Assembly (NCBI RefSeq): GCF_002795825.1
Contig: NZ_CP018800.1
Span: 1,920,001 to 1,984,000, forward strand
DNA from: Mariprofundus ferrinatatus
Lineage (GTDB): Bacteria; Pseudomonadota; Zetaproteobacteria; Mariprofundales; Mariprofundaceae
DNA length: 64,000 nucleotides
Direction of reading: 5' to 3'
Part shown: piece by piece, positions 1 to 64,000 of the stretch
Layout: each line of letters begins with the position of its first letter
How positions within the stretch are numbered: position 1 is the first letter of the stretch
Position numbers and translations under genes: made by a program
Notes under the pieces: model-generated
Told to the model about the DNA's origin: nothing
The model's database searches: none
What the model saw: the letters and a program-made list of their open reading frames with translations, nothing else

Positions 1-105
1 ATCCTTTTCTATCAGGGCGACCGAAATACCTTGCAGGGCAAGTTCCCGTGCTGCAGTCGCGCCTGCAGGCCCGGTTCCGACCACGGCGACATCATAGACA
101 GTCAT
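1..105 (-). CDS. FAD-dependent oxidoreductase, N-terminal fragment
   Basis: Only the first 35 codons are present; the gene runs off the left edge. The peptide begins MTVYDVAVVGTGPAG, a classic N-terminal dinucleotide-binding beta-alpha-beta unit (GxGxxG at residues 10-15). It is followed by an Ala-rich helix and an acidic end of the second strand (LIEKD), as in flavoproteins of the geranylgeranyl-reductase/NAD(FAD)-utilising type. The start is well supported by a purine-rich GGGGAGGGGAG directly before the ATG. It lies downstream of tyrS on the same strand, separated by 122 bases. The fragment is too short to name a substrate or pathway. Confidence 0.75.
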   Translation of the reverse strand, partial: MTVYDVAVVGTGPAGATAARELALQGISVALIEKD

Positions 106-227
106 CTCCCCTCCCCTTCAGTCATGGATAGACACGCATTACTATTAGACCATTTCCCGGGAAAACAGAACCCAATACCGCAATGGTTACATAAACAGGT
201 GCAGGGCAACCTTATAGCCGCCTGATA

Positions 228-1412
228 TTAGCTGACGGTAAGGTTGATGAATTTGCGCTTGCCGAGCTTGAGCAGGTAGGGCCCGCCAGGCTTCAGCTGA
301 TAATCTTTATCAACCACCTTTTCGCCATCAATGGATAGGGCATTCTGTTTGACCATGCGGATCGCCTCGCCGTTTGAGGAGGTCATGCCTGACTGCGTCA
401 ATGCCCGGATAATCCAGAGTAGCCCGTTCTCGGATTCCAGTGTTACATCCGGCACATCGTCCGGAATCTCATTGCGGGCGAACTGTGCCTCGAAACCGTT
501 GCGAGCCGTCTCCCCCGCTCCCTCACCGTGAAACCGCTCCACGATGGTGGCAGCCAGCCGCTTCTTGGCCTCCATCGGATGCATTGCTTTAACCTCATCA
601 AGATCTATATCGGTCAGTAGCTCATAGTACTTATACATCAGATCGTCGGAGATACTCATCAACTTACCGAACTGCTCTTTGGCCGGTTCCGCCACACCAA
701 CATAGTTGTCCAGCGATTTAGACATCTTGTTGACGCCATCCAGCCCTTCCAGCAGCGGCATGGTCAATATTACCTGCTGCGGCTTGCCGTAAGCATCCTG
801 CAACTGCCGCCCCATCAACAGGTTGAATTTCTGGTCGTTGCCACCCAGCTCGACGTCGGCATCAAGTGCCACCGAGTCATAGCCCTGCACAAGCGGATAG
901 AGGAATTCATGGATAGCGATCGACTGACCGCCCTTATAACGCTTCTCAAAATCATCACGCTCCAGCATGCGTGCGACAGTGGCCTTGCCTGCAATACGGA
1001 TCAGGTCGGCGGCAGTCAGATTTCCCAGCCACTCGGAGTTGAAGCGCACCTCGGTATGTTTCGGGTCGAGAATCTTGAACACCTGTTCTTTGTAGGTTTC
1101 TGCATTAAGCAGCACCTCATCATGGGTCAACGGCGGACGGGTTTCATTCTTGCCGGTTGGATCACCAATCGTGCCGGTAAAGTCGCCGATCAGGAACACA
1201 ACGGTATGGCCGCAATGCTGGAACTGGCGCAGCTTCTCGATCAGAACGGTATGACCCAGATGCAGGTCTGGCGCAGTCGGATCAAAGCCCGCTTTTACGC
1301 GCAGCGGACGCCCCTCTTTGGCGGCCGCCTTAAGCTTCTCCTCCAGACCACCGGCCGGTAAAATCTCCAGCGTACCGCGACTGAGCAATTCCATCTGTTC
1401 CTGAACTTTCAT
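228..1412 (-). CDS. tyrS: Tyrosyl-tRNA synthetase
   Basis: A class I aminoacyl-tRNA synthetase that activates tyrosine with ATP and charges tRNA-Tyr in the cytoplasm. The 394-residue product has the HLGH signature at residues 51-54 and KMSKS at 229-233, and ends in an S4-like RNA-binding segment (about 330-394). The sequence around HLGH ([12 protein letters not shown]) and the lack of a long N-terminal helical insertion resemble the TyrZ-type subgroup. An in-frame GTG six bases upstream could add two residues, but the GAGG ribosome site overlaps it and is correctly spaced for the ATG at 1412. A perfect hairpin (1424-1443) sits just upstream of this ribosome site. Confidence 0.97.
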
Positions 1413-1423
1413 ACCCACCTCTG

Positions 1424-1443
1424 ATGATTCGGATGCGAATCAT
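1424..1443 (-). promoter_or_regulatory. Perfect inverted repeat in the tyrS 5' leader
   Basis: The sequence ATGATTCG-gatg-CGAATCAT is an 8-bp perfect inverted repeat with a 4-base spacer. It ends 11 bases before the tyrS start codon and abuts the ribosome-binding site. In the mRNA it would form a stable hairpin beside the Shine-Dalgarno sequence; in DNA it could be a dimeric operator. Nothing resembling a T-box (specifier loop, AGGGUGG motif) was seen. Confidence 0.4.
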
Positions 1444-1529
1444 GGCAAATTCCAGACGCCACCGCTACCGCAGAGGCCGTATCTTTTCACTTCGTGGATA
1501 TCGGGCTGGCAACTGACCGAGTGCGTGCT

Positions 1530-1538
1530 ATTCTAACA
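1530..1538 (-). promoter_or_regulatory. Candidate extended -10 promoter for tyrS
   Basis: On the minus strand TGTTAGAAT gives an extended -10 (TGn plus TAGAAT, 5/6 to consensus). No good -35 hexamer is seen at 16-18 bases. It would give a leader of about 110 bases that includes the 1424-1443 hairpin. Confidence 0.3.
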
Positions 1539-1579
1539 TCATCGCGCAAGAGGGTTTTCGCCAAACTGAGACGAAACCC

Positions 1580-1595
1580 ATATTATATATAATAT
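1580..1595 (+). promoter_or_regulatory. Palindromic -10 region for the 1618 gene
   Basis: ATATTATATATAATAT is a perfect 16-bp palindrome containing TATAAT on the plus strand (1588-1593) and symmetrically on the minus strand. The plus-strand hexamer would place a transcript start near 1600, just before the AAGGAG ribosome site at 1606-1611. No convincing -35 was found, so an activator or an AT-rich operator is possible. Confidence 0.4.
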
Positions 1596-1617
1596 GCAGA
1601 TGCCAAAGGAGATTGAG

Positions 1618-2238
1618 ATGAGCACCAAAAGCACCGAAGAACAAATCACTGAAACCGCTGAAGCAGAAGTAAAACTGGAAAAACCCAGCGAAGACTCCTG
1701 CAAATCAAGTGGCGCCTGCCGGCCACACACCTCCCTCTACCTCTCTGTGGTTGCCATCCTGCTCGCCGCTTACGCCGCCATTGTCGCTGGTAAGAATCCG
1801 GCTGTACCCGACGCCGAGACTCGCATCAGCGGTCTGGAAAGCAGCGTGCAAGGGTTAAGTGACCAGATCGCTGCGCTCGGCAAGGATGTTGAAAGCAATC
1901 GCGACAATCTGATCCAGAACCAGCTGAAAAAGGCACTGCTCAACATCCAGGAGGTCAGTGGCCTGGCCAAGGATGAGGCGAAGGCGGCAATCGCTGAAGC
2001 TGAGAAGATTCTATCTGGCCTGACATCGGCCGCAGCCACTCCGGCCCCTGAACCTGAAGCTGCCCCTGCTGAAGAGCCTGCTGCCGAAGCTGCCCCTGAA
2101 ACTGCAGTCGAAACTCCCGCAGAGGAACCTGCCTCTACAGAAGCAATCCCCGCTGAGTCAGCAACACCTTCTGCCGAAGCTCCAGCCGCCGATCCTGAGA
2201 CGACTGCCCCGGCCACGCCTGAAGCTCAGGCATTTTAA
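1618..2238 (+). CDS. Single-pass membrane protein with coiled coil and Ala/Pro/Glu tail
   Basis: Function not recognised. The 206-residue product has an acidic N-terminus (about 1-35, with Cys28 and Cys34), one transmembrane helix (about 38-57), a probable coiled coil (about 70-140) and a low-complexity tail (about 142-206) rich in Ala, Pro and Glu. The tail composition resembles flexible periplasmic or cell-wall spanning linkers. The ATG at 1618 is preferred over the upstream in-frame ATG at 1594 because AAGGAG lies six bases before it. The gene stands alone, divergent from tyrS, with a TATAAT box just upstream. A tether or scaffold role is a guess from architecture only. Confidence 0.8.
   Translation: MSTKSTEEQITETAEAEVKLEKPSEDSCKSSGACRPHTSLYLSVVAILLAAYAAIVAGKNPAVPDAETRISGLESSVQGLSDQIAALGKDVESNRDNLIQNQLKKALLNIQEVSGLAKDEAKAAIAEAEKILSGLTSAAATPAPEPEAAPAEEPAAEAAPETAVETPAEEPASTEAIPAESATPSAEAPAADPETTAPATPEAQAF
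2217..2236 (+). terminator. Weak terminator-like hairpin overlapping the end of the 1618 gene
   Basis: GCCTGA-agc-TCAGGC followed by ATTTT forms a 6-bp stem inside the last codons of the gene. The T-run is short, so termination would be partial at best. Confidence 0.25.
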
Positions 2239-2271
2239 GAGGGAATCTGCGGCAGCCTGAAAGCAGCAACC

Positions 2272-3441
2272 ATGAGAACAGACCATCAGCTCTTTATCGG
2301 TATCATGTCCGGCACCTCTGCCGACGGCATTGATATTGCAATTGCCCGCATGGATCATTTGCCGGGTAGTCGCATGGAACTGATCCAGTTCTCAGAGTAC
2401 CCCATGCCGGAGAAACTGCGCGAGCCGATTCTCCGGCTCGCGGCTCCCGGCCTGAACGAGATCGAACGCATGGGCGAACTTGATCGCGCACTCGGCCACG
2501 CTTATGCCGACACGGTGCTGGCCGCGCTACACGGTGTCGGGCTGAAACCTGCGGATATCGCAGTCATCGGCCTGCATGGGCAGACCATCCGCCACCACCC
2601 GCGTGCTGAATACCCGTATACCGTTCAGATCGGTTGTGCCGCCACAGTAGCCGAGCGAACGGGCATCACCACCGTCTCCGATTTCCGCAGCCGTGATATT
2701 GCTGCAGGCGGTGAAGGTGCACCGCTGGTTCCTTTCTCTCACCACCACCTCTTTGCCCATGAACGTAAAAACATCGCCGTGGTCAATATTGGAGGCATCG
2801 CCAATGTCACCTGGCTGGGGCTGGACGGTACCATGATCGGTTTTGACACCGGGCCGGGAAACATGATTATGGACGGCCTGATGCTGACGATCAGCGAGGG
2901 GCGCAGCGCCTTTGATCATAACGGCGAGCTTGCCGCCAGCGGCACAGTCTGCGATCCACTGCTTGAAAAGCTGATGCAACACCCATTCCTGCAGCGTAAA
3001 CCTCCCAAATCCACCGGCCGTGAAGAGTTTGGTGAGGATATTGTTAACCTGATTCTTGGCTGGCCGGACATCTCCGATGCCGATCGCATGGCAACGGCCT
3101 GCCAATTCACAGCAGATTCGATCGAGAACAGCCTTAACTACATGCCGGTAGAGCCGGCCAGATGGCTTGTCTGCGGCGGCGGGGTTAGAAACGGGCATCT
3201 GATGAGCCTTCTGAAAAGGCAGCTTGCCCCTGCCCGGGTGACCACAACCGACGTGGAGGATATTCCACCCCAGGCGGTCGAAGCACTCTGTTTTGCCATC
3301 CTTGCACGCCAGACCCTGATGGGGGAACCCAATACGCTCTGCGAGGTAACCGGTGCCGCCCATGCCGTATGCGGCGGCCAGATTACACCAGGCAAGAACT
3401 GGCAGGAACTTTTGCAAGCCATCCCTGCATGGATCCGGTAA
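2272..3441 (+). CDS. anmK: Anhydro-N-acetylmuramic acid kinase
   Basis: Phosphorylates and opens 1,6-anhydro-MurNAc to MurNAc-6-phosphate, a cytosolic step of peptidoglycan recycling. The 389-residue length is usual for the family. The N-terminal phosphate-binding motif GIMSGTSADGID (10-21) is present, as is the GFDTGPGN motif near residue 190 and a Gly-rich VCGGGVRN motif near 300. Only a weak ribosome site precedes the ATG. Its 3' end overlaps the next gene by 13 bases. mltA and ampG, which act earlier in the same recycling route, lie a few kilobases downstream on the other strand. Confidence 0.95.
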   Translation: MRTDHQLFIGIMSGTSADGIDIAIARMDHLPGSRMELIQFSEYPMPEKLREPILRLAAPGLNEIERMGELDRALGHAYADTVLAALHGVGLKPADIAVIGLHGQTIRHHPRAEYPYTVQIGCAATVAERTGITTVSDFRSRDIAAGGEGAPLVPFSHHHLFAHERKNIAVVNIGGIANVTWLGLDGTMIGFDTGPGNMIMDGLMLTISEGRSAFDHNGELAASGTVCDPLLEKLMQHPFLQRKPPKSTGREEFGEDIVNLILGWPDISDADRMATACQFTADSIENSLNYMPVEPARWLVCGGGVRNGHLMSLLKRQLAPARVTTTDVEDIPPQAVEALCFAILARQTLMGEPNTLCEVTGAAHAVCGGQITPGKNWQELLQAIPAWIR

Positions 3442-4517
3442 CCCACGCCATTTCCGGGGCAGCACTTGCCCGTGCCATCCCCAAACATCACCTGCCGCCA
3501 CTGCAGCTTATCTTCCTCATCCTTCTCACCATGGCACCGGATGCCGACATCGTGCTTCGCCTCTTCTCTGAGACAACCTACCTGCTGCACCACAGAGGCC
3601 TGACCCACTCCATTCTGCTGATACCACTCTGGGCCTGGCTGATCTTCACCCTCTCATCCCGGCGCATCAGGGAGAACCCTTCTATGCCCTGGTTGATAGG
3701 AGCGGCCCTATCAATGCACATCTTCCTCGACCTGATCACCACCTTCGGCACGATGATCATGGCACCCCTTAGTGACTGGCGCGCCAGCCTCGACCTTGTG
3801 TTTATCATCGACCCCTTCTTCAGCGCACTGATACTGATACCGCTGCTGCTGGGGCTGATCTGGAAAGGGCAGAAGCGAAAAATGGGGATTCTCAGTCTTC
3901 TGCTGATGTGCGGCTATCTGGCACTTACCTACAGTAACCAGCAACAGGCGATCAACCTGACACGCAACGCGCATCCGGATGCGGCAAGTTATAACGCCAT
4001 GCCACTCGCATTCTCTCCGTACCACTGGCAGCTGATCGCCATCTATCCGGATCGCTACGCCCGTGCCTCCGTCAATCTGAAACCCGGATTTTCCGGCAGC
4101 CGCACTCTTGTCGACGAATCATTCGCCAATGGCATGATTTCAACATCAATGAGCAGCCCGGACCATATTGAGTGGCAGGAGTTACCGGCGATGCAGTCGG
4201 TCGCAGGATGGGATGCGCTGCCCGGCACGGAATTTTATGCCTGGTTTTCCAGCTATCCGGTACTGCTTGATAGAGGCGAAGATCATATCGACTTCGGCGA
4301 TCTGGCCTTCGGCAGCGGAGCTCCGGGAGTTCGTCCCGCCTTCCAGCTGCATATCGATATGTCCGGATCATCTGACGGTAACGGCTCAGCCATGGCCGCC
4401 CATGCAGCGGAAAGAACGAAACCACGCGCATGGCTGATCTGGCGCAACAACCGACGCACAGAACTGACGCACGCATCCGTCCCTTTCAGCTGGCTGCATG
4501 AGTTTGGTACTGATTAA
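3429..4517 (+). CDS. YdjM/DUF457-type membrane-bound metal-dependent hydrolase-like protein
   Basis: The 362-residue product starts MDPVTHAISGA, the typical opening of the YdjM family of inner-membrane proteins annotated as predicted metal-dependent hydrolases. Candidate metal ligands are His6, the PDAD motif (37-40), HHRGLTH (54-60) and a His before FLDLITTFGT (about 95-105). Several hydrophobic helices fill the first 190 residues, and the C-terminal 170 residues look soluble. The ATG at 3429 lies inside the end of anmK, so the two are probably translationally coupled. An upstream in-frame start at 3369 would only extend into anmK. The reaction catalysed is not known. Confidence 0.8.
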   Translation: MDPVTHAISGAALARAIPKHHLPPLQLIFLILLTMAPDADIVLRLFSETTYLLHHRGLTHSILLIPLWAWLIFTLSSRRIRENPSMPWLIGAALSMHIFLDLITTFGTMIMAPLSDWRASLDLVFIIDPFFSALILIPLLLGLIWKGQKRKMGILSLLLMCGYLALTYSNQQQAINLTRNAHPDAASYNAMPLAFSPYHWQLIAIYPDRYARASVNLKPGFSGSRTLVDESFANGMISTSMSSPDHIEWQELPAMQSVAGWDALPGTEFYAWFSSYPVLLDRGEDHIDFGDLAFGSGAPGVRPAFQLHIDMSGSSDGNGSAMAAHAAERTKPRAWLIWRNNRRTELTHASVPFSWLHEFGTD

Positions 4518-4545
4518 ATAGCTGTCGTGACTTTTGGAGGTCGCC

Positions 4546-5109
4546 ATGAAAAAAACAATACCGCTGCTGTTTGTCGTCCTGCTCCCCATCCCCTTTCACG
4601 TTACCGCTGTCGAAATTGGCGGCGTTAATGTGCCTGAATCGGTGCAGGTAGAAAATAATACCCTGCAGCTGAACGGGGCCGGCATCCGCACCAAATTCTT
4701 TTTCGATATCTATGTTGCAGCGCTCTACCTCGAAGAGAAGAGCAAGAGCGCCGAAGCAATCCTGGATAGCAAGAGCACGAAACGCATCTCAATGCAGTTC
4801 ATTTATGGCGAGGTGGAGGCCGAAAAGATGACTGACGGCTGGAACCGGGGCTTTGAGAAACATCACTCAGAGAAAGAGATGGCCGCTCTGCGCGACCGTC
4901 TGAACCGGTTCAACAGCTTCTTTGCCGACGCCCATAAGGGCGATCTGATCACTTACGACTTTCTTTCGGACGGCTCAACCGTCACGCAGATCAAGGGTGA
5001 AACAAAAGGAACGATTCCCGGATTCGATTTCCAGAAAGCCCTCATATCCGTCTGGCTCGGTTCAAAACCCGCCGACAAAAACCTGAAACAGGCCCTCTTG
5101 AGTCACTAG
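4546..5109 (+). CDS. Exported chalcone-isomerase-like domain protein
   Basis: A 187-residue protein with a cleavable signal peptide (about residues 1-20, ending VTA). A chalcone-isomerase-like fold follows; the stretch GAGIRTKFFFDIYVAALYL-type opening is typical of the bacterial members that lack plant-type activity. Bacterial members are periplasmic or lipoprotein-like and their ligand is mostly unknown, with fatty-acid binding suggested for relatives. The ATG at 4546 has GGAGG seven bases upstream; the in-frame TTG at 4534 lies at that ribosome site and is rejected. It stands alone after the YdjM-like gene with a 28-base gap. Confidence 0.8.
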   Translation: MKKTIPLLFVVLLPIPFHVTAVEIGGVNVPESVQVENNTLQLNGAGIRTKFFFDIYVAALYLEEKSKSAEAILDSKSTKRISMQFIYGEVEAEKMTDGWNRGFEKHHSEKEMAALRDRLNRFNSFFADAHKGDLITYDFLSDGSTVTQIKGETKGTIPGFDFQKALISVWLGSKPADKNLKQALLSH

Positions 5110-5177
5110 TTAAACAACGTTTAGCCCAAAACCGAATATTCAAAGACAAGAACGTATATGGCTGCCAGCGTCGCTAC

Positions 5178-5573
5178 CTAAAGCGTCCTTAAAACATCTC
5201 GCCAGCTAATGATTCCAACAGGCCTGCGCTCACCATCAACAACAGGTATACAGGAGATGTTGTGCTTGTTGAAAATTTCAATGGCATCATAAATCGTCGC
5301 ATCTGGCCCTAAAGTAACAGGCTTTCTGCTCATGATCAGGTGCGCTCGTTTATTGAGTATGGCTGCATCTCCGGCCGATTCAAATGCAGTTCCAACCCCG
5401 GGACTTAAGATCTTCAGCAGATCCCTGTCAGAGATCACGCCAAACAACCGTTCTTTTTCAACCACGAGCAGGTGATGGAATTTTGAAGTGTCAAAAATCA
5501 TTTTGACTTTTCTCAGCGAATCATACGCATCGACTACGACAACATTTTTGCTCATGATTGCTTCTACGTTCAT
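5178..5573 (-). CDS. Tandem CBS-domain protein
   Basis: The 131-residue product consists only of two CBS domains (about 1-57 and 75-131), a pair that forms a Bateman module binding adenine nucleotides or related ligands. The repeated pattern is visible: MSKNVVVV...GVISDRDLLKIL, then MSRKPVTL...GIISWRDVLRTL. No catalytic or membrane domain is attached, so it probably regulates a partner in trans. The start has GAGGGAG just before it. It lies downstream of truC on the same strand (81-base gap) and is convergent with the chalcone-isomerase-like gene. Confidence 0.88.
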   Translation of the reverse strand: MNVEAIMSKNVVVVDAYDSLRKVKMIFDTSKFHHLLVVEKERLFGVISDRDLLKILSPGVGTAFESAGDAAILNKRAHLIMSRKPVTLGPDATIYDAIEIFNKHNISCIPVVDGERRPVGIISWRDVLRTL

Positions 5574-5654
5574 GACTCCCTCAATCTGCTGTAAGCTGGC
5601 GATTCGCGCACCTGGATGTTTCGCGTCTTATCTTCCCACATACTTCCGCAGGTC

Positions 5655-6392
5655 TCAATAGGGATGAGCAATACAAGCCCTGCCCCACCCCAACAGATCG
5701 ACAACATTTGAGAAGCTGTCTTCCAGCGGAGCATGAATCGTGATCTGTTCACCGGTTTCGGGATGGGGGAAATTGAGACTTGTTGCAGCAAGAAGAAGGC
5801 GGCGGCAGTTAAAGTGGTTGCGAAAAAAGGTGTTCTGCCTGCCGTCGCCGTGGGTCGTATCGCCGACAATGGGATGGAAAATGTGCTTCATGTGTCGGCG
5901 AATCTGGTGCTTGCGGCCGGTTTTGGGGGTTATGGATAACAGAGAATAGCGAGCTGTATCGTATCGCCCGACGGCATTAGGCAGCTCCACTGTCGCCAGC
6001 CGGCAGTATTGCGTGACTGCATCCTGCGCTGGTTTATTGGAGTCCGCTTTTTGATCACTCTTTTTATCGAGTTCCTCTTTCAGAGGATAGTCGATGATGC
6101 CCTGCTCTTCCGTATAGCCACGGACCACCGCCAGATACTCCTTACTTACCATTCCGGCACAGAACAAGTCGCCCACTTTGCGAGCTGTTTCAGAATTCAG
6201 GGCAAAAAGAAGAACACCCGAGGTGGGTTTATCCAGCCGGTGCAGCGGCCAGACATGCTGGCCGATCTGATCGCGCACCATCTGCATCGCAAAACGGGTT
6301 TCGTGTTTGTCGATCATTGAGCGATGTACGAGAAGGCCGGCCGGCTTGTTGATCGCAATAAGCCACTCATCCCGGTAGAGGATATCCAGCAT
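5655..6392 (-). CDS. truC: tRNA pseudouridine(65) synthase-like protein, TruC type
   Basis: An RluA-family pseudouridine synthase. The catalytic motif HRLDKPTSG occupies residues 51-59, with Asp54 as the nucleophile. The N-terminal NKPAGLLVH motif and the C-terminal GRKHQIRRHMKHIFHPIVGD block match TruC, and no S4 domain is present, which also fits TruC. The family isomerises U65 in tRNA-Ile and tRNA-Asp. The insert between about 105 and 125 is rich in Lys and Asp. The gene starts 13 bases after the mltA stop and may share a transcript with ampG-mltA. Confidence 0.9.
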   Translation of the reverse strand: MLDILYRDEWLIAINKPAGLLVHRSMIDKHETRFAMQMVRDQIGQHVWPLHRLDKPTSGVLLFALNSETARKVGDLFCAGMVSKEYLAVVRGYTEEQGIIDYPLKEELDKKSDQKADSNKPAQDAVTQYCRLATVELPNAVGRYDTARYSLLSITPKTGRKHQIRRHMKHIFHPIVGDTTHGDGRQNTFFRNHFNCRRLLLAATSLNFPHPETGEQITIHAPLEDSFSNVVDLLGWGRACIAHPY

Positions 6393-6405
6393 TTCTGTTA
6401 AGGAC

Positions 6406-7572
6406 TCAACGTGAAGCGGTATTGATTGTCGGGGTGATGCCGTTCGGAAAGAAGACCCACATGCGCCCCTGCTGCTTCATGCTGCCGGCATATTTACCGG
6501 CCTCCTCGCCAAAGCCCCAGAAGAAGTCGCCGCGGATTGTGCCTTTGATCGCACCACCCACATCCTGCGCCAGCATCAACCGGTTTAGCGGCTTATCCGA
6601 ACCAGGCCATGTGGTGGAAAGGTATACAGGCATGCCCAGTGGAATGGTGCGGCGATCGACAGCCATGCTATAGCCGGCCGTTAGCGGAACACCCATGGCG
6701 CCAACTGCCGAACTGAGTGATTCCGGCATTTCGCGAAAAAAGACATAACTGGGATTGTGATAGAGCAACTCTTTCAATCGAGCAGGGTTGTCGACACCCC
6801 ACTGGCGAATGCGCTGCATCGAGGCCTGATGGACAGTCATCTCCCCCATCTCTACCAGTCGCTTGCCGATAGAGTTGTAGGGGTGGCCGTTCTGATTGGC
6901 ATAACCGAGCTTAACGATAGAGCCATCCGGCATCTGTACGCGGCCGGAACCCTGCACCTGAAGAAAGAAAAGACCTATCTCATCATCAACCCAGAGAATC
7001 TCCTTACCGGCCGGAGGATGCTCGCTGTCGATGGCTGCGCGATCATGGTACGGCACCACGCGCTTACCTTCTACGCGGCCGCGAAGCCGCTTTCCCTTCA
7101 GCTCGGGATAGAGTTCGGCAAGGTCGATGATCAACAGATCGTCCGGCTCGCCATAAATAGGGAACCGGAAACGCCCGGTTTTCTCGCGGCTGCCATAGAG
7201 CAGCGGCTCATAGTACCCGGTGATCAACCCATGATCGCTTCCATCGCCATTCTTCAGCTGCCACGGTGTAAAATGACTCTCGAAAAAGGTGCGAACTGCA
7301 TCATTATTGTCGATATCGAGTAGCCCAGCCTCAGCGCAGATCTGCTGCCACTGTTCCCTGCGCTTCAGTGATACACACCCAGCCCTGAGTGCCTCAAGTG
7401 AAGACACCAGTGCAACCTGACCCCACTCAGGAAGTGTTCGCCAGTCGCTTTTGATATAAGCAGGCTGCTGTTCAACTTTTTCAGGTGCTTTCTCCACCCT
7501 CTTGGAGGGACAGGCCGTCAACAGCAGGGCAAGCACCGGCATCAGCCAGAAAGAAGATATCTTCATTGTCAT
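6406..7572 (-). CDS. mltA: Membrane-bound lytic murein transglycosylase A
   Basis: Cleaves the MurNAc-GlcNAc bond of peptidoglycan to leave 1,6-anhydroMurNAc ends; acts as an outer-membrane lipoprotein. The start used here gives a 388-residue precursor with a signal peptide and lipobox LLTAC (Cys21). The MltA domain (VTGYYEPLLYGS-type motif) and the C-terminal 3D domain with DVGGAIKGT and a following Asp are visible. An ATG ten codons upstream (7602) and one two codons downstream (7566) are alternatives; the shorter forms give a better signal peptide. It follows ampG by few bases, and the pairing with AmpG makes biochemical sense. Confidence 0.93.
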   Translation of the reverse strand: MTMKISSFWLMPVLALLLTACPSKRVEKAPEKVEQQPAYIKSDWRTLPEWGQVALVSSLEALRAGCVSLKRREQWQQICAEAGLLDIDNNDAVRTFFESHFTPWQLKNGDGSDHGLITGYYEPLLYGSREKTGRFRFPIYGEPDDLLIIDLAELYPELKGKRLRGRVEGKRVVPYHDRAAIDSEHPPAGKEILWVDDEIGLFFLQVQGSGRVQMPDGSIVKLGYANQNGHPYNSIGKRLVEMGEMTVHQASMQRIRQWGVDNPARLKELLYHNPSYVFFREMPESLSSAVGAMGVPLTAGYSMAVDRRTIPLGMPVYLSTTWPGSDKPLNRLMLAQDVGGAIKGTIRGDFFWGFGEEAGKYAGSMKQQGRMWVFFPNGITPTINTASR

Positions 7573-7608
7573 CTTGCGGCCAAATCTGACACAGATGACC
7601 ATATCTGC

Positions 7609-8871
7609 TCAATCATTGGCCAGCACCCTCCCTTCACCATGCCAGGGGGCGACCTTGAACAGCAGCAACATGCCGGGCACTGCCAGAGCTGCGCAGAGCA
7701 GGAAGAAGTCAGTCCAGCCGAATGTTTCTACCAGCCAGCCTACACCGGCATTGATAAAAGTGCGTGGCACGGCAGCGAGGCTCGTGAAGAGGGCAAACTG
7801 CGTTGCCGTGTAAGCGGGATGGGTGGAGCGGGCAATAAATGCCACAAACGCGGCTGTGCCAACGCCAACACCGAACGCCTCCATACCGATTACTATAGCG
7901 AGACTGGTAAGCTCTACCGCTCCGATTGTGGCCTGAGCCCCCAGAGATGCGAGCCAGGCAAAGCCGAAGATCGTGCCAAGCTGTACAAAGCCGAAAACCC
8001 AGAGAGCCCGGTTTATGCCGATTTTCACCATCCAGAGGCCACCCAACAGCCCACCGATAACAGAGGGCCAGAGGCCTGCATTCTTGGCAATCAGGCCGAT
8101 ATCGGTTTTCGAATATCCCATATCAAGATAAAACGGTGTGGCAAGTGCAGTACACATGCTGTCACCGAGTTTGTATAAAAAGATAAAGAGAAGAACTGTC
8201 ACAGCACTCTGCCAGCCGGCACGACCTATGAACTCATAAAATGGTTCGGTGACCGCCTCTTTCAGCGTTTTAGGAACCACCGCAATATCCGGCTCCTTGA
8301 CCAGCAGGCTCATCACCATGCCCGGCAACATGAACAGTGCTGTAATGATGAACACCGTACTCCAGGCCAGATGATCGGCAAGAATCAGGGAGAGTGACCC
8401 CGGCACCAGTCCCGCCACCCGATAGGCATTGATGTGTACCGAGTTGCCGAGTCCAAGTTCGATATCGGCAAGGATCTCGCGCCTATAGGCATCGAGCGCG
8501 ATATCCTGTGTGGCGGAAAGCAGTGCCAACAAGGTACAGAAGAGGGCGATCATCGAAAGATCTGTCTGTGGCGAGAATCCCCCCATGGCTGCAATCACGA
8601 ACAGAAGAAGAGTCTGGGTGATCAGCATCCAGCCCCGGCGGCGCCCCAGCACAGGCACGACATAGCGGTCCAGCAGCGGTGACCAGATAAACTTCCATGT
8701 GTAAGGGAACTGGATCAGTGCAAACAGGCCGATGGTGGTCAAATCCACCTGCTCACTCCGCAGCCATGCGGGAACCAGATTGATCAACAGGTAGAGCGGC
8801 AGGCCTGAGGCAAAACCGGTAAATATGCAGATGAGCATGTTACGGGTGAACAGCTGTTGAAAAACGCTCAT
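7609..8871 (-). CDS. ampG: AmpG-type muropeptide permease
   Basis: A 420-residue major-facilitator transporter that imports anhydromuropeptides from periplasm to cytoplasm. The N-terminus shows the family pattern GFASGLPLYLL, followed by FAWSPLLDR-like FIWSPLLDRY and TQDIALDAYR at about 125, both AmpG signatures. About ten to twelve hydrophobic helices span the sequence. It precedes mltA with a gap of six bases or more, and anmK is nearby, so uptake, lysis and phosphorylation of wall fragments are grouped in one region. Substrate assignment rests on family motifs. Confidence 0.9.
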   Translation of the reverse strand: MSVFQQLFTRNMLICIFTGFASGLPLYLLINLVPAWLRSEQVDLTTIGLFALIQFPYTWKFIWSPLLDRYVVPVLGRRRGWMLITQTLLLFVIAAMGGFSPQTDLSMIALFCTLLALLSATQDIALDAYRREILADIELGLGNSVHINAYRVAGLVPGSLSLILADHLAWSTVFIITALFMLPGMVMSLLVKEPDIAVVPKTLKEAVTEPFYEFIGRAGWQSAVTVLLFIFLYKLGDSMCTALATPFYLDMGYSKTDIGLIAKNAGLWPSVIGGLLGGLWMVKIGINRALWVFGFVQLGTIFGFAWLASLGAQATIGAVELTSLAIVIGMEAFGVGVGTAAFVAFIARSTHPAYTATQFALFTSLAAVPRTFINAGVGWLVETFGWTDFFLLCAALAVPGMLLLFKVAPWHGEGRVLAND

Positions 8872-9016
8872 TGAGTAATCAGGTGCCCCTCTGCCGTGTT
8901 CTGTTCAGATTACCAGAAGATAACGGGGCTTGCTGTCATAATCCATCAGCAGAGTTGACGATACCCTGCCTGCCTGAAGAAGGCCTATATGATAGTAATC
9001 AGAATGTGATTGATAT

Positions 9017-9307
9017 TCAGGGAATCAGCGGGCCGTCAAGGAATGCAAGGTCATCCCATACCGCAGATGGACGCCCTTCCGCATCCCGGAACTTGAGATT
9101 CTGTCGCCTCGGTACCAGACGGCGCGCGCGACCGAAACTATCCTCCTGCACATCGCAGGCAATATCAGCGGAGATAATTAGCAGCCCCTCTTCGTGCAGC
9201 AGGTCGGTCACTTCGTACTGTTCATCAAGATAACGTACCGGCCGCCCGATCAGACCAACCATCTCTTTGTGATCATCGATCATCATCTGCAAAAGGTGAA
9301 TATTCAT
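9017..9307 (-). CDS. Conserved-looking small hypothetical protein
   Basis: Not recognised. The 96-residue product (MNIHLLQMMIDDHKEMVG...) is soluble and lacks a signal peptide or membrane helix. The middle reads like a small beta-rich domain (GRPVRYLDEQYEVTDLLHEEGLLIISAD). The ATG at 9307 is chosen over the in-frame ATG at 9313 because AGGAG lies seven bases before the former and only one before the latter. Good codon-like composition and the strong ribosome site support a real gene. It sits between the YceI gene and ampG, both on the minus strand. Confidence 0.7.
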   Translation of the reverse strand: MNIHLLQMMIDDHKEMVGLIGRPVRYLDEQYEVTDLLHEEGLLIISADIACDVQEDSFGRARRLVPRRQNLKFRDAEGRPSAVWDDLAFLDGPLIP

Positions 9308-9382
9308 GACCATTCTCCTGTTCCAAGGACATCTACAGGATAGAAAAGCGCTCCTGCCGAGTCAATCTCGGGCATCATAGCG

Positions 9383-9952
9383 CTATCGGGTGAAAATCAG
9401 GTGAAAGTTGACCGGCACGACACGGGCAATGCCTGGAAGGTTTGCCACCTGACGCAACGCCTCAATGCCTCCCTCCATTTCAAAATCGCCCGCTTTCACA
9501 ATCACCGGCTGACGACTGGCCACCAGCAGCCGCTCATCCCCCAGCTTTACCACATCCACTTCGGCAGCAAGTGTCTGCCTGACACCATGCAGGTTCAGGG
9601 CCAATGGAAGCGTAGCGGAGATACGCTCACCCGCCTTCAAATTGTCGTATGCAATGGCTGACAGATCGGCTTTGATGGATGCCGAACTGAAACGGGCCAC
9701 CTCAAACAGCATTGATCGCATTCGCTCATTGCGGATATCAATGCCGGATTCAATCGATGCGAGATCGATCAGAAGAAAGCCAGCCTTGCCTTCTATAGAG
9801 CCGGATAAAGCCGTGAAATGGTGCACTTCGGCAACACTCTCCTTCTTAACCGATACAAAATTGATGTCGGAAGCGGTTCCATCCAGTTTCATGGAGCCCG
9901 CCCACAGCGTCGCCGGCAACATCATCAAAGCCAGCAGCATTATATATCTCAT
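9383..9952 (-). CDS. YceI-like periplasmic lipid-binding domain protein
   Basis: The 189-residue product has a signal peptide (MRYIMLLALMMLPATLWA) and a YceI-like lipocalin-type beta barrel. Family landmarks include SDINFVSVKK near the mature N-terminus, RNERMRSMLFEVARF around 75-90 and the GEFEMEG-like AGDFEMEGG. YceI proteins bind isoprenoid or similar lipids in the periplasm; the physiological ligand here is unknown. AGGAG five bases before the ATG supports the start. It is divergent from the MscS gene, with an operator-like repeat (10011-10032) between them. Confidence 0.85.
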   Translation of the reverse strand: MRYIMLLALMMLPATLWAGSMKLDGTASDINFVSVKKESVAEVHHFTALSGSIEGKAGFLLIDLASIESGIDIRNERMRSMLFEVARFSSASIKADLSAIAYDNLKAGERISATLPLALNLHGVRQTLAAEVDVVKLGDERLLVASRQPVIVKAGDFEMEGGIEALRQVANLPGIARVVPVNFHLIFTR

Positions 9953-10010
9953 ATTAACTCCTGTTACGGTTTCAGATCTGGAAAATATGCCCGCAAAGAT
10001 AAATCAGGTT

Positions 10011-10032
10011 TATGAACCATTCATGAATCATA
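10011..10032. promoter_or_regulatory. Operator-like ATGAA/TTCAT repeat cluster
   Basis: The segment between the divergent YceI and MscS genes contains ATGAA-cca-TTCAT overlapping the perfect palindrome TTCATGAA and ending in TCATA, which is complementary to the opening TATGA. Such alternating half-sites suit a dimeric or oligomeric regulator. No family can be named. Confidence 0.25.
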
Positions 10033-10105
10033 CCAATCCTTCTGCCTCCCTGCGGTGGAGCCTGCCATTTTTTCAGTTACACTTGCTGATTAGAAGGAGA
10101 TGCGC

Positions 10106-11200
10106 ATGCAAGATATCTGGATCGAGCTGACCACCACCACATTCCTGGAAATTCCATTGTCTCGCTGGATGCTGACTGCCGTTGCTCTGTTTATCACTGT
10201 TGTCGGCCAACGACTTGTACTTTCGGCATTCCGTGTTCTGGCACAGCGCCTTGCGCTGAAAACCACCACCAAACTGGATGATGTCCTTTTAAATGCCGCT
10301 GAACGCCCTGTCAGCCTTCTGGTTCTCGTAATCGGCATTCTTGTCGCCGTTCACCTGCTCAGCCCTCCGGCCGAAATCTTCCCGCTTGTCGAACTTGCCA
10401 ATAACGTCGGCCGGGTTGTCTCCATTGTCATTGGCTCCTGGTTTGTCTGGCGTCTGGTTGACGGGTTATCTGCCTACTTCACGGAGCGGGCCAAGGAGAC
10501 CGCCTCTTCACTGGACGATCAGCTGGTGCCGTTTATCGGAAAGACGATGAAGATTTTCCTCGTCCTGACTGCCGTGCTGATGGTGGCTCAGAACATGGGT
10601 TACTCGATCTCCGGCCTTCTCGCATCGCTCGGTATCGGTGGCATAGCTGTCGCAATGGCCGCCAAGGATACGATCGCCAACGTATTCGGTTCAATCATGA
10701 TTCTGGTTGATCGCCCTTTTACGGTCGGCGACTGGATCAAGGCATCAGAGTTCGAGGGTGTGGTTGAGGAGGTGGGGTTCCGCTCCACCAAAATCCGTAC
10801 GTTTGAAAAGACGCTGGTCAATGTCCCCAATTCATCGCTTGCCAATATGGTGATCGATAACATCGATGCCCGCCATGTGCGTCGCATCAAGATGCGCATT
10901 GGCCTGACCTACAGCACCACCCCTAAGCAGATGGATCAGGCTATCAAAGGCATCGAAACGATTTTGAAGAATCACCCGGGTGTTGATCAGGAGTATATGC
11001 TGGTGAAATTCGACGAATTTGCCGACTCCTCCCTCTCCATATTCCTCTACTACTTCTCCGCCAGCAAAGTATGGGAGGAGTACCTGCAGGTCCGCCAAGA
11101 GGTGAACATGCAGATCATGGAGCTGCTTGAAAGCATGGAACTGGAGTTTGCCTTCCCGAGCCGTACCGTTTACCTGCATCAGGAAGGGCCTGTTGCGTAA
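10106..11200 (+). CDS. Small-conductance mechanosensitive channel (MscS family)
   Basis: A 364-residue inner-membrane channel that opens on hypo-osmotic shock. It has four or five membrane helices in the first 190 residues. The pore helix with the Gly/Ala pattern is GLLASLGIGGIAVAMAAKD, followed by TIANVFGSIMILVDRPF and GDWI, the MscS beta-domain entry. The C-terminal domain carries VPNSSLAN. It is longer at the N-terminus than E. coli MscS (286 residues). The ATG at 10106 is preferred to the one at 10100 because AAGGAG ends six bases before it. It appears monocistronic. Confidence 0.93.
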   Translation: MQDIWIELTTTTFLEIPLSRWMLTAVALFITVVGQRLVLSAFRVLAQRLALKTTTKLDDVLLNAAERPVSLLVLVIGILVAVHLLSPPAEIFPLVELANNVGRVVSIVIGSWFVWRLVDGLSAYFTERAKETASSLDDQLVPFIGKTMKIFLVLTAVLMVAQNMGYSISGLLASLGIGGIAVAMAAKDTIANVFGSIMILVDRPFTVGDWIKASEFEGVVEEVGFRSTKIRTFEKTLVNVPNSSLANMVIDNIDARHVRRIKMRIGLTYSTTPKQMDQAIKGIETILKNHPGVDQEYMLVKFDEFADSSLSIFLYYFSASKVWEEYLQVRQEVNMQIMELLESMELEFAFPSRTVYLHQEGPVA

Positions 11201-11313
11201 CCTGCAGGTTGTAGCCTGGCCCCAGGCTCTACTGACCTGCAAACACTTTGACCCGATGTTCCGAGTGGTGCGCAAATGATTGTATCGGCAGCCTGTAGCT
11301 CCATAATTGCCGC

Positions 11314-11751
11314 ATGAGAAAACCTGTAGTAGAGGCATACACTGATGGCGCCTGTTCTGGCAATCCGGGACCCGGTGGCTGGGGTGTTTTGCTACGCATG
11401 GGCAAGCATGAGAAAGAGTTAAAGGGCGGCGAAGCGGCAACCACCAATCAGCAGATGGAGCTCCAGGCGGCAGTAGAAGCGCTGAAAGCACTTACCAAGC
11501 CATGCCGCATCACCATCCACTCCGACTCCAAGTATGTCGTGCAGGGAATGAATGAGTGGATCCACAACTGGAAAAAGAAGGGGTGGAAAACTGCCGGTAA
11601 AAAGCCGGTTTCAAACCTTGAGCGCTGGCAGGAGCTGGATACGCTGGCCGCCAAACATGAAGTAACCTGGCAGTGGGTCAAGGGACATTCAGGACACCCG
11701 GAAAACGAACGTGCTGATGAGCTGGCGCGTCAGGGCATTCCTGTCGGCTGA
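11314..11751 (+). CDS. rnhA: Ribonuclease HI
   Basis: Degrades the RNA strand of RNA:DNA hybrids. The 145-residue product keeps the catalytic acids Asp11 ([16 protein letters not shown]), Glu49 (MEL), Asp71 (HSDSKYV) and Asp135 (NERADELA), with His125 in the flexible loop (WVKGHSGH). The basic handle helix (about 81-98) is present. Its last 22 bases overlap the end of the convergent lipoprotein hydrolase gene, an arrangement that leaves no room for a separate terminator. Confidence 0.97.
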
Positions 11752-12902
11752 GTCTCGTCTTTAGCAGGCTCGTCTTCGATTGATGCCGGTTTCGGGTCAA
11801 GGTCAACCAGCTTCAGGGTGACCGGCAGAGAACCTTTCATCAGCTCATCCGCTGAAAGCAGCACCGGTTCAAGCCCCCCATATCGCATAAATGCGTAATA
11901 GTTTCCTGACTCAAGCTCTTCAATAATGGCGGTTTTCTCCCCCGGCTTGCTGTAGAGACCTGAACGCAGTTTGCAGCAGAGTCTAAAGTTCTCGTTGGGA
12001 ATTCCGCGGGCATTATAGGACTTGAAGTTAGCCTCGGTGAGCTTTGACTCCTCGCCACCGACCTTGAAGCGCATCCACACATCTCTTCTGTCAGGCATGG
12101 GCTGAGCCTGGGGAATCTCTCCCGTAGAGAGAAACCTGATAGCAACGGGGTTCTCATCAAACTGCTTCGCCAGAGTATGATGATCTCCCTTCATCTCAAG
12201 GTTACTCGCCCATGGGAGATAGGCCGAAGAGGTGGAGACCACCAGGTCGGCCTGTAGCAGCGACTCTTTGGCGGCATAGAGATTCAGCACTTCAACGCCA
12301 TCGAGCTCACTGCCCATCAGGCTGTTCAGCTGCCAGAGAAAGTCACTTCCCGGCTTGATCTCAGTCGCCTGAATATTCCCTTCGGGAGCCATGCCTCCGA
12401 CGCTGACCAGCACCTGAGCCAGGTTTGTGCCGAAGTGCGGCGTTGCAAGGAATAGCACCCGCCTTACCGGATGGCTGGCATGGTGCGACAGGTATTGTCG
12501 AACCAGCAATCCGCCCATGCTATGGGCCACGATATCGACTTCTGGGTACGGGGCAAGATAGCGGTCGAGCTGCTCCTCAAGCACTTCAAGCGGAGGATAG
12601 CGGTTGGCAAAAAAGCCCGTGCGGTAGGTAAACAGGATGATGTCACGGCCCAACCTCTGTTCCAGCTCAAGCAATTTCTCGGGAACAGGCCAGGTAAACT
12701 CTCCGCCATTCCAGCCATGTACCAGCACCAGCGGAGGTGCATCTGGGTATGAGGTCTGGAAAAGCACCTCGCTCTTTTCCCATACGCTCCACAAATCTTC
12801 TACGACCTGTCGGTCAGACTTCGTGGCACATGCTGAAAGCAGCAGTGACAGCATCACGATGATAAACCTGTTAAATAAACGGCCGTTACAAAGCATGTTC
12901 AT
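11730..12902 (-). CDS. Lipoprotein alpha/beta hydrolase (lipase/PGAP1-like)
   Basis: A 390-residue predicted lipoprotein with lipobox LLSAC (Cys25 with this start). The alpha/beta hydrolase core shows the oxyanion strand [10 protein letters not shown] (60-69) and the nucleophile elbow AHSMGG (126-131, Ser128); a candidate catalytic His is in GDHHTL near 238. This matches triacylglycerol-lipase and PGAP1-like esterases. The C-terminal 130 residues form a separate beta-rich region ending in an acidic tail. The ATG at 12902 gives a proper signal peptide; an upstream ORF extension to 12947 does not improve it. Substrate unknown. Convergent overlap with rnhA. Confidence 0.82.
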
Positions 12903-12976
12903 AATTATTCCCGATAATAGCTTCAGTGCCAACCTCAGGCTTGGCAACTGCGCCCGGCTGTGGTCGGATTAACGAT

Positions 12977-13537
12977 ATGAAAATGTTCTTCGATTTTTTA
13001 CCCGTATTGCTCTTCTTCATCGCTTACAAGATGTACGATATCTATCTCGCAACCGGCGTTCTGATTGCCGCCTCTTTCGTCCAGACCGTTGGCCACCGCG
13101 TGATCAGGGGACACTTTGAAAAGGCTCACGTAATTACGCTCGCACTCGTGGCGCTTTTCGGCGGCCTGACCATCGCCCTTCAGGACGATCTCTTCATCAA
13201 GTGGAAACCGACTGCAATTAACTGGCTATTCGCCGTTGTGTTTATCGGTTCGCAATTTATCGGGGAGAAAACCATCATCGAGCGCATGATGGGCGGAAAT
13301 TTATCCCTTCCGCGCATGGTTTGGATGAAGCTGAATGTAGCATGGGCGATCTTCTTTATCATTCTCGGAGCCCTGAATATCTATGTTGCCTTCTCGTTTG
13401 ATACTGACACATGGGTAAACTTCAAACTCTTCGGCCTCATGGGACTTACCTTCCTGTTCATTATCGCCCAGAGCCTTTTCCTCGTTCCCCACCTTAAGGA
13501 TTCGCAAACAGAGGATAATGACTCAACAACCAGCTAA
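12977..13537 (+). CDS. yciB: YciB/septation protein A family inner-membrane protein
   Basis: The 186-residue product starts MKMFFDFLPVLLFFIAYK, the family's characteristic opening, and has five hydrophobic helices. The motifs GEKTIIERMMGGNLSLP and WMKLNVAWAIFFIILGALNIYVAF are strongly conserved in YciB. The family contributes to cell-envelope integrity and interacts with division and elongation proteins in enterobacteria. The upstream ORF extension (12926) contains no family homology and is rejected. It is divergent from the lipoprotein hydrolase gene with a 74-base spacer. Confidence 0.92.
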   Translation: MKMFFDFLPVLLFFIAYKMYDIYLATGVLIAASFVQTVGHRVIRGHFEKAHVITLALVALFGGLTIALQDDLFIKWKPTAINWLFAVVFIGSQFIGEKTIIERMMGGNLSLPRMVWMKLNVAWAIFFIILGALNIYVAFSFDTDTWVNFKLFGLMGLTFLFIIAQSLFLVPHLKDSQTEDNDSTTS

Positions 13538-13540
13538 CTG

Positions 13541-13583
13541 AACAGCTGCCACCGACAAAGACACGCTTTAGTGGGAACCTGTT
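13541..13583. terminator. Imperfect hairpin between convergent gene ends
   Basis: AACAG pairs with CTGTT, with nested CCAC/GTGG and AAAG/CTTT pairs in the 52-base gap between yciB and the GAF-PAS gene. There is no U-tract, so this is at most a weak bidirectional terminator or RNA-stabilising structure. Confidence 0.25.
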
Positions 13584-13589
13584 GATTCA

Positions 13590-14453
13590 TTATCGGTCGA
13601 CTCTGTGAATAATGAAAAGCAGCAGGTTGAAATTCATAACGCTTACCCAGAGAAGGTCTAAACGGGCAACGAACTCAACGTGACGGCGGGTTAGGAAGCT
13701 CATTTCTTCGCTGAACCTTCCCTCGGCGATAGCTTGCTTTTTTGCTGTCTCTATCACATCAACGGAACGATTCCCATCTGGCTGCAGTTCCGGCATAAAG
13801 TCAGATGGATTCGTACCGATCAGTTCACTCTTATTACTAAGTTGCAGTAATTTCAGTGCGGCCGGATTACAGTCAACATAACCGGACATGTCGTACACGA
13901 GAATTGCGTAGGGTGAAGCGTTAAAATAAGCCAAATATTTTAGTTTATCCAATATATGACCAAGTGAATCCTCTCTTCTGGCTCGTTCAGTCTCAGCCAG
14001 ATGCCTCAGATCAAGTTCGATGATCTCCTTAAGCAACTCCATAAGTTCCACATTATCTCTGGCCTTGGGATTATCCTTCCTGTCCAGTATACACACTGTT
14101 CCAAACGGTTCCCCGTCAGGCCATTCGATCGGCAATCCAAGATAACACACCATTCCCAGCTTGATATCCGGATTATGATCCCACTCAGGGGATTTCATGG
14201 CATCAGGTACATGCAGCTGTTCATGGGTGGCCATCACCGTTTCACAGTAGAGCCCTGTATCCAGACTGGCTCTCTCACCAGATTCATAAGGATTGCCTGC
14301 TGAGTTACTTGAAACAAACACCTCAATTTCAGGCGGAATGACACGCATAATCAATGCTGCAGGAAAACCGGAAGATTTCGCCAGAATATCGGTAAGCTTC
14401 TGCCACTTGCTGCGCAGAAAATCAGGTACTTCAGGTTTGCTCGGATAAGACAT
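13590..14453 (-). CDS. GAF-PAS sensory protein without an output domain
   Basis: The 287-residue protein has an N-terminal GAF domain (about 20-165; VCYLGLPIEWPDGEPFGTVCILD is typical) and a C-terminal PAS domain (about 190-287; NASPYAILVYDMSGYVDCNPAALKLL-like core). A short helical linker rich in charged residues (ETERARRED) joins them. No kinase, GGDEF, EAL or HTH domain follows, and the ORF ends at the last PAS strand. It must therefore act through partners, or be a fragment of a once longer sensor. The ATG at 14453 has AGGGG five bases before it. A near-perfect extended -10 box lies just upstream (14472-14480), predicting a very short leader. Confidence 0.82.
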   Translation of the reverse strand: MSYPSKPEVPDFLRSKWQKLTDILAKSSGFPAALIMRVIPPEIEVFVSSNSAGNPYESGERASLDTGLYCETVMATHEQLHVPDAMKSPEWDHNPDIKLGMVCYLGLPIEWPDGEPFGTVCILDRKDNPKARDNVELMELLKEIIELDLRHLAETERARREDSLGHILDKLKYLAYFNASPYAILVYDMSGYVDCNPAALKLLQLSNKSELIGTNPSDFMPELQPDGNRSVDVIETAKKQAIAEGRFSEEMSFLTRRHVEFVARLDLLWVSVMNFNLLLFIIHRVDR

Positions 14454-14471
14454 CGCTACCCCTATGTCTGT

Positions 14472-14480
14472 ATTATAGCA
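14472..14480 (-). promoter_or_regulatory. Extended -10 promoter of the GAF-PAS gene
   Basis: The minus strand reads TGCTATAAT, a perfect TGn-TATAAT extended -10. No -35 match is seen at 16-18 bases. The predicted start near 14465 would leave about 12 leader bases holding just the AGGGG ribosome site. Confidence 0.55.
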
Positions 14481-14690
14481 TACCAGTTCGGGGTTAGGTT
14501 TAAGTCTTGTAGCAATCGTATTGCACCTTGTCGACAAGCAACCCGTTATAGCCATTCAAAGATAGTCAGAGTGCAACGGCGAGAGTATCAGCCGGTGGCG
14601 GCAGATATATTCGTAGCGGAGAATCAAGAAGGACTGTAACGGATACCTGTTACCAACCGGAATGAGACATTCGAGCCGATATCCAGGGGA

Positions 14691-14723
14691 TAAAATAAAA
14701 AGGCCCCGCAATGCGGAGCCTTT
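14691..14723 (-). terminator. Rho-independent terminator after rplQ
   Basis: On the minus strand AGGCTCCGC-att-GCGGGGCCT forms a 9-bp stem with one G-U pair, followed by TTTTTATTTTA. It lies 24 bases beyond the rplQ stop and ends the 18.5-kb ribosomal transcript. Confidence 0.88.
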
Positions 14724-14747
14724 ATGATAGTGCTTGGCTGGGAAAGC

Positions 14748-15137
14748 TTACGCTTCTGCAGCCTCACCGGTAGAAGTTTCGATGGTGTCGACCAGCTCGA
14801 TGATAGCCATCGGGGAAGCATCACCAGCGCGGAAGCCGGTCTTCACGATACGGGTATAACCACCGGCACGGTCGGAGCAGGCAGCCGCAACATCACCGAA
14901 AAGACGATCAACGATCGGACGGTAACGCAGCTTTGAAAGCGCCTGACGGCGGGCATGCAGATCGCCACGCTTGGCCAGAGTGATCAGTTTCTCTGCATAT
15001 GGACGCAGGGCACGCGCCTTGGCTTCAGTTGTTTCAATGCGGCCATGGGTCAGCAGTGCAGTTGCCAGATTAGCCATCAGCGCACGGCGATGTCCGGTAG
15101 GCAGGCCCAAAGAACCATGATGTTTACGATGTCTCAT
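14748..15137 (-). CDS. rplQ: 50S ribosomal protein L17
   Basis: Large-subunit protein near the exit tunnel. The 129-residue product opens [17 protein letters not shown], as L17 does, and continues with the [29 protein letters not shown] block. The last 15 residues ([10 protein letters not shown]) are an acidic/Ala tail. It is the last gene of the alpha operon, 33 bases after rpoA, and is followed by a clear terminator. Confidence 0.98.
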
Positions 15138-15170
15138 CTCTCGTATCCTCTATTAAATCTATCGATCGAT

Positions 15171-16148
15171 TCAGCTGTCGAGCGAATCGTTGGCATCCTG
15201 GGGTGGCCAGTTTTCCAGCTTCATTCCCAGTTCAAGGCCCATGTTTTCAAGTACTTCTTTGATCTCGTTCAGCGATTTGCGGCCGAAGTTCGGTGTGCGC
15301 AGCATCTCCTGCTCGCTGCGCTGAACCAGGTCACCTACGCGGAACACGTCATCCGACTTCAGGCAGTTCATGGAACGTACTGAAAGGTCAAGGTGCTCAA
15401 TCGGTTGTGCAAGCAGATCATCAAGGCCGTCGTCTGCAGCTTCTGCAGGTGCAGCCTTGTCGATTGCAGAGAAGTCAACGAATACAGCCAGCTGCTGCTC
15501 AAGAATAGCTGCTGCTGCATTGATCGCCTCTTCCGGCGTCAATGATCCGTTGGTTTCAATCTCCATGATCAGCTTATCATAGTCGGTACGCTGACCAACT
15601 CGGGCACCCTCAACACGGGTTGCAACACGGCGGATCGGAGAGTAGGAGGCGTCAATCAGCAGTGAGCCGACAGCACGTTCATCAACTTCACGCTCTGATG
15701 CCGGATCATAACCACGACCCTTTTCCACCTTTCCTTCGCACTTCAGTCGACCATCGTCATTCAGGTGAGCAATCACCAGTTCAGGATTCAGAACCATAAC
15801 ACCTGCAGGGCACTGGATATCCGCAGCAGTCACAATGGCAGGACCCTTGATGTCGAGGGAAATGTTAACGGTATCGTCACTTTCCATACGGATATCGAGC
15901 TCTTTCAGAGTCAGGATGATATCCATTACATCTTCACGAACACCCTTAATGGTGTCGTACTCGTGAGTCACACCATCAAAAATGACGGACGTAACGGCAG
16001 CTCCAGGAAGAGATGAGAGCAGCATGCGACGCAGGCTGTTACCGATTGTGGTACCATAACCACGCTCGAGTGGCTCAAACTCGATCTTGGCAGAACGGCC
16101 GGCTACTTTCTCTTCAATAGTGATATTACGTGGATTGATCAACTGCAT
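15171..16148 (-). CDS. rpoA: DNA-directed RNA polymerase alpha subunit
   Basis: The 325-residue alpha subunit dimerises to start polymerase assembly. The N-terminal domain (about 1-230) contains ERGYGTTIGNSLRRMLLSSLPG, the dimer and beta-contact region. A linker (about 230-245) leads to the C-terminal domain (about 245-312) with the NCLKSDDVFRVGDLVQRSEQEMLRTPNFGRKSLNEIKE helix-hairpin-helix that binds UP elements and activators. It lies in the usual place between rpsD and rplQ. Confidence 0.99.
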   Translation of the reverse strand: MQLINPRNITIEEKVAGRSAKIEFEPLERGYGTTIGNSLRRMLLSSLPGAAVTSVIFDGVTHEYDTIKGVREDVMDIILTLKELDIRMESDDTVNISLDIKGPAIVTAADIQCPAGVMVLNPELVIAHLNDDGRLKCEGKVEKGRGYDPASEREVDERAVGSLLIDASYSPIRRVATRVEGARVGQRTDYDKLIMEIETNGSLTPEEAINAAAAILEQQLAVFVDFSAIDKAAPAEAADDGLDDLLAQPIEHLDLSVRSMNCLKSDDVFRVGDLVQRSEQEMLRTPNFGRKSLNEIKEVLENMGLELGMKLENWPPQDANDSLDS

Positions 16149-16165
16149 CTGACGGCCCTCAGTGA

Positions 16166-16795
16166 TTACTTGGAATAAAGTTCGACAATCAGCTGCTCAC
16201 GGATACCCGCATCAAGCTGATCGCGAGCTGGCAGTTCACGGAATGTTCCCTGACGGCTAGGAAGATCAACGTCCATCCACTCAGCAGTGCCACGGCTACC
16301 AGCAGCTTCAGCAGCAGCGTTTACACGCAGGTGCTCCTTGGCAGCGTCAGCCAGCTCCAAGCGGGCACCCAAAGGCACACGAATAGAAGGAATGTTTGCA
16401 ACGTGTCCGTTGAGCTTGACCAGATTATGACGAACAATCTGACGCGCCTCAGTACGTGATGAAGCCAGCCCCATGCGATAGACGACATTGTCCAGACGGG
16501 ACTCGATCAGCTGCAGCAGGTTCAGACCTGTTACACCAGGCATGCGGTCAGCATCCTTGAAGTAGCTGCGGAACTGCTTTTCCTGCAGGCCGTAGATACG
16601 CTTAACTTTCTGTTTTTCGCGAAGCTGCAGACCATAGTCGGAGACCTTGGAGCGACGGTTCTGACCGTGCATACCAGGTGCATATGGACGACGCTCGATC
16701 GGACACTTGTCCGAGTAGCATTTACCACCCTTAAGATACAGCTTCTCGCCTTCACGCCTGCACAGGCGGCATTTGGCTTCCAGATAACGTGCCAT
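16166..16795 (-). CDS. rpsD: 30S ribosomal protein S4, zinc-cysteine form
   Basis: Primary 16S rRNA-binding protein at the 5' domain; in many bacteria it also represses the alpha operon. The 209-residue product has an S4 RNA-binding domain (about 98-160; SRLDNVVYRMGLASSRTEARQIVRH). The N-terminus keeps four cysteines, Cys9, Cys12, Cys26 and Cys31 (CRLC...CYSDKC), the zinc or iron-sulphur site known from Thermus and absent from E. coli S4. It lies between rpsK and rpoA with short gaps. Confidence 0.98.
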   Translation of the reverse strand: MARYLEAKCRLCRREGEKLYLKGGKCYSDKCPIERRPYAPGMHGQNRRSKVSDYGLQLREKQKVKRIYGLQEKQFRSYFKDADRMPGVTGLNLLQLIESRLDNVVYRMGLASSRTEARQIVRHNLVKLNGHVANIPSIRVPLGARLELADAAKEHLRVNAAAEAAGSRGTAEWMDVDLPSRQGTFRELPARDQLDAGIREQLIVELYSK

Positions 16796-16806
16796 GAATA
16801 ATACTC

Positions 16807-17217
16807 CTAAACGCGGCGCCGCTTAGGCGGGCGGCATCCATTATGTGGAATTGGGGTAACATCGCGAATCGATGTAACATTGATACCAACGGCAGAGATT
16901 GCACGCAGTGCAGACTCGCGGCCGTTGCCTGGTCCACGAACCAGAACTGAACAGTTCTTTACGCCATGATCCATCGCCTTACGTGCAGCATCTTCTGCAG
17001 CAACCTGAGCGGCGAACGGTGTGCTCTTACGTGAACCCTTGAAGCCAGCGCCACCACTGGTTGCCCAGCAGATGGAGTTACCCGCTTCATCGGTAAAGGT
17101 AATGATTGTGTTGTTAAAGCTAGCCTTGATATGAGCCACAGCGTTGGCAACGTTCTTGCGAACGCGTTTCTTGCCAACGGGAGCCTTAGCAGCTTTTCCT
17201 TTTTTAGGTGCAGCCAT
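16807..17217 (-). CDS. rpsK: 30S ribosomal protein S11
   Basis: Platform protein contacting mRNA near the exit site. The 136-residue product is slightly longer than E. coli S11 (129) owing to a Lys/Ala-rich N-terminus ([22 protein letters not shown]). The core [16 protein letters not shown] and the end [13 protein letters not shown]-type tail ([14 protein letters not shown]) are standard. It is 11 bases downstream of rpsM. Confidence 0.98.
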
Positions 17218-17228
17218 CGTTTATCCCC

Positions 17229-17597
17229 TTACTTCTTCTTGCCGGCTACTGTACGGCGCGGACCTTTGCGCGTACGGGCATTGGTTTTGCTTCGCTGACC
17301 ACGAACGGGCAGCCCCTTGCGGTGACGAAGGCCACGATAGCATCCAAGGTCTGTAAGACGCTTGATGTTCATGGTCACTTCACGACGCAGGTCGCCCTCA
17401 ACCGTGAACTCTGCATCAATTACAGTACGGATCTTGGCGACGTCATCATCACTCAAATCTTTCACTCGCGTGTCAGCGTCGATCCCTGCCTTGGCGAGGA
17501 TCTCCCTTGAGCTGGTCGACCCAATACCAAAGATATAGGTGAGCGCTACTTCAATACGCTTCTGAGTCGGAATATTTACACCCGAAATACGAGCCAC
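17229..17597 (-). CDS. rpsM: 30S ribosomal protein S13
   Basis: Head protein that contacts 5S-bearing large-subunit bridges and P-site tRNA. The 122-residue product begins [10 protein letters not shown] and contains [17 protein letters not shown]; the C-terminus [17 protein letters not shown] reaches the P site. The start codon is GTG with AAGGAGG six bases upstream. The 70-base space before it holds a hairpin and a possible promoter (17618-17662), where the E. coli operon has its S4-responsive leader. Confidence 0.98.
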
Positions 17598-17617
17598 TTC
17601 TTGCCTCCTTAGGCCTT

Positions 17618-17662
17618 AAGAAAAAGGGCGCGAACCATAGCCATTCGGCTTGCCTCGCGCAA
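17618..17662 (-). promoter_or_regulatory. Alpha-operon leader: hairpin plus candidate internal promoter
   Basis: On the minus strand GCGCGA (17655-17660) pairs with TCGCGC (17628-17633) around a nested AGCC-gaat-GGCT hairpin. The structure is followed by CCTTTTTC, resembling an attenuator. The same DNA reads TTGCGC-N17-TATGGT, and the 12-mer CTATGGTTCGCG recurs in the rpsL promoter. It may be a promoter, an attenuator, or both; direct evidence is lacking. Confidence 0.4.
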
Positions 17663-17667
17663 CTGCC

Positions 17668-17781
17668 TTAACCCTGACGCTGTTTATGACGTGCGTTCTC
17701 GCAAATAATGCGGACTACGCCTTTACGACGAATCACACGACACTTGTTACACATTTTCTTGACTGATGCACGGACTTTCAC
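17668..17781 (-). CDS. rpmJ: 50S ribosomal protein L36, zinc form
   Basis: A 37-residue protein starting [14 protein letters not shown] (GTG start) and ending RHKQRQG. The zinc ligands Cys11, Cys14, Cys27 and His32 are all present, the C+ form. GAGGAGG seven to eight bases before the GTG supports the start. It lies between infA and rpsM, as in many beta- and deep-branching proteobacteria. It is too short for routine gene callers with a 60-residue cut-off. Confidence 0.97.
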
Positions 17782-17840
17782 GCCTGCACCTCCTCAAATT
17801 CTGCATTAACCGGTAACCCGGTTATTTTTACCGTTACCGG

Positions 17841-18059
17841 TTATTTTTCGCGGTAGCTGATACGACCACGTGACAGGTCGTATGGAGAGATCTCCACCGT
17901 TACCTTGTCGCCAGGAAGAATACGGATGTAGTACTTCCTCATTTTGCCGGAGATGGTGCACAACAGTTCGTGTCCGTTCTCAAGCTTTACTTTGAACATG
18001 GCGTTAGGAAGTTTCTCAACCACTTCCCCTGACATTTCAATAATATCTTCTTTCGCCAT
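17841..18059 (-). CDS. infA: Translation initiation factor IF-1
   Basis: A 72-residue OB-fold protein that occupies the ribosomal A site during initiation. The sequence [20 protein letters not shown] and the end [13 protein letters not shown] are typical. It is three bases downstream of adk and 59 bases upstream of rpmJ, so it is embedded in the ribosomal cluster, whereas in E. coli infA is elsewhere. Confidence 0.98.
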
Positions 18060-18062
18060 ATT

Positions 18063-18704
18063 TTAGTTCTCTACCACCTGTTTCAGCACGGCATACACCG
18101 CACCCATCTCCCCGGACGCATCGATCTTACTGAAGCCCGCTCTCTCCTGATAGAAACTCAGTAGAGGCGAGGTCTGCTCACGATACACTTCCAAACGGTG
18201 AGCAATCACATCTTCCCGATCATCATCCCTCTGGTACAGCTCACCACCGCAGCGGTCGCACTGGCCCGATTTTTGGGGCGGTGAATACTGCCTATGAAAT
18301 CCAAAACCGCAAGCCCTGCAGATCAATCTCCCGCACAGCCGTTCCAGCAGGTTTTCTTCAGGCGCATCCATGAATACAACATTGTCGACGGTGATGCCAT
18401 GTCTGGCCAGCATCTCGTCCAGCGCCTTGGCCTGTGGCACATTGCGCGGAAATCCGTCGAGCAGGAAGCCGTCTGCCGCATCACGCATGATCTTCTCTTC
18501 GATCATCGCAACGACAACATCATCCGGAACCAGTTTTCCGGCATCCATGAAAGCCTTCGCTTTCAAGCCGGCATCGGTGCCATCACGTACAGCTGCACGA
18601 AGAATGTCGCCCATAGCCAGATGCTGGATCCCCTCTTCCGAGGCGAGCTTTTCACCCTGCGTGCCTTTACCAACACCCGGGGGGCCAAAAAGAATCAGGT
18701 TCAT
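18063..18704 (-). CDS. adk: Adenylate kinase with zinc-type LID
   Basis: Catalyses ATP + AMP to 2 ADP. The 213-residue enzyme has the P-loop GPPGVGKGT (7-15), an AMP-binding region (DGFPRNVPQA) and a long LID domain. The LID carries a four-cysteine cluster, CRACG and CDRCG, expected to bind zinc as in Gram-positive adenylate kinases; E. coli Adk uses a hydrogen-bond network here instead. Its ATG overlaps the secY stop by one base (TAATG), indicating coupling. No map gene follows, unlike the Firmicute order. Confidence 0.98.
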   Translation of the reverse strand: MNLILFGPPGVGKGTQGEKLASEEGIQHLAMGDILRAAVRDGTDAGLKAKAFMDAGKLVPDDVVVAMIEEKIMRDAADGFLLDGFPRNVPQAKALDEMLARHGITVDNVVFMDAPEENLLERLCGRLICRACGFGFHRQYSPPQKSGQCDRCGGELYQRDDDREDVIAHRLEVYREQTSPLLSFYQERAGFSKIDASGEMGAVYAVLKQVVEN

Positions 18705-20035
18705 TACTTGCCGGTTTTCAGACGAGCTTTTTTCATCAGCCCCTCATACTGATGACTCATCAGATGGGACTGAATCTGGCCCATGGTGTCCATGGTCACG
18801 ACCACGACAATCAGAAGGCTTGTACCACCGAAGTAGAATGGCACTGAGAGGTTTGCAATCAGCCACTCAGGAAGCAGACAGACCAGAGCGACATAAGCAG
18901 CTCCGACGACAGTAATACGAGTCAGAACAGAATCCACATACTCGGCAGTTTTCTGACCCGGACGAATACCGGGAATGAAACCGCCATTCTTCTTCAGGTT
19001 GTCAGCGGTATCCTTAGGGTTAAAGACAATCGCAGTGTAGAAGAAGCAGAAAAACACAATCAATCCGGTAAACATAGCCATATAGAGCCACGCACCAGGA
19101 GAAAGAATCGCGGAGATATCCCCCAGCCATTCGAACCCTTCAGCACCCTTGGTAAACTGCGCAAAAGTAGCAGGCAGCAGGATCAATGAAGATGCGAAGA
19201 TCGGCGGGATCACGCCAGCAGTATTCACTTTAAGCGGCAGGAATGATGCCTTGCCACCATACATGCGGTTGCCCACCTGACGCTTGGCATACTGAATCGG
19301 AATACGGCGCTGCGCACGCTCGAACCAGACCACCAGACCGGTTACGGCAAGCGCCATGGCAAACAGCAGCAGCACGGTAAAGGCGGTATATTCGCCGGTT
19401 CTAGCCAGTTCAAGTGTGCCGCCGATTGCAGACGGAAGACCTGCAGCAATACCGGCAAAGATGATCAGCGAAATGCCGTTTCCGATGCCTCGCTCGGTAA
19501 TCTGCTCACCCAGCCACATCAGGAACATGGTGCCGGTCACCAGTGTGACCACCGTCATGCCACGGAACGCCAGACCGGGATCGATGACCACGCCCTGACC
19601 GCCAACAGAGAACTGCTCAAGGCCGATCGAGATTCCGATCGCCTGGAAAGTGGCAAGCACCAGCGTGAAGTAACGCGTGTATTCGGTGATCTTGCGACGG
19701 CCTGCCTCACCCTCTTTCTTGAGCTGTTCAAGCTTGGGTGAAACCACGGTCATCAGCTGGATGATAATGGCAGCAGAGATGTAGGGCATAATACCCAGAG
19801 CAAAGATCGTCAAACGTGAAAGCGCACCACCGGAAAACATGTCGAACATGCCCAGCAGCGAGCCCTGTGCCTGATTGAAAAACTGGGCGAGAACGGCCGC
19901 GTCGATACCCGGAACAGGAATATGCGCGCCGATTCGATAGACGATCAACATTCCCAGGGTAAACAGGATGCGGGATTTCAGCTCGGGAATCTTACCGATA
20001 TTCCCGAATCCGCCCATTGCTCCAGGCTGCGCCAC
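18704..20035 (-). CDS. secY: Protein translocase subunit SecY
   Basis: Central pore of the Sec translocon, inner membrane. The 443-residue product has ten membrane helices, with signatures [19 protein letters not shown], the [14 protein letters not shown] helix 2b, and [12 protein letters not shown]. The C-terminal cytosolic part is short ([11 protein letters not shown]). It follows rplO by two bases and overlaps adk by one base. Confidence 0.99.
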
Positions 20036-20037
20036 TG

Positions 20038-20490
20038 TTAGGCCTCAGCCGATGCCAGGTTCAGTTTGCCGCCTGCAGCTTTAACCTTGGCAGCAGCCTG
20101 CGCAGAAGCAGCAGTAACAGAAACTGTGACTTTCTTGGAAAGCTCGCCGCTTGCCAGCAGCTTGATCGGATCCACAGCGTTGCGAACCAGACCTGCTTCG
20201 AACAGCGCCGCTGCATCAACCGCTGCGCCGTCATCAAAAGCGTTCAGCTGATCCAGGTTAACCACCTGGAAGCTGTTATCTTTGCGTGGTGTAAAACCGC
20301 GTTTGGGTACACGACGAATCAGTGGCATCTGGCCACCCTCGAAGCCGCGTGCAACCTTACCGCCTGAACGGGACTTCTGACCCTTATGGCCGCGGCCACC
20401 GGTCTTGCCATTGCCTGAAGCGATGCCCTGACCTTTACGCTTGCGGTCCTTGCGAGAACCTTCAGTTGCTTTCAGTTCATTCAGTTTCAT
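20038..20490 (-). CDS. rplO: 50S ribosomal protein L15
   Basis: Late-assembly large-subunit protein. The 150-residue product has the glycine-rich N-terminal region [25 protein letters not shown] family pattern and the [18 protein letters not shown] motif. The Ala/Lys-rich C-terminus is usual. It lies between rpmD (three bases apart) and secY (two bases apart). Confidence 0.98.
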
Positions 20491-20493
20491 GCC

Positions 20494-20685
20494 TTACTCT
20501 CCGGACTCAATACGAACGAGATGACAAACCTTGTTCACCATGCCGCGAACAGAAGGGGTATCTTCCAGCTCTACTACCTGATTCATGCGACGGAAACCCA
20601 GACCAACCAGAGTCGCTCTCTGATCCTTGGAATAACCGATGCCGCTTTTTACCTGACGGATGCGAATCGTCTCTTTCTTAGCCAT
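20494..20685 (-). CDS. rpmD: 50S ribosomal protein L30
   Basis: A 63-residue protein with the bacterial L30 pattern IRQVKSGIGYSKDQRATL and GLGFRRMNQVVELEDTPSVRGMVNKV. It is a few residues longer than E. coli L30 (59). It sits in the standard place between rpsE and rplO. Confidence 0.98.
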   Translation of the reverse strand: MAKKETIRIRQVKSGIGYSKDQRATLVGLGFRRMNQVVELEDTPSVRGMVNKVCHLVRIESGE

Positions 20686-20703
20686 TTGAAACTCCTAATC
20701 CGA

Positions 20704-21183
20704 TTAAGCGGTCTTGCCACGACGTGCGGCAACCTGCTCTGGGCTTTCCAGCTCTTTCAAGCCGTTAAAGGTAGCGCGTACTGTATTCATCGCATTACGG
20801 GAACCCAGTGATTTGGTCAGAATATCCTTGATACCAACAGCGTCCAACACGGCACGAACAGCAGAGGCCGCGATAACACCGGTACCTTCTGCAGCTGGCT
20901 TGAGCATCACACGGCTCGCATCCTGAACACCGATAACCTGATAATGGATGGTGCCTTCCTTGCGAGGAACGTAAATGATCGACTTCTTGGCAATCTCAGT
21001 TGCCTTACGGATCGCTTCAGGAACCTCTTTTGCCTTAGCGTGGCCGAAACCAACATGGCCATTGCCATCACCTACTACCATCAGCGCAGAGAAGCTCATG
21101 CGACGGCCGCCTGATGTTGTCTTGGCGATACGGTTGATGGTAATCAGTTTCTCGTTCAGTTCCAATTCGTCTACATTGATCAT
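20704..21183 (-). CDS. rpsE: 30S ribosomal protein S5
   Basis: Small-subunit body protein that helps decoding fidelity and mRNA unwinding. The 159-residue product has the double-stranded RNA-binding-like N-terminal domain ([32 protein letters not shown] region) and a C-terminal domain with [19 protein letters not shown]. The N-terminus is shorter than in E. coli (166). It lies between rplR and rpmD. Confidence 0.98.
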
Positions 21184-21196
21184 CTTCTATGGTCTC

Positions 21197-21550
21197 CTAG
21201 AACTTCAGTCCGCCGGCACGAGCACCTTCTGCCAGCGCCTGTACGCGTCCATGGTATGAGAAGCGGCCACGATCAAAAGCAACCTCTGTAATACCTGCTT
21301 TAATTGCGCGCTCGGCAATCAGCTTGCCAACCGCTTCAGCGCCACTCTTGTTGCCACCGGACTTCACACCGGCATCCAGGCTGGACGCGGTAGCCAGAGT
21401 CTTACCGCTGGCATCATCGATCACCTGCGCATAGACATGGCGAGCGGAACGGAAAATGCTCAGACGCAGTTTGCCGGATGCCTTAACACGGGCACGGACC
21501 TTGCGAGCGCGGCGCACTGCGCCATTGGATTCATAACGTTTTGCAGTCAT
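21197..21550 (-). CDS. rplR: 50S ribosomal protein L18
   Basis: 5S rRNA-binding protein of the central protuberance. The 117-residue product contains [18 protein letters not shown] and ends with [20 protein letters not shown], the L18 signature. Standard position between rplF and rpsE, with 13-23 base gaps. Confidence 0.98.
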
Positions 21551-21573
21551 CTCTTATCTCCTACCTGACGCCC

Positions 21574-22107
21574 TTAAGCCTTCTTGCCTTCTTTCATTGC
21601 CACATGTTCGCCGACATAGCGAACACCCTTGCCCTTGTAAGGCTCAGGCGGACGGAAAGCACGAATCTCTGCAGCAACCTGGCCGACCTTCTGTTTGTCG
21701 ATACCGGTTACAGTAATAATGCTCTGCTCGACTGTTGCATCCACGCCATCAGGCAGCGCGTAGATAACAGGATGCGAAAATCCCAGTGAAAGGTTCAGAC
21801 TCTTGCCCTGTGACTGAGCGCGGTATCCAACGCCCTTGAGTTCGAGTTTCTTCTCAAAGCCCTGACTGACGCCGGTGATGTTATTGGCGATCAGCATGCG
21901 AGCCAGGCCATAGAATGACTTGGTCTTCTTGGTCTCAAGATCAGCACAGCTGATGGTCAGGGTGTTGCCATCCTGCTCAGCAGTAATGCCAGCAAACAGC
22001 GGAGAGCTGAGCTCGCCCTTGGCTCCCTTGACGGTGACGGTGTCGTCGCTCAGACGAACCTCAACACCGGCCGGGATAGTAATAGGTTCTTTACCAACAC
22101 GTGACAT
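21574..22107 (-). CDS. rplF: 50S ribosomal protein L6
   Basis: Two-domain protein near the sarcin-ricin loop and the factor-binding site. The 177-residue product starts MSRVGKEPITIPAGVEV and contains the C-terminal motif RAFRPPEPYKGKGVRYVGE, both diagnostic. It lies between rpsH and rplR. Confidence 0.98.
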   Translation of the reverse strand: MSRVGKEPITIPAGVEVRLSDDTVTVKGAKGELSSPLFAGITAEQDGNTLTISCADLETKKTKSFYGLARMLIANNITGVSQGFEKKLELKGVGYRAQSQGKSLNLSLGFSHPVIYALPDGVDATVEQSIITVTGIDKQKVGQVAAEIRAFRPPEPYKGKGVRYVGEHVAMKEGKKA

Positions 22108-22115
22108 AACTTACC

Positions 22116-22511
22116 TCAAAATACCGTACAGAGAACTTCGCCGCCGATATGTGCTGCGCGGGCGCTCTTGTCGGTCATAATGCCCTGGGAGGTGCTGACA
22201 ATGGCAACACCGTAACCGGACTTAACACGCGGAATCTCATCAGCGCCGACGTAAACACGGCGACCAGATTTGGAGATGCGGTTGATCTCGCGAATAATCG
22301 GCTGACCTTCGTCATCATAGCGCAGGGTCAGGCGCAGATAACGGTGGCCCTTGTGATTATAAGCTTTCACGGCAGCGATATAACCCTCTTCCTTGAGCAG
22401 CTCTGCGAGCGCCAGAAGAGCGTTACTTGCGGGCATTTCGATCTTTTCAATTCCAGCCGTCTGTGCGTTACGAATACGCGTCAGCATGTCGGCAATACGG
22501 TCCATCATCAT
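22116..22511 (-). CDS. rpsH: 30S ribosomal protein S8
   Basis: Primary 16S rRNA-binding protein at the central domain and a known repressor of spc operons. The 131-residue product starts with MMMDRIADMLTRIRN and ends with GIMTDKSARAAHIGGEVLCTVF. The longer in-frame reading up to 22691 has no homology and runs antiparallel to the logic of rpsN, so it is rejected. AAGGGG nine bases before the first of three consecutive ATGs (22511, 22508, 22505) leaves the exact initiator uncertain by up to two codons. Confidence 0.97.
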   Translation of the reverse strand: MMMDRIADMLTRIRNAQTAGIEKIEMPASNALLALAELLKEEGYIAAVKAYNHKGHRYLRLTLRYDDEGQPIIREINRISKSGRRVYVGADEIPRVKSGYGVAIVSTSQGIMTDKSARAAHIGGEVLCTVF

Positions 22512-22524
22512 CGTTATATACCCC

Positions 22525-22710
22525 TTACCAGCTCGACTTAACCATGCCGGGGATCTCACCGGCAAGTGCATGCTTGCGCAGGCAGATACGGCACATACCC
22601 AGCTTACGGTAAACCGAGTGCGGACGACCGCACAGCTGGCAGCGTGTATAAGCGCGAACTTTGAATTTTGGTTTGCGATTGCATTTAACAATCATTCTCT
22701 TTGAAGCCAT
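22525..22710 (-). CDS. rpsN: 30S ribosomal protein S14, short zinc-binding type
   Basis: Head assembly protein. At 61 residues it is the short form (Firmicute, cyanobacterial and deep-proteobacterial type) rather than the 101-residue enterobacterial form. The zinc knuckle Cys24-x2-Cys27 and Cys40-x2-Cys43 ([20 protein letters not shown]) is intact. It lies between rplE and rpsH in the usual order. Confidence 0.98.
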
Positions 22711-22722
22711 GAACTAACCCTC

Positions 22723-23262
22723 TTATGTGCGGAACGGCATGCTGAACAGCTTCAACAGGGCACGTCCCTCATCGTTCGTATTCGCAGATGTGCAGATGGT
22801 AATATCCATACCGCGAATCTTATCCACCTTATCATATTCGATTTCAGGGAAAATGATCTGCTCTTTCAGACCCAGCGTGTAGTTGCCACGTCCGTCAAAT
22901 GACTTCGGAGAAACACCCTTGAAGTCACGAATACGCGGCAGAGCAATATTAACCAGGCGATCCAGGAACTCCCACATCTGCTCGCCGCGAAGTGTAACAC
23001 GGCAACCGACAGGCATACCGTCGCGCAGCTTGAAGTTTGCAATCGATTTGCGGGCACGCGTGGTTACTGGCTTCTGGCCGGTAATGGTAGCCATATCGCT
23101 CAGAGCACCCTCCATCTCTTTGGAGTTCTGAGAAGCCTCACCCACACCCATGTTTACAACGATCTTGGTAATACCGGGGATCTGCATCGGATTGCTGTAG
23201 CCAAACTCTTCCTGCAGAGCAGCCACAACTTTCTCTTTATAAAATTCCTTCAAACGAGCCAT
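22723..23262 (-). CDS. rplE: 50S ribosomal protein L5
   Basis: 5S rRNA-binding central-protuberance protein that forms bridge B1b with S13. The 179-residue product shows [39 protein letters not shown]-type block and the end [11 protein letters not shown]-like [12 protein letters not shown]. It follows rplX by 11 bases. No obvious S8-binding stem was recognised at its start. Confidence 0.98.
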
Positions 23263-23273
23263 TGTCGAAACTC

Positions 23274-23603
23274 CTAGTTATCCAGCACTTCACCGCATTT
23301 GCGGCAGGTGCGGACTTTACGACCGTCTTCAAGTGTCTTGGCACCAAGACGGACACCAGATTTACATTTGGCGCAGTAGTACTGCACATTCGAAATAGAC
23401 AGGGGTGCCTCTTTCTCGATGATACCACCGGCACTGGCCTGGCTCTGGCGGGTGTGGCGCTTGATCATGTTGACCTTAGCAACCAGCACACTGCCATCCT
23501 GTGGCAGCACACGAATCACCTTACCGCGCGTACCTTTGTCGCGACCGGCGATTACAACCACTTCGTCATTTCTGCGGATTCGGGTTTTAACCAACGTTGT
23601 CAT
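23274..23603 (-). CDS. rplX: 50S ribosomal protein L24 with C-terminal zinc ribbon
   Basis: Assembly initiator protein with a KOW motif ([17 protein letters not shown]). The 109-residue product carries CAKC and CRKC pairs in its C-terminal third, a zinc-ribbon seen in many bacterial L24 proteins but lost in E. coli. It lies between rplN and rplE. Confidence 0.98.
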
Positions 23604-23626
23604 TATTCTTTCGCCTCTCTTTCCGC

Positions 23627-23995
23627 TTACAGCACTTCTGGCGCAAGGGAAACAATCTTCATGTAACCCTTGGCACGCAGTTCACGTGTTACCGGGCCAA
23701 AAATACGGGTGCCGAGTGGTTCATTCTGCTTGGAGAGCAGCACAGCCGCATTCTCATCGAAGCGGATGGAGCTGCCATCAACACGACGGAACTCTTTGGC
23801 TGTACGTACAACAACAGCGCGCTGCACCTCACCCTTTTTCACTTTGCCGCCGGGCATTGCTTCGCGAACGGCCACAACGATCACATCGCCAACACTGGCG
23901 TAACGACGCTTGGAGCCACCAAGAACCTTGATGCACTTGACGCTCTTTGCACCTGAGTTATCTGCAACCTGCAGTACGGTTTCATTCTGAATCAT
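23627..23995 (-). CDS. rplN: 50S ribosomal protein L14
   Basis: Five-stranded barrel protein at the subunit interface. The 122-residue product starts [17 protein letters not shown] and contains [18 protein letters not shown], both diagnostic. It opens the spc part of the cluster, 15 bases after rpsQ, with no separate promoter evident. Confidence 0.98.
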
Positions 23996-24010
23996 TGCAA
24001 AACCTCCGGA

Positions 24011-24277
24011 TTACAGCTGCTCAGCACGTGTCAGAACCGTTTCCATCACCCAGCGCTTGCGGCGGGAGATTGGTGCGGATTCAATAATACGTACAGTGTC
24101 ACCAATGTTGCAGGTGTTCTCAGCATCATGAGCCATATATTTCTTGTGCGAACGAACCGTCTTACGGTAACGCGGATGGATGAACTTACGCTCAACCTGA
24201 ACGACCACGGTCTTCTCGCCTTTGTTACTTACGACAACCCCTTCCAGGGTGCGCTTGTTTGTAGTTGCCTCGGACAT
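24011..24277 (-). CDS. rpsQ: 30S ribosomal protein S17
   Basis: OB-fold primary binding protein of the 16S 5' domain. The 88-residue product contains GVVVSNKGEKTVVVQVERKFIHP and the GDTVRIIESAPISRRKRW motif. Last gene of the S10 portion, 12 bases after rpmC. Confidence 0.98.
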   Translation of the reverse strand: MSEATTNKRTLEGVVVSNKGEKTVVVQVERKFIHPRYRKTVRSHKKYMAHDAENTCNIGDTVRIIESAPISRRKRWVMETVLTRAEQL

Positions 24278-24289
24278 CTCTCTAACCCC

Positions 24290-24487
24290 TTAGCCGCGCT
24301 CAGCAAGAATGGTCTTGATGCGTGCGATTTCGCGACGTACCTGACCTACACGAGCGGTATTATTCAGCTGCATAGTCGCCTTCTGGAAACGCAGCTTCAT
24401 GTTCTCAGCGGCCAGTTCATCCATGCGCTCTTTCAACTCGGCATCTTTCATGCCGCGCAGATCTTTTGCTTTCTTGTTATCACTCAT
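24290..24487 (-). CDS. rpmC: 50S ribosomal protein L29
   Basis: Two-helix protein at the exit tunnel, part of the docking site for SRP and trigger factor. The 65-residue product has the [32 protein letters not shown] region. Its start overlaps the rplP stop by four bases. Confidence 0.98.
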
Positions 24488-24906
24488 CGTCCTACTCCAC
24501 GCACGACAATCTTGGTGCGGATCGGCAGCTTCGCAGCAGCACGCTCAAGGGCGCCACGAGCCAGTGTTTCATCCACGCCATCCATCTCATAAAGGATGCG
24601 ACCAGCCTTGACAGCTGCAACCCAGTACTCCGGAGAGCCCTTACCTTTACCCATTCGAACTTCTGCAGGCTTCTTGGAAACAGGCAGATCAGGGAAGATA
24701 CGAATCCAGACGCGACCCTGACGTTTAACGTGACGGTTAATGGTAATACGAGCCGCCTCAATCTGACGTGCAGTGATACGACCAGGCTCAGCAGCTTTCA
24801 GGCCAAACTGGCCGAAATTCAGGCTTGCGCCACGTGGGCTCTTACCGCGGATGCGCTGCAGCTCCTTGTGGTGCTTGCGCCAGCGAATTTTCTTAGGTTG
24901 CAACAT
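24484..24906 (-). CDS. rplP: 50S ribosomal protein L16
   Basis: A-site-proximal protein required for late assembly. The 140-residue product starts [15 protein letters not shown] and contains the [25 protein letters not shown]-type block. Four-base overlap with rpmC. Confidence 0.98.
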
Positions 24907-24933
24907 CGTTACTAATCCTCTTCAACTCAATCT

Positions 24934-25584
24934 TTATGCGTTGTCAGCTTCGGTTTCGCCAAGCTTTATACCATGGAAAACCCAAACCTTGATACCAATC
25001 ACGCCATAGGTGGTGCTGGCTTCAGCAAAGCCGTAATCAACATCGGCACGCAGGGTATGCAGCGGCACACGACCTTCACGATACCACTCGGTACGTGCAA
25101 TCTCAGCACCACCCAGACGGCCGGCACAGTTGATACGTACACCCTTTGCTCCCATGCGCATGGCGCTCTGAACCGCACGCTTCATCGCACGACGGAAGGC
25201 AACACGACGCTCCAGCTGGAAGGCAACGTTCTCGGCAACGAGCTGAGCTTCAGCCTCAGGACGACGCACTTCAACGATAAATACCTGCACTTCCTGGCCA
25301 AATTTCTTTACCAGATCAGAACGTACCGCATCGATCTCGGAACCCTTTTTACCAATCACCACACCTGGGCGGGAGGTATGAACGGTCACCTTGATCTTGT
25401 CGGCAGGGCGCTCGATGATAATACGGGAAACACCGGCATGCTTCAGACGCTCTTTTACATAGCGACGCAGCTTGATGTCTTCACGCAGGTTGTTGCCAAA
25501 GTTCTTGTCATTGGCGTACCAGATCGATTCCCAGTTACGAATCGTTCCAAGACGGAATCCAATCGGATTTACTTTCTGTCCCAT
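24934..25584 (-). CDS. rpsC: 30S ribosomal protein S3
   Basis: mRNA-entry protein with a KH domain. The 216-residue product starts [13 protein letters not shown]. The KH core contains [13 protein letters not shown], and the C-terminal domain contains [21 protein letters not shown] and [15 protein letters not shown]. It is shorter at the C-terminus than E. coli S3 (233). Confidence 0.98.
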
Positions 25585-25595
25585 GACTACTCCCT

Positions 25596-25937
25596 TTAAC
25601 CGCGTTCGCTGACAGACACGGTCAGGTGGCTGTGGCGGTGGAAACGTTTACGCATGCGGCCCATACCTTTCGGACGGAAACGCTTCAGCGTCATGCCTGC
25701 ATCGGCCTTGGCCTCGGAGACGAACAACTGATCGACATCCAGACCATGATTCTGCTCGGCGTTGGCAACTGCGGAATTAAGAACCTTCTCGTAGAGACGA
25801 GCAGACTTCTTCGGTGACAGGGCCAGAACGGCCAGCGCACGATCAACATCCAGACCACGGATGGCATCGGCCATCAGTCGGGCCTTCTGGGGGCTGATTT
25901 TGCTGTTTTTGTGCAATGCACGTACTTGCTCAGACAT
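25596..25937 (-). CDS. rplV: 50S ribosomal protein L22
   Basis: Exit-tunnel constriction protein. The 113-residue product contains [14 protein letters not shown] and the beta-hairpin [17 protein letters not shown] that lines the tunnel, where macrolide-resistance changes occur in other bacteria. It follows rpsS by five bases. Confidence 0.98.
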
Positions 25938-25942
25938 GCCTA

Positions 25943-26221
25943 TTACCTCTTCCTAGCCTTTTTGTCCGCGCCGTGACCATAGTAGGTACGAGTAGGCGAA
26001 AACTCGCCCAGCTTGTGGCCAACCATGTTTTCAGTCACGAACACAGGAACGAACTTGTTACCGTTATGCACAGCGAAGTTCAGACCGACGAAATCCGGTG
26101 CGATCGTAGAACGACGGGACCAGGTTTTAATCACAGACTTCTTCTCTGAAGCCTGAGCAGCATCAACCTTCTTCTGAAGGGAGGCCTCAATGTAAGGGCC
26201 TTTCTTTAATGAGCGTGCCAT
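25943..26221 (-). CDS. rpsS: 30S ribosomal protein S19
   Basis: Head protein contacting the A-site finger. The 92-residue product starts [15 protein letters not shown] and contains [22 protein letters not shown] and [13 protein letters not shown]. It lies between rplB and rplV. Confidence 0.98.
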
Positions 26222-26229
26222 GTCTTACC

Positions 26230-27060
26230 TCACTTCTGGTTGCGGCGGCGAATAATATCACGGTTCGACGCCTTGTTCTTTGCACGGGTCTTGTGACCCT
26301 TGGTCGGTACACCCCACGGGGTAACCGGATGACGACCACCGGATGTACGGCCCTCACCACCACCATGCGGATGGTCAACCGGGTTCATGGCAACACCACG
26401 AACGTTCGGGCGAACACCCAGCCAGCGTGTGCGACCGGCCTTGCCTACCTTACGGTTGGAGTGGTCTGCATTACCCATGACGCCAATGCTTGCCAGACAG
26501 CGGGAGTCAACACGACGGAATTCGCCGGATGGCATCTTCAGGACAGCACGGCCGCCCTCTTTACCCATAAGCTGAATGGATGCGCCTGCACTGCGTGCGA
26601 TCTGACCGCCCTTGCCAGGCTTCAGCTCAACGTTGTGCAGCAGGGTACCTACACGAATCTTCGCCAGTGGCATTGCATTGCCCGGACGAACTTCCGCTTC
26701 CGGACCGCTCATCACTTCATCACCCGGGCGCAGGCCCTGTGGTGCAAGGATGTAACGCTTGTCGCCGTTGCTGAAAACAACCAGTGCGATATGCGCTGTA
26801 CGGTTAGGGTCATATTCGACGCGCGCAACCTTACCGCCAATACCGAAATTGTCACGCTTGAAATCGACCATGCGGTAGAGACGCTTGTGTCCGCCACCAC
26901 GATGGGCGCTGGTTACACGGCCATTGTTGTTACGTCCGCCTGATTTTGTCAGACCTGAAACAAGGCTCTTCTCAGGAGCGCCCTTGTGCAGATCCTCGTT
27001 AACCACGCCGATACGACCGCGGTTACCGTTTGTTGTTGGTTTCAATGCCTTCAATGCCAT
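26230..27060 (-). CDS. rplB: 50S ribosomal protein L2
   Basis: Protein close to the peptidyl-transferase centre and bridge B7b. The 276-residue product contains [16 protein letters not shown] and the C-terminal motif [17 protein letters not shown], which includes the His important for subunit association and activity. It is three bases after rplW. Confidence 0.99.
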
Positions 27061-27063
27061 TGC

Positions 27064-27363
27064 TTATACCTCTTCAGACACTTCAAGAGTCTCGCCCTCA
27101 GCCAGGCGGACCACAGCCTTACGGTAACCCGAACGGGTACCGGACTGCATTCCGCGACGCTTAGGCTTGGCAGGCATGTTGATCACCTGAACACTGTCAA
27201 CCTTCACTTCGAAGACGGCCTGAACAGCAGCCTTGACCTGTGATTTGGTCGCATTGCGGGCAACACGGAATGTGTACTGGTTAGCTGCGCCGGTAGCCGA
27301 GTAGCTTTTTTCAGTGATTACTGGCTGACGCAGGATGTCGAAATGATTGATGTTCGCACTCAT
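27064..27363 (-). CDS. rplW: 50S ribosomal protein L23
   Basis: Exit-tunnel docking protein for trigger factor and SRP. The 99-residue product has ILRQPVITEKSY, FRVARNATKSQVKAAVQAVFEVKV and the basic loop KPKRRGMQSG. Its start overlaps the rplD stop by four bases. Confidence 0.98.
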   Translation of the reverse strand: MSANINHFDILRQPVITEKSYSATGAANQYTFRVARNATKSQVKAAVQAVFEVKVDSVQVINMPAKPKRRGMQSGTRSGYRKAVVRLAEGETLEVSEEV

Positions 27364-27983
27364 GACAGACGCTCCTCAAGTTTATCTACAGCAGCCTCGG
27401 TCAGGATCACACGCTCGCACTTAAGCAGGTCATGCAGATTCATCTGGCCGTCGAGAACCACTTTGGTGTTCGGAATGTTGCGTCCGGAAAGCTCAACATT
27501 GCTGTTGGCTTCTGCCAGAACGATGAGACCTGACTTCGCTTCAAGTGCACCAAGAACATCGGCAAATGACTTGGTCTTAGGCGCATCCAGCTCCAGCTTG
27601 TTGACGACAGTAAGCTTACCGGCACGAACTGCATCGGAAAGAACCAGGCAGAGTGCACGACGACGCTCTTTCTTGTTAATTCGTGATACAAATGTGGTAT
27701 CAGCATTCGGGCCATGAGCAGTACCACCATGACGCATGTGGTGAGCACGGGTTGTACCCTGACGAGCCCGGCCTGTACCCTTCTGCTTGAAAGGCTTCTT
27801 GCCGCCACCTGAAACGTTTGCCACGGTCTTGGTTGCACTGGTGCCTGCACGCTGTGCAGATGCCAGTGATGCATAGACGCGGTGAACGAAGCCGGCGTCA
27901 GACTCGAGACCGAATACAGCCGGATTCAACTCACGCTTGCTCACTTCCTTATTGTTCTGATCTACGATGGTGATCTTCGCCAT
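27360..27983 (-). CDS. rplD: 50S ribosomal protein L4
   Basis: Tunnel-lining protein. In E. coli it also represses the S10 operon through a leader hairpin; here no S10 leader exists, so that mode is unlikely. The 207-residue product has the extended loop GGGKKPFKQKGTGRARQGTTRAHHMRHGG-type region (about 46-75) and a Rossmann-like globular part. Confidence 0.98.
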   Translation of the reverse strand: MAKITIVDQNNKEVSKRELNPAVFGLESDAGFVHRVYASLASAQRAGTSATKTVANVSGGGKKPFKQKGTGRARQGTTRAHHMRHGGTAHGPNADTTFVSRINKKERRRALCLVLSDAVRAGKLTVVNKLELDAPKTKSFADVLGALEAKSGLIVLAEANSNVELSGRNIPNTKVVLDGQMNLHDLLKCERVILTEAAVDKLEERLS

Positions 27984-27984
27984 C

Positions 27985-28617
27985 TTACGCTCCCTTCACG
28001 GCAGGACGCAGTTCAACCAGCCCGCCACGCGAACCGGGAACAGCACCCCTTACCAGAATACGATTGGACTCAGCGTCCACGCGAATCACTTCAAGGTTCT
28101 GAGTCGTAACACGCTCGTTACCGTAGTGACCAGGCATCTTCTTGCCCGGAAATACACGGCCCGGCCACTGACACTGACCGGTAGAACCCATCTGGCGATG
28201 TACTTTTTCAGCACCGTGGGTGGCACGGCCACCGGCGAAATTGTAACGCTTCATGACGCCGGCAAAACCACGACCCTTAGAGGTGCCTGAGATATCAATC
28301 TTCTGGCCAACTTCAAACAGACCGGCATTCAACTCCTGGCCCAGTTCGAATTCAGCATCAGCAGCAACACGGAACTCTTTCAGACCACCGGTAACTTCCT
28401 GACCCTGCTTGGCGAAATGACCCTGAACAGCACGGGTGTTATTGCGCTTGGCAGCGCCAAAACCCACCTGAACGGCATCGTAGCCATCGCGGTCTGCAGT
28501 GCGACGCGCAATCACCTTGCATGGCTCAACATTCAATACAGTCACAGGGACCGCAGAACCATCTTCTGCGAAGACCTGTGTCATGCCCGCTTTCCGGGCG
28601 ATCAATCCAACACTCAT
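27985..28617 (-). CDS. rplC: 50S ribosomal protein L3
   Basis: Early-assembly protein next to the peptidyl-transferase centre. The 210-residue product starts with GLIARKAGMTQVF and contains KGRGFAGVMKRYNFAGG and HRQMGSTGQCQWPGRVFPGKKMPGH-type loop, including the Gln commonly N5-methylated by PrmB. It follows rpsJ by 15 bases. Confidence 0.98.
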   Translation of the reverse strand: MSVGLIARKAGMTQVFAEDGSAVPVTVLNVEPCKVIARRTADRDGYDAVQVGFGAAKRNNTRAVQGHFAKQGQEVTGGLKEFRVAADAEFELGQELNAGLFEVGQKIDISGTSKGRGFAGVMKRYNFAGGRATHGAEKVHRQMGSTGQCQWPGRVFPGKKMPGHYGNERVTTQNLEVIRVDAESNRILVRGAVPGSRGGLVELRPAVKGA

Positions 28618-28632
28618 GATTATCCTCCCGAA

Positions 28633-28941
28633 TTAAAGTTTGATCTCGACATCCACACCGGATGGCAGATCAAGCTTCATTAGCGCATCCACGGTCTGTG
28701 GAGTCGGCTTATCAATATCAAGCATGCGCTTGTGAGTACGAATCTCGAACTGTTCACGAGAATCCTTGTACTTGTGCGGTGACTTGATTACGCAGAATTT
28801 GCGAATCTTGGTCGGAATCGGAATCGGACCACGAACCTCCGCACCGGTACGTTTTGCTGTCGCCACAATGTCAGCCGCGCTCTTATCAAGAATGCGGTGA
28901 TCAAAAGCCTTAAGGCGAATACGAATACTTTGAGTTGCCAC
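28633..28941 (-). CDS. rpsJ: 30S ribosomal protein S10
   Basis: Head protein that doubles as the NusB partner (NusE) in antitermination. The 102-residue product has [17 protein letters not shown] and the loop [29 protein letters not shown]-type region. Only 11 bases separate it from tuf, so it has no independent leader. Confidence 0.98.
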
Positions 28942-28952
28942 GTACGGCCCCC

Positions 28953-30143
28953 TTATTTACTAATGTCGGTTACGACGCCAGCGCCGACCGTACGACCACC
29001 CTCACGAATTGCGAAACGGAGCTCTTTGTCCATCGCGATCGGAGTGATCAGTTCAACATCCATAGAGATGTTATCGCCAGGCATCACCATCTCGGTGCCC
29101 TCTGGCAGCTGTACGGAACCAGTCACGTCAGTTGTACGGAAGTAGAACTGTGGACGGTAACCGTTGAAGAATGGCGTATGACGACCACCCTCTTCCTTGG
29201 TCAGAATATATGCCTCTGCCTTGAAAGTGGTGTGAGGAGTAATAGAACCCGGCTTCGCCAGTACCTGACCACGCTCAACATCTTCACGCTTGGTACCACG
29301 CAGCAGTACACCAACGTTGTCGCCAGCTTCGCCGGAATCCAGCAGCTTGCGGAACATCTCAACACCGGTACAGGTTGTCTTGGTGGTAGCCTTGATACCA
29401 ACGATCTCGATCTCGTCACCAACCTTAACAATACCCTGCTCAATACGACCGGTTACAACAGTACCGCGGCCTGAGATCGAGAAAACGTCCTCGATTGGCA
29501 TCAGGAAGGTCTTGTCGATTGGACGCTCAGGCGTAGGAATGAATGAATCCACCGCTTCCATCAGGCGAAGAATAGATGCCTCACCAATTTCAGACTGGTC
29601 GCCTTCCAGCGCCTTCAGCGCAGAACCGATAATGATCGGAGTGTCATCACCAGGGAAGTCGTATGAGTCCAGAAGTTCACGAACTTCCATCTCTACCAGC
29701 TCAAGAAGCTCTTCATCATCAACCATGTCAGCCTTGTTCAGGTATACAACCAGGTGAGGTACGTTTACCTGACGCGCCAGAAGTACGTGCTCGCGGGTCT
29801 GTGGCATCGGGCCGTCTGCAGCCGATACAACCAGAATACCACCGTCCATCTGGGCAGCACCGGTGATCATGTTCTTCACGTAGTCAGCATGGCCCGGGCA
29901 GTCAACGTGTGCGTAGTGACGCGCTTCTGTCTCGTACTCAACGTGAGCTGTAGCAATTGTAATACCGCGCTCGCGCTCTTCAGGAGCACCGTCAATATCG
30001 CCGTAATCCTTGAAGGTAGCGCCGCCTGTCAAAGACAGAACCTTGGTGATCGCAGCGGTCAACGTGGTCTTGCCATGGTCAACGTGACCAATCGTACCAA
30101 TGTTCACATGCGGTTTCGTACGCTCAAACTTTTCCTTTGCCAT
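28953..30143 (-). CDS. tuf: Elongation factor Tu
   Basis: GTPase that brings aminoacyl-tRNA to the ribosome. The 396-residue product has G1 GHVDHGKTT (19-27), G3 DCPGHADY, G4 NKADM, and the C-terminal domains 2 and 3. It lies between fusA (10-base gap) and rpsJ (11-base gap). Only this copy is in the window; a second copy elsewhere cannot be excluded. Confidence 0.99.
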
Positions 30144-30153
30144 GATCTACTCC

Positions 30154-32232
<2,079 letters not shown>

Positions 32233-32308
32233 GTCGCTTCTCCTTTATTACCATCAAATTAAAAGAACAATCTGTTCTCGGAAATCAGGCTTGCGCCGTC
32301 AATCCAAC

Positions 32309-32380
32309 AGAGAGGCAACCCTCTCTTCAGTTGAACCTGCCATGCAGATTCAGGTTTAAACGGCGGACACCATGTCCGCC
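32309..32380 (-). promoter_or_regulatory. Two perfect hairpins in the rpsG-fusA spacer
   Basis: In transcript order the first is GGCGGACA-tgg-TGTCCGCC (32362-32380), starting 7 bases after the rpsG stop. The second is AGAGAGG-gttg-CCTCTCT (32309-32326). Neither has a good T-tract. They could slow or stabilise the transcript, or bind a ribosomal protein. Confidence 0.45.
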
Positions 32381-32387
32381 AATCCTG

Positions 32388-32858
32388 TTACCAGCGGAAG
32401 TGCGAGAACGCCTTGTTGGCTTCCGCCATACGATGGGTCTCATCGCGCTTCTTGAATGCTCCGCCGCGCTCCGCAACAGAATCAGCCATCTCATTACCCA
32501 GACGCTGAGCCATGGTGTACTCGGAACGCTTACGCGAAAACTCAACCAGCCAGCGAACACCCAGCGAGTGCTGACGACGGTCGGAAACTTCCATCGGCAC
32601 CTGATAGGTGGCGCCACCAACACGGCGGGATTTCACCTCGACCGCAGGCTTAATCGCCTCGATAGCATTCAGCAGGCAAGCCAGCGGATCATTACCGGTC
32701 TTCTCAGCAGCGATATCCATCGCCTCATAAACAATCGCTTCAGCTACGGTCTTCTTGCCGTCCAGCATCACCTTGTTAATCACATTGGATACAGTGGTGT
32801 TACCAAACTTCGCATCCGGCACAACCGGGCGGCGTGGGGCAGGTCCTTTACGTGGCAT
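32388..32858 (-). CDS. rpsG: 30S ribosomal protein S7
   Basis: Head-assembly initiator and, in E. coli, repressor of the str operon. The 156-residue product starts [10 protein letters not shown] and contains ALRWLVE-like [14 protein letters not shown] and the C-terminal helix [26 protein letters not shown] precedes the ATG. It is 28 bases after rpsL. Confidence 0.99.
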
Positions 32859-32886
32859 CGTTCAAACTCCTCAATCTTTCCAACAA

Positions 32887-33258
32887 TTACTTCGGACGCT
32901 TCGCGCCGTACTTCGAGCGAGCCTGCTTACGGCCCTCAACACCCGTTGTATCCAAAACACCACGGAGAATGTGGTAACGCACACCTGGCAAATCCTTTAC
33001 ACGGCCGCCGCGGATCAGCACAACCGAGTGCTCCTGCAGCTTGTGGCCCTCACCCGGAATGTAAGCAGTCACTTCCATACCGTTGGTCAGACGCACACGG
33101 GCAACCTTACGAAGTGCCGAGTTAGGCTTCTTCGGGGTCGTGGTGTAAACACGGGTACATACGCCACGACGCTGTGGGCACGCCTGCAGAGCAGGAACCT
33201 TGTTGATCTTTCGTTTGTCTTTTCGCTCGCTGCGAATCAACTGATTAATCGTTGGCAT
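32887..33258 (-). CDS. rpsL: 30S ribosomal protein S12
   Basis: Decoding-centre protein. The 123-residue product starts MPTINQLIR. The conserved loops [13 protein letters not shown] (about 39-51) and [13 protein letters not shown] (about 84-96) are present with wild-type residues at the positions where streptomycin-resistance changes arise (Lys in PKKPNS, Lys in RVKDLPG). It is the first gene of the cluster and is preceded by a recognisable promoter rather than by rpoC. Confidence 0.99.
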
Positions 33259-33330
33259 TGTTACCTCTTCTCCAAACTTTCACTTCCCCAGTCAGACCGC
33301 GAAAAACACAGCCCTAGCGAAGGGTCGCGA

Positions 33331-33359
33331 ACCATAGTGTCGGCCAACTTGACTGTCAA
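33331..33359 (-). promoter_or_regulatory. Sigma-70-type promoter of the ribosomal cluster
   Basis: TTGACA (33354-33359) and TATGGT (33331-33336) are spaced by exactly 17 bases on the minus strand. The -10 is followed by a GC-rich TCGCG discriminator, a feature of growth-rate and ppGpp-controlled promoters. The predicted leader to rpsL is about 65 bases. Confidence 0.65.
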
Positions 33360-33533
33360 CCGCTTTCAGCACTGAAAAAACAGGAGCGATACAATTGTCG
33401 CAATTCGCCACTGCCAGCATCGGCAGTTGCCTCGAATCCAGGCGCCTGCCGTCAAATCATCTACTATATTATATAGCTTGCTTTTCAACGCCGCCCTGCT
33501 GACTTCCACCCCGGGAGACGAAGCGATTCCACC

Positions 33534-33569
33534 CGTCAGCGCCTGATCAAGCGCCTAATCAAGCGCCTG
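33534..33569 (-). repeat. Three 12-base tandem units at the pntB 3' end
   Basis: Minus-strand units CAGGCGCTTGAT, TAGGCGCTTGAT and CAGGCGCTgAcg lie end to end. The pntB stop TAG is the first codon of the second unit, at the place of CAG in the other two. Confidence 0.8.
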
Positions 33570-34955
33570 GATAATCTTTTCGCACGCCTTCTTGGCATCA
33601 TCAAAAAGCATCATGGTGCGATCCATATAGAACAGATCATTATCGAGTCCGGCATAGCCTGCAGCCAGCGAACGCTTAACCACAATCACATGATGTGCCT
33701 TGGCCGCCTCAAGAATCGGCATACCGTAGATCGGGCTCGCCGGATCGGTTTTGGCCGCCGGATTCACCACATCATTGGCACCAATCACCAGCGCCACATC
33801 GGTCTCTGCAAACTCAGAGTTGATCTCATCCATCTCAAACACGATATCGTAAGGCACATCAGCCTCAGCCAGCAGAACGTTCATGTGGCCTGGCATGCGA
33901 CCTGCAACCGGATGAATGGCAAACTTCACCTCAACGCCCTGCTTCAGCAGCAGATCAACCATCTCTTTCAGGGCATGCTGGGCACGCGCTACCGCCAGAC
34001 CATATCCCGGAATAATGACCACGGAACGCGCATTGCCGATCATGAATGCCGCATCCTCCGCTGCCCCTGAGTGCACCGGACGCTCGCCTGCAGCGGCAGC
34101 ACCACCAGCTGCCGGAGCATCACCACCGAAACCGCCGAGCAACACATTGAACAGCGAACGATTCATCGCCTTGCACATGATATAGGAGAGAATGGCACCG
34201 GATGAGCCGACCAGTGCGCCGGCAATAATCAGCATATTGTTCCCGAGCGTGAAGCCGATACCGGCCGCAGCCCAGCCCGAGTATGAGTTCAGCATCGATA
34301 CGATCACCGGCATGTCGGCACCGCCGATCGGCACAATCAGCAGCACACCGAGCACAAGCGCAATGGCCAGCATCACCAGAAACGGCAGCCACGCGCCGTT
34401 CACACAGAAGAGAATACCAGCCCCGATCATGCCGATACCGAGAACCAGGTTAACAACATGCTGTCCGCCGAACACCAGCGGCCTGCCGGAGAGCAGACCC
34501 TGCAACTTGCCGAAAGCGATCAGCGAGGCGGTAAAGGTGATGGCACCAATAAAGGTACCGAGAAACAGTTCGATGCGACTGGCCAGATGCAAGCCGCCAC
34601 TGGCATCTGCAATGCCATAAGCAACCGGATCATAAAGGGCGGAAACCGCAATCAACACGGCTGCCAGACCCACCAGCGAATGCATGAAGGCAACTGTCTG
34701 CGGCATATGGGTCATCGGCACCTTGCGTGCGGTAATGCCTCCAAGCAGGCCGCCGACGCCAATCGCCGCCACGATCCAGGCGTAGTTCTGCACAGACTCA
34801 AGCTGCAGCGTTACCAGTGCTGCAATACCCATACCGAGCATGCCGAAGGTGTTACCACGACGGGCAGTTTCAGGGCTGGCCAACCCCTTCAGCGCAAAGA
34901 TGATCAGCACCGAGGCGATCAGATAGGCAAATGCCACCATATTGACTGAGAGCAT
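33555..34955 (-). CDS. pntB: NAD(P) transhydrogenase beta subunit
   Basis: Inner-membrane subunit holding the NADP(H)-binding domain III. The 466-residue product has about eight or nine membrane helices in the first 260 residues. The cytosolic domain contains IIPGYGLAVARAQHALKEM and PVAGRMPGHMNVLLAEADVPYD, the dIII nucleotide site, and VALVIGANDVVNPAAKTDP. With pntAA and pntAB it couples hydride transfer from NADH to NADP+ to proton entry. The start has AGGGG six bases upstream. Last gene of the pnt operon. Confidence 0.98.
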   Translation of the reverse strand: MLSVNMVAFAYLIASVLIIFALKGLASPETARRGNTFGMLGMGIAALVTLQLESVQNYAWIVAAIGVGGLLGGITARKVPMTHMPQTVAFMHSLVGLAAVLIAVSALYDPVAYGIADASGGLHLASRIELFLGTFIGAITFTASLIAFGKLQGLLSGRPLVFGGQHVVNLVLGIGMIGAGILFCVNGAWLPFLVMLAIALVLGVLLIVPIGGADMPVIVSMLNSYSGWAAAGIGFTLGNNMLIIAGALVGSSGAILSYIMCKAMNRSLFNVLLGGFGGDAPAAGGAAAAGERPVHSGAAEDAAFMIGNARSVVIIPGYGLAVARAQHALKEMVDLLLKQGVEVKFAIHPVAGRMPGHMNVLLAEADVPYDIVFEMDEINSEFAETDVALVIGANDVVNPAAKTDPASPIYGMPILEAAKAHHVIVVKRSLAAGYAGLDNDLFYMDRTMMLFDDAKKACEKIIQALD

Positions 34956-34964
34956 ATCGATCCC

Positions 34965-35294
34965 CTACCTGCGCTTCTTGAACATCGCCAGCATGCGCTG
35001 GGTCACCATAAAACCACCGAAGATATTCACCGAGGCCAGGCCGACAGCGATCAGCCCGAGTACGGTTGCCAGATTCATCTCAACGGGACCTGCGGCCAGC
35101 AGCGCGCCGACAATAACAATACTGGAGATGGCATTGGTTACGCTCATCAGCGGCGTATGCAGAGCCGGTGTGACATTCCACACCACATGGTAACCAACAA
35201 TAACCGCCAGCACGAAAACGGTAAACGAGAACACAAATGGGTCATGCGAGGTTTCGGCTGCCGCCTGAGTTGCCTGCTGCACCATATCCATCAC
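34965..35294 (-). CDS. pntAB: NAD(P) transhydrogenase alpha subunit part 2
   Basis: A 109-residue membrane subunit corresponding to the C-terminal membrane part of E. coli PntA. Three helices are evident, including [20 protein letters not shown] and [21 protein letters not shown]. It overlaps the pntAA stop by four bases and precedes pntB by nine. The split alpha subunit is common in alphaproteobacteria and several other lineages. Confidence 0.96.
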
Positions 35295-36424
35295 TTCACC
35301 TCCGCGCCAAGCAGCTGCGGCTTGAGAAATTCGCCATCACGGCAGATCAGGGCGGCCGCAACCACCTCATCTTCCATATCAATATTCAACCTGCCGGACT
35401 CGGCATCGAGCATCGGCTGGATAAAATTGAGCATATTACGGGCATAGAGCTGACTGGCATCGGTTGCCATCAGGGATGGGATATTGCCCACGCCGACAAG
35501 CATTACGCCATACTTCTCGACCACCTGATCCATCTCCGAGAGCGGGCAGTTGCCGCCCATCTCAACCGCCAGATCAACTATCACCGAGCCGGGCTTCATC
35601 GATTTGACCATCTCTTCGCTGATCAGCACCGGCGCCGGCTTGCCGGGAATCAGCGCCGTGGTGATGATAATATCGGACTTGGCGACATGCTCGGCAACCA
35701 GCTCCGACTGGCGGCGCTTGTAATCGTCATCCATCTCTTTGGCATAACCACCGGAATCTTCGGCATCCTGGTCGGACGCCACCTCAACAAAGCGGGCGCC
35801 AAGACTCTGCACCTGCTCCTTGGCAGCTGCACGCACATCGAACACCTCAACCGTTGCCCCCATGCGGCGCGCCGTGGCAATCGCCTGGAGCCCTGCGACG
35901 CCGGCTCCGAGAATCAGCACCTTGGCCGGCTGCACTGTGCCTGCTGCAGTCATCAGCATCGGCATAAAACGGCCGTAATGCTCCATCGCCAACAGCACCG
36001 CTTTATAACCTGCAATATTGGCCTGCGACGAGAGCACATCCATGCTCTGGGCGCGCGAAATACGCGGGATCATCTCCATGCAGAAACAGGCGAGCCCGGC
36101 ATCGGCATAATCTTTTAACAGCGGATTGGTGAATGGCGAGAGCAGCGCGGCAACGGCGGTACCGCTCTTGATATCTTTCAGCTCCACCGTGGATGGTGCG
36201 CGCACCTTGAGTACAAGGTCGGCATCAGCGCAACAGGCCCTGAAGCCGTCGACCAGGCGGGCGCCAGCCTTCTCATAGGCCGCATCGGGAAAACGGGCGG
36301 CATGCCCTGCTTCACGCTCGACCACCACCGTACAGCCTGCGGCAACAAGCTTGCCAACAGTCTCAGGCGTTGCAGCAACGCGTTTTTCATGGGTCTGGGT
36401 TTCGGCTGGAACCGCGATCAACAT
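35291..36424 (-). CDS. pntAA: NAD(P) transhydrogenase alpha subunit part 1
   Basis: Cytosolic NAD(H)-binding domain I, 377 residues. The N-terminal part ([16 protein letters not shown]) resembles alanine dehydrogenase. The NAD site is at [20 protein letters not shown] followed by the acidic end of the second strand (FDVR). The mobile loop region ESGGYAKEM-like [11 protein letters not shown] is present. AGGGG ten bases before the ATG is the ribosome site. First gene of the pnt operon. Confidence 0.97.
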
Positions 36425-36453
36425 CTGTTCATTTCCCCTGTAACAGAGCTACC

Positions 36454-36483
36454 AGTATCTCGATCGGCTTGGCGGCGGCTCAA
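36454..36483 (-). promoter_or_regulatory. Candidate promoter of the pnt operon
   Basis: TTGAGC (36478-36483) and GATACT (36454-36459) with an 18-base spacer on the minus strand, 4/6 matches each, about 30-60 bases before pntAA. Confidence 0.3.
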
Positions 36484-36515
36484 TGGATGTGGAAGTTTAG
36501 AAGCACAGGCCCGAT

Positions 36516-36938
36516 TTACAAGCGCAATTCGACTAAGGTTACTGTTTTTTCATCATCGCAGGGCAGGTCGATCTCAACCAGTTCCGCTGCAGGCACAAAA
36601 GCGTGCGCATAACGGTAGAGCTCATCGTCCAGAACCTCGCCGCCATACATCAGCACATCAAGGTCCAGGGTCCGCGGCCGCCATGAACCCTCGGAGCGGT
36701 CCCTCCCCTGCGCATCTTCCAACCCTTTCAGGCAGAGCTTAATCTCGCCTGCCGGCATTTCGCTCTGCAGACGACAGCAGGCATTGAGGAAATCGGACCC
36801 CTGCATGCCGACGGCCGCAGAACGATAGACCGATGAGAAGGCAACACTCCCGAATTGAATGCGCAGTGCCGTTGCCGCCGCCAGCAGGTGCTTTTCCGGC
36901 TCGATATTGGAGCCCATGCCGATTAATACCTCAGCCAT
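36516..36938 (-). CDS. folK: 2-amino-4-hydroxy-6-hydroxymethyldihydropteridine pyrophosphokinase
   Basis: Transfers pyrophosphate from ATP to the pterin alcohol in folate synthesis. The 140-residue product starts MAEVLIGMGSNIEPEKHL and has the signature RPRTLDLDVLMYG (the Asp pair binds magnesium) and FVPAAELVEID-type end. The ATG overlaps the folB stop by one base (TGATG). The ORF extension to 37061 lies inside folB and is rejected. Confidence 0.95.
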   Translation of the reverse strand: MAEVLIGMGSNIEPEKHLLAAATALRIQFGSVAFSSVYRSAAVGMQGSDFLNACCRLQSEMPAGEIKLCLKGLEDAQGRDRSEGSWRPRTLDLDVLMYGGEVLDDELYRYAHAFVPAAELVEIDLPCDDEKTVTLVELRL

Positions 36939-37303
36939 CAGTCGCGGCTTCCCCGCTCGATCACCACGGCAACATTCTCGGTACCGCGCACAGCTCCCGG
37001 CTTTGACATCTTCAACCGCAACCACGGAACACCAAACTCGCCGATGACTATCCGTGCGCACTCTTCGGCCAGCTTCTCGATCAGCCCGAAGCTGGAGGAT
37101 TCAACAAATGAGATCAGCCGCTTGGAGACCGATTTATAGTCCAGTGCATCATGAATATCGTCCGACTCGGCCGCTCCGGAGGTGTCCCAGGCCATCTCCA
37201 GGTCAAGGCGAACAGTCTGCCTGATTTCCCGTTCCCAGTCATAAATCCCGATGACGGTCCGGATCTCCAAACCCTCAATTAACACAAGGTCTTTCGCGCT
37301 CAT
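36938..37303 (-). CDS. folB: Dihydroneopterin aldolase
   Basis: Cleaves 7,8-dihydroneopterin to the hydroxymethyl pterin that FolK uses. The 121-residue product has LEIRTVIGIYDWEREIRQTV, the catalytic-site pattern with Glu and Tyr, and the LDYKSVSKRLISF and LIEKLAEE motifs. The ATG at 37303 is chosen because GGAG lies seven bases before it; the ATG at 37315 is immediately before that ribosome site. Two-gene operon with folK. Confidence 0.94.
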   Translation of the reverse strand: MSAKDLVLIEGLEIRTVIGIYDWEREIRQTVRLDLEMAWDTSGAAESDDIHDALDYKSVSKRLISFVESSSFGLIEKLAEECARIVIGEFGVPWLRLKMSKPGAVRGTENVAVVIERGSRD

Positions 37304-37403
37304 AACAGTCTCCATATATGTTTTTCAATGATTCCAGCTTGACATTTCACCGTTCACCACCACAATTCGCCGCGCTTTTTTGGTTGCAGGAAGAGGGGTT
37401 CCA

Positions 37404-37580
37404 ATGAGTAGTGTCGTTATCAAGTCTATCGAAGAGATCGTTTCATGTTCGGACAACGGGCAGCACCCTCTCATCTACATCAGCCTTAAGGATGGCAGCG
37501 GCCAGTGTCAGTATTGCGGCCAGAAATTCGTCCGCATCACGAAAGCTGAAGCCAGCAATCAGGACAAAATCGCCGCATAA
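37404..37580 (+). CDS. CHCC zinc-finger protein (NDUFS6-like)
   Basis: The 58-residue product has Cys15, His21, Cys35 and Cys38 in the CHCC zinc-finger pattern (GQCQYCGQKFV at the end), related to the domain of complex I subunit NDUFS6. Bacterial single-domain copies are widespread but uncharacterised; a link to complex I or iron-sulphur assembly is inference. AGAGGGG precedes the ATG at 37404, so the upstream GTG at 37380 is rejected. It is divergent from folB, and its stop directly abuts that of rlmB. Confidence 0.85.
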   Translation: MSSVVIKSIEEIVSCSDNGQHPLIYISLKDGSGQCQYCGQKFVRITKAEASNQDKIAA

Positions 37581-38327
37581 TCATTTATTGCGCTGTCTGT
37601 TGATCTCAAACAGCGCAATGCCGGTCGCCACCGAAACATTCAAAGACTCCACCTGCCCCGGCATTGGAATGCTGATCAGCTGATCACAGCCTTCACGCAC
37701 CAACCTGCGCATCCCTTTCCCCTCGGAACCCATCACCACCGCAGTCGCCCCGTTCAGGTTCGCATCATAGATCGAGCTCTCCGCCTCACCGGCAAGCCCG
37801 GTAACCCAGAACCCGGCCTGCTGCAGCTTCTCCATCGAGCGCTTCAGATTAGTCACCTGCAACAGCGGAACCCTGGCCAGCGCACCGCAAGCGCTCTTTG
37901 CCACCACCGGCGAGTGCAGATCCGCCGCATTATCCTTGGGCACAATCACACCAACACATCCAGCCGCTTCGGCCGTGCGGATGCAGGCGCCGAGGTTGTG
38001 CGGATCGGTCACCTGGTCGAGCAGCAGCACCAGCGGCTTAGAGCCCATGTCGAGCCCATCAAGCCACTGCTCAAAGGAGAGTGCCGGCCTGCCGCTTCTT
38101 GAAGCCAGCCGGGCCACAACACCCTGATGCGGCACATTGCCGGCCAGCTTCGCCAGTTTCTCGCGCGGCACAAAACTGACACGCAGCCGCCCCTTCTTCG
38201 CCAGATGCACCAGTTCATTGAGGCGCGGGTGCGATTTGCCCTTCTCGACCATCAGCTCTTCGATCGGCTCTCCCGCATCCAGCGTATGTTTTACGGCATG
38301 GATGCCGGCGATCACATTACTGCTCAT
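37581..38327 (-). CDS. rlmB: 23S rRNA (guanosine-2'-O-)-methyltransferase RlmB
   Basis: SPOUT-family enzyme methylating the ribose of a 23S guanosine (G2251 in E. coli). The 248-residue product has the L30e-like N-terminal substrate-binding domain (IAGIHAVKHTLDAG) and SPOUT motifs NLGACIRTAEAAG, VVMGSEGKGMRRL and IPMPGQVESLNVSVATGIALFE. GGGAG precedes the ATG at 38327. The start overlaps the DHH gene's stop by 11 bases. Confidence 0.96.
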   Translation of the reverse strand: MSSNVIAGIHAVKHTLDAGEPIEELMVEKGKSHPRLNELVHLAKKGRLRVSFVPREKLAKLAGNVPHQGVVARLASRSGRPALSFEQWLDGLDMGSKPLVLLLDQVTDPHNLGACIRTAEAAGCVGVIVPKDNAADLHSPVVAKSACGALARVPLLQVTNLKRSMEKLQQAGFWVTGLAGEAESSIYDANLNGATAVVMGSEGKGMRRLVREGCDQLISIPMPGQVESLNVSVATGIALFEINRQRNK

Positions 38328-39276
38328 ACATCTCCCTGAACGCATCGACGAATGCACCGTACATCTCTGCAGGCAGCGCATTGACGCCTGCGGCAGCCTT
38401 GCGGCCTCCGCCGGTCGGGAACTGCATGCAGAGTTCGTCCGCCCCTGTCTTATTGTTCAACGGTGCTCGCACGCTGATGCGGTAGCCGCCATCGGGCAGT
38501 TCGGTCATCAGGGCATGGGCACGATCCGGATTTTCGCGCGCCAGCTCGTTGCCGTAAACGCCTGAGACACGCCGCGTCCAGGGCGCATCGGCGAGCATAA
38601 TGACAGCGATACCCTGCTCCTCGACTGCAACCGGAAGGTTTCGCGCCTGCGCAATATCTTCCGCATAGCCGTCGGACAACTTCCGGTAATCGGCCGACTC
38701 GGCAATAAATGCGAAGGGATCGGAGTAGTGGGAAATCGCGCGATAGAGTTCAGCGGGGTGGAAGTGGAGATCTTCCGGCGTCACGCCGTAACCGTTGTAG
38801 TTGATCAGGGTGCCGAGATGCTCCAGCTGCGAGAGCTGCGCATCTGACAGATTCAGCGGCACAGCGGCCTTACGCGCCGCATCGAACAGGTTGTCGCCGA
38901 ATGCGGCCGTCACTGCCCACGGCAGATATGCGCCGTTCAAATAGTCATTGATCAGCAGGCTGGTGCAGGTCTCTGCGGATGTATCGATAACGGCCTCAAG
39001 ATTTGCTGAAACAGGCACATCGCCGGCAAAGTGGTGATCGCAATAAAACAGTGCAGCGCCTGCTTCAAGCATACGGACAAGGTCGCTACGATTCTTATCC
39101 AGCGAGATATCGAGCACCGTGACCCGATCCCCTCCTCCGGCCTCAACCCTTTTCAGCAGGGAGATATCGCGCTTCACACCGGTAACCAGCTCGGCCTCAC
39201 GCGGCTCTGCCAGCCTGAGCTGATGCAGCGCGCAGATGCCATCGGCATCACCATTAAATACGTCAAAACTGTTCAT
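38317..39276 (-). CDS. DHH-family phosphoesterase-like protein
   Basis: The 319-residue product has the N-terminal FDVFNGDADG motif and CDHH (about 77-80) typical of DHH phosphoesterases. A C-terminal GGGRKAAAG matches the DHHA1 substrate-binding motif GGGHxxAAG with Arg in place of His. The DHH domain also has TSAET, as in cNMP/exopolyphosphatase relatives. Substrate unknown; nanoRNA, cyclic dinucleotide or polyphosphate hydrolysis are all possible. AAGGG precedes the ATG at 39276. It is coupled to rlmB downstream. Confidence 0.82.
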   Translation of the reverse strand: MNSFDVFNGDADGICALHQLRLAEPREAELVTGVKRDISLLKRVEAGGGDRVTVLDISLDKNRSDLVRMLEAGAALFYCDHHFAGDVPVSANLEAVIDTSAETCTSLLINDYLNGAYLPWAVTAAFGDNLFDAARKAAVPLNLSDAQLSQLEHLGTLINYNGYGVTPEDLHFHPAELYRAISHYSDPFAFIAESADYRKLSDGYAEDIAQARNLPVAVEEQGIAVIMLADAPWTRRVSGVYGNELARENPDRAHALMTELPDGGYRISVRAPLNNKTGADELCMQFPTGGGRKAAAGVNALPAEMYGAFVDAFREMYEQ

Positions 39277-39428
39277 CGGCAAACCCTTCGGAACTCCTCG
39301 TCCAATTGCAAGCAAAAGCACCATGCCGCTGTCATCCGGCATGGCATACGATCTGAATTAATGTAGCCCCGGAAACTGGCGATAATAGAAACTACCCACT
39401 CATTTGAACATCTGCCAGGAGGTACAAA

Positions 39429-40685
39429 TTGGGCACCTTCAACATCAACCTGCATGAACTTGTTTACAGCCTCTCGGATGCACTGGATCTGGTGGGCGTC
39501 GTGCAAATCCACCACGGCAAACGTGTCGGGTTTATGGCAGCCGAGTGTGGCAAGCAGATGGGGCTGGATTCAACCACCCTGGACAGCCTGTTTCAGGCGG
39601 CAATCCTGCATGACTGCGGTGTATCCAATACCTCAGTACACGCACGCCTCGCCCAGTTCGAGTGGGAACAGGTGCATGGCCACTGTGAAATTGGTGCCGG
39701 CCTGCTGGCCATCACTCCGCCGCTGGCCCACCTTTCTGATGTCATTCTGCATCACCATACACACTGGTCCACCCTGAAAACACTGGACCTTCCGGACGAT
39801 ATTGCCCTGATGGCCAACCTGATATTCCTCGTTGACCGTGTTGATGTCCTCTCCCTGCAGGCGCAGGTCAAAAACGCCAATATCCTGCTCGGCATGGATG
39901 ATGTTATCGCCAGAATTGTCGAGAAACGGGGGAGCTGGTTTAACCCCAATATCGTCGATGCCTTTCTGGAGGTTGCCCGCTCAGAGTCATTCTGGCTTTC
40001 ACTTGAGAGGGAGCATGTCGACGGTTACGTCTACGAGTGGTTCTCACACGAAACCACACGCCCGATCAAATTCGAGGATGTAAAAAGCCTGGTGAAAATA
40101 TTCTCCCATATTGTCGATGCAAAAAGCCCGTTCACATTCGAACACTCGCAAGGAGTAGCCAGCCTCTCGCGACATCTGGGCGAGCTGTTTGAAATTCCGG
40201 AACACAATTGCGACATGCTCGATCTGGCAGGGTTACTGCATGACATCGGCAAACTCAGGGTGCCCGACAATGTGCTGGAGAAACCGGGCAAACTTTCCAA
40301 CTCCGAATTCAGAACCATCCAGCGCCACAGCTTCGATACATTCAATATCCTGAAAAAGATTCGCGGCTTCGGCGAAATCGCACAGTGGGCCGGCCAGCAT
40401 CATGAACGGGTGGATGGCGGCGGCTACCCCTACCACGCCAAAGAGAGCAGCCTCTCCCTGGAGGCGCGCATTGTTGCCGTAGCCGATGTTTTTCAGGCGC
40501 TGGCACAGGATCGCCCTTATCGACCCGCTATGACACCATCCCAGATCATTGAAATTCTGGAAGCCGATTCGGATGCCGGCAAACTGGATCGCAATGTGAT
40601 CGGCATGGTGAAGAATAACATTGAATCCTGCTGGAAGAGGGCAACCCTGCAGGAGGATGTAGCGGCCGATGCCGTCCCAGCTTAA
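39429..40685 (+). CDS. HD-GYP domain protein with a degenerate N-terminal HD repeat
   Basis: The 418-residue product has a C-terminal HD-GYP domain (about 225-405) with HDIGK (271-275) and HHERVDGGGYP (324-334), the hallmarks of cyclic-di-GMP phosphodiesterases. The N-terminal half carries a second, looser HD-like module: HHGKRVG (28-34), HDCG (61-64) and HHHTHW (108-113). It starts at a TTG codon with AGGAGG six bases upstream. No signal peptide or receiver domain is seen, so input comes through the N-terminal half or partners. A GATAAT box lies upstream but without a good -35. Confidence 0.9.
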   Translation: MGTFNINLHELVYSLSDALDLVGVVQIHHGKRVGFMAAECGKQMGLDSTTLDSLFQAAILHDCGVSNTSVHARLAQFEWEQVHGHCEIGAGLLAITPPLAHLSDVILHHHTHWSTLKTLDLPDDIALMANLIFLVDRVDVLSLQAQVKNANILLGMDDVIARIVEKRGSWFNPNIVDAFLEVARSESFWLSLEREHVDGYVYEWFSHETTRPIKFEDVKSLVKIFSHIVDAKSPFTFEHSQGVASLSRHLGELFEIPEHNCDMLDLAGLLHDIGKLRVPDNVLEKPGKLSNSEFRTIQRHSFDTFNILKKIRGFGEIAQWAGQHHERVDGGGYPYHAKESSLSLEARIVAVADVFQALAQDRPYRPAMTPSQIIEILEADSDAGKLDRNVIGMVKNNIESCWKRATLQEDVAADAVPA

Positions 40686-40689
40686 GGCC

Positions 40690-40758
40690 ATGCTTATCTT
40701 GGCCATGACAGAAACCAAGGCGACCCGAGATATGTTGAACAGAGCGGCAACGCATTGA
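40690..40758 (+). other. Possible 22-codon leader ORF
   Basis: An ATG at 40690 (second in-frame ATG at 40732) opens a reading frame ending in TGA at 40756-40758. The TGA overlaps the TTG start of the binding-protein gene (TTGA). The spacing suggests translational coupling, since the TTG lacks its own ribosome site. The short peptide itself is unremarkable and may not be made. Confidence 0.2.
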
Positions 40759-41708
40759 TCACCAGAACGGCATTGGCCTTTTCACTGGCCATTCTCTTCT
40801 CTTCACCTGCTATGGCGGCGAAATGCCTCTATATCTCCTCGTATCACCAAGGTTATGAGTGGAATGACGGCATTGAGCGCGGCATCGAAGCGGCACTGAA
40901 GGAGCGATGCGAACTGGACAGGTTCTATCTGGACACCAAGCGCAACAAGAGTGAAGCCTTTGGTAAGGCGATGGCGCTGAAGGCCAAAACATACATTGAA
41001 GAGAGCAATCCGGATATCCTGATTGCAGCCGATGACAACGCCTCACGCTACCTGATAGAGCCCTACTTCAGAGATGCAGAAATACCTGTTGTATTTTGCG
41101 GCATCAACTACTCGGTCGAGCCCTATGGATACCCCTACTCCAATGCGACCGGCATGATTGAGATATCGCCGGTTCGCCCGCTGCTGAAGTATGTAAAAAA
41201 CAGCCTGCCGCGATTAGGGAAGGGTACTTTCCTGGCAGCAGATGTGATCTCCCAATACAAGGAGTTTGAACTTAACCGGGAGGTTTACGAAAGCAGTGGC
41301 ATTCGGCTCACGCCTGTGTTCGCCAAGAACATGGAGGAGTGGATCGCAGCCTATCGCAATGCACAGGATCAGGCCGATTTTGTCATCATCGGCAACAATG
41401 CCGGCATTGAGGATTGGGATGATGAGAGAGCCACAAAGCTTGTAGTTGAAGAGGGAGGGCTTCTTTCGGTAACCAACTATGACTGGATGAGCCGCTATGC
41501 ACTTCTTTCTGTTACCAAACTTGCTGAAGAGCAGGGCGATTGGGCTGCCAGGACAGCCATCGCTGTCCTTGAAGGCACTGAGATAAGCACCATCCCCATC
41601 ATTGTGAACAGGCGCTGGAGGCTACTCATCAACACATCATTGATGGAGAAGAGCAATATCAGGCTGCCGCAGGCCATTATCACCAAAGCGATTCGGATCA
41701 GCCTGTAG
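40755..41708 (+). CDS. Periplasmic ABC-type binding protein (orphan)
   Basis: The 317-residue product has a signal peptide ending PAMA-AKC and the architecture of ABC_sub_bind-family proteins: ISSYHQGYEWNDGIERGIEAAL opening, LIAADDNASRYLIEPYF and IPVVFCGINY. No permease or ATPase gene is near. Its stop is directly followed by the ATG of a hybrid kinase with a sensor region in the periplasm, so a ligand-presenting role to that kinase is inferred. TTG is the predicted start and no ribosome site is seen; it may depend on the upstream mini-ORF. Confidence 0.8.
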   Translation: MITRTALAFSLAILFSSPAMAAKCLYISSYHQGYEWNDGIERGIEAALKERCELDRFYLDTKRNKSEAFGKAMALKAKTYIEESNPDILIAADDNASRYLIEPYFRDAEIPVVFCGINYSVEPYGYPYSNATGMIEISPVRPLLKYVKNSLPRLGKGTFLAADVISQYKEFELNREVYESSGIRLTPVFAKNMEEWIAAYRNAQDQADFVIIGNNAGIEDWDDERATKLVVEEGGLLSVTNYDWMSRYALLSVTKLAEEQGDWAARTAIAVLEGTEISTIPIIVNRRWRLLINTSLMEKSNIRLPQAIITKAIRISL

Positions 41709-44285
41709 ATGAGGGCTTTCACCACCAACAGGGCACTCTATTTTGCACTGACTGCCGGCGTGCTGGTCACCGGCCTGCTGCTCATGCTTGCATACAACAA
41801 GCTGGTAGCCGATACGGAGAACCGCTTCCTCGAAGAGTCTGCGCAGATCAGGGAGCAGCTGCTGCTGCTGAACCTGCATGCCAACGAGCTGGCCGATAAT
41901 ATAAGCGCCCTGTTTCACGCCTCCGACTATGTGGAGCCGGACGAATTCCAGGTTATCGCTGAAGAACAGTTACAGCATTACCCCTATATTCACTCCGTTT
42001 CATTTCACCCTCAGGTATCAAACACGGATATCGAGGTGTTCGAGAAAGAGATGCAGGCAGCCGGCTTTGTGACATATGCTGTGCGCAGCAGAACGCCTGC
42101 CTCGGATGGCAGCGCCTTTCCCGTAAAGTTTATCGAACCACTGACGCCTCAGAATGCAACGCTGCTGGGGCTGGACATGGCAACTGTTGACCGCTTCGGG
42201 CCTCACATCAGCAAGGCTATCCATGCCGGAGCCGTTACCGCATCCTGTTTTGAAAAGCTGGCGAACGGCGATGTCGTCTTCTCGCTCTTCAAGCCACTCT
42301 TCGCTGACAAAGCCCCGTCCGGCAGCGGCGCGGAGAGAGAAAACACCAGCGGCATGATTGCCGTTCAGGTGAGTGCAAAAGCCATGTTGGGCGAAGTGTC
42401 GCTGCCGCGCGGTTTCCGTCTGTCATGGAGCATTGTCGATATTTTTCATCCAGACAAGCCTGATGAAAATTCCCTATGGGCAGGCAACGCCCCGGAGCAG
42501 GGCCGCCACCTCTTGTTCAAAACCCTGCAGAGTGAATCCACACTCGATTTTGAGGCGGTCAGCTCCACACTTGTTTTCGAGAAAGAGATCTATTGGCAGG
42601 ACATTGAATACCAATACCCGCTTGCAGCTCTGGTTGCCGGACTGATCCTGACCCTGTTGCTGCTGTTTGCAGCCCGCAGTTTCGAGTTGAGAGACAGGGA
42701 GCTTAAGCAACGCAGTGAGGAGATCGAACGACAGGTCAGAAAACAGACCCGGAACCTTCTTGAGAGTGAAGCAAGATTGAATGAGGCCCAGCGAATCGCC
42801 TGTGTTGGCAACTGGGAGCTCAACCTCGCAACAAACACACTCACTTGGTCGGATGAAATCTTCCGGATTTTTGAAATCGACAAGGAACGGTTTGGCGCCT
42901 CCTACGAAGCATTTATTGAAGCGATCCACCCGGACGACCGGGAGCTTGTCAATGCAAAGTATACTGCTTCAGTGAAAAGCAGGATCCCTTATGATGTGGA
43001 GCACCGGCTCCTTTTCAGCGATGGCAGGGTTAAATATGTGCACGAGCACTGCCAGACATTCTATGACGCCGAAGGAAACCCAACCCGATCAACCGGCACA
43101 GTGCAGGACATCACCGAACGCAAGGAGCTTGAAGAGAGGCTGCTTCAGTCGCAAAAGATGGAGGCGATCGGCACTCTGGCTGGCGGGATCGCCCATGACT
43201 TCAACAACACACTGGCCGCCATTCAGGGCAACCTCTACCTGGCGAAAAAACAGCTGGATGACAAAGAGCTGCTTGCCTCCAAGTTGAACAACATCGTATC
43301 ACTAAGCGAGCACGCTGCGGAGATCGTCAGACAACTGCTCACATTTGCCCGCAAGGATATTGTGACCCACCAGCCGTTTTCCCTCACCTCGTTATTGAGA
43401 ACCGAGCTTTCTCTCTTCAGAAGCATCATTCCTGAGAACATCGATTACAGCATTGAACTGTGCGACGAGGAGCTGAACGTACTGGGAGACTCCACCCAGC
43501 TGCAGCAGGCACTGGTCAATCTGCTTAATAATGCGCGGGATGCCGTACGCAATACAGAGCAGCCCAAGATCAGCTTCACGCTTGAACCGTTCAGTATCAA
43601 CACAGGCTTTCAGCAGAAACACCCTGAAATCCAGGGGGACGGAGTTGCCCATCTGATCATAAGAGATAATGGCAGCGGCATACCCGCAGCCACCCTTGAA
43701 CACATTTTTGAACCGTTTTATACAACCAAGGCAGTCGGTGAAGGTACCGGGCTTGGTCTGGCCATGGTCTATGGCTCAATTCAGACGCATGGTGGCGCGG
43801 TTGACGTTGAGAGCAGCGAAGGCAAGGGCACAACATTCCATATATACCTGCCACTATGCCAGAAAGATGGGAAGCAAACCGACAAGCCTGAGACCCCCCC
43901 GGTTGCGGGCGAAGGGGAAACCATCCTTCTTGTTGATGATGACGATGATGTGCGCAGTACAACCTGTGAAGTGCTTGAGAGCATGGGTTACAGGGTGTTG
44001 ATAGCATCAGACGGGCAGCAGGGGCTGGATACCTTTGATGCATACCAACATGAAATCGACCTCATTATCAGTGATGTTGTGATGCCGAAAATGGGCGGCA
44101 CCGAATTTTCCCGCAGAGCGAAAGAGCGTGTTCACGATATCCCTGTCATTCTCATAACCGGCTATGATGAACGGCAGGTAGCGGATATCCAGGATGACCT
44201 CGGCGATATCGAGTTGCTTCAAAAACCAATCTCATACCCCCTGCTTAGCCAGACACTGAGGAGTCTTCTCGGCTCCGGAAAATAA
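41709..44285 (+). CDS. Hybrid histidine kinase: CHASE-like sensor, PAS, HisKA, HATPase, receiver
   Basis: The 858-residue protein has a first membrane helix (about 9-29), a periplasmic CHASE-like sensor (about 35-300), a second membrane helix (303-322), a coiled linker and a PAS domain (about 360-470). The dimerisation domain follows with His496 in GGIAHDFNN, then an ATP domain with NLLNNARDAV and DNGSGIP plus GEGTGLGLAM. The receiver domain has Asp789 (SDVVMPKMGG) and its acidic LVDDDDD start. The ATG follows the binding-protein stop with no gap. A partner response regulator is not in the window. Confidence 0.93.
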   Translation: MRAFTTNRALYFALTAGVLVTGLLLMLAYNKLVADTENRFLEESAQIREQLLLLNLHANELADNISALFHASDYVEPDEFQVIAEEQLQHYPYIHSVSFHPQVSNTDIEVFEKEMQAAGFVTYAVRSRTPASDGSAFPVKFIEPLTPQNATLLGLDMATVDRFGPHISKAIHAGAVTASCFEKLANGDVVFSLFKPLFADKAPSGSGAERENTSGMIAVQVSAKAMLGEVSLPRGFRLSWSIVDIFHPDKPDENSLWAGNAPEQGRHLLFKTLQSESTLDFEAVSSTLVFEKEIYWQDIEYQYPLAALVAGLILTLLLLFAARSFELRDRELKQRSEEIERQVRKQTRNLLESEARLNEAQRIACVGNWELNLATNTLTWSDEIFRIFEIDKERFGASYEAFIEAIHPDDRELVNAKYTASVKSRIPYDVEHRLLFSDGRVKYVHEHCQTFYDAEGNPTRSTGTVQDITERKELEERLLQSQKMEAIGTLAGGIAHDFNNTLAAIQGNLYLAKKQLDDKELLASKLNNIVSLSEHAAEIVRQLLTFARKDIVTHQPFSLTSLLRTELSLFRSIIPENIDYSIELCDEELNVLGDSTQLQQALVNLLNNARDAVRNTEQPKISFTLEPFSINTGFQQKHPEIQGDGVAHLIIRDNGSGIPAATLEHIFEPFYTTKAVGEGTGLGLAMVYGSIQTHGGAVDVESSEGKGTTFHIYLPLCQKDGKQTDKPETPPVAGEGETILLVDDDDDVRSTTCEVLESMGYRVLIASDGQQGLDTFDAYQHEIDLIISDVVMPKMGGTEFSRRAKERVHDIPVILITGYDERQVADIQDDLGDIELLQKPISYPLLSQTLRSLLGSGK

Positions 44286-44294
44286 TCCAGAGCC
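44271..44294. terminator. Hairpin shared by convergent kinase and radC ends
   Basis: GGCTCCGGA-aaataa-TCCAGAGCC forms a stem of eight pairs with one mismatch. The kinase stop codon is in the loop. It lacks a U-tract on either side, so it may block 3' exonucleases or act as a weak bidirectional terminator. Confidence 0.45.
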
Positions 44295-44297
44295 GCA

Positions 44298-44972
44298 TTA
44301 ATACCAGCCGTTCTCCTTGAAGGAGAGCACCTCTTTGCCGGCAATCAGGAAGTGGTCAAGGATTTTGATATCGAGCGTGCTGCACGCCTCGGCCATTCGC
44401 CGGGTCAGCTCAATATCCTCGCTGCTTGCATGCGGCGTGCCGCCGGGATGGTTGTGGAACAGAATCAGACCCTTGGCATCCAGCTCCAGCGCCCGCTTGA
44501 TAAGATTGCGCGGATAGACCGCGGTCCGATCCACGGTTCCCTCGAACATGATCTGGGTGGCACGATGACGGTGCTGCTGATCGGTAAATACGGCGCCGAA
44601 ACACTCCATGCCGCGCCCCTGCACCACCATCCGCAGGTGTGCCTTTACCTTATCCGGCCTGTCATACACCGACCTTCCAGGCAGATCGGATGCGAGATAA
44701 CGTAGTTCTGCCTGCCGGATCAGGGCCAGAAACAGTGCCCCCTGCTCGCCGATCCCCCTGACCTGTGCAAGCTCCGGCATGGTTGCATCGAAGACGCCGG
44801 CCAGCGTTCCGAAGATTTCGAGAAGTCTTTTGGCGACCGGTTTCACATCGACACGCGGGATGATGTAGGTGAGCAGCAACTCCAGCACCTCGTAATCATG
44901 GAAGCCGTCGAGTCCATGCCCGGCAAATCGCTTGCGAAGTCTCTCGCGGTGGCCCTTTACACTCTCGTCCAT
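44298..44972 (-). CDS. radC: RadC-like JAB/MPN domain protein
   Basis: The 224-residue product has a helix-hairpin-helix N-terminal part (MPELAQVRGIGEQGALFLALI) and the JAMM motif HNHPGG (173-178), with His173, His175, Ser183 and Asp186 as metal-site residues (HxH-x7-SxxD). RadC was named for DNA repair, but its role remains unsettled. It is convergent with the hybrid kinase and divergent from the glutamate dehydrogenase. Confidence 0.94.
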   Translation of the reverse strand: MDESVKGHRERLRKRFAGHGLDGFHDYEVLELLLTYIIPRVDVKPVAKRLLEIFGTLAGVFDATMPELAQVRGIGEQGALFLALIRQAELRYLASDLPGRSVYDRPDKVKAHLRMVVQGRGMECFGAVFTDQQHRHRATQIMFEGTVDRTAVYPRNLIKRALELDAKGLILFHNHPGGTPHASSEDIELTRRMAEACSTLDIKILDHFLIAGKEVLSFKENGWY

Positions 44973-45062
44973 TGTATCCTATCAAAGACAATAATTACCG
45001 ACCCGTCAATGCATCCTTTTCTCCATTCGACATTGCCCCCCATGCGTGTCTAAACTAGTGGC

Positions 45063-48000
45063 ATGCGTCATCTTCGCCGACAGCTCATCGACCTGCTCGA
45101 TCAGGCACGCCAGCAACATCGAATGGATCACGTGCCGATGCGTCTTCTGGCCGCACTTGTGCAGGACTTTTATGCCCTGCTGCCAAGAGGAAAAACCAAA
45201 CGGGTGGAGATGCACTCGCGCACGCTCACCCACGGTAACCTGCATCGCCATATCTTCACCATCCGCTGCCCCGATCAGGCCTTCTATCTCGACGCCATCA
45301 AAGGCTACCTGCTCAAGCGCGATATCCAGCCGATCGGTCAACAGACCATGGTCGCCAAAATGGATTGCGGACCGGATGGCTGCATGCTCGAGCTGCACAA
45401 GCCTGACACGCATGCCGAAGAGAACTTCATGTTCATTGCCCTGCACATCTCGGCCACGGTCACGCCGGACATCAAGCCGCTGAAAAAGGATATCATGGCG
45501 ATCCTCAAGGCGGTCGACCTCTCCGTGAACGATTTCGAGCCTATGCGGAAATTCGTGGCAGGTTCGGTTGCCGCTTTGATGACTGACAACAGCGATGCGG
45601 CATCACTGCTCGACTGGATCAATGACAACCACTTCCTCTATTTCGGCATCTTCCATACCGGTCACCATCTGGGGGTGGCCAAAAACAGCCGCGTATTCGA
45701 ACGCATCGCGCCGGAACTCGCCGAGCAACTCACCACACTGGCGCCCGCAACAGAGATCGGCATTCAATGGCTGAGCCTGAGTGCCAGCAGCCGCTACCTC
45801 TACAGTGCGGCCAGCGTGGAAACAGTTCGCATCAGCTGGAGAGGCAAAGAGGGGGGCATTGAAGAGGCCACTGTTGTCGGCCACTTCTCGCGCAGCGCCC
45901 GCTACGCCAACGCAAGCTATCTGCCGAAACTGGCTGGCCACTGGCGGGAACTTGCTTCCGACCCGCTGCTGCAGCACTCTGCTTTCTACCGCCGCGAGAT
46001 CCGAACCCTGTTCGACCGCATGCCCAAACGCATCCTGCTGGCCAGCAAGGCCGGCGATTGGCTGGAACCGCTGAAGGCGATTATTGACCTTGCAGGACCG
46101 ATGCAGCTGGTTGCCCGACTGATCCCTGTCATCGAAGGCAACATGGATACGCTGATGATCACCATTACCTCCAAGCGTTTCGGCCCGCATGTCATGCAGC
46201 ACCTGCTCAAATCACTGAACGAGGCCGGCCAGATCACCTACGGCTACGATGACTTTGGTATCGGTCCGCACCGCATTATCCTGATCGGCATCGACCGCGA
46301 CAGCCCGGCCATCCGGCAGCAGAAGCTCGATGAACTTATCCTCGGCTGCATCACCTTCTGGAAGGATGTCGCCCGCACCGAAGTGATGCGCCATGCCGAT
46401 ATCTTCGATATCCCGGATACACTGAATGAGCTGGAGCAGATTCCCCCGCTTTATCAGGAGCTCTTCCCGCCCGAACAGTTCACACGCGACCTGCAGATGC
46501 GCAAGCGCGTACTGCACAACGGGCAGACCCGTGTTTATGTCACCCCGCGCGCCAAGGCGACGGGTGATGAGGTGGAGCTTCATATCTATTCGCTCAGGCA
46601 GCCATCGCTGGGAACACTGGTCGACACCATCCGCGCCTTCGGCCTCGATCCTGTTCAGGAGTCGGTGGTTCCGTTCGGCAGGAATCCGGAACATCTGCAT
46701 GATGATGAGGGCAAATGCGGCTGCATCCATATCAGCTCGCTGGTCTGCAAAGCCCCCCGCCACCTGGACAGGGATGATGCGTTGCGACTCAGGCGAGGAC
46801 TTGCCCAGGTTCTCAATGGCCGGGCAGACCACGATCCGGTCAATGCCCTGCTGATCTCCGCCCGACTTGAGATCGAAGCGATCGCCATTGTTATCACGCT
46901 GCGCAGTCACCTGATCCAGCTGCTCGCCGATGCGGCCAAGCTGCCACTTTCCGACATGATGCTGCGCAATCCCGCCGCAACCGCGCAACTACACGGCCTC
47001 TTTGCCGCCCGTCACCATCCCGACAGCGATGAGGGACAGCTTGCAGAAGCACAGAAGAGCTTCAGCGAGGCGATGAGCATCATCGACAACCTCTCGGATG
47101 ATCGCTGGTTCCGTGCACTGGCCGAGCTGGTGGAGGCGAGCCTGCGCACCAATGCCTTTGTGCGCAAAGAGAGGGAGGCTATCGGCATCAAGATCGAACC
47201 GGGCAAGCTGAGCTACAGTCCCGAACCCAGGCCCTACCGTGAAATATTCGTGCACGGCGTGAATGTCGAGGGCGTACACCTGCGCGGCGGCCCGATCGCC
47301 CGCGGCGGACTGCGCTTCTCCGATCGCCCTGCCGATTTCAGGACCGAGGTGCTGGAGCTGATGCGCACACAGGTGGTCAAAAACGGGCAGATAGTCCCGA
47401 CCGGTTCGAAGGGTGGCTTCGTGGTGCGTGGCGGCAGTGGAGCCTCATTTGTACTGGATCAGTACCGCGCCTTTATTGACACCCTGCTGGCGCTGACCGA
47501 CAACCTTGATGAGGGGCACGTCACACCGCCCGCCGGTATCAGAATCGCCCAACACGATGCGAACGACCCCTATCTCGTCGTTGCCGCCGACAAGGGCACC
47601 GCACGCTTCTCCGATGATGCCAACGAACGGGCCATACATGCCGGCTTCTGGCTCGGCGATGCCTTCGCCAGTGGCGGCCGCCACGGTTACGATCACAAAA
47701 AGGTCGGCATTACCGCGCGCGGTGCCTGGGTTTGCGTCGCGCACCACTTTGCCAAGCTGGGAGTCGATGCTTACACCGATCCGATCAGCTGTGTCGGCAT
47801 CGGCGATATGGGCGGCGATGTGTTCGGCAACGGCATGCTGCTCAATCCGGAGCTGCGCCTTATTGCAGCCTTCAATCACCGTCATATCTTCCTTGATCCG
47901 GAACCGGATCCGAAGCGTTCATTCGCAGAGCGTAAACGGCTGTTTGAGGGAATGGGTGGCTGGGAAAGCTATGACCGCAAACTGATCAGCGAAGGCGGCG

Positions 48001-49640
48001 GTGTCTTTGAGCGCAGTGCCAAACATATTCCGCTGAGCCCCAAACTCCGCAAGCTGCTTGCCACTGAAGAGAGTGCCCTTTCAGGCGAGGCGCTGATCCG
48101 GTCCATTCTTGCTGCCCCCGTCGACCTGCTCTACAACGGCGGCATCGGCACCTATATCAAGGCAAGCCGTGAGAGCCATGCCGACGTCCGCGATCCGGTT
48201 AACAATGCTGTTCGTATCGATGCGGCCGCACTTCGCTGCAAGGTTGTCAGTGAAGGGGGAAATCTGGGGCTCACACAGCGGGCACGTATTGAATATGCCG
48301 AGGCCGGCGGCATCATCAACACCGACGCGATGGATAATTCGGCCGGCGTGGACATGTCCGACCATGAGGTGAATCTCAAGATTCTGCTCTCCCGACAGTC
48401 AGGCCGGAACCTCTCTTTTGACGAGCGTAATGAACTGCTGAAAGAGCTTACCGATGCGGTCACCGAACAGTGCCTGCTGGATAACCTTCTGCAGTCGCGC
48501 TGCCTCACGCTGGCGGAACGCGCCGCCACCGCACATCCGCTGCGCCTGCGCCGCCTGCGCAACAACCTCAGCAGCCAGGGGTGGCTCGATGAGTCGGTTG
48601 CACCAAGGATTGACGAGGATGAGCTGCTGGCGCTCAGGCCTCAACTCTCGATCCTGCTCGGACAGGAGAAAAACCGCATCCATGCCAAGCTCAGCGAGGA
48701 GTCGTTTCACCAGAGCTGTGCTTTTAACAAGAAGCTGCTCAAACGCTATTTCCCCGAACCGCTGCACAGACGTTTTGCCATCAATTTCGAGCTGCATCCG
48801 CTCGCCTCGGAGATTATTCACACCGTGGCGACCAATCATGTCGTCAACCATTTCGGGCTCGGTGCCGTGCACCATCTCGAGACCATGGTCGACCACTCGG
48901 TCAGCGAGATTGTCGAGGCGCTGTTAATCAGTGAGTCGCTGCTCGATATAGAGCCACTGCGCGATGCAATCTGGCAGCAGGTCAGCACTCCCGAGCTGGC
49001 ATTGAGCCTTCAGCTTGAGCTGCAGGAGTACCTTCTCCACTTTACCGAAGAGCTGCTTCGCCTCTGTCCGGTCGAGCATCTCAACCAGGCGTGGGTCGAA
49101 AAACACAGCAAGGGCTTCTCCCACTTCCGCGACCTTCTGGCCGGCGATGAGGCGGAAGCAAGCGCCTCCGGGCTTGAGCCCGAAAAGGCAGTGCAACTTG
49201 CAGCCATGCCGGAACTGAGCCATGCCGCCTGCGCCCTGCACCTCTCATCCTCCCTGAACAAGACGCTGGCCCGCTGCCTCTCGGCGAACCGCATCTGCCT
49301 GCAGCTGTTGCCGATCCGACAGATGGAGGCGCAACTGCGCTCAAGGGATTGGGGTGAACCCGATGCACACAAACTGCGCCGCGAATGGCTGCACCGGCTT
49401 GTGATTCTGAAAGAGCGGGCAATCCGCCGCCTGCTCGATGTGCATGAGCCTGAGTTCGAAGCAACCGGCAGGGGGCTTTGGCACAATCACCACCTGTGGG
49501 AAACGGTTGCGCCTTACATGAATGGGGAAGATCGCGAGGGCAAGCCGGAAAAACAGGGCGAACAGCGCCGTGCCGAATCCCGCCGCATGCAGCTGTTGCT
49601 GGCACTCACCCGACTCGAATCCATCATCGATAACAGCTAA
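45063..49640 (+). CDS. gdhB: NAD-specific glutamate dehydrogenase, large type
   Basis: Interconverts glutamate and 2-oxoglutarate plus ammonia with NAD(H). At 1525 residues this is the very large GDH class of proteobacteria, with long N-terminal regulatory (ACT-like) segments and a dehydrogenase core. Core landmarks are IARGGLRFSDRP near 745, TGSKGGFVVRGG near 780, and the NAD site with GIGDMGGDVFGNGMLL near 920, followed by NRHIFLDPEPDP-like HRHIFLDPEPD. The start (ATG, weak ribosome site) is the first in the frame after radC's divergent start. The gene symbol is by family usage. Confidence 0.95.
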   Translation: MRHLRRQLIDLLDQARQQHRMDHVPMRLLAALVQDFYALLPRGKTKRVEMHSRTLTHGNLHRHIFTIRCPDQAFYLDAIKGYLLKRDIQPIGQQTMVAKMDCGPDGCMLELHKPDTHAEENFMFIALHISATVTPDIKPLKKDIMAILKAVDLSVNDFEPMRKFVAGSVAALMTDNSDAASLLDWINDNHFLYFGIFHTGHHLGVAKNSRVFERIAPELAEQLTTLAPATEIGIQWLSLSASSRYLYSAASVETVRISWRGKEGGIEEATVVGHFSRSARYANASYLPKLAGHWRELASDPLLQHSAFYRREIRTLFDRMPKRILLASKAGDWLEPLKAIIDLAGPMQLVARLIPVIEGNMDTLMITITSKRFGPHVMQHLLKSLNEAGQITYGYDDFGIGPHRIILIGIDRDSPAIRQQKLDELILGCITFWKDVARTEVMRHADIFDIPDTLNELEQIPPLYQELFPPEQFTRDLQMRKRVLHNGQTRVYVTPRAKATGDEVELHIYSLRQPSLGTLVDTIRAFGLDPVQESVVPFGRNPEHLHDDEGKCGCIHISSLVCKAPRHLDRDDALRLRRGLAQVLNGRADHDPVNALLISARLEIEAIAIVITLRSHLIQLLADAAKLPLSDMMLRNPAATAQLHGLFAARHHPDSDEGQLAEAQKSFSEAMSIIDNLSDDRWFRALAELVEASLRTNAFVRKEREAIGIKIEPGKLSYSPEPRPYREIFVHGVNVEGVHLRGGPIARGGLRFSDRPADFRTEVLELMRTQVVKNGQIVPTGSKGGFVVRGGSGASFVLDQYRAFIDTLLALTDNLDEGHVTPPAGIRIAQHDANDPYLVVAADKGTARFSDDANERAIHAGFWLGDAFASGGRHGYDHKKVGITARGAWVCVAHHFAKLGVDAYTDPISCVGIGDMGGDVFGNGMLLNPELRLIAAFNHRHIFLDPEPDPKRSFAERKRLFEGMGGWESYDRKLISEGGGVFERSAKHIPLSPKLRKLLATEESALSGEALIRSILAAPVDLLYNGGIGTYIKASRESHADVRDPVNNAVRIDAAALRCKVVSEGGNLGLTQRARIEYAEAGGIINTDAMDNSAGVDMSDHEVNLKILLSRQSGRNLSFDERNELLKELTDAVTEQCLLDNLLQSRCLTLAERAATAHPLRLRRLRNNLSSQGWLDESVAPRIDEDELLALRPQLSILLGQEKNRIHAKLSEESFHQSCAFNKKLLKRYFPEPLHRRFAINFELHPLASEIIHTVATNHVVNHFGLGAVHHLETMVDHSVSEIVEALLISESLLDIEPLRDAIWQQVSTPELALSLQLELQEYLLHFTEELLRLCPVEHLNQAWVEKHSKGFSHFRDLLAGDEAEASASGLEPEKAVQLAAMPELSHAACALHLSSSLNKTLARCLSANRICLQLLPIRQMEAQLRSRDWGEPDAHKLRREWLHRLVILKERAIRRLLDVHEPEFEATGRGLWHNHHLWETVAPYMNGEDREGKPEKQGEQRRAESRRMQLLLALTRLESIIDNS

Positions 49641-49684
49641 ACCCTGAGATTCAGGCCAACTTCGGAGGAAGTGTCATACTCCTT

Positions 49685-49724
49685 GGTTCGAATCCTGCTC
49701 GGGGAACCGGGCAGGGCCCGAACC
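49685..49724. other. Long GNRA-capped hairpin between gdhB and the DUF924 gene
   Basis: GGTTCG (49685-49690) pairs with CGAACC (49719-49724). Inside a small internal loop, CCTGCTCGG pairs with CCGGGCAGG (one G-U) around a GGAA tetraloop. The hairpin touches the last base of the convergent DUF924 stop codon. There is no T-tract. GGTTCGAATCC here mimics a tRNA T-arm, but the stem explains it better. Confidence 0.6.
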
Positions 49725-50272
49725 TAGAAGGATGAACCGGGCTGGGTGAGGAATTCGATCTCTTCGGGGGTGGATTCGCGGCCGAGAATGGCGTTGCGGT
49801 GAGGATAACGACCGAAGCGGTCGATGATCATCTTGTGTTTGATCTCAAACTCAAGGTTGAACTCAAGGCCCGGCTGATCAAAGAGCTTCACTGCCTGCAT
49901 ATGAATCGCCATTGATTCGCTGTGCATATAGGGCATGTAGAAGAAGTTGCGCTCCGGGATATCCACCTCCTGGTCGGCGCCGATACGTACCGACTCCTGT
50001 GCCAGAACAAGCGCCATCCCGTCAAAGGCAAAAGCATTCGGGGTGTCGCGATGGATGTTCCTTGAGAACTGATCGAGCACAATGATCTCGGCCAATCGAC
50101 CCACTGCGGTTTCGCGCCAGTCGTAGAGCTTGGCGGCGGCGGCATCACGGTGCAGTTCGCCGAAACGCGCTTCGATTCCCCGGTCAAGCGCCTCGTCTTT
50201 CACCCACCACTGGCGCGGCTCTAACTCCGCAAACCAGAACTGGAGAACATCAATCGCACCTGCACTACTCAT
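49724..50272 (-). CDS. DUF924 family protein
   Basis: The 182-residue product matches the DUF924 family: VLQFWFAELEPRQWWVKDEALD opening, IIVLDQFSRNIHRDTPNAFAFD and the FFYMPYMHSESMAIHMQAVKLF and RYPHRNAILGRES blocks. The family has a helical TPR-like fold and no established function. Its start overlaps the pyrK stop by four bases, making it the last gene of the pyr chain. Confidence 0.88.
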   Translation of the reverse strand: MSSAGAIDVLQFWFAELEPRQWWVKDEALDRGIEARFGELHRDAAAAKLYDWRETAVGRLAEIIVLDQFSRNIHRDTPNAFAFDGMALVLAQESVRIGADQEVDIPERNFFYMPYMHSESMAIHMQAVKLFDQPGLEFNLEFEIKHKMIIDRFGRYPHRNAILGRESTPEEIEFLTQPGSSF

Positions 50273-51141
50273 GCAAATTCGGGAAGCAGCCCTGCCTCGA
50301 ACACCGGCCCGTCAACGCAGACACGGCGATACTTCTCTTCGCCCGCCTCAATGGTTTTGACCACACAGCCGGCGCAACCGCCGATGCCGCAGGCCATGTG
50401 CTCCTCAAGGCTCAAATAGGTCGGCAGATCAAACTCGCGACCGACCCGCGCCACCGCATGCAGCATCGGGTGCGGACCGCACGAGAGCAGCACGCAACGG
50501 CTGCGCTCCGCCTCATCAAGGGCTGCCAGGTAGTCGCGTGCAAGGTTCGGCACATGCCCCTCGTAGCATCCGTAGAGCCCTGCATTGGAGGCAAGACGCG
50601 ACGGAATACCTCGCTCCTCAAGCGAACGGATTGCCAGAATCGCGTTGCCGCTCACGCCCGGGAGCAGCATCGTCGACGGCTTCAGCGCAAACGGGAATTC
50701 AACTTCTGAACCGGCAAAGACCACACAATCGCTTTCACCGTAAATACTCATGGCGGCAAAAATCATCGGCGGAATACCAACTCCGCCGCCGACCAGCACA
50801 TAACGCCTTGAGCTGTCCGAGAGATCGAATGGCCGGCCGATCGGTCCGAGCATCGGAATGGTGTCGCCCACCTTGCGCCCGGAGAGCAGCTGCGTTCCCT
50901 CACCGATCGCCTTGTACAGCAGATCGACGGTGCCACGCTCGGGATCGGTGAGCATGATCGAGATCGGGCGGCGCAGTGGCCTCTCATCGGATACGCGCAG
51001 GTGCACAAACTGCCCAGGCTTCGCTTTGGCAGCCGTTTTCGGCGCCAGAACCCTGAGCACAAACTGATCGCCCGGATGGCCGACATGCGCCAGCACTTCG
51101 GCCTGTTCTTCAAAAATGGTTCCGTGATGTTCGTTAGCCAC
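50269..51141 (-). CDS. pyrK: Dihydroorotate dehydrogenase electron-transfer subunit
   Basis: PyrK carries FAD and a 2Fe-2S cluster and passes electrons from dihydroorotate to NAD+ in class 1B enzymes. The 290-residue product has RPISI (flavin motif), GGGVGIPPM and the terminal cluster pattern CGIGGCAGC plus a later Cys (RRVCVDGPVF). The GTG at 51141 has AAGGGG six bases upstream and overlaps the pyrC end by eight bases. No pyrD is in the window, so the partner is elsewhere or another protein. Confidence 0.88.
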   Translation of the reverse strand: MANEHHGTIFEEQAEVLAHVGHPGDQFVLRVLAPKTAAKAKPGQFVHLRVSDERPLRRPISIMLTDPERGTVDLLYKAIGEGTQLLSGRKVGDTIPMLGPIGRPFDLSDSSRRYVLVGGGVGIPPMIFAAMSIYGESDCVVFAGSEVEFPFALKPSTMLLPGVSGNAILAIRSLEERGIPSRLASNAGLYGCYEGHVPNLARDYLAALDEAERSRCVLLSCGPHPMLHAVARVGREFDLPTYLSLEEHMACGIGGCAGCVVKTIEAGEEKYRRVCVDGPVFEAGLLPEFA

Positions 51142-52423
51142 GTACTTCCCCTTCCGCGAACACAAGCCGTCCCGCTTTCACTGTATGGGTGACGCGACCA
51201 GTCATCTCTTTGCCGTGCCACGGTGTATTCTTGCCCTTGGAGACCATCTTCTCGCGATCCACGGTCCACTTCGCGTCGGCATCAAAGATGGTGATGTCGG
51301 CTTCTGCCCCCACCGAAAGGGTGCCGGCATCGAGGTTCAGCAGACGGGCCGGATTGCAGGTCATCTTGGCAATCATCTCACTCATCGTAAGTACACCGCC
51401 ACGTACCAGGTCAAGTGATACCGGCAGCATCGTCTCGAGTCCGACAATACCGAATGCGGCACAGGAGAGACCACAGCGTTTGTCATCCTCATGGTGCGGG
51501 GCATGGTCGGTGGCGATCACCGCGATGGTACCGTCGCGCAACCCCTCGATCACCGCCTGACGATCTGCTTCGGTGCGCAGCGGCGGGCTCATCTTGGCAT
51601 CGGAGTTGTATCCCAGCACCTCCTCCTCGGTGAGTGCGAAGTGGTGCGGCGCCGCCTCGGTGGAGACCTTCAGCCCCTCTTTCTGCGCCTGCCGGATCAG
51701 CGCTACGCCGCCCTTGGTGGAGATATGGGCAACGTGATAGCGGGCGTCGGATAGGCGCGCAAGCATGATGTCGCGGGCGATCATTGAATCCTCGCCTGCA
51801 GCCGGCATACCAGAGACACCCAGCTGGGTGGAGATCCACCCCTCGTTGATTGCGCCCCCCGCCGTCAGCTCTTTCTCTTCGGCGTGCTGGATCACCATGA
51901 ACCCGAAGCTTGAAGCATATTCGAGCGCCTTGCGCATCACACCCGCATGCCAGATCGGCATGCCATCATCTGAGAACGCGACACAGCCTGCGCGGGTAAG
52001 CTCACGCATCTCGGTCAGCTCCTTGCCGTCGAGGTTTTTGGTCACCGCACCGATCGGATGCACGTTACAGAGGTTGACCTGTCTGGCGCGCTCGATGATC
52101 TGGCGGGCAATGCCGGCATGATCAATGTGCGGACCGGTATTGGGCATGCAGCAGATTGAAGTCACGCCGCCGGCCACCGCCGCACGGGAGCCGGACTCGA
52201 TATCCTCTTTCCACTCCTGCCCCGGTTCGCGCAGATGCACATGCATATCGATCAGGCCGGGACAGACGATCTTCCCGTCGGCATCGATCTCTTCATCTGC
52301 CTGGCCGTCGTAAGCGCCGATGACGGCCACTTTGCCATCTTTGACCCAGAGATTGGCGACCTCATCAATGCCGTTGGCCGGATCGATGATATGTCCGTTC
52401 TTTATCAACAGTGTGCTGCTCAT
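51134..52423 (-). CDS. pyrC: Dihydroorotase, class I
   Basis: Cyclises carbamoyl aspartate to dihydroorotate. The 429-residue product has the zinc motif DMHVHLREPGQE, a FSDDGMPI motif, and ATDHAPHHEDDK with the third set of metal ligands. It overlaps pyrB by four bases and pyrK by eight. Confidence 0.95.
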   Translation of the reverse strand: MSSTLLIKNGHIIDPANGIDEVANLWVKDGKVAVIGAYDGQADEEIDADGKIVCPGLIDMHVHLREPGQEWKEDIESGSRAAVAGGVTSICCMPNTGPHIDHAGIARQIIERARQVNLCNVHPIGAVTKNLDGKELTEMRELTRAGCVAFSDDGMPIWHAGVMRKALEYASSFGFMVIQHAEEKELTAGGAINEGWISTQLGVSGMPAAGEDSMIARDIMLARLSDARYHVAHISTKGGVALIRQAQKEGLKVSTEAAPHHFALTEEEVLGYNSDAKMSPPLRTEADRQAVIEGLRDGTIAVIATDHAPHHEDDKRCGLSCAAFGIVGLETMLPVSLDLVRGGVLTMSEMIAKMTCNPARLLNLDAGTLSVGAEADITIFDADAKWTVDREKMVSKGKNTPWHGKEMTGRVTHTVKAGRLVFAEGEVRG

Positions 52424-53421
52424 AACAGTGTCCTCTGTGCCTGCATCGCTTCATCCGCCAGCTGTTTTTTACTGCTTGCCGGGCCCTTCTTCTCCTCTGT
52501 CTGCCCGCCGCACAGTGCTGTCAGCACAGCCATGCGCACGGCCACCCCGTGCTCAACCTGCTGCAGCACATGGCTCTTCACCGAATCGGCCACGTCGGTA
52601 GCGATCTCCACGCCTCGGTTCATCGGCCCGGGATGCATGACAATGCAGTCGGAACCTGCAGCCTTCAGGCGTCTGGCGTTCAGTCCGTAAGCCTCGTGAT
52701 ACTCGCGCACTGACGGAAATGCACAGTTATCGGTCAGCCGCTCAGTCTGCACACGCAGCATGTAGACCGCATCACTACCCGGCAGTGCCGCATCGAAATC
52801 GTGGTAGACCTCGCATCCGTAGCGCTCGATCTGGGCAGGCAGCAGCGTCTTCGGCGCCACCACCCGCATGGTGTAGCCGAGCTTTCTGGCAGCCAGAAGG
52901 TGTGAACGGGCAACGCGCGAGTGCGCGATATCGCCGACGATGGTGATCACCTTGCCGGCGGGTGAACCCCACACCTGTTTCAGCGTCAGCAGGTCGGTGA
53001 GAATCTGTGTCGGATGCTCATGCGCCCCGTCGCCGGCATTCACCAGGGCAGTGTTCGGCAGGTAGTCGGCAAGAAACTGACAGGTGCCTGCCAGCGAGTG
53101 GCGAATCACCAGCACATGCGGCTGCATGGCTGCCAGGGTCATACCTGTATCGAGCAGGCTCTCCCCCTTCTTGGTGGCGCTGGTCGAGGCGGAGATATTG
53201 ATCACATCAGCCGAGAGCCGTTTGCCGGCCAACTCAAAACTGGTACGTGTACGTGTCGAATTCTCGAAGAAGAGGTTGATCACCGTTTTGCCGCGCAGCG
53301 TCGGGGCTTTTTTCAGCGGTCGCCGGTTGATATCGATAAAAGAGTCGCCGAGGTTGACCAGATATTCAATCTGCTCCCGGTCAAGCTCGGCAATGCCGAA
53401 GAGATGTTTCAGCGCGTTCAT
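52420..53421 (-). CDS. pyrB: Aspartate carbamoyltransferase
   Basis: Joins carbamoyl phosphate and aspartate. The 333-residue product has the carbamoyl phosphate loop NSTRTRTSFE, HPTQILTDLLTL and MHPGPMNRGVEI. The catalytic subunit stands without a regulatory pyrI, as with PyrB-PyrC complexes of some bacteria. It overlaps pyrR and pyrC by four bases. Confidence 0.96.
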   Translation of the reverse strand: MNALKHLFGIAELDREQIEYLVNLGDSFIDINRRPLKKAPTLRGKTVINLFFENSTRTRTSFELAGKRLSADVINISASTSATKKGESLLDTGMTLAAMQPHVLVIRHSLAGTCQFLADYLPNTALVNAGDGAHEHPTQILTDLLTLKQVWGSPAGKVITIVGDIAHSRVARSHLLAARKLGYTMRVVAPKTLLPAQIERYGCEVYHDFDAALPGSDAVYMLRVQTERLTDNCAFPSVREYHEAYGLNARRLKAAGSDCIVMHPGPMNRGVEIATDVADSVKSHVLQQVEHGVAVRMAVLTALCGGQTEEKKGPASSKKQLADEAMQAQRTLL

Positions 53422-53930
53422 GGTTTCACCTGCCTCTGCTCAATAATCCACGCAGCATCCGTCACCAGTTCTATGGTGCAGTCTGCGGGCGCCTCGATGC
53501 TCAGCCCCACACTTTCGGCGGCAATCGGCAGCTGCCTGCCGCCGCGATCCACCAGCACGGCCAGGCGAATCGCTGCCGGCCGGCCGTAATCGAAAATCTC
53601 GTCCATGGCGGCACGGATGGTGCGACCGGAGTAGAGGACATCGTCGACCAGCCATATCTCCTTGCCGGCAACATCGAACGGAAGTTCGCTGCGGCGTACC
53701 AGCGGATGTGGAGCGATGGTGTCGAGATCGTCACGGTAGAAGCTGATATCGAGATTGCCGCGTTCAACACTTACACCGCGCGATTCAAGGCGGCCCTGAA
53801 TCGCATCGGCCACTTCGGCACCGCCGCTATGGATACCTACCAGATAGACTTCATCGCCTGAGATTGCGCTACTCATCATATCCAGAGCGGCTTCGACCGC
53901 CCGGTTATCAAACAGAATCGGGGAACTCAT
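53418..53930 (-). CDS. pyrR: Pyrimidine regulator/uracil phosphoribosyltransferase
   Basis: PyrR binds pyr mRNA with UMP and can also be a uracil phosphoribosyltransferase. The 170-residue product has the PRPP loop LVDDVLYSGRTIRAAMDEI and GIHSGGAEVA. No PyrR-type anti-antiterminator could be picked out in the leader at 55104-55181. It overlaps ruvX by four bases upstream and pyrB by four downstream. The ORF extension to 54056 is rejected as it lies inside ruvX. Confidence 0.92.
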   Translation of the reverse strand: MSSPILFDNRAVEAALDMMSSAISGDEVYLVGIHSGGAEVADAIQGRLESRGVSVERGNLDISFYRDDLDTIAPHPLVRRSELPFDVAGKEIWLVDDVLYSGRTIRAAMDEIFDYGRPAAIRLAVLVDRGGRQLPIAAESVGLSIEAPADCTIELVTDAAWIIEQRQVKP

Positions 53931-54439
53931 GGTTTCAACTCCGGATGTGCCGAGAGAAAGTCCTCCAGAATCACGGCCGCAGCCGTCTGGTCGATCTTCT
54001 CCCGCACCTTTTTCTCGTTCAATCCCTGTGCATAGAGACGCTCTTTGGCTGTCCACGTGGAAAGGCGCTCATCCTGAAAGATGACCGGCAGATCAACACT
54101 CTGTTTCAGCTGAGCAACCGCTCTGCGTGCATCCTCTGCCTGAACCCCTTCGGTGCCATCCATATTCCTGGGCAGCCCCGCCACGACTCCCTGCGAACCG
54201 TATTCACGAATCAGTTTTGCGAGCTGTTTCGGCCAGGCCTGATCATTGCGATGCAGGAAGGTGACCCCGCGGCAGGAGATACCGAGCCGGTCGCAAACAG
54301 CCACGCCGATACGCTTCATGCCGATATCGAGTGAAATCAGCGGCAGGGTAAAATGTTCAGGCAGTGAATTTGAAAAGGAGGGCTCTGCTGCAGGACCGAG
54401 CGTCACGGAATCAGTGGTTGAGCAGGATGCGGCTTTCAT
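53927..54439 (-). CDS. ruvX: Holliday junction resolvase-like YqgF/RuvX
   Basis: RNase H-fold protein that in E. coli acts in pre-16S rRNA processing. The 170-residue product has SLDIGMKRIGVAV (with the first Asp), GLPRNMDGTEG and DERLSTWTAKE-type motif. The assigned ATG lies inside the end of the FNR-like gene; family members usually begin nearer residue 30, so the true start may be later. It overlaps pyrR by four bases. Confidence 0.93.
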   Translation of the reverse strand: MKAASCSTTDSVTLGPAAEPSFSNSLPEHFTLPLISLDIGMKRIGVAVCDRLGISCRGVTFLHRNDQAWPKQLAKLIREYGSQGVVAGLPRNMDGTEGVQAEDARRAVAQLKQSVDLPVIFQDERLSTWTAKERLYAQGLNEKKVREKIDQTAAAVILEDFLSAHPELKP

Positions 54440-55103
54440 TAAAGCCGAGATTCTGCAGCGTTTCCGTGCATGCGTCCACCATTGCGCTCATGCCGGCAAG
54501 GCAGGCCACCGCATGGGTTCCGTCCGGCGCATCGGCCATGAGTGCGTGCTGCACATAGCCGATCGGCCCGTCCCAGCTCTCGTGACCGATCTCCAGCGTA
54601 ATGGAGACCTCGATATCGTGGCGGGCAAGCTCGGCAAGCTCCTCGGTCAGCAGCTGATGCATCTCCGTCAGGAAGCCGGCATAGATCACCACCTTCCCGT
54701 AATCATCACGGTGACGGATAATATTGTGCCAGACACTGCGAAGCGGAGCGATACCGGTACCCACACCGACAAGGTAGACATCATTACCCTTGAAGGGGGA
54801 GAGGTCGAAGCCTTTGCCCATCGGCCCCTCCACTTCCAGGATGGTGCCCGGTTTTACACCGCAGAGATAAGCGGACAGCGGCCCTGCATTTTTGACAAAA
54901 AACTCAAAGGACTCCGGCTCGTCGGGGCTCGATGCGATGGCAAAAAAACCAGGGGCCGGCTCGTTGACCTTGGGGATTCCGATGCGCACATACTGGCCCG
55001 GAAGAAAAGTCGAGAGCTTCCCGCGCAGCGGCTCAAGCGACAGGTGAACAACGGTATCATTGCAGTCAGGATCGGTGATGAGGATATTTTCTTTCACGCG
55101 CAT
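54411..55103 (-). CDS. Ferredoxin-NADP reductase-like flavoprotein
   Basis: The 230-residue product has the FNR fold: FAD-binding PGQYVRIGIP and FFAIASSP, then the NAD(P) site VYLVGVGTGIAPLRS. No terminal iron-sulphur cysteines are seen, unlike PyrK. The ATG at 55103 lacks a clear ribosome site; a GTG at 55127 has GGAGG eleven bases upstream and is an alternative. First gene of the pyr chain, divergent from prmA. Its role (possible electron partner for the pyr pathway) is inference. Confidence 0.78.
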   Translation of the reverse strand: MRVKENILITDPDCNDTVVHLSLEPLRGKLSTFLPGQYVRIGIPKVNEPAPGFFAIASSPDEPESFEFFVKNAGPLSAYLCGVKPGTILEVEGPMGKGFDLSPFKGNDVYLVGVGTGIAPLRSVWHNIIRHRDDYGKVVIYAGFLTEMHQLLTEELAELARHDIEVSITLEIGHESWDGPIGYVQHALMADAPDGTHAVACLAGMSAMVDACTETLQNLGFNESRILLNH

Positions 55104-55181
55104 GCGATATGTAGAAGAGTTCTGCACTTGGAAAATGACCTCCGGAATCAGGAGGGCTATTGCAACGAAGGGGAGCAGAAG

Positions 55182-56033
55182 ATGCAAGCATCAAAATGCC
55201 TTGAACTGAAAATAACGGCCAGCGCGCTCTCAGAAGAGGCATTTGAACTGCTCGCTGCAGCACTCAATGCCCTCGGCACGGCTGAAGAGACCGATGCCGA
55301 TTCCGGCATGACCGATCGCATCGCATGGATCGCCATCGAAGATGATGAGGCCCCACTCAGGAGCAAGATATTAGAGGCATGCCAGAGGCAGGGCATTGCC
55401 GATGAAGCAGTAACACTCTCGACACTGGAACAGCAGAACTGGGAGACCGCCTGGCAGAAGGAGTGGCAGGCGATGGAGATCGGCGAAAACCTGTGTGTAC
55501 GCCCCTCATTCTGTGCGGCTCCGAATGATGGCCGCGTCGACATTGTTCTCGACCCCGGCATGGCCTTCGGCACCGGCACCCACCCGACCACACAACTCTG
55601 CCTTGAGGCGGTTGAGCGCATCTGCAAAGAGAGGCCGCCGGCAACCCTGCTCGATATGGGCGCAGGCTCAGGCATTCTTGCCATTGCCGCCCTGAAGCTT
55701 GGCGCGGGATCGGCTCTGACTGTTGATATGGAAGAGGAGTCGGTCGAAGCGTGCCTTACCAATGCCGAAATCAATGGTGTCTCGCTGACCTCCCTGCTCG
55801 ACGATACGCCGCCCGAGGCGAAGTTCGACCTCGTGGTTGCGAATATTCTGGCTGGCCCACTGGTCTGGATGGCCAGAGAGCTCGCCCCATGCGTCGGCCA
55901 GCGGCTGGTGCTTTCGGGCCTGCTGACCACGCAGGTGGATGATGTCGCCGAGGCCTATATCAGAGAAGGACTGCTGGAAGTTCGCCGTGATGCCCGGGGC
56001 GAGTGGGCATCCGTGGAGTTCATCCCCGCATAA
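55182..56033 (+). CDS. prmA: Ribosomal protein L11 methyltransferase
   Basis: Trimethylates L11. The 283-residue product has an N-terminal substrate-recognition domain and the AdoMet site LLDMGAGSGILAIAALKLGA, followed by VVANILAGPL. The DPGMAFGTGTHPTT motif is diagnostic of PrmA. The ATG at 55182 has GGGGAG six bases upstream; the long upstream reading frame is antisense to the FNR-like gene and ruvX. Convergent with tamB. Confidence 0.96.
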   Translation: MQASKCLELKITASALSEEAFELLAAALNALGTAEETDADSGMTDRIAWIAIEDDEAPLRSKILEACQRQGIADEAVTLSTLEQQNWETAWQKEWQAMEIGENLCVRPSFCAAPNDGRVDIVLDPGMAFGTGTHPTTQLCLEAVERICKERPPATLLDMGAGSGILAIAALKLGAGSALTVDMEEESVEACLTNAEINGVSLTSLLDDTPPEAKFDLVVANILAGPLVWMARELAPCVGQRLVLSGLLTTQVDDVAEAYIREGLLEVRRDARGEWASVEFIPA

Positions 56034-56049
56034 TCATGTTGGGCCCGGT

Positions 56050-59000
56050 TTACTGCTTCTCCTGAGGCTCAGGCTTCATTGAACCAAACCACTCCTTGCT
56101 GTAGCGCAGACCCATCTTCGGCGCCAGATCCATCGCCTGCCTTGCAAAGATCGAGACGCTTTGCGTCAGCATGAACTCAAGCGTCACCGCCGTGCTCGGC
56201 TCCTTGGCAACGATCTGTTCAACGGTCAGCGTAATATCATCGGAGAGCTTGCGCCCTGCCCTTATCTGGCCGCCGGAGGCATCACCACCCAGCTCAAAGA
56301 TATCCAGCCCCGTCACCTGCTGCACCTGTCCCTGCACCTCCTGCATCATCGTGCCGGGACCCAGAATAAATTCGGCCGCAGTCATCATATCGCCGGCACT
56401 GTCTGTTCCGAGCGAGGCAAGCGGACGACCCGTGGCGATGTAGGAGAAAATCTCCGCATTGCTCATCGCAGGCTCCGAATAGAGGCGTGTATTGATCTGG
56501 TCGGCAGGCCCTTCAACAATGACGCCTGCCGTAATATCCCCCGTCTTACGCGCCGCCCTGATCTGAATTACTGGCCGCTTTGGATCGCCCGAAAACACAA
56601 CCCTGCTGCCGGCAAGGATGTCGAGCTTGACGCTGCGGAATTCGATCTTGCCGCTGCTGATCTCCAGCACACCGGTCAGGCGCGGCTGCGACAGGCTGCC
56701 ACCAAGATGCAGCGTCCCCTTCGGCTTCAGGCTCATGCCTCGGCCATAGATCTCCGAATCACCGCTCAGGTTAAGTTCGACATCGATCTTTGAAAGCGGC
56801 GCCTTTTTCCTGTCAGCTTTCGAATCCGATGCCGCCTCCCAAATCAGATCCTCGGTCACCCCCGGCACTGGATCAGGGATTTCCAAACGCATGTGAATGA
56901 CCTCAAGGTCACCACTGATCAGACTGACCTTCTGTTTTTCCGATGCCGAGATCGTTCCGTTGACTACCAGCTGCTGATCCGGAAGCTGCATCAGGGGAAA
57001 TCTTCTGAATCGGATCTCGGGCATGGTGCGGTTTTCGATATCAACCTCGCCTTTGATAACCATCTCACCATCACCCCCCTGCAGGCGCAGGTCGATAACA
57101 GGCACTCCTTTTGCAATGCTCGCCTTAACCCCTCCCTGCATCTCAAGGCCGAATTCAGGCACACCGATCGCATCAAGGGTGATCGATCCGCCGCCACGAA
57201 GCGAGCTTACACCAAACGGCGTGCTCCACTTCAGATCAATGTCGCTGCGCCCCTCAATCGGATCAATGCGCGGCACAAGCGGCTGGATATGCGAAAGGCG
57301 CTCAAGCCTGAGAGAGAGTGCTCCGGAACCAGCCTCCCCCTCGGGAAAGGTGAACTGCCAGGGCCTCAGAGTGAACAGCAGTGCGCTGCTGCCGCTACCG
57401 GCCAGAGTGCCCTCGGCCGGCGCCTTAGCACGCACCTGCCAGACAAGCCTGCTCTTGCTGCAATCAAGATTCGCACTGGCGTCGCTAAGCAACAGTGCCC
57501 TCCCATCTTCTCCCGCATAGATCGGATGGCTCAACTTGAGCGCCTGAGATGCGAGCCTCAAGGCAGCTGTCGGCGCCCCGGGAAGCCCACTGAGCGACAG
57601 GGTCAAATCGGCGGTTCCGGCGAACCGGAGTGGCATTGCGCTCATCCACGGCTCGTTACCGGAGAGCGTCATACCCTTCGCATCAAGCTGGCCAGAGACC
57701 TTGTCAGCGGTCATCGCAAAGAGAGCGCTTCCCTTGCCACCCATCAGTTGCAGGGCTGATCTCTCCAACTGCACCCGATCTCCGTCAATAGAGAACGGTA
57801 AACGATCAGCCAGCAGCAGCTGGCTGCCCGAGTAGCTGATGCGCAAGCTGCTGATGACGCCAGAAATCTTTGCCGGTCCTGAAACCTTACCGCTGAACGT
57901 TGCGCTGCTCTGCAATCTGCCCTGCGAGACCCAGCTGAACACCACATCATCATTTTCATGTCGTGCATCGACCTTCAGGCTCTCCATCTCCTGCCTGCCA
58001 CTGAGCGACACTGCAGATGTGCTCAGATGATACGAAGCCACACCGGACAGGTGATCCGCAGTCAGTTTGGCCGACTCGATAGCCACGGTTTCCAGCTGCA
58101 ATTTCGTTGCCACTGCATGCATGGCCAGCTTCGGTTGAGCATAGCCTCCCTGCAGGGTGAATTGGCCATGCAGGCTACCGCCCCCCTCCCGCAGACCAGC
58201 AAGTTTCAGCGCAGGCGATATATCCGACCCCTCCAGCCTTCCCTGCAGTGCAAATCGATCAGCATCTCCCTGCCCGCTGAGCCTGAGGTTAACCCCAAGC
58301 GCCTGGATATCGGCCCCCGCCAGCCTCCAGTTCTGAGCGTCGCCTTCGCCATCGAGTCGCATCCGGGCAACAAGTCCGGCCAGTCTTCCCTCATCGATAT
58401 GACCCTTGAGCTGCCAGCTGCCGCTCCCGGCCTGCCAGGAACCGTTCACCTGCCCGCTCAGCTGGCCAGCTGCATTTTTCAGAGGCGAATCCCACCCTGT
58501 CAGCGTCATCAGCCCCTGCAGCTGTTCACCGGCATAGTTCAGGTCGACTCTGAGTCCATGCTTACGCTCCTCTGCAGTGGCCAACAGGCCGTTTACGGAC
58601 CAGTCTGCAGTGATATCCAGCTCCATCTGCCTGCTCAGCAGCGACTCAGCGGCGAGGCTGCTGTGCATATCCAGATGCCCCCGCTCAAATGATTGCGGCG
58701 CAGTTAACGACCATATGCCATCAACCGTCCCACGATCGCTGGAGATATGGAGCTTGCCGTCGCCCTTCAGCTCCTGTTTCGACCTTCTCCAGCTCGCCTC
58801 TATCTCTCCGCTTGCGCTATTGGTTTCCGCCTTCAGCTTCACCATGCCACTCTGCAGCCGCTTGCCCGTTAGCTCGACGCTGGCTGATCCGGATGCTTTG
58901 CTCTGCAGGCTGCCTCTGGCCTGCCATCGGCCCGGTGAGCCGGACAGGTTTGCGGCAAGCTCCCCTTCGTTAAGACTTGCCTGCAGTGAGCCTGAAAGGG

Positions 59001-59484
59001 AGCCTGAGAGGCGTAGCCGATCAACCTGAATATCCCGCGCCCGGACTTCACTGCTGCCATTCTGTCCGATCGCCACCTCGGCAATACGCATCCGGTTAAG
59101 GCGCAGGGTAATGGGTGGCAGACCGGCCGCGCCATCATCCTCTCCGGCAGCACGCTCCTGCTTCTGCAGATCGATTTTTTCCACCCTCAATAGCGCAACA
59201 GAGAGGTCACCCGCCAGCAATCGCCATGGCGACCACTCCAGCGTGACAGTTGAAGCCACCGTCTGCATGGATGCGCTTTTCACCACGACTGTATCGGCAG
59301 AGAGATGTGACAGCGGATGGCCGAGCAGGCCGCGAATCTCGATGTTGCCATCGCTGAACAATGCCACCTCACTGGCCACCCACTGCCGTCCCGCATCACT
59401 CCCCAGCCAGAACCAGAGCCCTGTTGAGGTGAACAGAAGAAGCGCCAGCGCAGCTGCCAAAGCAACCATAAACCAGCGCCGCAT
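56050..59484 (-). CDS. tamB: Translocation and assembly module subunit TamB
   Basis: AsmA-like protein spanning the periplasm, linked to outer-membrane assembly and phospholipid transport. The 1144-residue product has one N-terminal membrane helix (about 5-27), a long repetitive beta-strand body and the C-terminal TamB/DUF490 domain (about 850-1144), with conserved SNAEIFSYIATGRPLASLG and LGPGTMMQEVQGQVQQ. The ATG at 59484 overlaps the tamA stop by one base, indicating coupling. Confidence 0.95.
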   Translation of the reverse strand: MRRWFMVALAAALALLLFTSTGLWFWLGSDAGRQWVASEVALFSDGNIEIRGLLGHPLSHLSADTVVVKSASMQTVASTVTLEWSPWRLLAGDLSVALLRVEKIDLQKQERAAGEDDGAAGLPPITLRLNRMRIAEVAIGQNGSSEVRARDIQVDRLRLSGSLSGSLQASLNEGELAANLSGSPGRWQARGSLQSKASGSASVELTGKRLQSGMVKLKAETNSASGEIEASWRRSKQELKGDGKLHISSDRGTVDGIWSLTAPQSFERGHLDMHSSLAAESLLSRQMELDITADWSVNGLLATAEERKHGLRVDLNYAGEQLQGLMTLTGWDSPLKNAAGQLSGQVNGSWQAGSGSWQLKGHIDEGRLAGLVARMRLDGEGDAQNWRLAGADIQALGVNLRLSGQGDADRFALQGRLEGSDISPALKLAGLREGGGSLHGQFTLQGGYAQPKLAMHAVATKLQLETVAIESAKLTADHLSGVASYHLSTSAVSLSGRQEMESLKVDARHENDDVVFSWVSQGRLQSSATFSGKVSGPAKISGVISSLRISYSGSQLLLADRLPFSIDGDRVQLERSALQLMGGKGSALFAMTADKVSGQLDAKGMTLSGNEPWMSAMPLRFAGTADLTLSLSGLPGAPTAALRLASQALKLSHPIYAGEDGRALLLSDASANLDCSKSRLVWQVRAKAPAEGTLAGSGSSALLFTLRPWQFTFPEGEAGSGALSLRLERLSHIQPLVPRIDPIEGRSDIDLKWSTPFGVSSLRGGGSITLDAIGVPEFGLEMQGGVKASIAKGVPVIDLRLQGGDGEMVIKGEVDIENRTMPEIRFRRFPLMQLPDQQLVVNGTISASEKQKVSLISGDLEVIHMRLEIPDPVPGVTEDLIWEAASDSKADRKKAPLSKIDVELNLSGDSEIYGRGMSLKPKGTLHLGGSLSQPRLTGVLEISSGKIEFRSVKLDILAGSRVVFSGDPKRPVIQIRAARKTGDITAGVIVEGPADQINTRLYSEPAMSNAEIFSYIATGRPLASLGTDSAGDMMTAAEFILGPGTMMQEVQGQVQQVTGLDIFELGGDASGGQIRAGRKLSDDITLTVEQIVAKEPSTAVTLEFMLTQSVSIFARQAMDLAPKMGLRYSKEWFGSMKPEPQEKQ

Positions 59485-61187
59485 CAGAACACCTCTCCGA
59501 GCGTAATATAGAATTGGAAGCGCCTGTCCTGAGTCCTGCGTTTCAGCGGCACGGCCAGATCGATCCGCAACGGGCCGGCCGGGGTACGGATGATGGCACC
59601 GGCACCGGCTGACCATACAGTCGGTGAACTGCTGCCGATCGCCTGCCACATCTTCGCCACATCACCGAACAGCACCGGTGAAACCGTCTCCGCCTCCGGC
59701 ATAAACACCAGGTCAATGCCGCCATAGGTTTTCATCAGGCCGCCGGTTGCCAGGCCATCAACACCAAGCGGCCCCAGTGAATCGAGGGCATAACCCCTGA
59801 CACTGGACGCGCCACCGGCAAACTGGCGGTAGGTCTTTGGCGCAGAACCCTGAAGGCTCACCGTGCGGCCGTAACCGGCACGTGGCGAGAGCAGCAGCCA
59901 GTCGGCCGGTCGGTAGAAATAACGTCCGCTGACATCAACCGTGACCCACAACCCCTGACTGTTGACCCGCAGCGGCAACCCCGCACCTGCATCCAGCCGC
60001 CATCCCCGCTCAGGAAGATAGCCGCCATGCTCATGTGCAAAATGGAAATCAGCCCGGGGCCCGAGGGTTAGCAGGCTGATTCCTGCTTCGCGGACATTCT
60101 CAGCCTGCACAGAGAGACGCAGATAATCTTTAAACCCGAAATCCCACTGCCAGAACGGCCCTCCGCTGATGGCGTCGTAACGGCGTCCATCTGTATCCAC
60201 GCGGCTGTAATCGGCATTAAAACCTACCCGCTGATCGGCGGCAGGCCAGACTGGGCGGGTGATTGTGGCTCCCAGACCGGAAGAGGTTCGTGAGGCTTCA
60301 GCACGCAGCGAGTATTCGATATTGCCCTGGTAGAGGCTGCGATCAACCCAGGCCGCTGCAAGCGCGAAGCCGGAATCAGTCGAATAACCGACATCCCCCG
60401 TCAGCTTGCGCCACGGCGCTTCGGTCACTGAAATGCGGATCGGCACATGCTGCCCCTCCGCCTCACTCAGCTGCGGCACGACCATAGCGTGAAGATAGCG
60501 GGAGTCATCAGAGATGTGCTGCATTGCATCCTGCAGAAAATGCTGCGCAGCCACCTGCCCTGGCCTGAGCCGGCTGATCTTCAGCGCCAGTTCCGGATCA
60601 TACTGGCGCGCCCCTTCAACCCGGAGTTCTGAAATATAGAAAAGTGGCCCCGGTTTGATCTGCCAGCTGATATCAACCAGCCGGCTCTCCCGATCAGGGA
60701 CAACGACGGCGTTGATATAATCTGCCCTCAGGTAACCCGCATCGCGCCATGCCCAGCGCAGTGCTGTCTTAGCCTTATCATAATCCTGACTGCGGAAAGG
60801 GTCTCCCGACTCAGGCAGCGCCACCTTGGCCACCGGTGCGGGGAGCACCTCAACATGTCGTACCCGCCACAATTCGCCGGCCTGCACCCGCCAGCGTGCC
60901 TCCCCCTCCTCAACGACAGATGTAACCTCTGCGTCAAGATACCCTTCACTGCGCAACCAGCTTCTTATTACGCTGGCATCCTGCGCTGCCATATAGCGAA
61001 CCAGAGCCGGCCCAGCCGTCGACTTAAGCTGCAGCGTATCCATTTTTTTGAGCAGGGATTCGGGAACCCCCACAGGAGAACCGATAATGCGGCGGGCATC
61101 ATTCGCAAAGGCATTTGATGAGAAGAGAAGTGCAGCCGCAAGCAACAGCACACAGAGCGAAGAGAGGCGCGGGCTGCTCAGCCTCAT
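59484..61187 (-). CDS. tamA: Translocation and assembly module outer-membrane protein TamA
   Basis: Omp85-family barrel partnering TamB. The 567-residue precursor has a signal peptide ending AFA, three POTRA domains (about 35-270) and a 16-stranded barrel. The terminal residues FQFYITLGEVF end in Phe, the BAM insertion signal. VRGYALDSLGP is the conserved VRGF-like motif of the Omp85 barrel. The ATG at 61187 gives a clean signal peptide. Confidence 0.95.
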   Translation of the reverse strand: MRLSSPRLSSLCVLLLAAALLFSSNAFANDARRIIGSPVGVPESLLKKMDTLQLKSTAGPALVRYMAAQDASVIRSWLRSEGYLDAEVTSVVEEGEARWRVQAGELWRVRHVEVLPAPVAKVALPESGDPFRSQDYDKAKTALRWAWRDAGYLRADYINAVVVPDRESRLVDISWQIKPGPLFYISELRVEGARQYDPELALKISRLRPGQVAAQHFLQDAMQHISDDSRYLHAMVVPQLSEAEGQHVPIRISVTEAPWRKLTGDVGYSTDSGFALAAAWVDRSLYQGNIEYSLRAEASRTSSGLGATITRPVWPAADQRVGFNADYSRVDTDGRRYDAISGGPFWQWDFGFKDYLRLSVQAENVREAGISLLTLGPRADFHFAHEHGGYLPERGWRLDAGAGLPLRVNSQGLWVTVDVSGRYFYRPADWLLLSPRAGYGRTVSLQGSAPKTYRQFAGGASSVRGYALDSLGPLGVDGLATGGLMKTYGGIDLVFMPEAETVSPVLFGDVAKMWQAIGSSSPTVWSAGAGAIIRTPAGPLRIDLAVPLKRRTQDRRFQFYITLGEVF

Positions 61188-61283
61188 CTTGCATGATCCA
61201 GTGAAGTATTTATCAGCATGTCCACCGGAAAACATCATCCTGCAATCCGTTTTGAAACACAACCGGATTTATTGCACCGGCGG

Positions 61284-62672
61284 TTACCCCTGCAGAAGCT
61301 GCAGACCTCTGCGTAGCCTGGACAGCGACTCATCCCTGCCGAGCAGGGCGAGCGTCAGATCGATCGGCGGAGAGACCGGCCCACCGGAAACCAGGATACG
61401 GATCGGCTGTGCAAGTTTGCCCATACCGACACCCTCGGCTTCGCACACCCCGGCAATCAGCGCATGCGCTGCCTCTCCCGAGAATTCAGTCATCGCCTCG
61501 ATTCCGGCGATGAACTTCTCGACCAGTGCATGGGTATCCTCTTTGAAATTCTTCGCAACAGCCTTCTCGTCGTAGGTGGTAGGGGCAACATAAAAGAATC
61601 GCGCACCCTCGGCCAACTCGACAAGATTTTTCGATCGCTCCTGCAGGCTTGCGACCACAGGCTCAAGAGCGGGGCCACTGGCGATATCCACACCGATCAG
61701 GCGCGCCACCTCGTCGACAAGTTCGGCTGGCGTTGCTTCACGCATGTAGTGGCCGTTGAGCCAGTCCAGCTTCTGCTGGTCGAAGCGGGCAGCCCCCTTG
61801 CCAACCTGGGTCAGATCGAACAACGCAATCAGCTGCTCACGGGAGAACACCTCTTCATCACCATGCGACCAGCCGAGACGCGCCAGATAGTTATTCACCG
61901 CATGCGGCAGATACCCTTTCTCGCGATATTCGGTGATGGCCACCGCACCGTGACGCTTGGACATCTTGGCTCCATCGGGTCCGTGAATCAGCGGGATATG
62001 CGCAAACTGCGGTACCGGCAGTCCGAGCGCCTGGTAGAGCTGAATCTGGCGCGGCGTGTTGTTCAGGTGATCCGAACCGCGCACCACGTGGGTGATCCCC
62101 ATCGCGGCATCGTCGGCCACCACGGCGAGATTGTAGGTCGGCGTACCATCGGTGCGCAGAAGAATCAGGTCATCAAGCTCCGCATTGGGAAAACTCACAT
62201 TGCCCAGAACCAGATCGTTAACAATGGTCTCCCCCTCATCCGGCGAGCGGAAACGGACGACGAATGGAGCGCCTGCAGGACGATCAGAGCGATGACGACA
62301 GCGGCCGTCATACATCGGCTTCTTGCCCGCAGCACGCTGTGCTTCACGCATCTCGTCCAGCTCCACTTTCGAGCAGTAGCAGCGGTAGGCATGCCCCTCC
62401 TCGATCAGCTGATCAACAGCAACCACATGTTCCGCCTGACGCGCCGCCTGAAATACCGGCTCACCATCCCAGTCCAGACCAAGCCACTTCAGGCCGTCGA
62501 GGATCACCTCTGTAGCCTCGTCTGTGGAGCGTTCGCGATCGGTATCCTCGATACGCAGCACAAACTGGCCGCCGTGATGGCGGGCATAGAGCCACGCAAA
62601 CAGTGCAGTTCGGGCGCCGCCGATATGCAGCATACCGGTCGGTGACGGGGCGAAACGGGTGCGGACGGTCAT
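61284..62672 (-). CDS. gltX: Glutamyl-tRNA synthetase
   Basis: Class I synthetase, 462 residues. It has HIGGARTALF (HIGH-type, near 17-26) and KMSKRHG (near 240). The usual C-terminal anticodon-binding helices are present. AGGAG lies seven bases before the ATG. Upstream of tamA on the same strand, with a 96-base gap. Confidence 0.97.
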   Translation of the reverse strand: MTVRTRFAPSPTGMLHIGGARTALFAWLYARHHGGQFVLRIEDTDRERSTDEATEVILDGLKWLGLDWDGEPVFQAARQAEHVVAVDQLIEEGHAYRCYCSKVELDEMREAQRAAGKKPMYDGRCRHRSDRPAGAPFVVRFRSPDEGETIVNDLVLGNVSFPNAELDDLILLRTDGTPTYNLAVVADDAAMGITHVVRGSDHLNNTPRQIQLYQALGLPVPQFAHIPLIHGPDGAKMSKRHGAVAITEYREKGYLPHAVNNYLARLGWSHGDEEVFSREQLIALFDLTQVGKGAARFDQQKLDWLNGHYMREATPAELVDEVARLIGVDIASGPALEPVVASLQERSKNLVELAEGARFFYVAPTTYDEKAVAKNFKEDTHALVEKFIAGIEAMTEFSGEAAHALIAGVCEAEGVGMGKLAQPIRILVSGGPVSPPIDLTLALLGRDESLSRLRRGLQLLQG

Positions 62673-62817
62673 GAACTTCTCCTAAAAGCTGATCTTTCAA
62701 TAGATGGGGCGGCGCAGGATAACCGGAACAGTTCAAGATATGTAGAGGCAGGCACACATTTGCCACGCCAAAAAAAAGCGTGTTAACGTTCGCATCCATT
62801 TCACAGGAGCGATTACC

Positions 62818-62934
62818 ATGAGCGACAAAAAACATGATCAGGAAGACCCGGTAAAGCGATATATTGGCATTTTTCTGTTTCTGGCCGGATTTCTTATGCT
62901 CGGCTTTGCCATCAACGGCTTCCTGAACTCTTAA
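62818..62934 (+). CDS. 38-residue single-pass membrane protein
   Basis: A small ORF with AGGAG eight bases before the ATG. The product is charged at the N-terminus (MSDKKHDQEDPVKRYIG) and has one hydrophobic helix (about 17-36). Its last four bases overlap the convergent cmoM stop. Function unknown; small helical membrane proteins often regulate larger ones. Confidence 0.65.
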   Translation: MSDKKHDQEDPVKRYIGIFLFLAGFLMLGFAINGFLNS

Positions 62935-63713
62935 CTCTCCCGCTTCTGTGCGATCAGATGCAGGTAGCGCCCCATATGCAGGTAGGGCTCATGCTGCGCA
63001 TACTTGAGTTCGATGCGAACCACCTCTTCGACAGCCCTCTCCTCGCGCATCTTACGATCCATATAGTCATAAATCACGCGGACCCCTGCGCGACTTAGCG
63101 TTTCAAAACCGCAGGCCTCGAGCCAGCCCTGAACTTCCTCAAGACAGAGCGGATGATAAGGGGTCAACCCGCCCTCTTCTCCCTGCAGATCATCACTCTC
63201 CGCCTTGCGCCAGTTGCCACGGATCAGATTACGGAACACCAGTGCATCCCGGTTGTAGAACATGAGCGACAGATCACCCCCCTGCCGGATCACTCCGAGC
63301 AGCTTCTCAAGCGTCTGTTTGGGCTCGGCCAGCCACTCAAGTACGGCATGGAAAAGCACCAGGTCAAACTGCCCCAGCTCTTTTTCATTCAGCTCCTGCA
63401 CAGAGCCGTGTATGAATCGGACATCCACATCAGGCAACTTTTCAGCAAACAGCGCCCGTGATTCCGCGACCATTTTTTCTGACAGGTCCGACAGCACCAG
63501 TTCATGGCCAAGCTCTGCCAGTCTTAAGCCCATCTGCCCCAGCCCGCAGCCTGCATCGAGAATGCGCAGCCTCTTTCCTGAACTCAGCTGCGGAAGCGTC
63601 TGCAAAAGATGCTGCCAGACAATGGCCAGCCGCACCTCGCCCTTGGCACTGCCATAGATATTGCGTGCAAAACGGATGGCCAGGTCATCAAAATTTCGAT
63701 CGTGCTGAATCAT
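62931..63713 (-). CDS. cmoM: tRNA 5-carboxymethoxyuridine methyltransferase CmoM
   Basis: AdoMet-dependent enzyme that methylates cmo5U34 in tRNA. The 260-residue product has RNFDDLAIRFARNIYGSAKGEVR opening, the AdoMet motif ILDAGCGLGQMG, FHAVLEWLAEP and LSLMFYN, all shared with E. coli CmoM. The ATG at 63713 has GGAGG three bases upstream; the one at 63737 is too early. Confidence 0.93.
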   Translation of the reverse strand: MIQHDRNFDDLAIRFARNIYGSAKGEVRLAIVWQHLLQTLPQLSSGKRLRILDAGCGLGQMGLRLAELGHELVLSDLSEKMVAESRALFAEKLPDVDVRFIHGSVQELNEKELGQFDLVLFHAVLEWLAEPKQTLEKLLGVIRQGGDLSLMFYNRDALVFRNLIRGNWRKAESDDLQGEEGGLTPYHPLCLEEVQGWLEACGFETLSRAGVRVIYDYMDRKMREERAVEEVVRIELKYAQHEPYLHMGRYLHLIAQKRES

Positions 63714-63847
63714 ATGCCTCCGCGCGTTTCCTGCCATTCACTATGAAGTGACTCCACAATATTGCCAAGGTCTGAATTGTGTCCTATAAAAAGATAGTCA
63801 GGAATGAAAATATCGCATGTACGCGAATCACCCGCAGAGGCACGAAC

Positions 63848-64000
63848 GTGAACGAACAGTACTTAATAGACAGCAAAGAAGAGGAGAAGAGGCGCGAAGC
63901 ATGGGAGCAGAGCCTGAATAAGAACAACTTGGAAACCTATACCAGACCGGATTTTCTGAGCATCGGCCTGATGCTGGCGTTGATTGTTGTATTCGGCATC
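63848..64000 (+). CDS. Membrane protein, N-terminal fragment
   Basis: A GTG-initiated reading frame with AGAGG seven bases upstream runs off the right edge after 51 codons. The N-terminus is charged and helical (SKEEEKRREAWEQSLNK), followed by a hydrophobic helix beginning near residue 37. Function not recognised. Confidence 0.6.
   Translation, partial: MNEQYLIDSKEEEKRREAWEQSLNKNNLETYTRPDFLSIGLMLALIVVFGI

Follow-up and report, generated by a model that had tools for sequence, protein, structure and literature searches.

Sensor kinases coupled to a periplasmic binding protein are already known. In the AI-2 system LuxP-LuxQ of Vibrio, the hybrid kinase LuxQ reads a ligand that is carried by the periplasmic binding protein LuxP; the periplasmic domain of LuxQ that does so has a double-PDC fold and does not itself bind AI-2, according to the available part of PMC8534201. 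TorT-TorS (TMAO) and XylFII-LytS also combine a binding protein with a sensor kinase, the sensor of TorS being described as all-helical (PMC8534201, same part). In Pseudomonas aeruginosa, the binding-protein gene PA4985 lies beside that of AruS, a kinase with a periplasmic CHASE5 domain; the available portion of PMC11113362 reports no two-hybrid interaction for this combination, and binding proteins adjoining AgtS and AruS in Pseudomonas did not bind those neighbours in the assays used there. In the literature searched, no report was found of a CHASE domain (PF03924) as the partner in a binding-protein-coupled kinase.

Here we describe a gene pair in a window of 64,000 nucleotides (the whole stretch of DNA that was analysed) from Mariprofundus ferrinatatus (GCF_002795825.1, NZ_CP018800.1, positions 1,920,001–1,984,000, forward strand; Table 1). 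The pair resembles LuxP-LuxQ in anatomy, but it joins an ABC_sub_bind protein (PF04392) to a CHASE domain, and its outputs swap between kinase and GGDEF-EAL among relatives. Like TorT-TorS and XylFII-LytS it combines a binding protein with a sensor kinase, but its sensor is a CHASE domain rather than the helical sensor of TorS, and its sequence families differ from those of both systems. AioX-AioS and related arsenic-sensing binding proteins belong to another binding-protein family and respond to another ligand. The likeness to PA4985 and AruS lies in gene proximity: CHASE5 is a different family from the CHASE domain here, and PA4985 is an SBP_bac_8 protein.

An earlier note on this locus had described an HD-GYP gene followed by an orphan ABC_sub_bind gene and, with zero gap, a CHASE-PAS hybrid kinase gene. 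Pfam searches and open reading frame coordinates confirmed this row, with the TAG stop codon of the binding-protein gene (41706–41708) immediately preceding the ATG of the kinase gene at 41709. The beginning of the binding-protein gene, previously placed at 40690, was revised: the ATG at that position lies in another frame, and the first listed in-frame start is the TTG at 40755. The TGA of the 22-codon open reading frame upstream (ending at 40758) overlaps this TTG, and a putative translational coupling of the two is possible. No promoter-like site or useful terminator was found between the genes in a sequence scan. The neighbours of the binding-protein gene in the window encode the HD-GYP protein, the kinase, RadC and glutamate dehydrogenase, with no ABC permease or ATPase gene beside it, as the note had stated. 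The note was also correct that the window holds no cognate response regulator: the genome has 74 Response_reg matches, and the only one located there is the receiver of the kinase itself (43923–44255).

Table 1. Features of the locus, in window coordinates
Feature	Position	Strand	Basis or remark
HD-GYP protein, 418 aa	39429..40685	+	Pfam HD_5/HD, 5e-46; neighbour, outside conserved unit
22-codon ORF, out of frame with binding protein	40690..40758	+	Read from sequence
ABC_sub_bind (PF04392) periplasmic binding protein, 317 aa, TTG start	40755..41708	+	Pfam
Hybrid sensor kinase, 858 aa, TM-CHASE-TM-PAS-HisKA-HATPase-REC	41709..44285	+	Pfam, hydropathy
First transmembrane stretch, residues 8–34	41730..41810	+	Hydropathy
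Periplasmic CHASE domain, residues 74–249	41928..42455	+	Pfam, fold comparison
Second transmembrane stretch, residues 299–327	42603..42689	+	Hydropathy
PAS_3, residues 378–465	42840..43103	+	Pfam
HisKA, residues 488–550, candidate phospho-His H496 in AHDFNN	43170..43358	+	Pfam, motif
HATPase_c, residues 593–716	43485..43856	+	Pfam
C-terminal receiver, residues 739–849, candidate phospho-Asp D789	43923..44255	+	Pfam, motif

The binding protein matched PF04392 with 44.5 bits (curated cut-off 25.9) and has a signal-peptide-like N-terminus (about residues 1–22) without a lipobox; residues C24 and C52 are invariant. Structure comparison of its predicted model (pLDDT 89.5) revealed a two-lobed fold of the TrpX/CD0873 type, with the strongest similarities to CD0873 (6hnj; Z 26.4, rmsd 3.1, 279 aligned residues) and to 3lft, which holds L-Trp (Z 23.4), and lower ones to TorT of the TorS-TorT complex (Z 16.8) and XylFII of XylFII-LytSN (Z 16.5). 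Chains of LuxP and LuxQ were absent among the best 50 fold matches of both the binding protein and the CHASE domain, which excludes nothing. Invariant residues of the binding protein were enriched just after beta-strands (30 of 100 positions, compared with 23 of 193 elsewhere; Fisher p=2e-4), suggesting a conserved cleft, since the cleft of this fold lies there. The ligand is perhaps amino-acid-like, since L-Trp is bound in the closest solved relative for which a ligand is named.

The CHASE domain of the kinase, flanked by two hydrophobic stretches, scored 76.4 bits against PF03924 (cut-off 25). Its model was nearest to PcrK (6k62; Z 24.3, rmsd 2.9, 242 aligned residues) and AHK4 (Z 22.8), the next match having a Z of 16.9. 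Small ligands have been described for both, and the matches listed mention no partner binding protein for either.

To examine the prevalence of the pair, 25 loci of the binding-protein group were compared. An intact CHASE receptor lay directly downstream of the binding-protein gene in 18 of them, with gaps from -14 to +2 bases; three loci were cut by contig ends, and four were exceptions. The binding protein is therefore linked to its receptor across genomes rather than consistently apart from it, and the spread of the 18 pairs over 10 genomic settings rules out chance adjacency. Fourteen of the linked receptors are kinases (nine hybrid kinases, three kinases without REC and two kinase-REC-REC-Hpt proteins), and the other four end in GGDEF-EAL, so that c-di-GMP turnover is the direct output in some relatives of the sensor. 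Retention of the pair across distant bacteria while the output swaps suggests that the binding protein is the detachable sensor of the receptor. The distance matrices of the two proteins were correlated (r=0.83, and r=0.69 for 13 non-redundant pairs, with 0 of 20000 permutations as high in either case), although co-inheritance of neighbours also raises such values without contact. Genome G401 carries two pairs, one of which (L160) clusters with L021 and L022 in both trees.

At two split loci (L017 and L018), the binding-protein gene adjoins a gene for a soluble PAS kinase with no CHASE gene, and CHASE receptors of the same subtype are encoded elsewhere in those genomes (256–266 bits). At another locus (L020), the upstream gene encodes a PAS-GGDEF-EAL protein with its front cut by the contig end, and no CHASE match was found in that genome. 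In genomes G206 and G166, the receptor gene immediately follows a binding-protein gene that has been deleted or has decayed. Most CHASE proteins are without such a partner: in a check of 32 other CHASE genes, no neighbour matched the binding-protein profile, and CHASE receptors of intermediate score (167–207 bits) without a binding protein occurred in G093, G113, G175 and G119. The cut at about 220 bits that separates receptors with a binding-protein link from those lacking one was picked after the scores were known, and the 13 top CHASE matches are rows of the search model and match by construction; the held-out cases numbered six (two genes in G398, G399, the second copy in G401, G206 and G166), all with some binding-protein link.

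Collectively, we assign a probability of roughly 60% to the binding protein and CHASE receptor being a portable sensing module similar to LuxPQ and TorTS, with capture of a small ligand by the former and its readout by the CHASE domain of the latter. The exported binding protein would catch the ligand in its strongly conserved cleft and dock on its partner's periplasmic CHASE domain. That domain would detect the state of the docked protein, which depends on the ligand, and relay it across the membrane to the PAS and kinase domains; the kinase would then phosphorylate both its own receiver and a partner encoded elsewhere. The earlier proposal, in which the kinase senses ligand capture through its periplasmic domain, gained support from an adjacency that is conserved while outputs change, from the matching phylogenies, from split genomes that still encode both partners and from joint decay; its second part, a c-di-GMP output through the HD-GYP protein, was not supported.

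The best-surviving alternative, which we consider unlikely, is that the CHASE domain binds a small ligand of its own, as in AHK4, while the binding protein only concentrates or delivers that ligand or is merely co-expressed. AHK4 CHASE domains, of the same fold, bind cytokinins directly, as indicated by the titles of 3t4j, 3t4k and 3t4s, and adjoining pairs can fail to interact, judging from the available part of PMC11113362. The receptors that persist in G206 and G166 beside broken binding-protein genes likewise suggest that the CHASE domain may act alone. Within the pairs, however, mean identity was 23% for the CHASE domain and 48% for the binding protein, as if ligand specificity sat in the latter, and only five columns were invariant across the 17 CHASE regions aligned.

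A single c-di-GMP signalling operon comprising the HD-GYP, binding-protein and kinase genes is improbable. The genes are co-oriented both here and in G043, and a remote homologue on a Nitratidesulfovibrio vulgaris plasmid stands in a row with genes for a dCache-PAS kinase, a response regulator and a REC-HD-GYP protein. The HD-GYP protein of the window carries the motifs HDIGK (residues 271–275) and HHERVDGGGYP (at 324) but no receiver domain by Pfam. Among 74 genomes of the family, 10 had the HD-GYP gene and four had both it and the binding-protein gene, side by side in two; the HD-GYP-radC neighbourhood lacked the pair in all three genomes examined (G046, G050 and G051), and in other genomes the pair was located away from the HD-GYP locus. 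On the basis of this rare co-occurrence and the pair-free HD-GYP-radC loci, the HD-GYP protein was rejected as part of the unit and is taken as an incidental neighbour. Least probable of all is that the binding protein serves a transporter whose permease and ATPase lie elsewhere, its adjacency to the kinase being regulatory only: the name of PF04392 refers to ABC transporter binding proteins and solved relatives are so annotated, but a profile search found this protein to be the only PF04392 match in the genome, no transporter family with at least two members was found among the matches listed (25 of 78 families) for the 48 proteins adjoining the pairs, and the binding protein travels with receptors, not transporters, in the 10 settings.

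An extension of the portable-module reading, to which we give even odds, is that these CHASE receptors form a distinct subfamily that has lost direct ligand sensing, or never possessed it, and acts as the platform on which a dedicated ABC_sub_bind protein docks. The front end would then be a plug-in for histidine kinases or c-di-GMP enzymes, and a single binding protein could act in trans on two CHASE receptors where the pair is split, as in G398. A CHASE subfamily read via a soluble binding protein would allow the ligand to be found on that protein by standard screening, and one ligand would apply to the kinases and c-di-GMP enzymes with the common front end. It would also identify a specific sensing input in Mariprofundus and related bacteria, and give an example of an extracellular sensor retained while the signalling output is exchanged.

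The CHASE pairing appears confined to the close binding-protein group, because distant homologues have other partners, and these were therefore rejected as instances of the same system. A mobile plasmid origin likewise received no support, the best plasmid match of the binding protein being only 27% identical. Three homologues from Magnetococcia (E 1e-31 to 1e-38), one of them (L179) on a 3.4 kb contig, had no CHASE neighbour in view, and an Aeromonas caviae homologue had no sensor gene among the open reading frames listed on both flanks. In Vibrio, the partner is a PAS-GGDEF-EAL protein for a homologue on a Vibrio cyclitrophicus plasmid, and a divergent kinase gene for another homologue.

The order of genes described in the earlier note, HD-GYP, binding protein and CHASE-PAS hybrid kinase with zero gap, was borne out, with the kinase gene abutting the end of the binding-protein gene (41708 to 41709). 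The start of the binding-protein gene, previously placed at 40690, required correction: the ATG there belongs to another frame, and the gene starts with the TTG at 40755. The TGA of a 22-codon open reading frame overlaps this TTG, and translational coupling of the two is possible. The window belongs to a 2.30 Mb one-contig genome encoding a single PF04392 protein and 74 receiver domains; the kinase's own receiver is the only one inside the window, which agrees with the response regulator having been reported absent. Close homologues of the binding protein that carry an organism name are from Mariprofundus.

Positions of the genes in the window and of the loci discussed from other genomes
Feature	Position	Strand	Basis
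HD-GYP protein	39429-40685	+	Pfam, HD and GYP motifs
22-codon ORF	40690-40758
ABC_sub_bind binding protein	40755-41708	+	TTG start, signal peptide
Sensor kinase TM-CHASE-TM-PAS-HisKA-HATPase-REC	41709-44285	+	Pfam domains, hydrophobic stretches
Fused binding protein, Desulfamplus	L026:4826-7801
G401 pair, second copy	L160:4308-7990
Other G401 pair	L019:6932-11279
88-aa binding-protein gene, Magnetococcia	L151:405-668
Binding-protein remnants, Magnetococcia	L152:3720-4006
HD-GYP to radC region, G050	L098:7694-10046
Plasmid array, Nitratidesulfovibrio vulgaris	L172:4956-10754
Plasmid locus, Vibrio cyclitrophicus	L173:4917-7753

To examine co-occurrence across genomes, as the earlier note had proposed, we collected 25 loci of the binding-protein group from a family search (13), a genome-contig search (10 more), a phylum search (one, L066 in genome G160) and a second copy in G401 (L160); the loci in G053, G044, G156 and G203 are the same as L015, L016, L023 and L025, and each was counted once. 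In 18 of the 25, the gene directly downstream encodes an intact receptor whose CHASE domain scores above the Pfam cut-off, at gaps of -14 to +2 bases and in 10 genomic settings, as grouped by shared neighbour genes. Three further loci were cut by contig ends or were fragments close to one (L025, L029 and L036). Among the four exceptions, the binding protein comes after a soluble PAS kinase in L017 and L018, and after a PAS-GGDEF-EAL gene whose front is lost at the contig end in L020; in L026 it is fused in a single chain with PAS, kinase and REC domains (27% identity), with no CHASE match by Pfam.

The outputs of the 18 paired receptors differ, comprising a kinase with one REC in nine (the window, L015, L016, L027, L030, L031, L032, L034 and L035), a kinase without REC in three (L024, L028 and L033), kinase-REC-REC-Hpt in two (L023 and L066), and a GGDEF-EAL end in four (L019, L021, L022 and L160). 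The binding protein and the CHASE domain remain constant while the output is exchanged, and this constancy is the strongest argument that the CHASE domain is probably the binding protein's partner. The gammaproteobacterial genome G401 carries two different pairs, both GGDEF-EAL-ending.

A CHASE profile built from the paired receptors scored these at 161-235 bits, and 29 of 32 other CHASE genes at 82 bits or less. The remaining three, outside the profile, scored 173-177 bits and come from the L017 and L018 genomes, in which the binding protein does not adjoin a CHASE gene; a longer profile, A3, reproduced this (256-266 bits). In a phylum search of 398 genomes, all 13 matches of at least 292 bits sat behind a binding-protein gene, but all 13 were rows of the model. 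The next two, both held out of the model, sit behind an 88-residue binding-protein gene retaining just its front and end (G206, 280 bits) and behind decayed remnants of one (G166, 264 bits). In both of these Magnetococcia genomes the receptor itself, of the paired type, is intact (L151 with the shortened gene, L152 with the remnants). By contrast, four matches of 167-207 bits (G093, G113, G175 and G119) had no binding protein adjoining and none genome-wide at E 1e-30; the link thus holds tightly within a close subgroup of CHASE domains and is missing immediately beyond it. In G398, two paired-type receptor genes lie back to back on both strands without an adjoining binding-protein gene (L094, contig C10), and the genome's only binding-protein gene is on a different contig.

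Pairwise distances of the binding protein and the receptor front (335 residues) were correlated across the 18 pairs (r = 0.83) and, with close pairs removed, across 13 (r = 0.69), neither being equalled in 20,000 permutations; since permutation leaves shared species history in the correlation, this indicates co-inheritance, not contact. The two trees were concordant on well-supported groups: in both, G060, labelled as the window's genus, clusters with other genera, and L160 clusters with L021 and L022.

A cyclic-di-GMP output through the HD-GYP neighbour, as previously proposed, fared poorly. Among 74 family genomes, 10 encoded the HD-GYP protein at E 1e-60 or better and 13 the binding protein; four encoded both, adjoining in two (G000 and G043) and on separate contigs in G044 and G053. 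Six had the HD-GYP gene without the binding protein, and all three inspected (G046, G050 and G051) keep the window's order of DHH-like gene, HD-GYP, radC and glutamate dehydrogenase without the pair. The two genes of the pair thus appear to have been inserted together, and their association with the HD-GYP gene looks incidental. In G050, other small genes fill the HD-GYP-radC gap, the site of the pair in the window, and this gap may be an insertion spot. By Pfam, the window's HD-GYP protein has two HD-type stretches, the first missing the GYP motif, as in the 10 family genomes.

The predicted binding-protein structure (pLDDT 89.5, 12 sequences) best resembled CD0873 (Z 26.4, rmsd 3.1, 279 aligned), whose ligand is tyrosine, followed by 3lkv (Z 23.7) and 3lft with L-Trp (Z 23.4); TorT of TorS-TorT (Z 16.8) and XylFII of XylFII-LytSN (Z 16.5) matched lower, amid many transporters and LacI-type regulators. 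The CHASE model (pLDDT 80.9, eight sequences) matched PcrK (Z 24.3) and AHK4 (Z 22.8), with a clear drop to the next match (16.9). Invariant positions of the binding protein, 13 of them aromatic or histidine (W, Y, F or H), are concentrated behind beta-strands (30 of 100 such positions versus 23 of 193 elsewhere), and mean identity between pairs is 48% for the binding protein versus 23% for the receptor front, from which we infer a single conserved ligand throughout the group; by analogy with the L-Trp-holding relative, we would guess it to be amino-acid-like.

The binding protein, ligand-bound or ligand-free, would dock onto CHASE and alter kinase activity in the manner of LuxP on LuxQ, where a binding protein likewise acts on the kinase's periplasmic domain; the LuxQ double-PDC domain does not itself bind AI-2 (PMC8534201). 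Adjacency does not always imply contact, since binding proteins beside AgtS and the CHASE5 kinase AruS showed no binding in the assays used (PMC11113362). Binding-protein-coupled kinases as such are already well known; a 2022 review of c-di-GMP sensing places CACHE-like domains, including CHASE families, in one class of sensors and binding-protein domains in another (PMC8846402), and a search of the open-licence literature, at the level of listings and selected passages, yielded no account of a PF03924 receptor paired with a dedicated binding protein.

Distant homologues occur in other arrangements. On a Nitratidesulfovibrio vulgaris plasmid (L172), an ABC_sub_bind protein is followed by a dCache-PAS kinase, a response regulator and a REC-HD-GYP protein, a possible parallel in which the HD-GYP link would be real. 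On a Vibrio cyclitrophicus plasmid (L173), a weak homologue precedes a PAS-GGDEF-EAL gene, with an integrase gene adjoining. In two Magnetococcia loci (L178 and L180), genes of about 615 aa with similar fronts lie close to a binding-protein homologue, directly ahead of it in L178.
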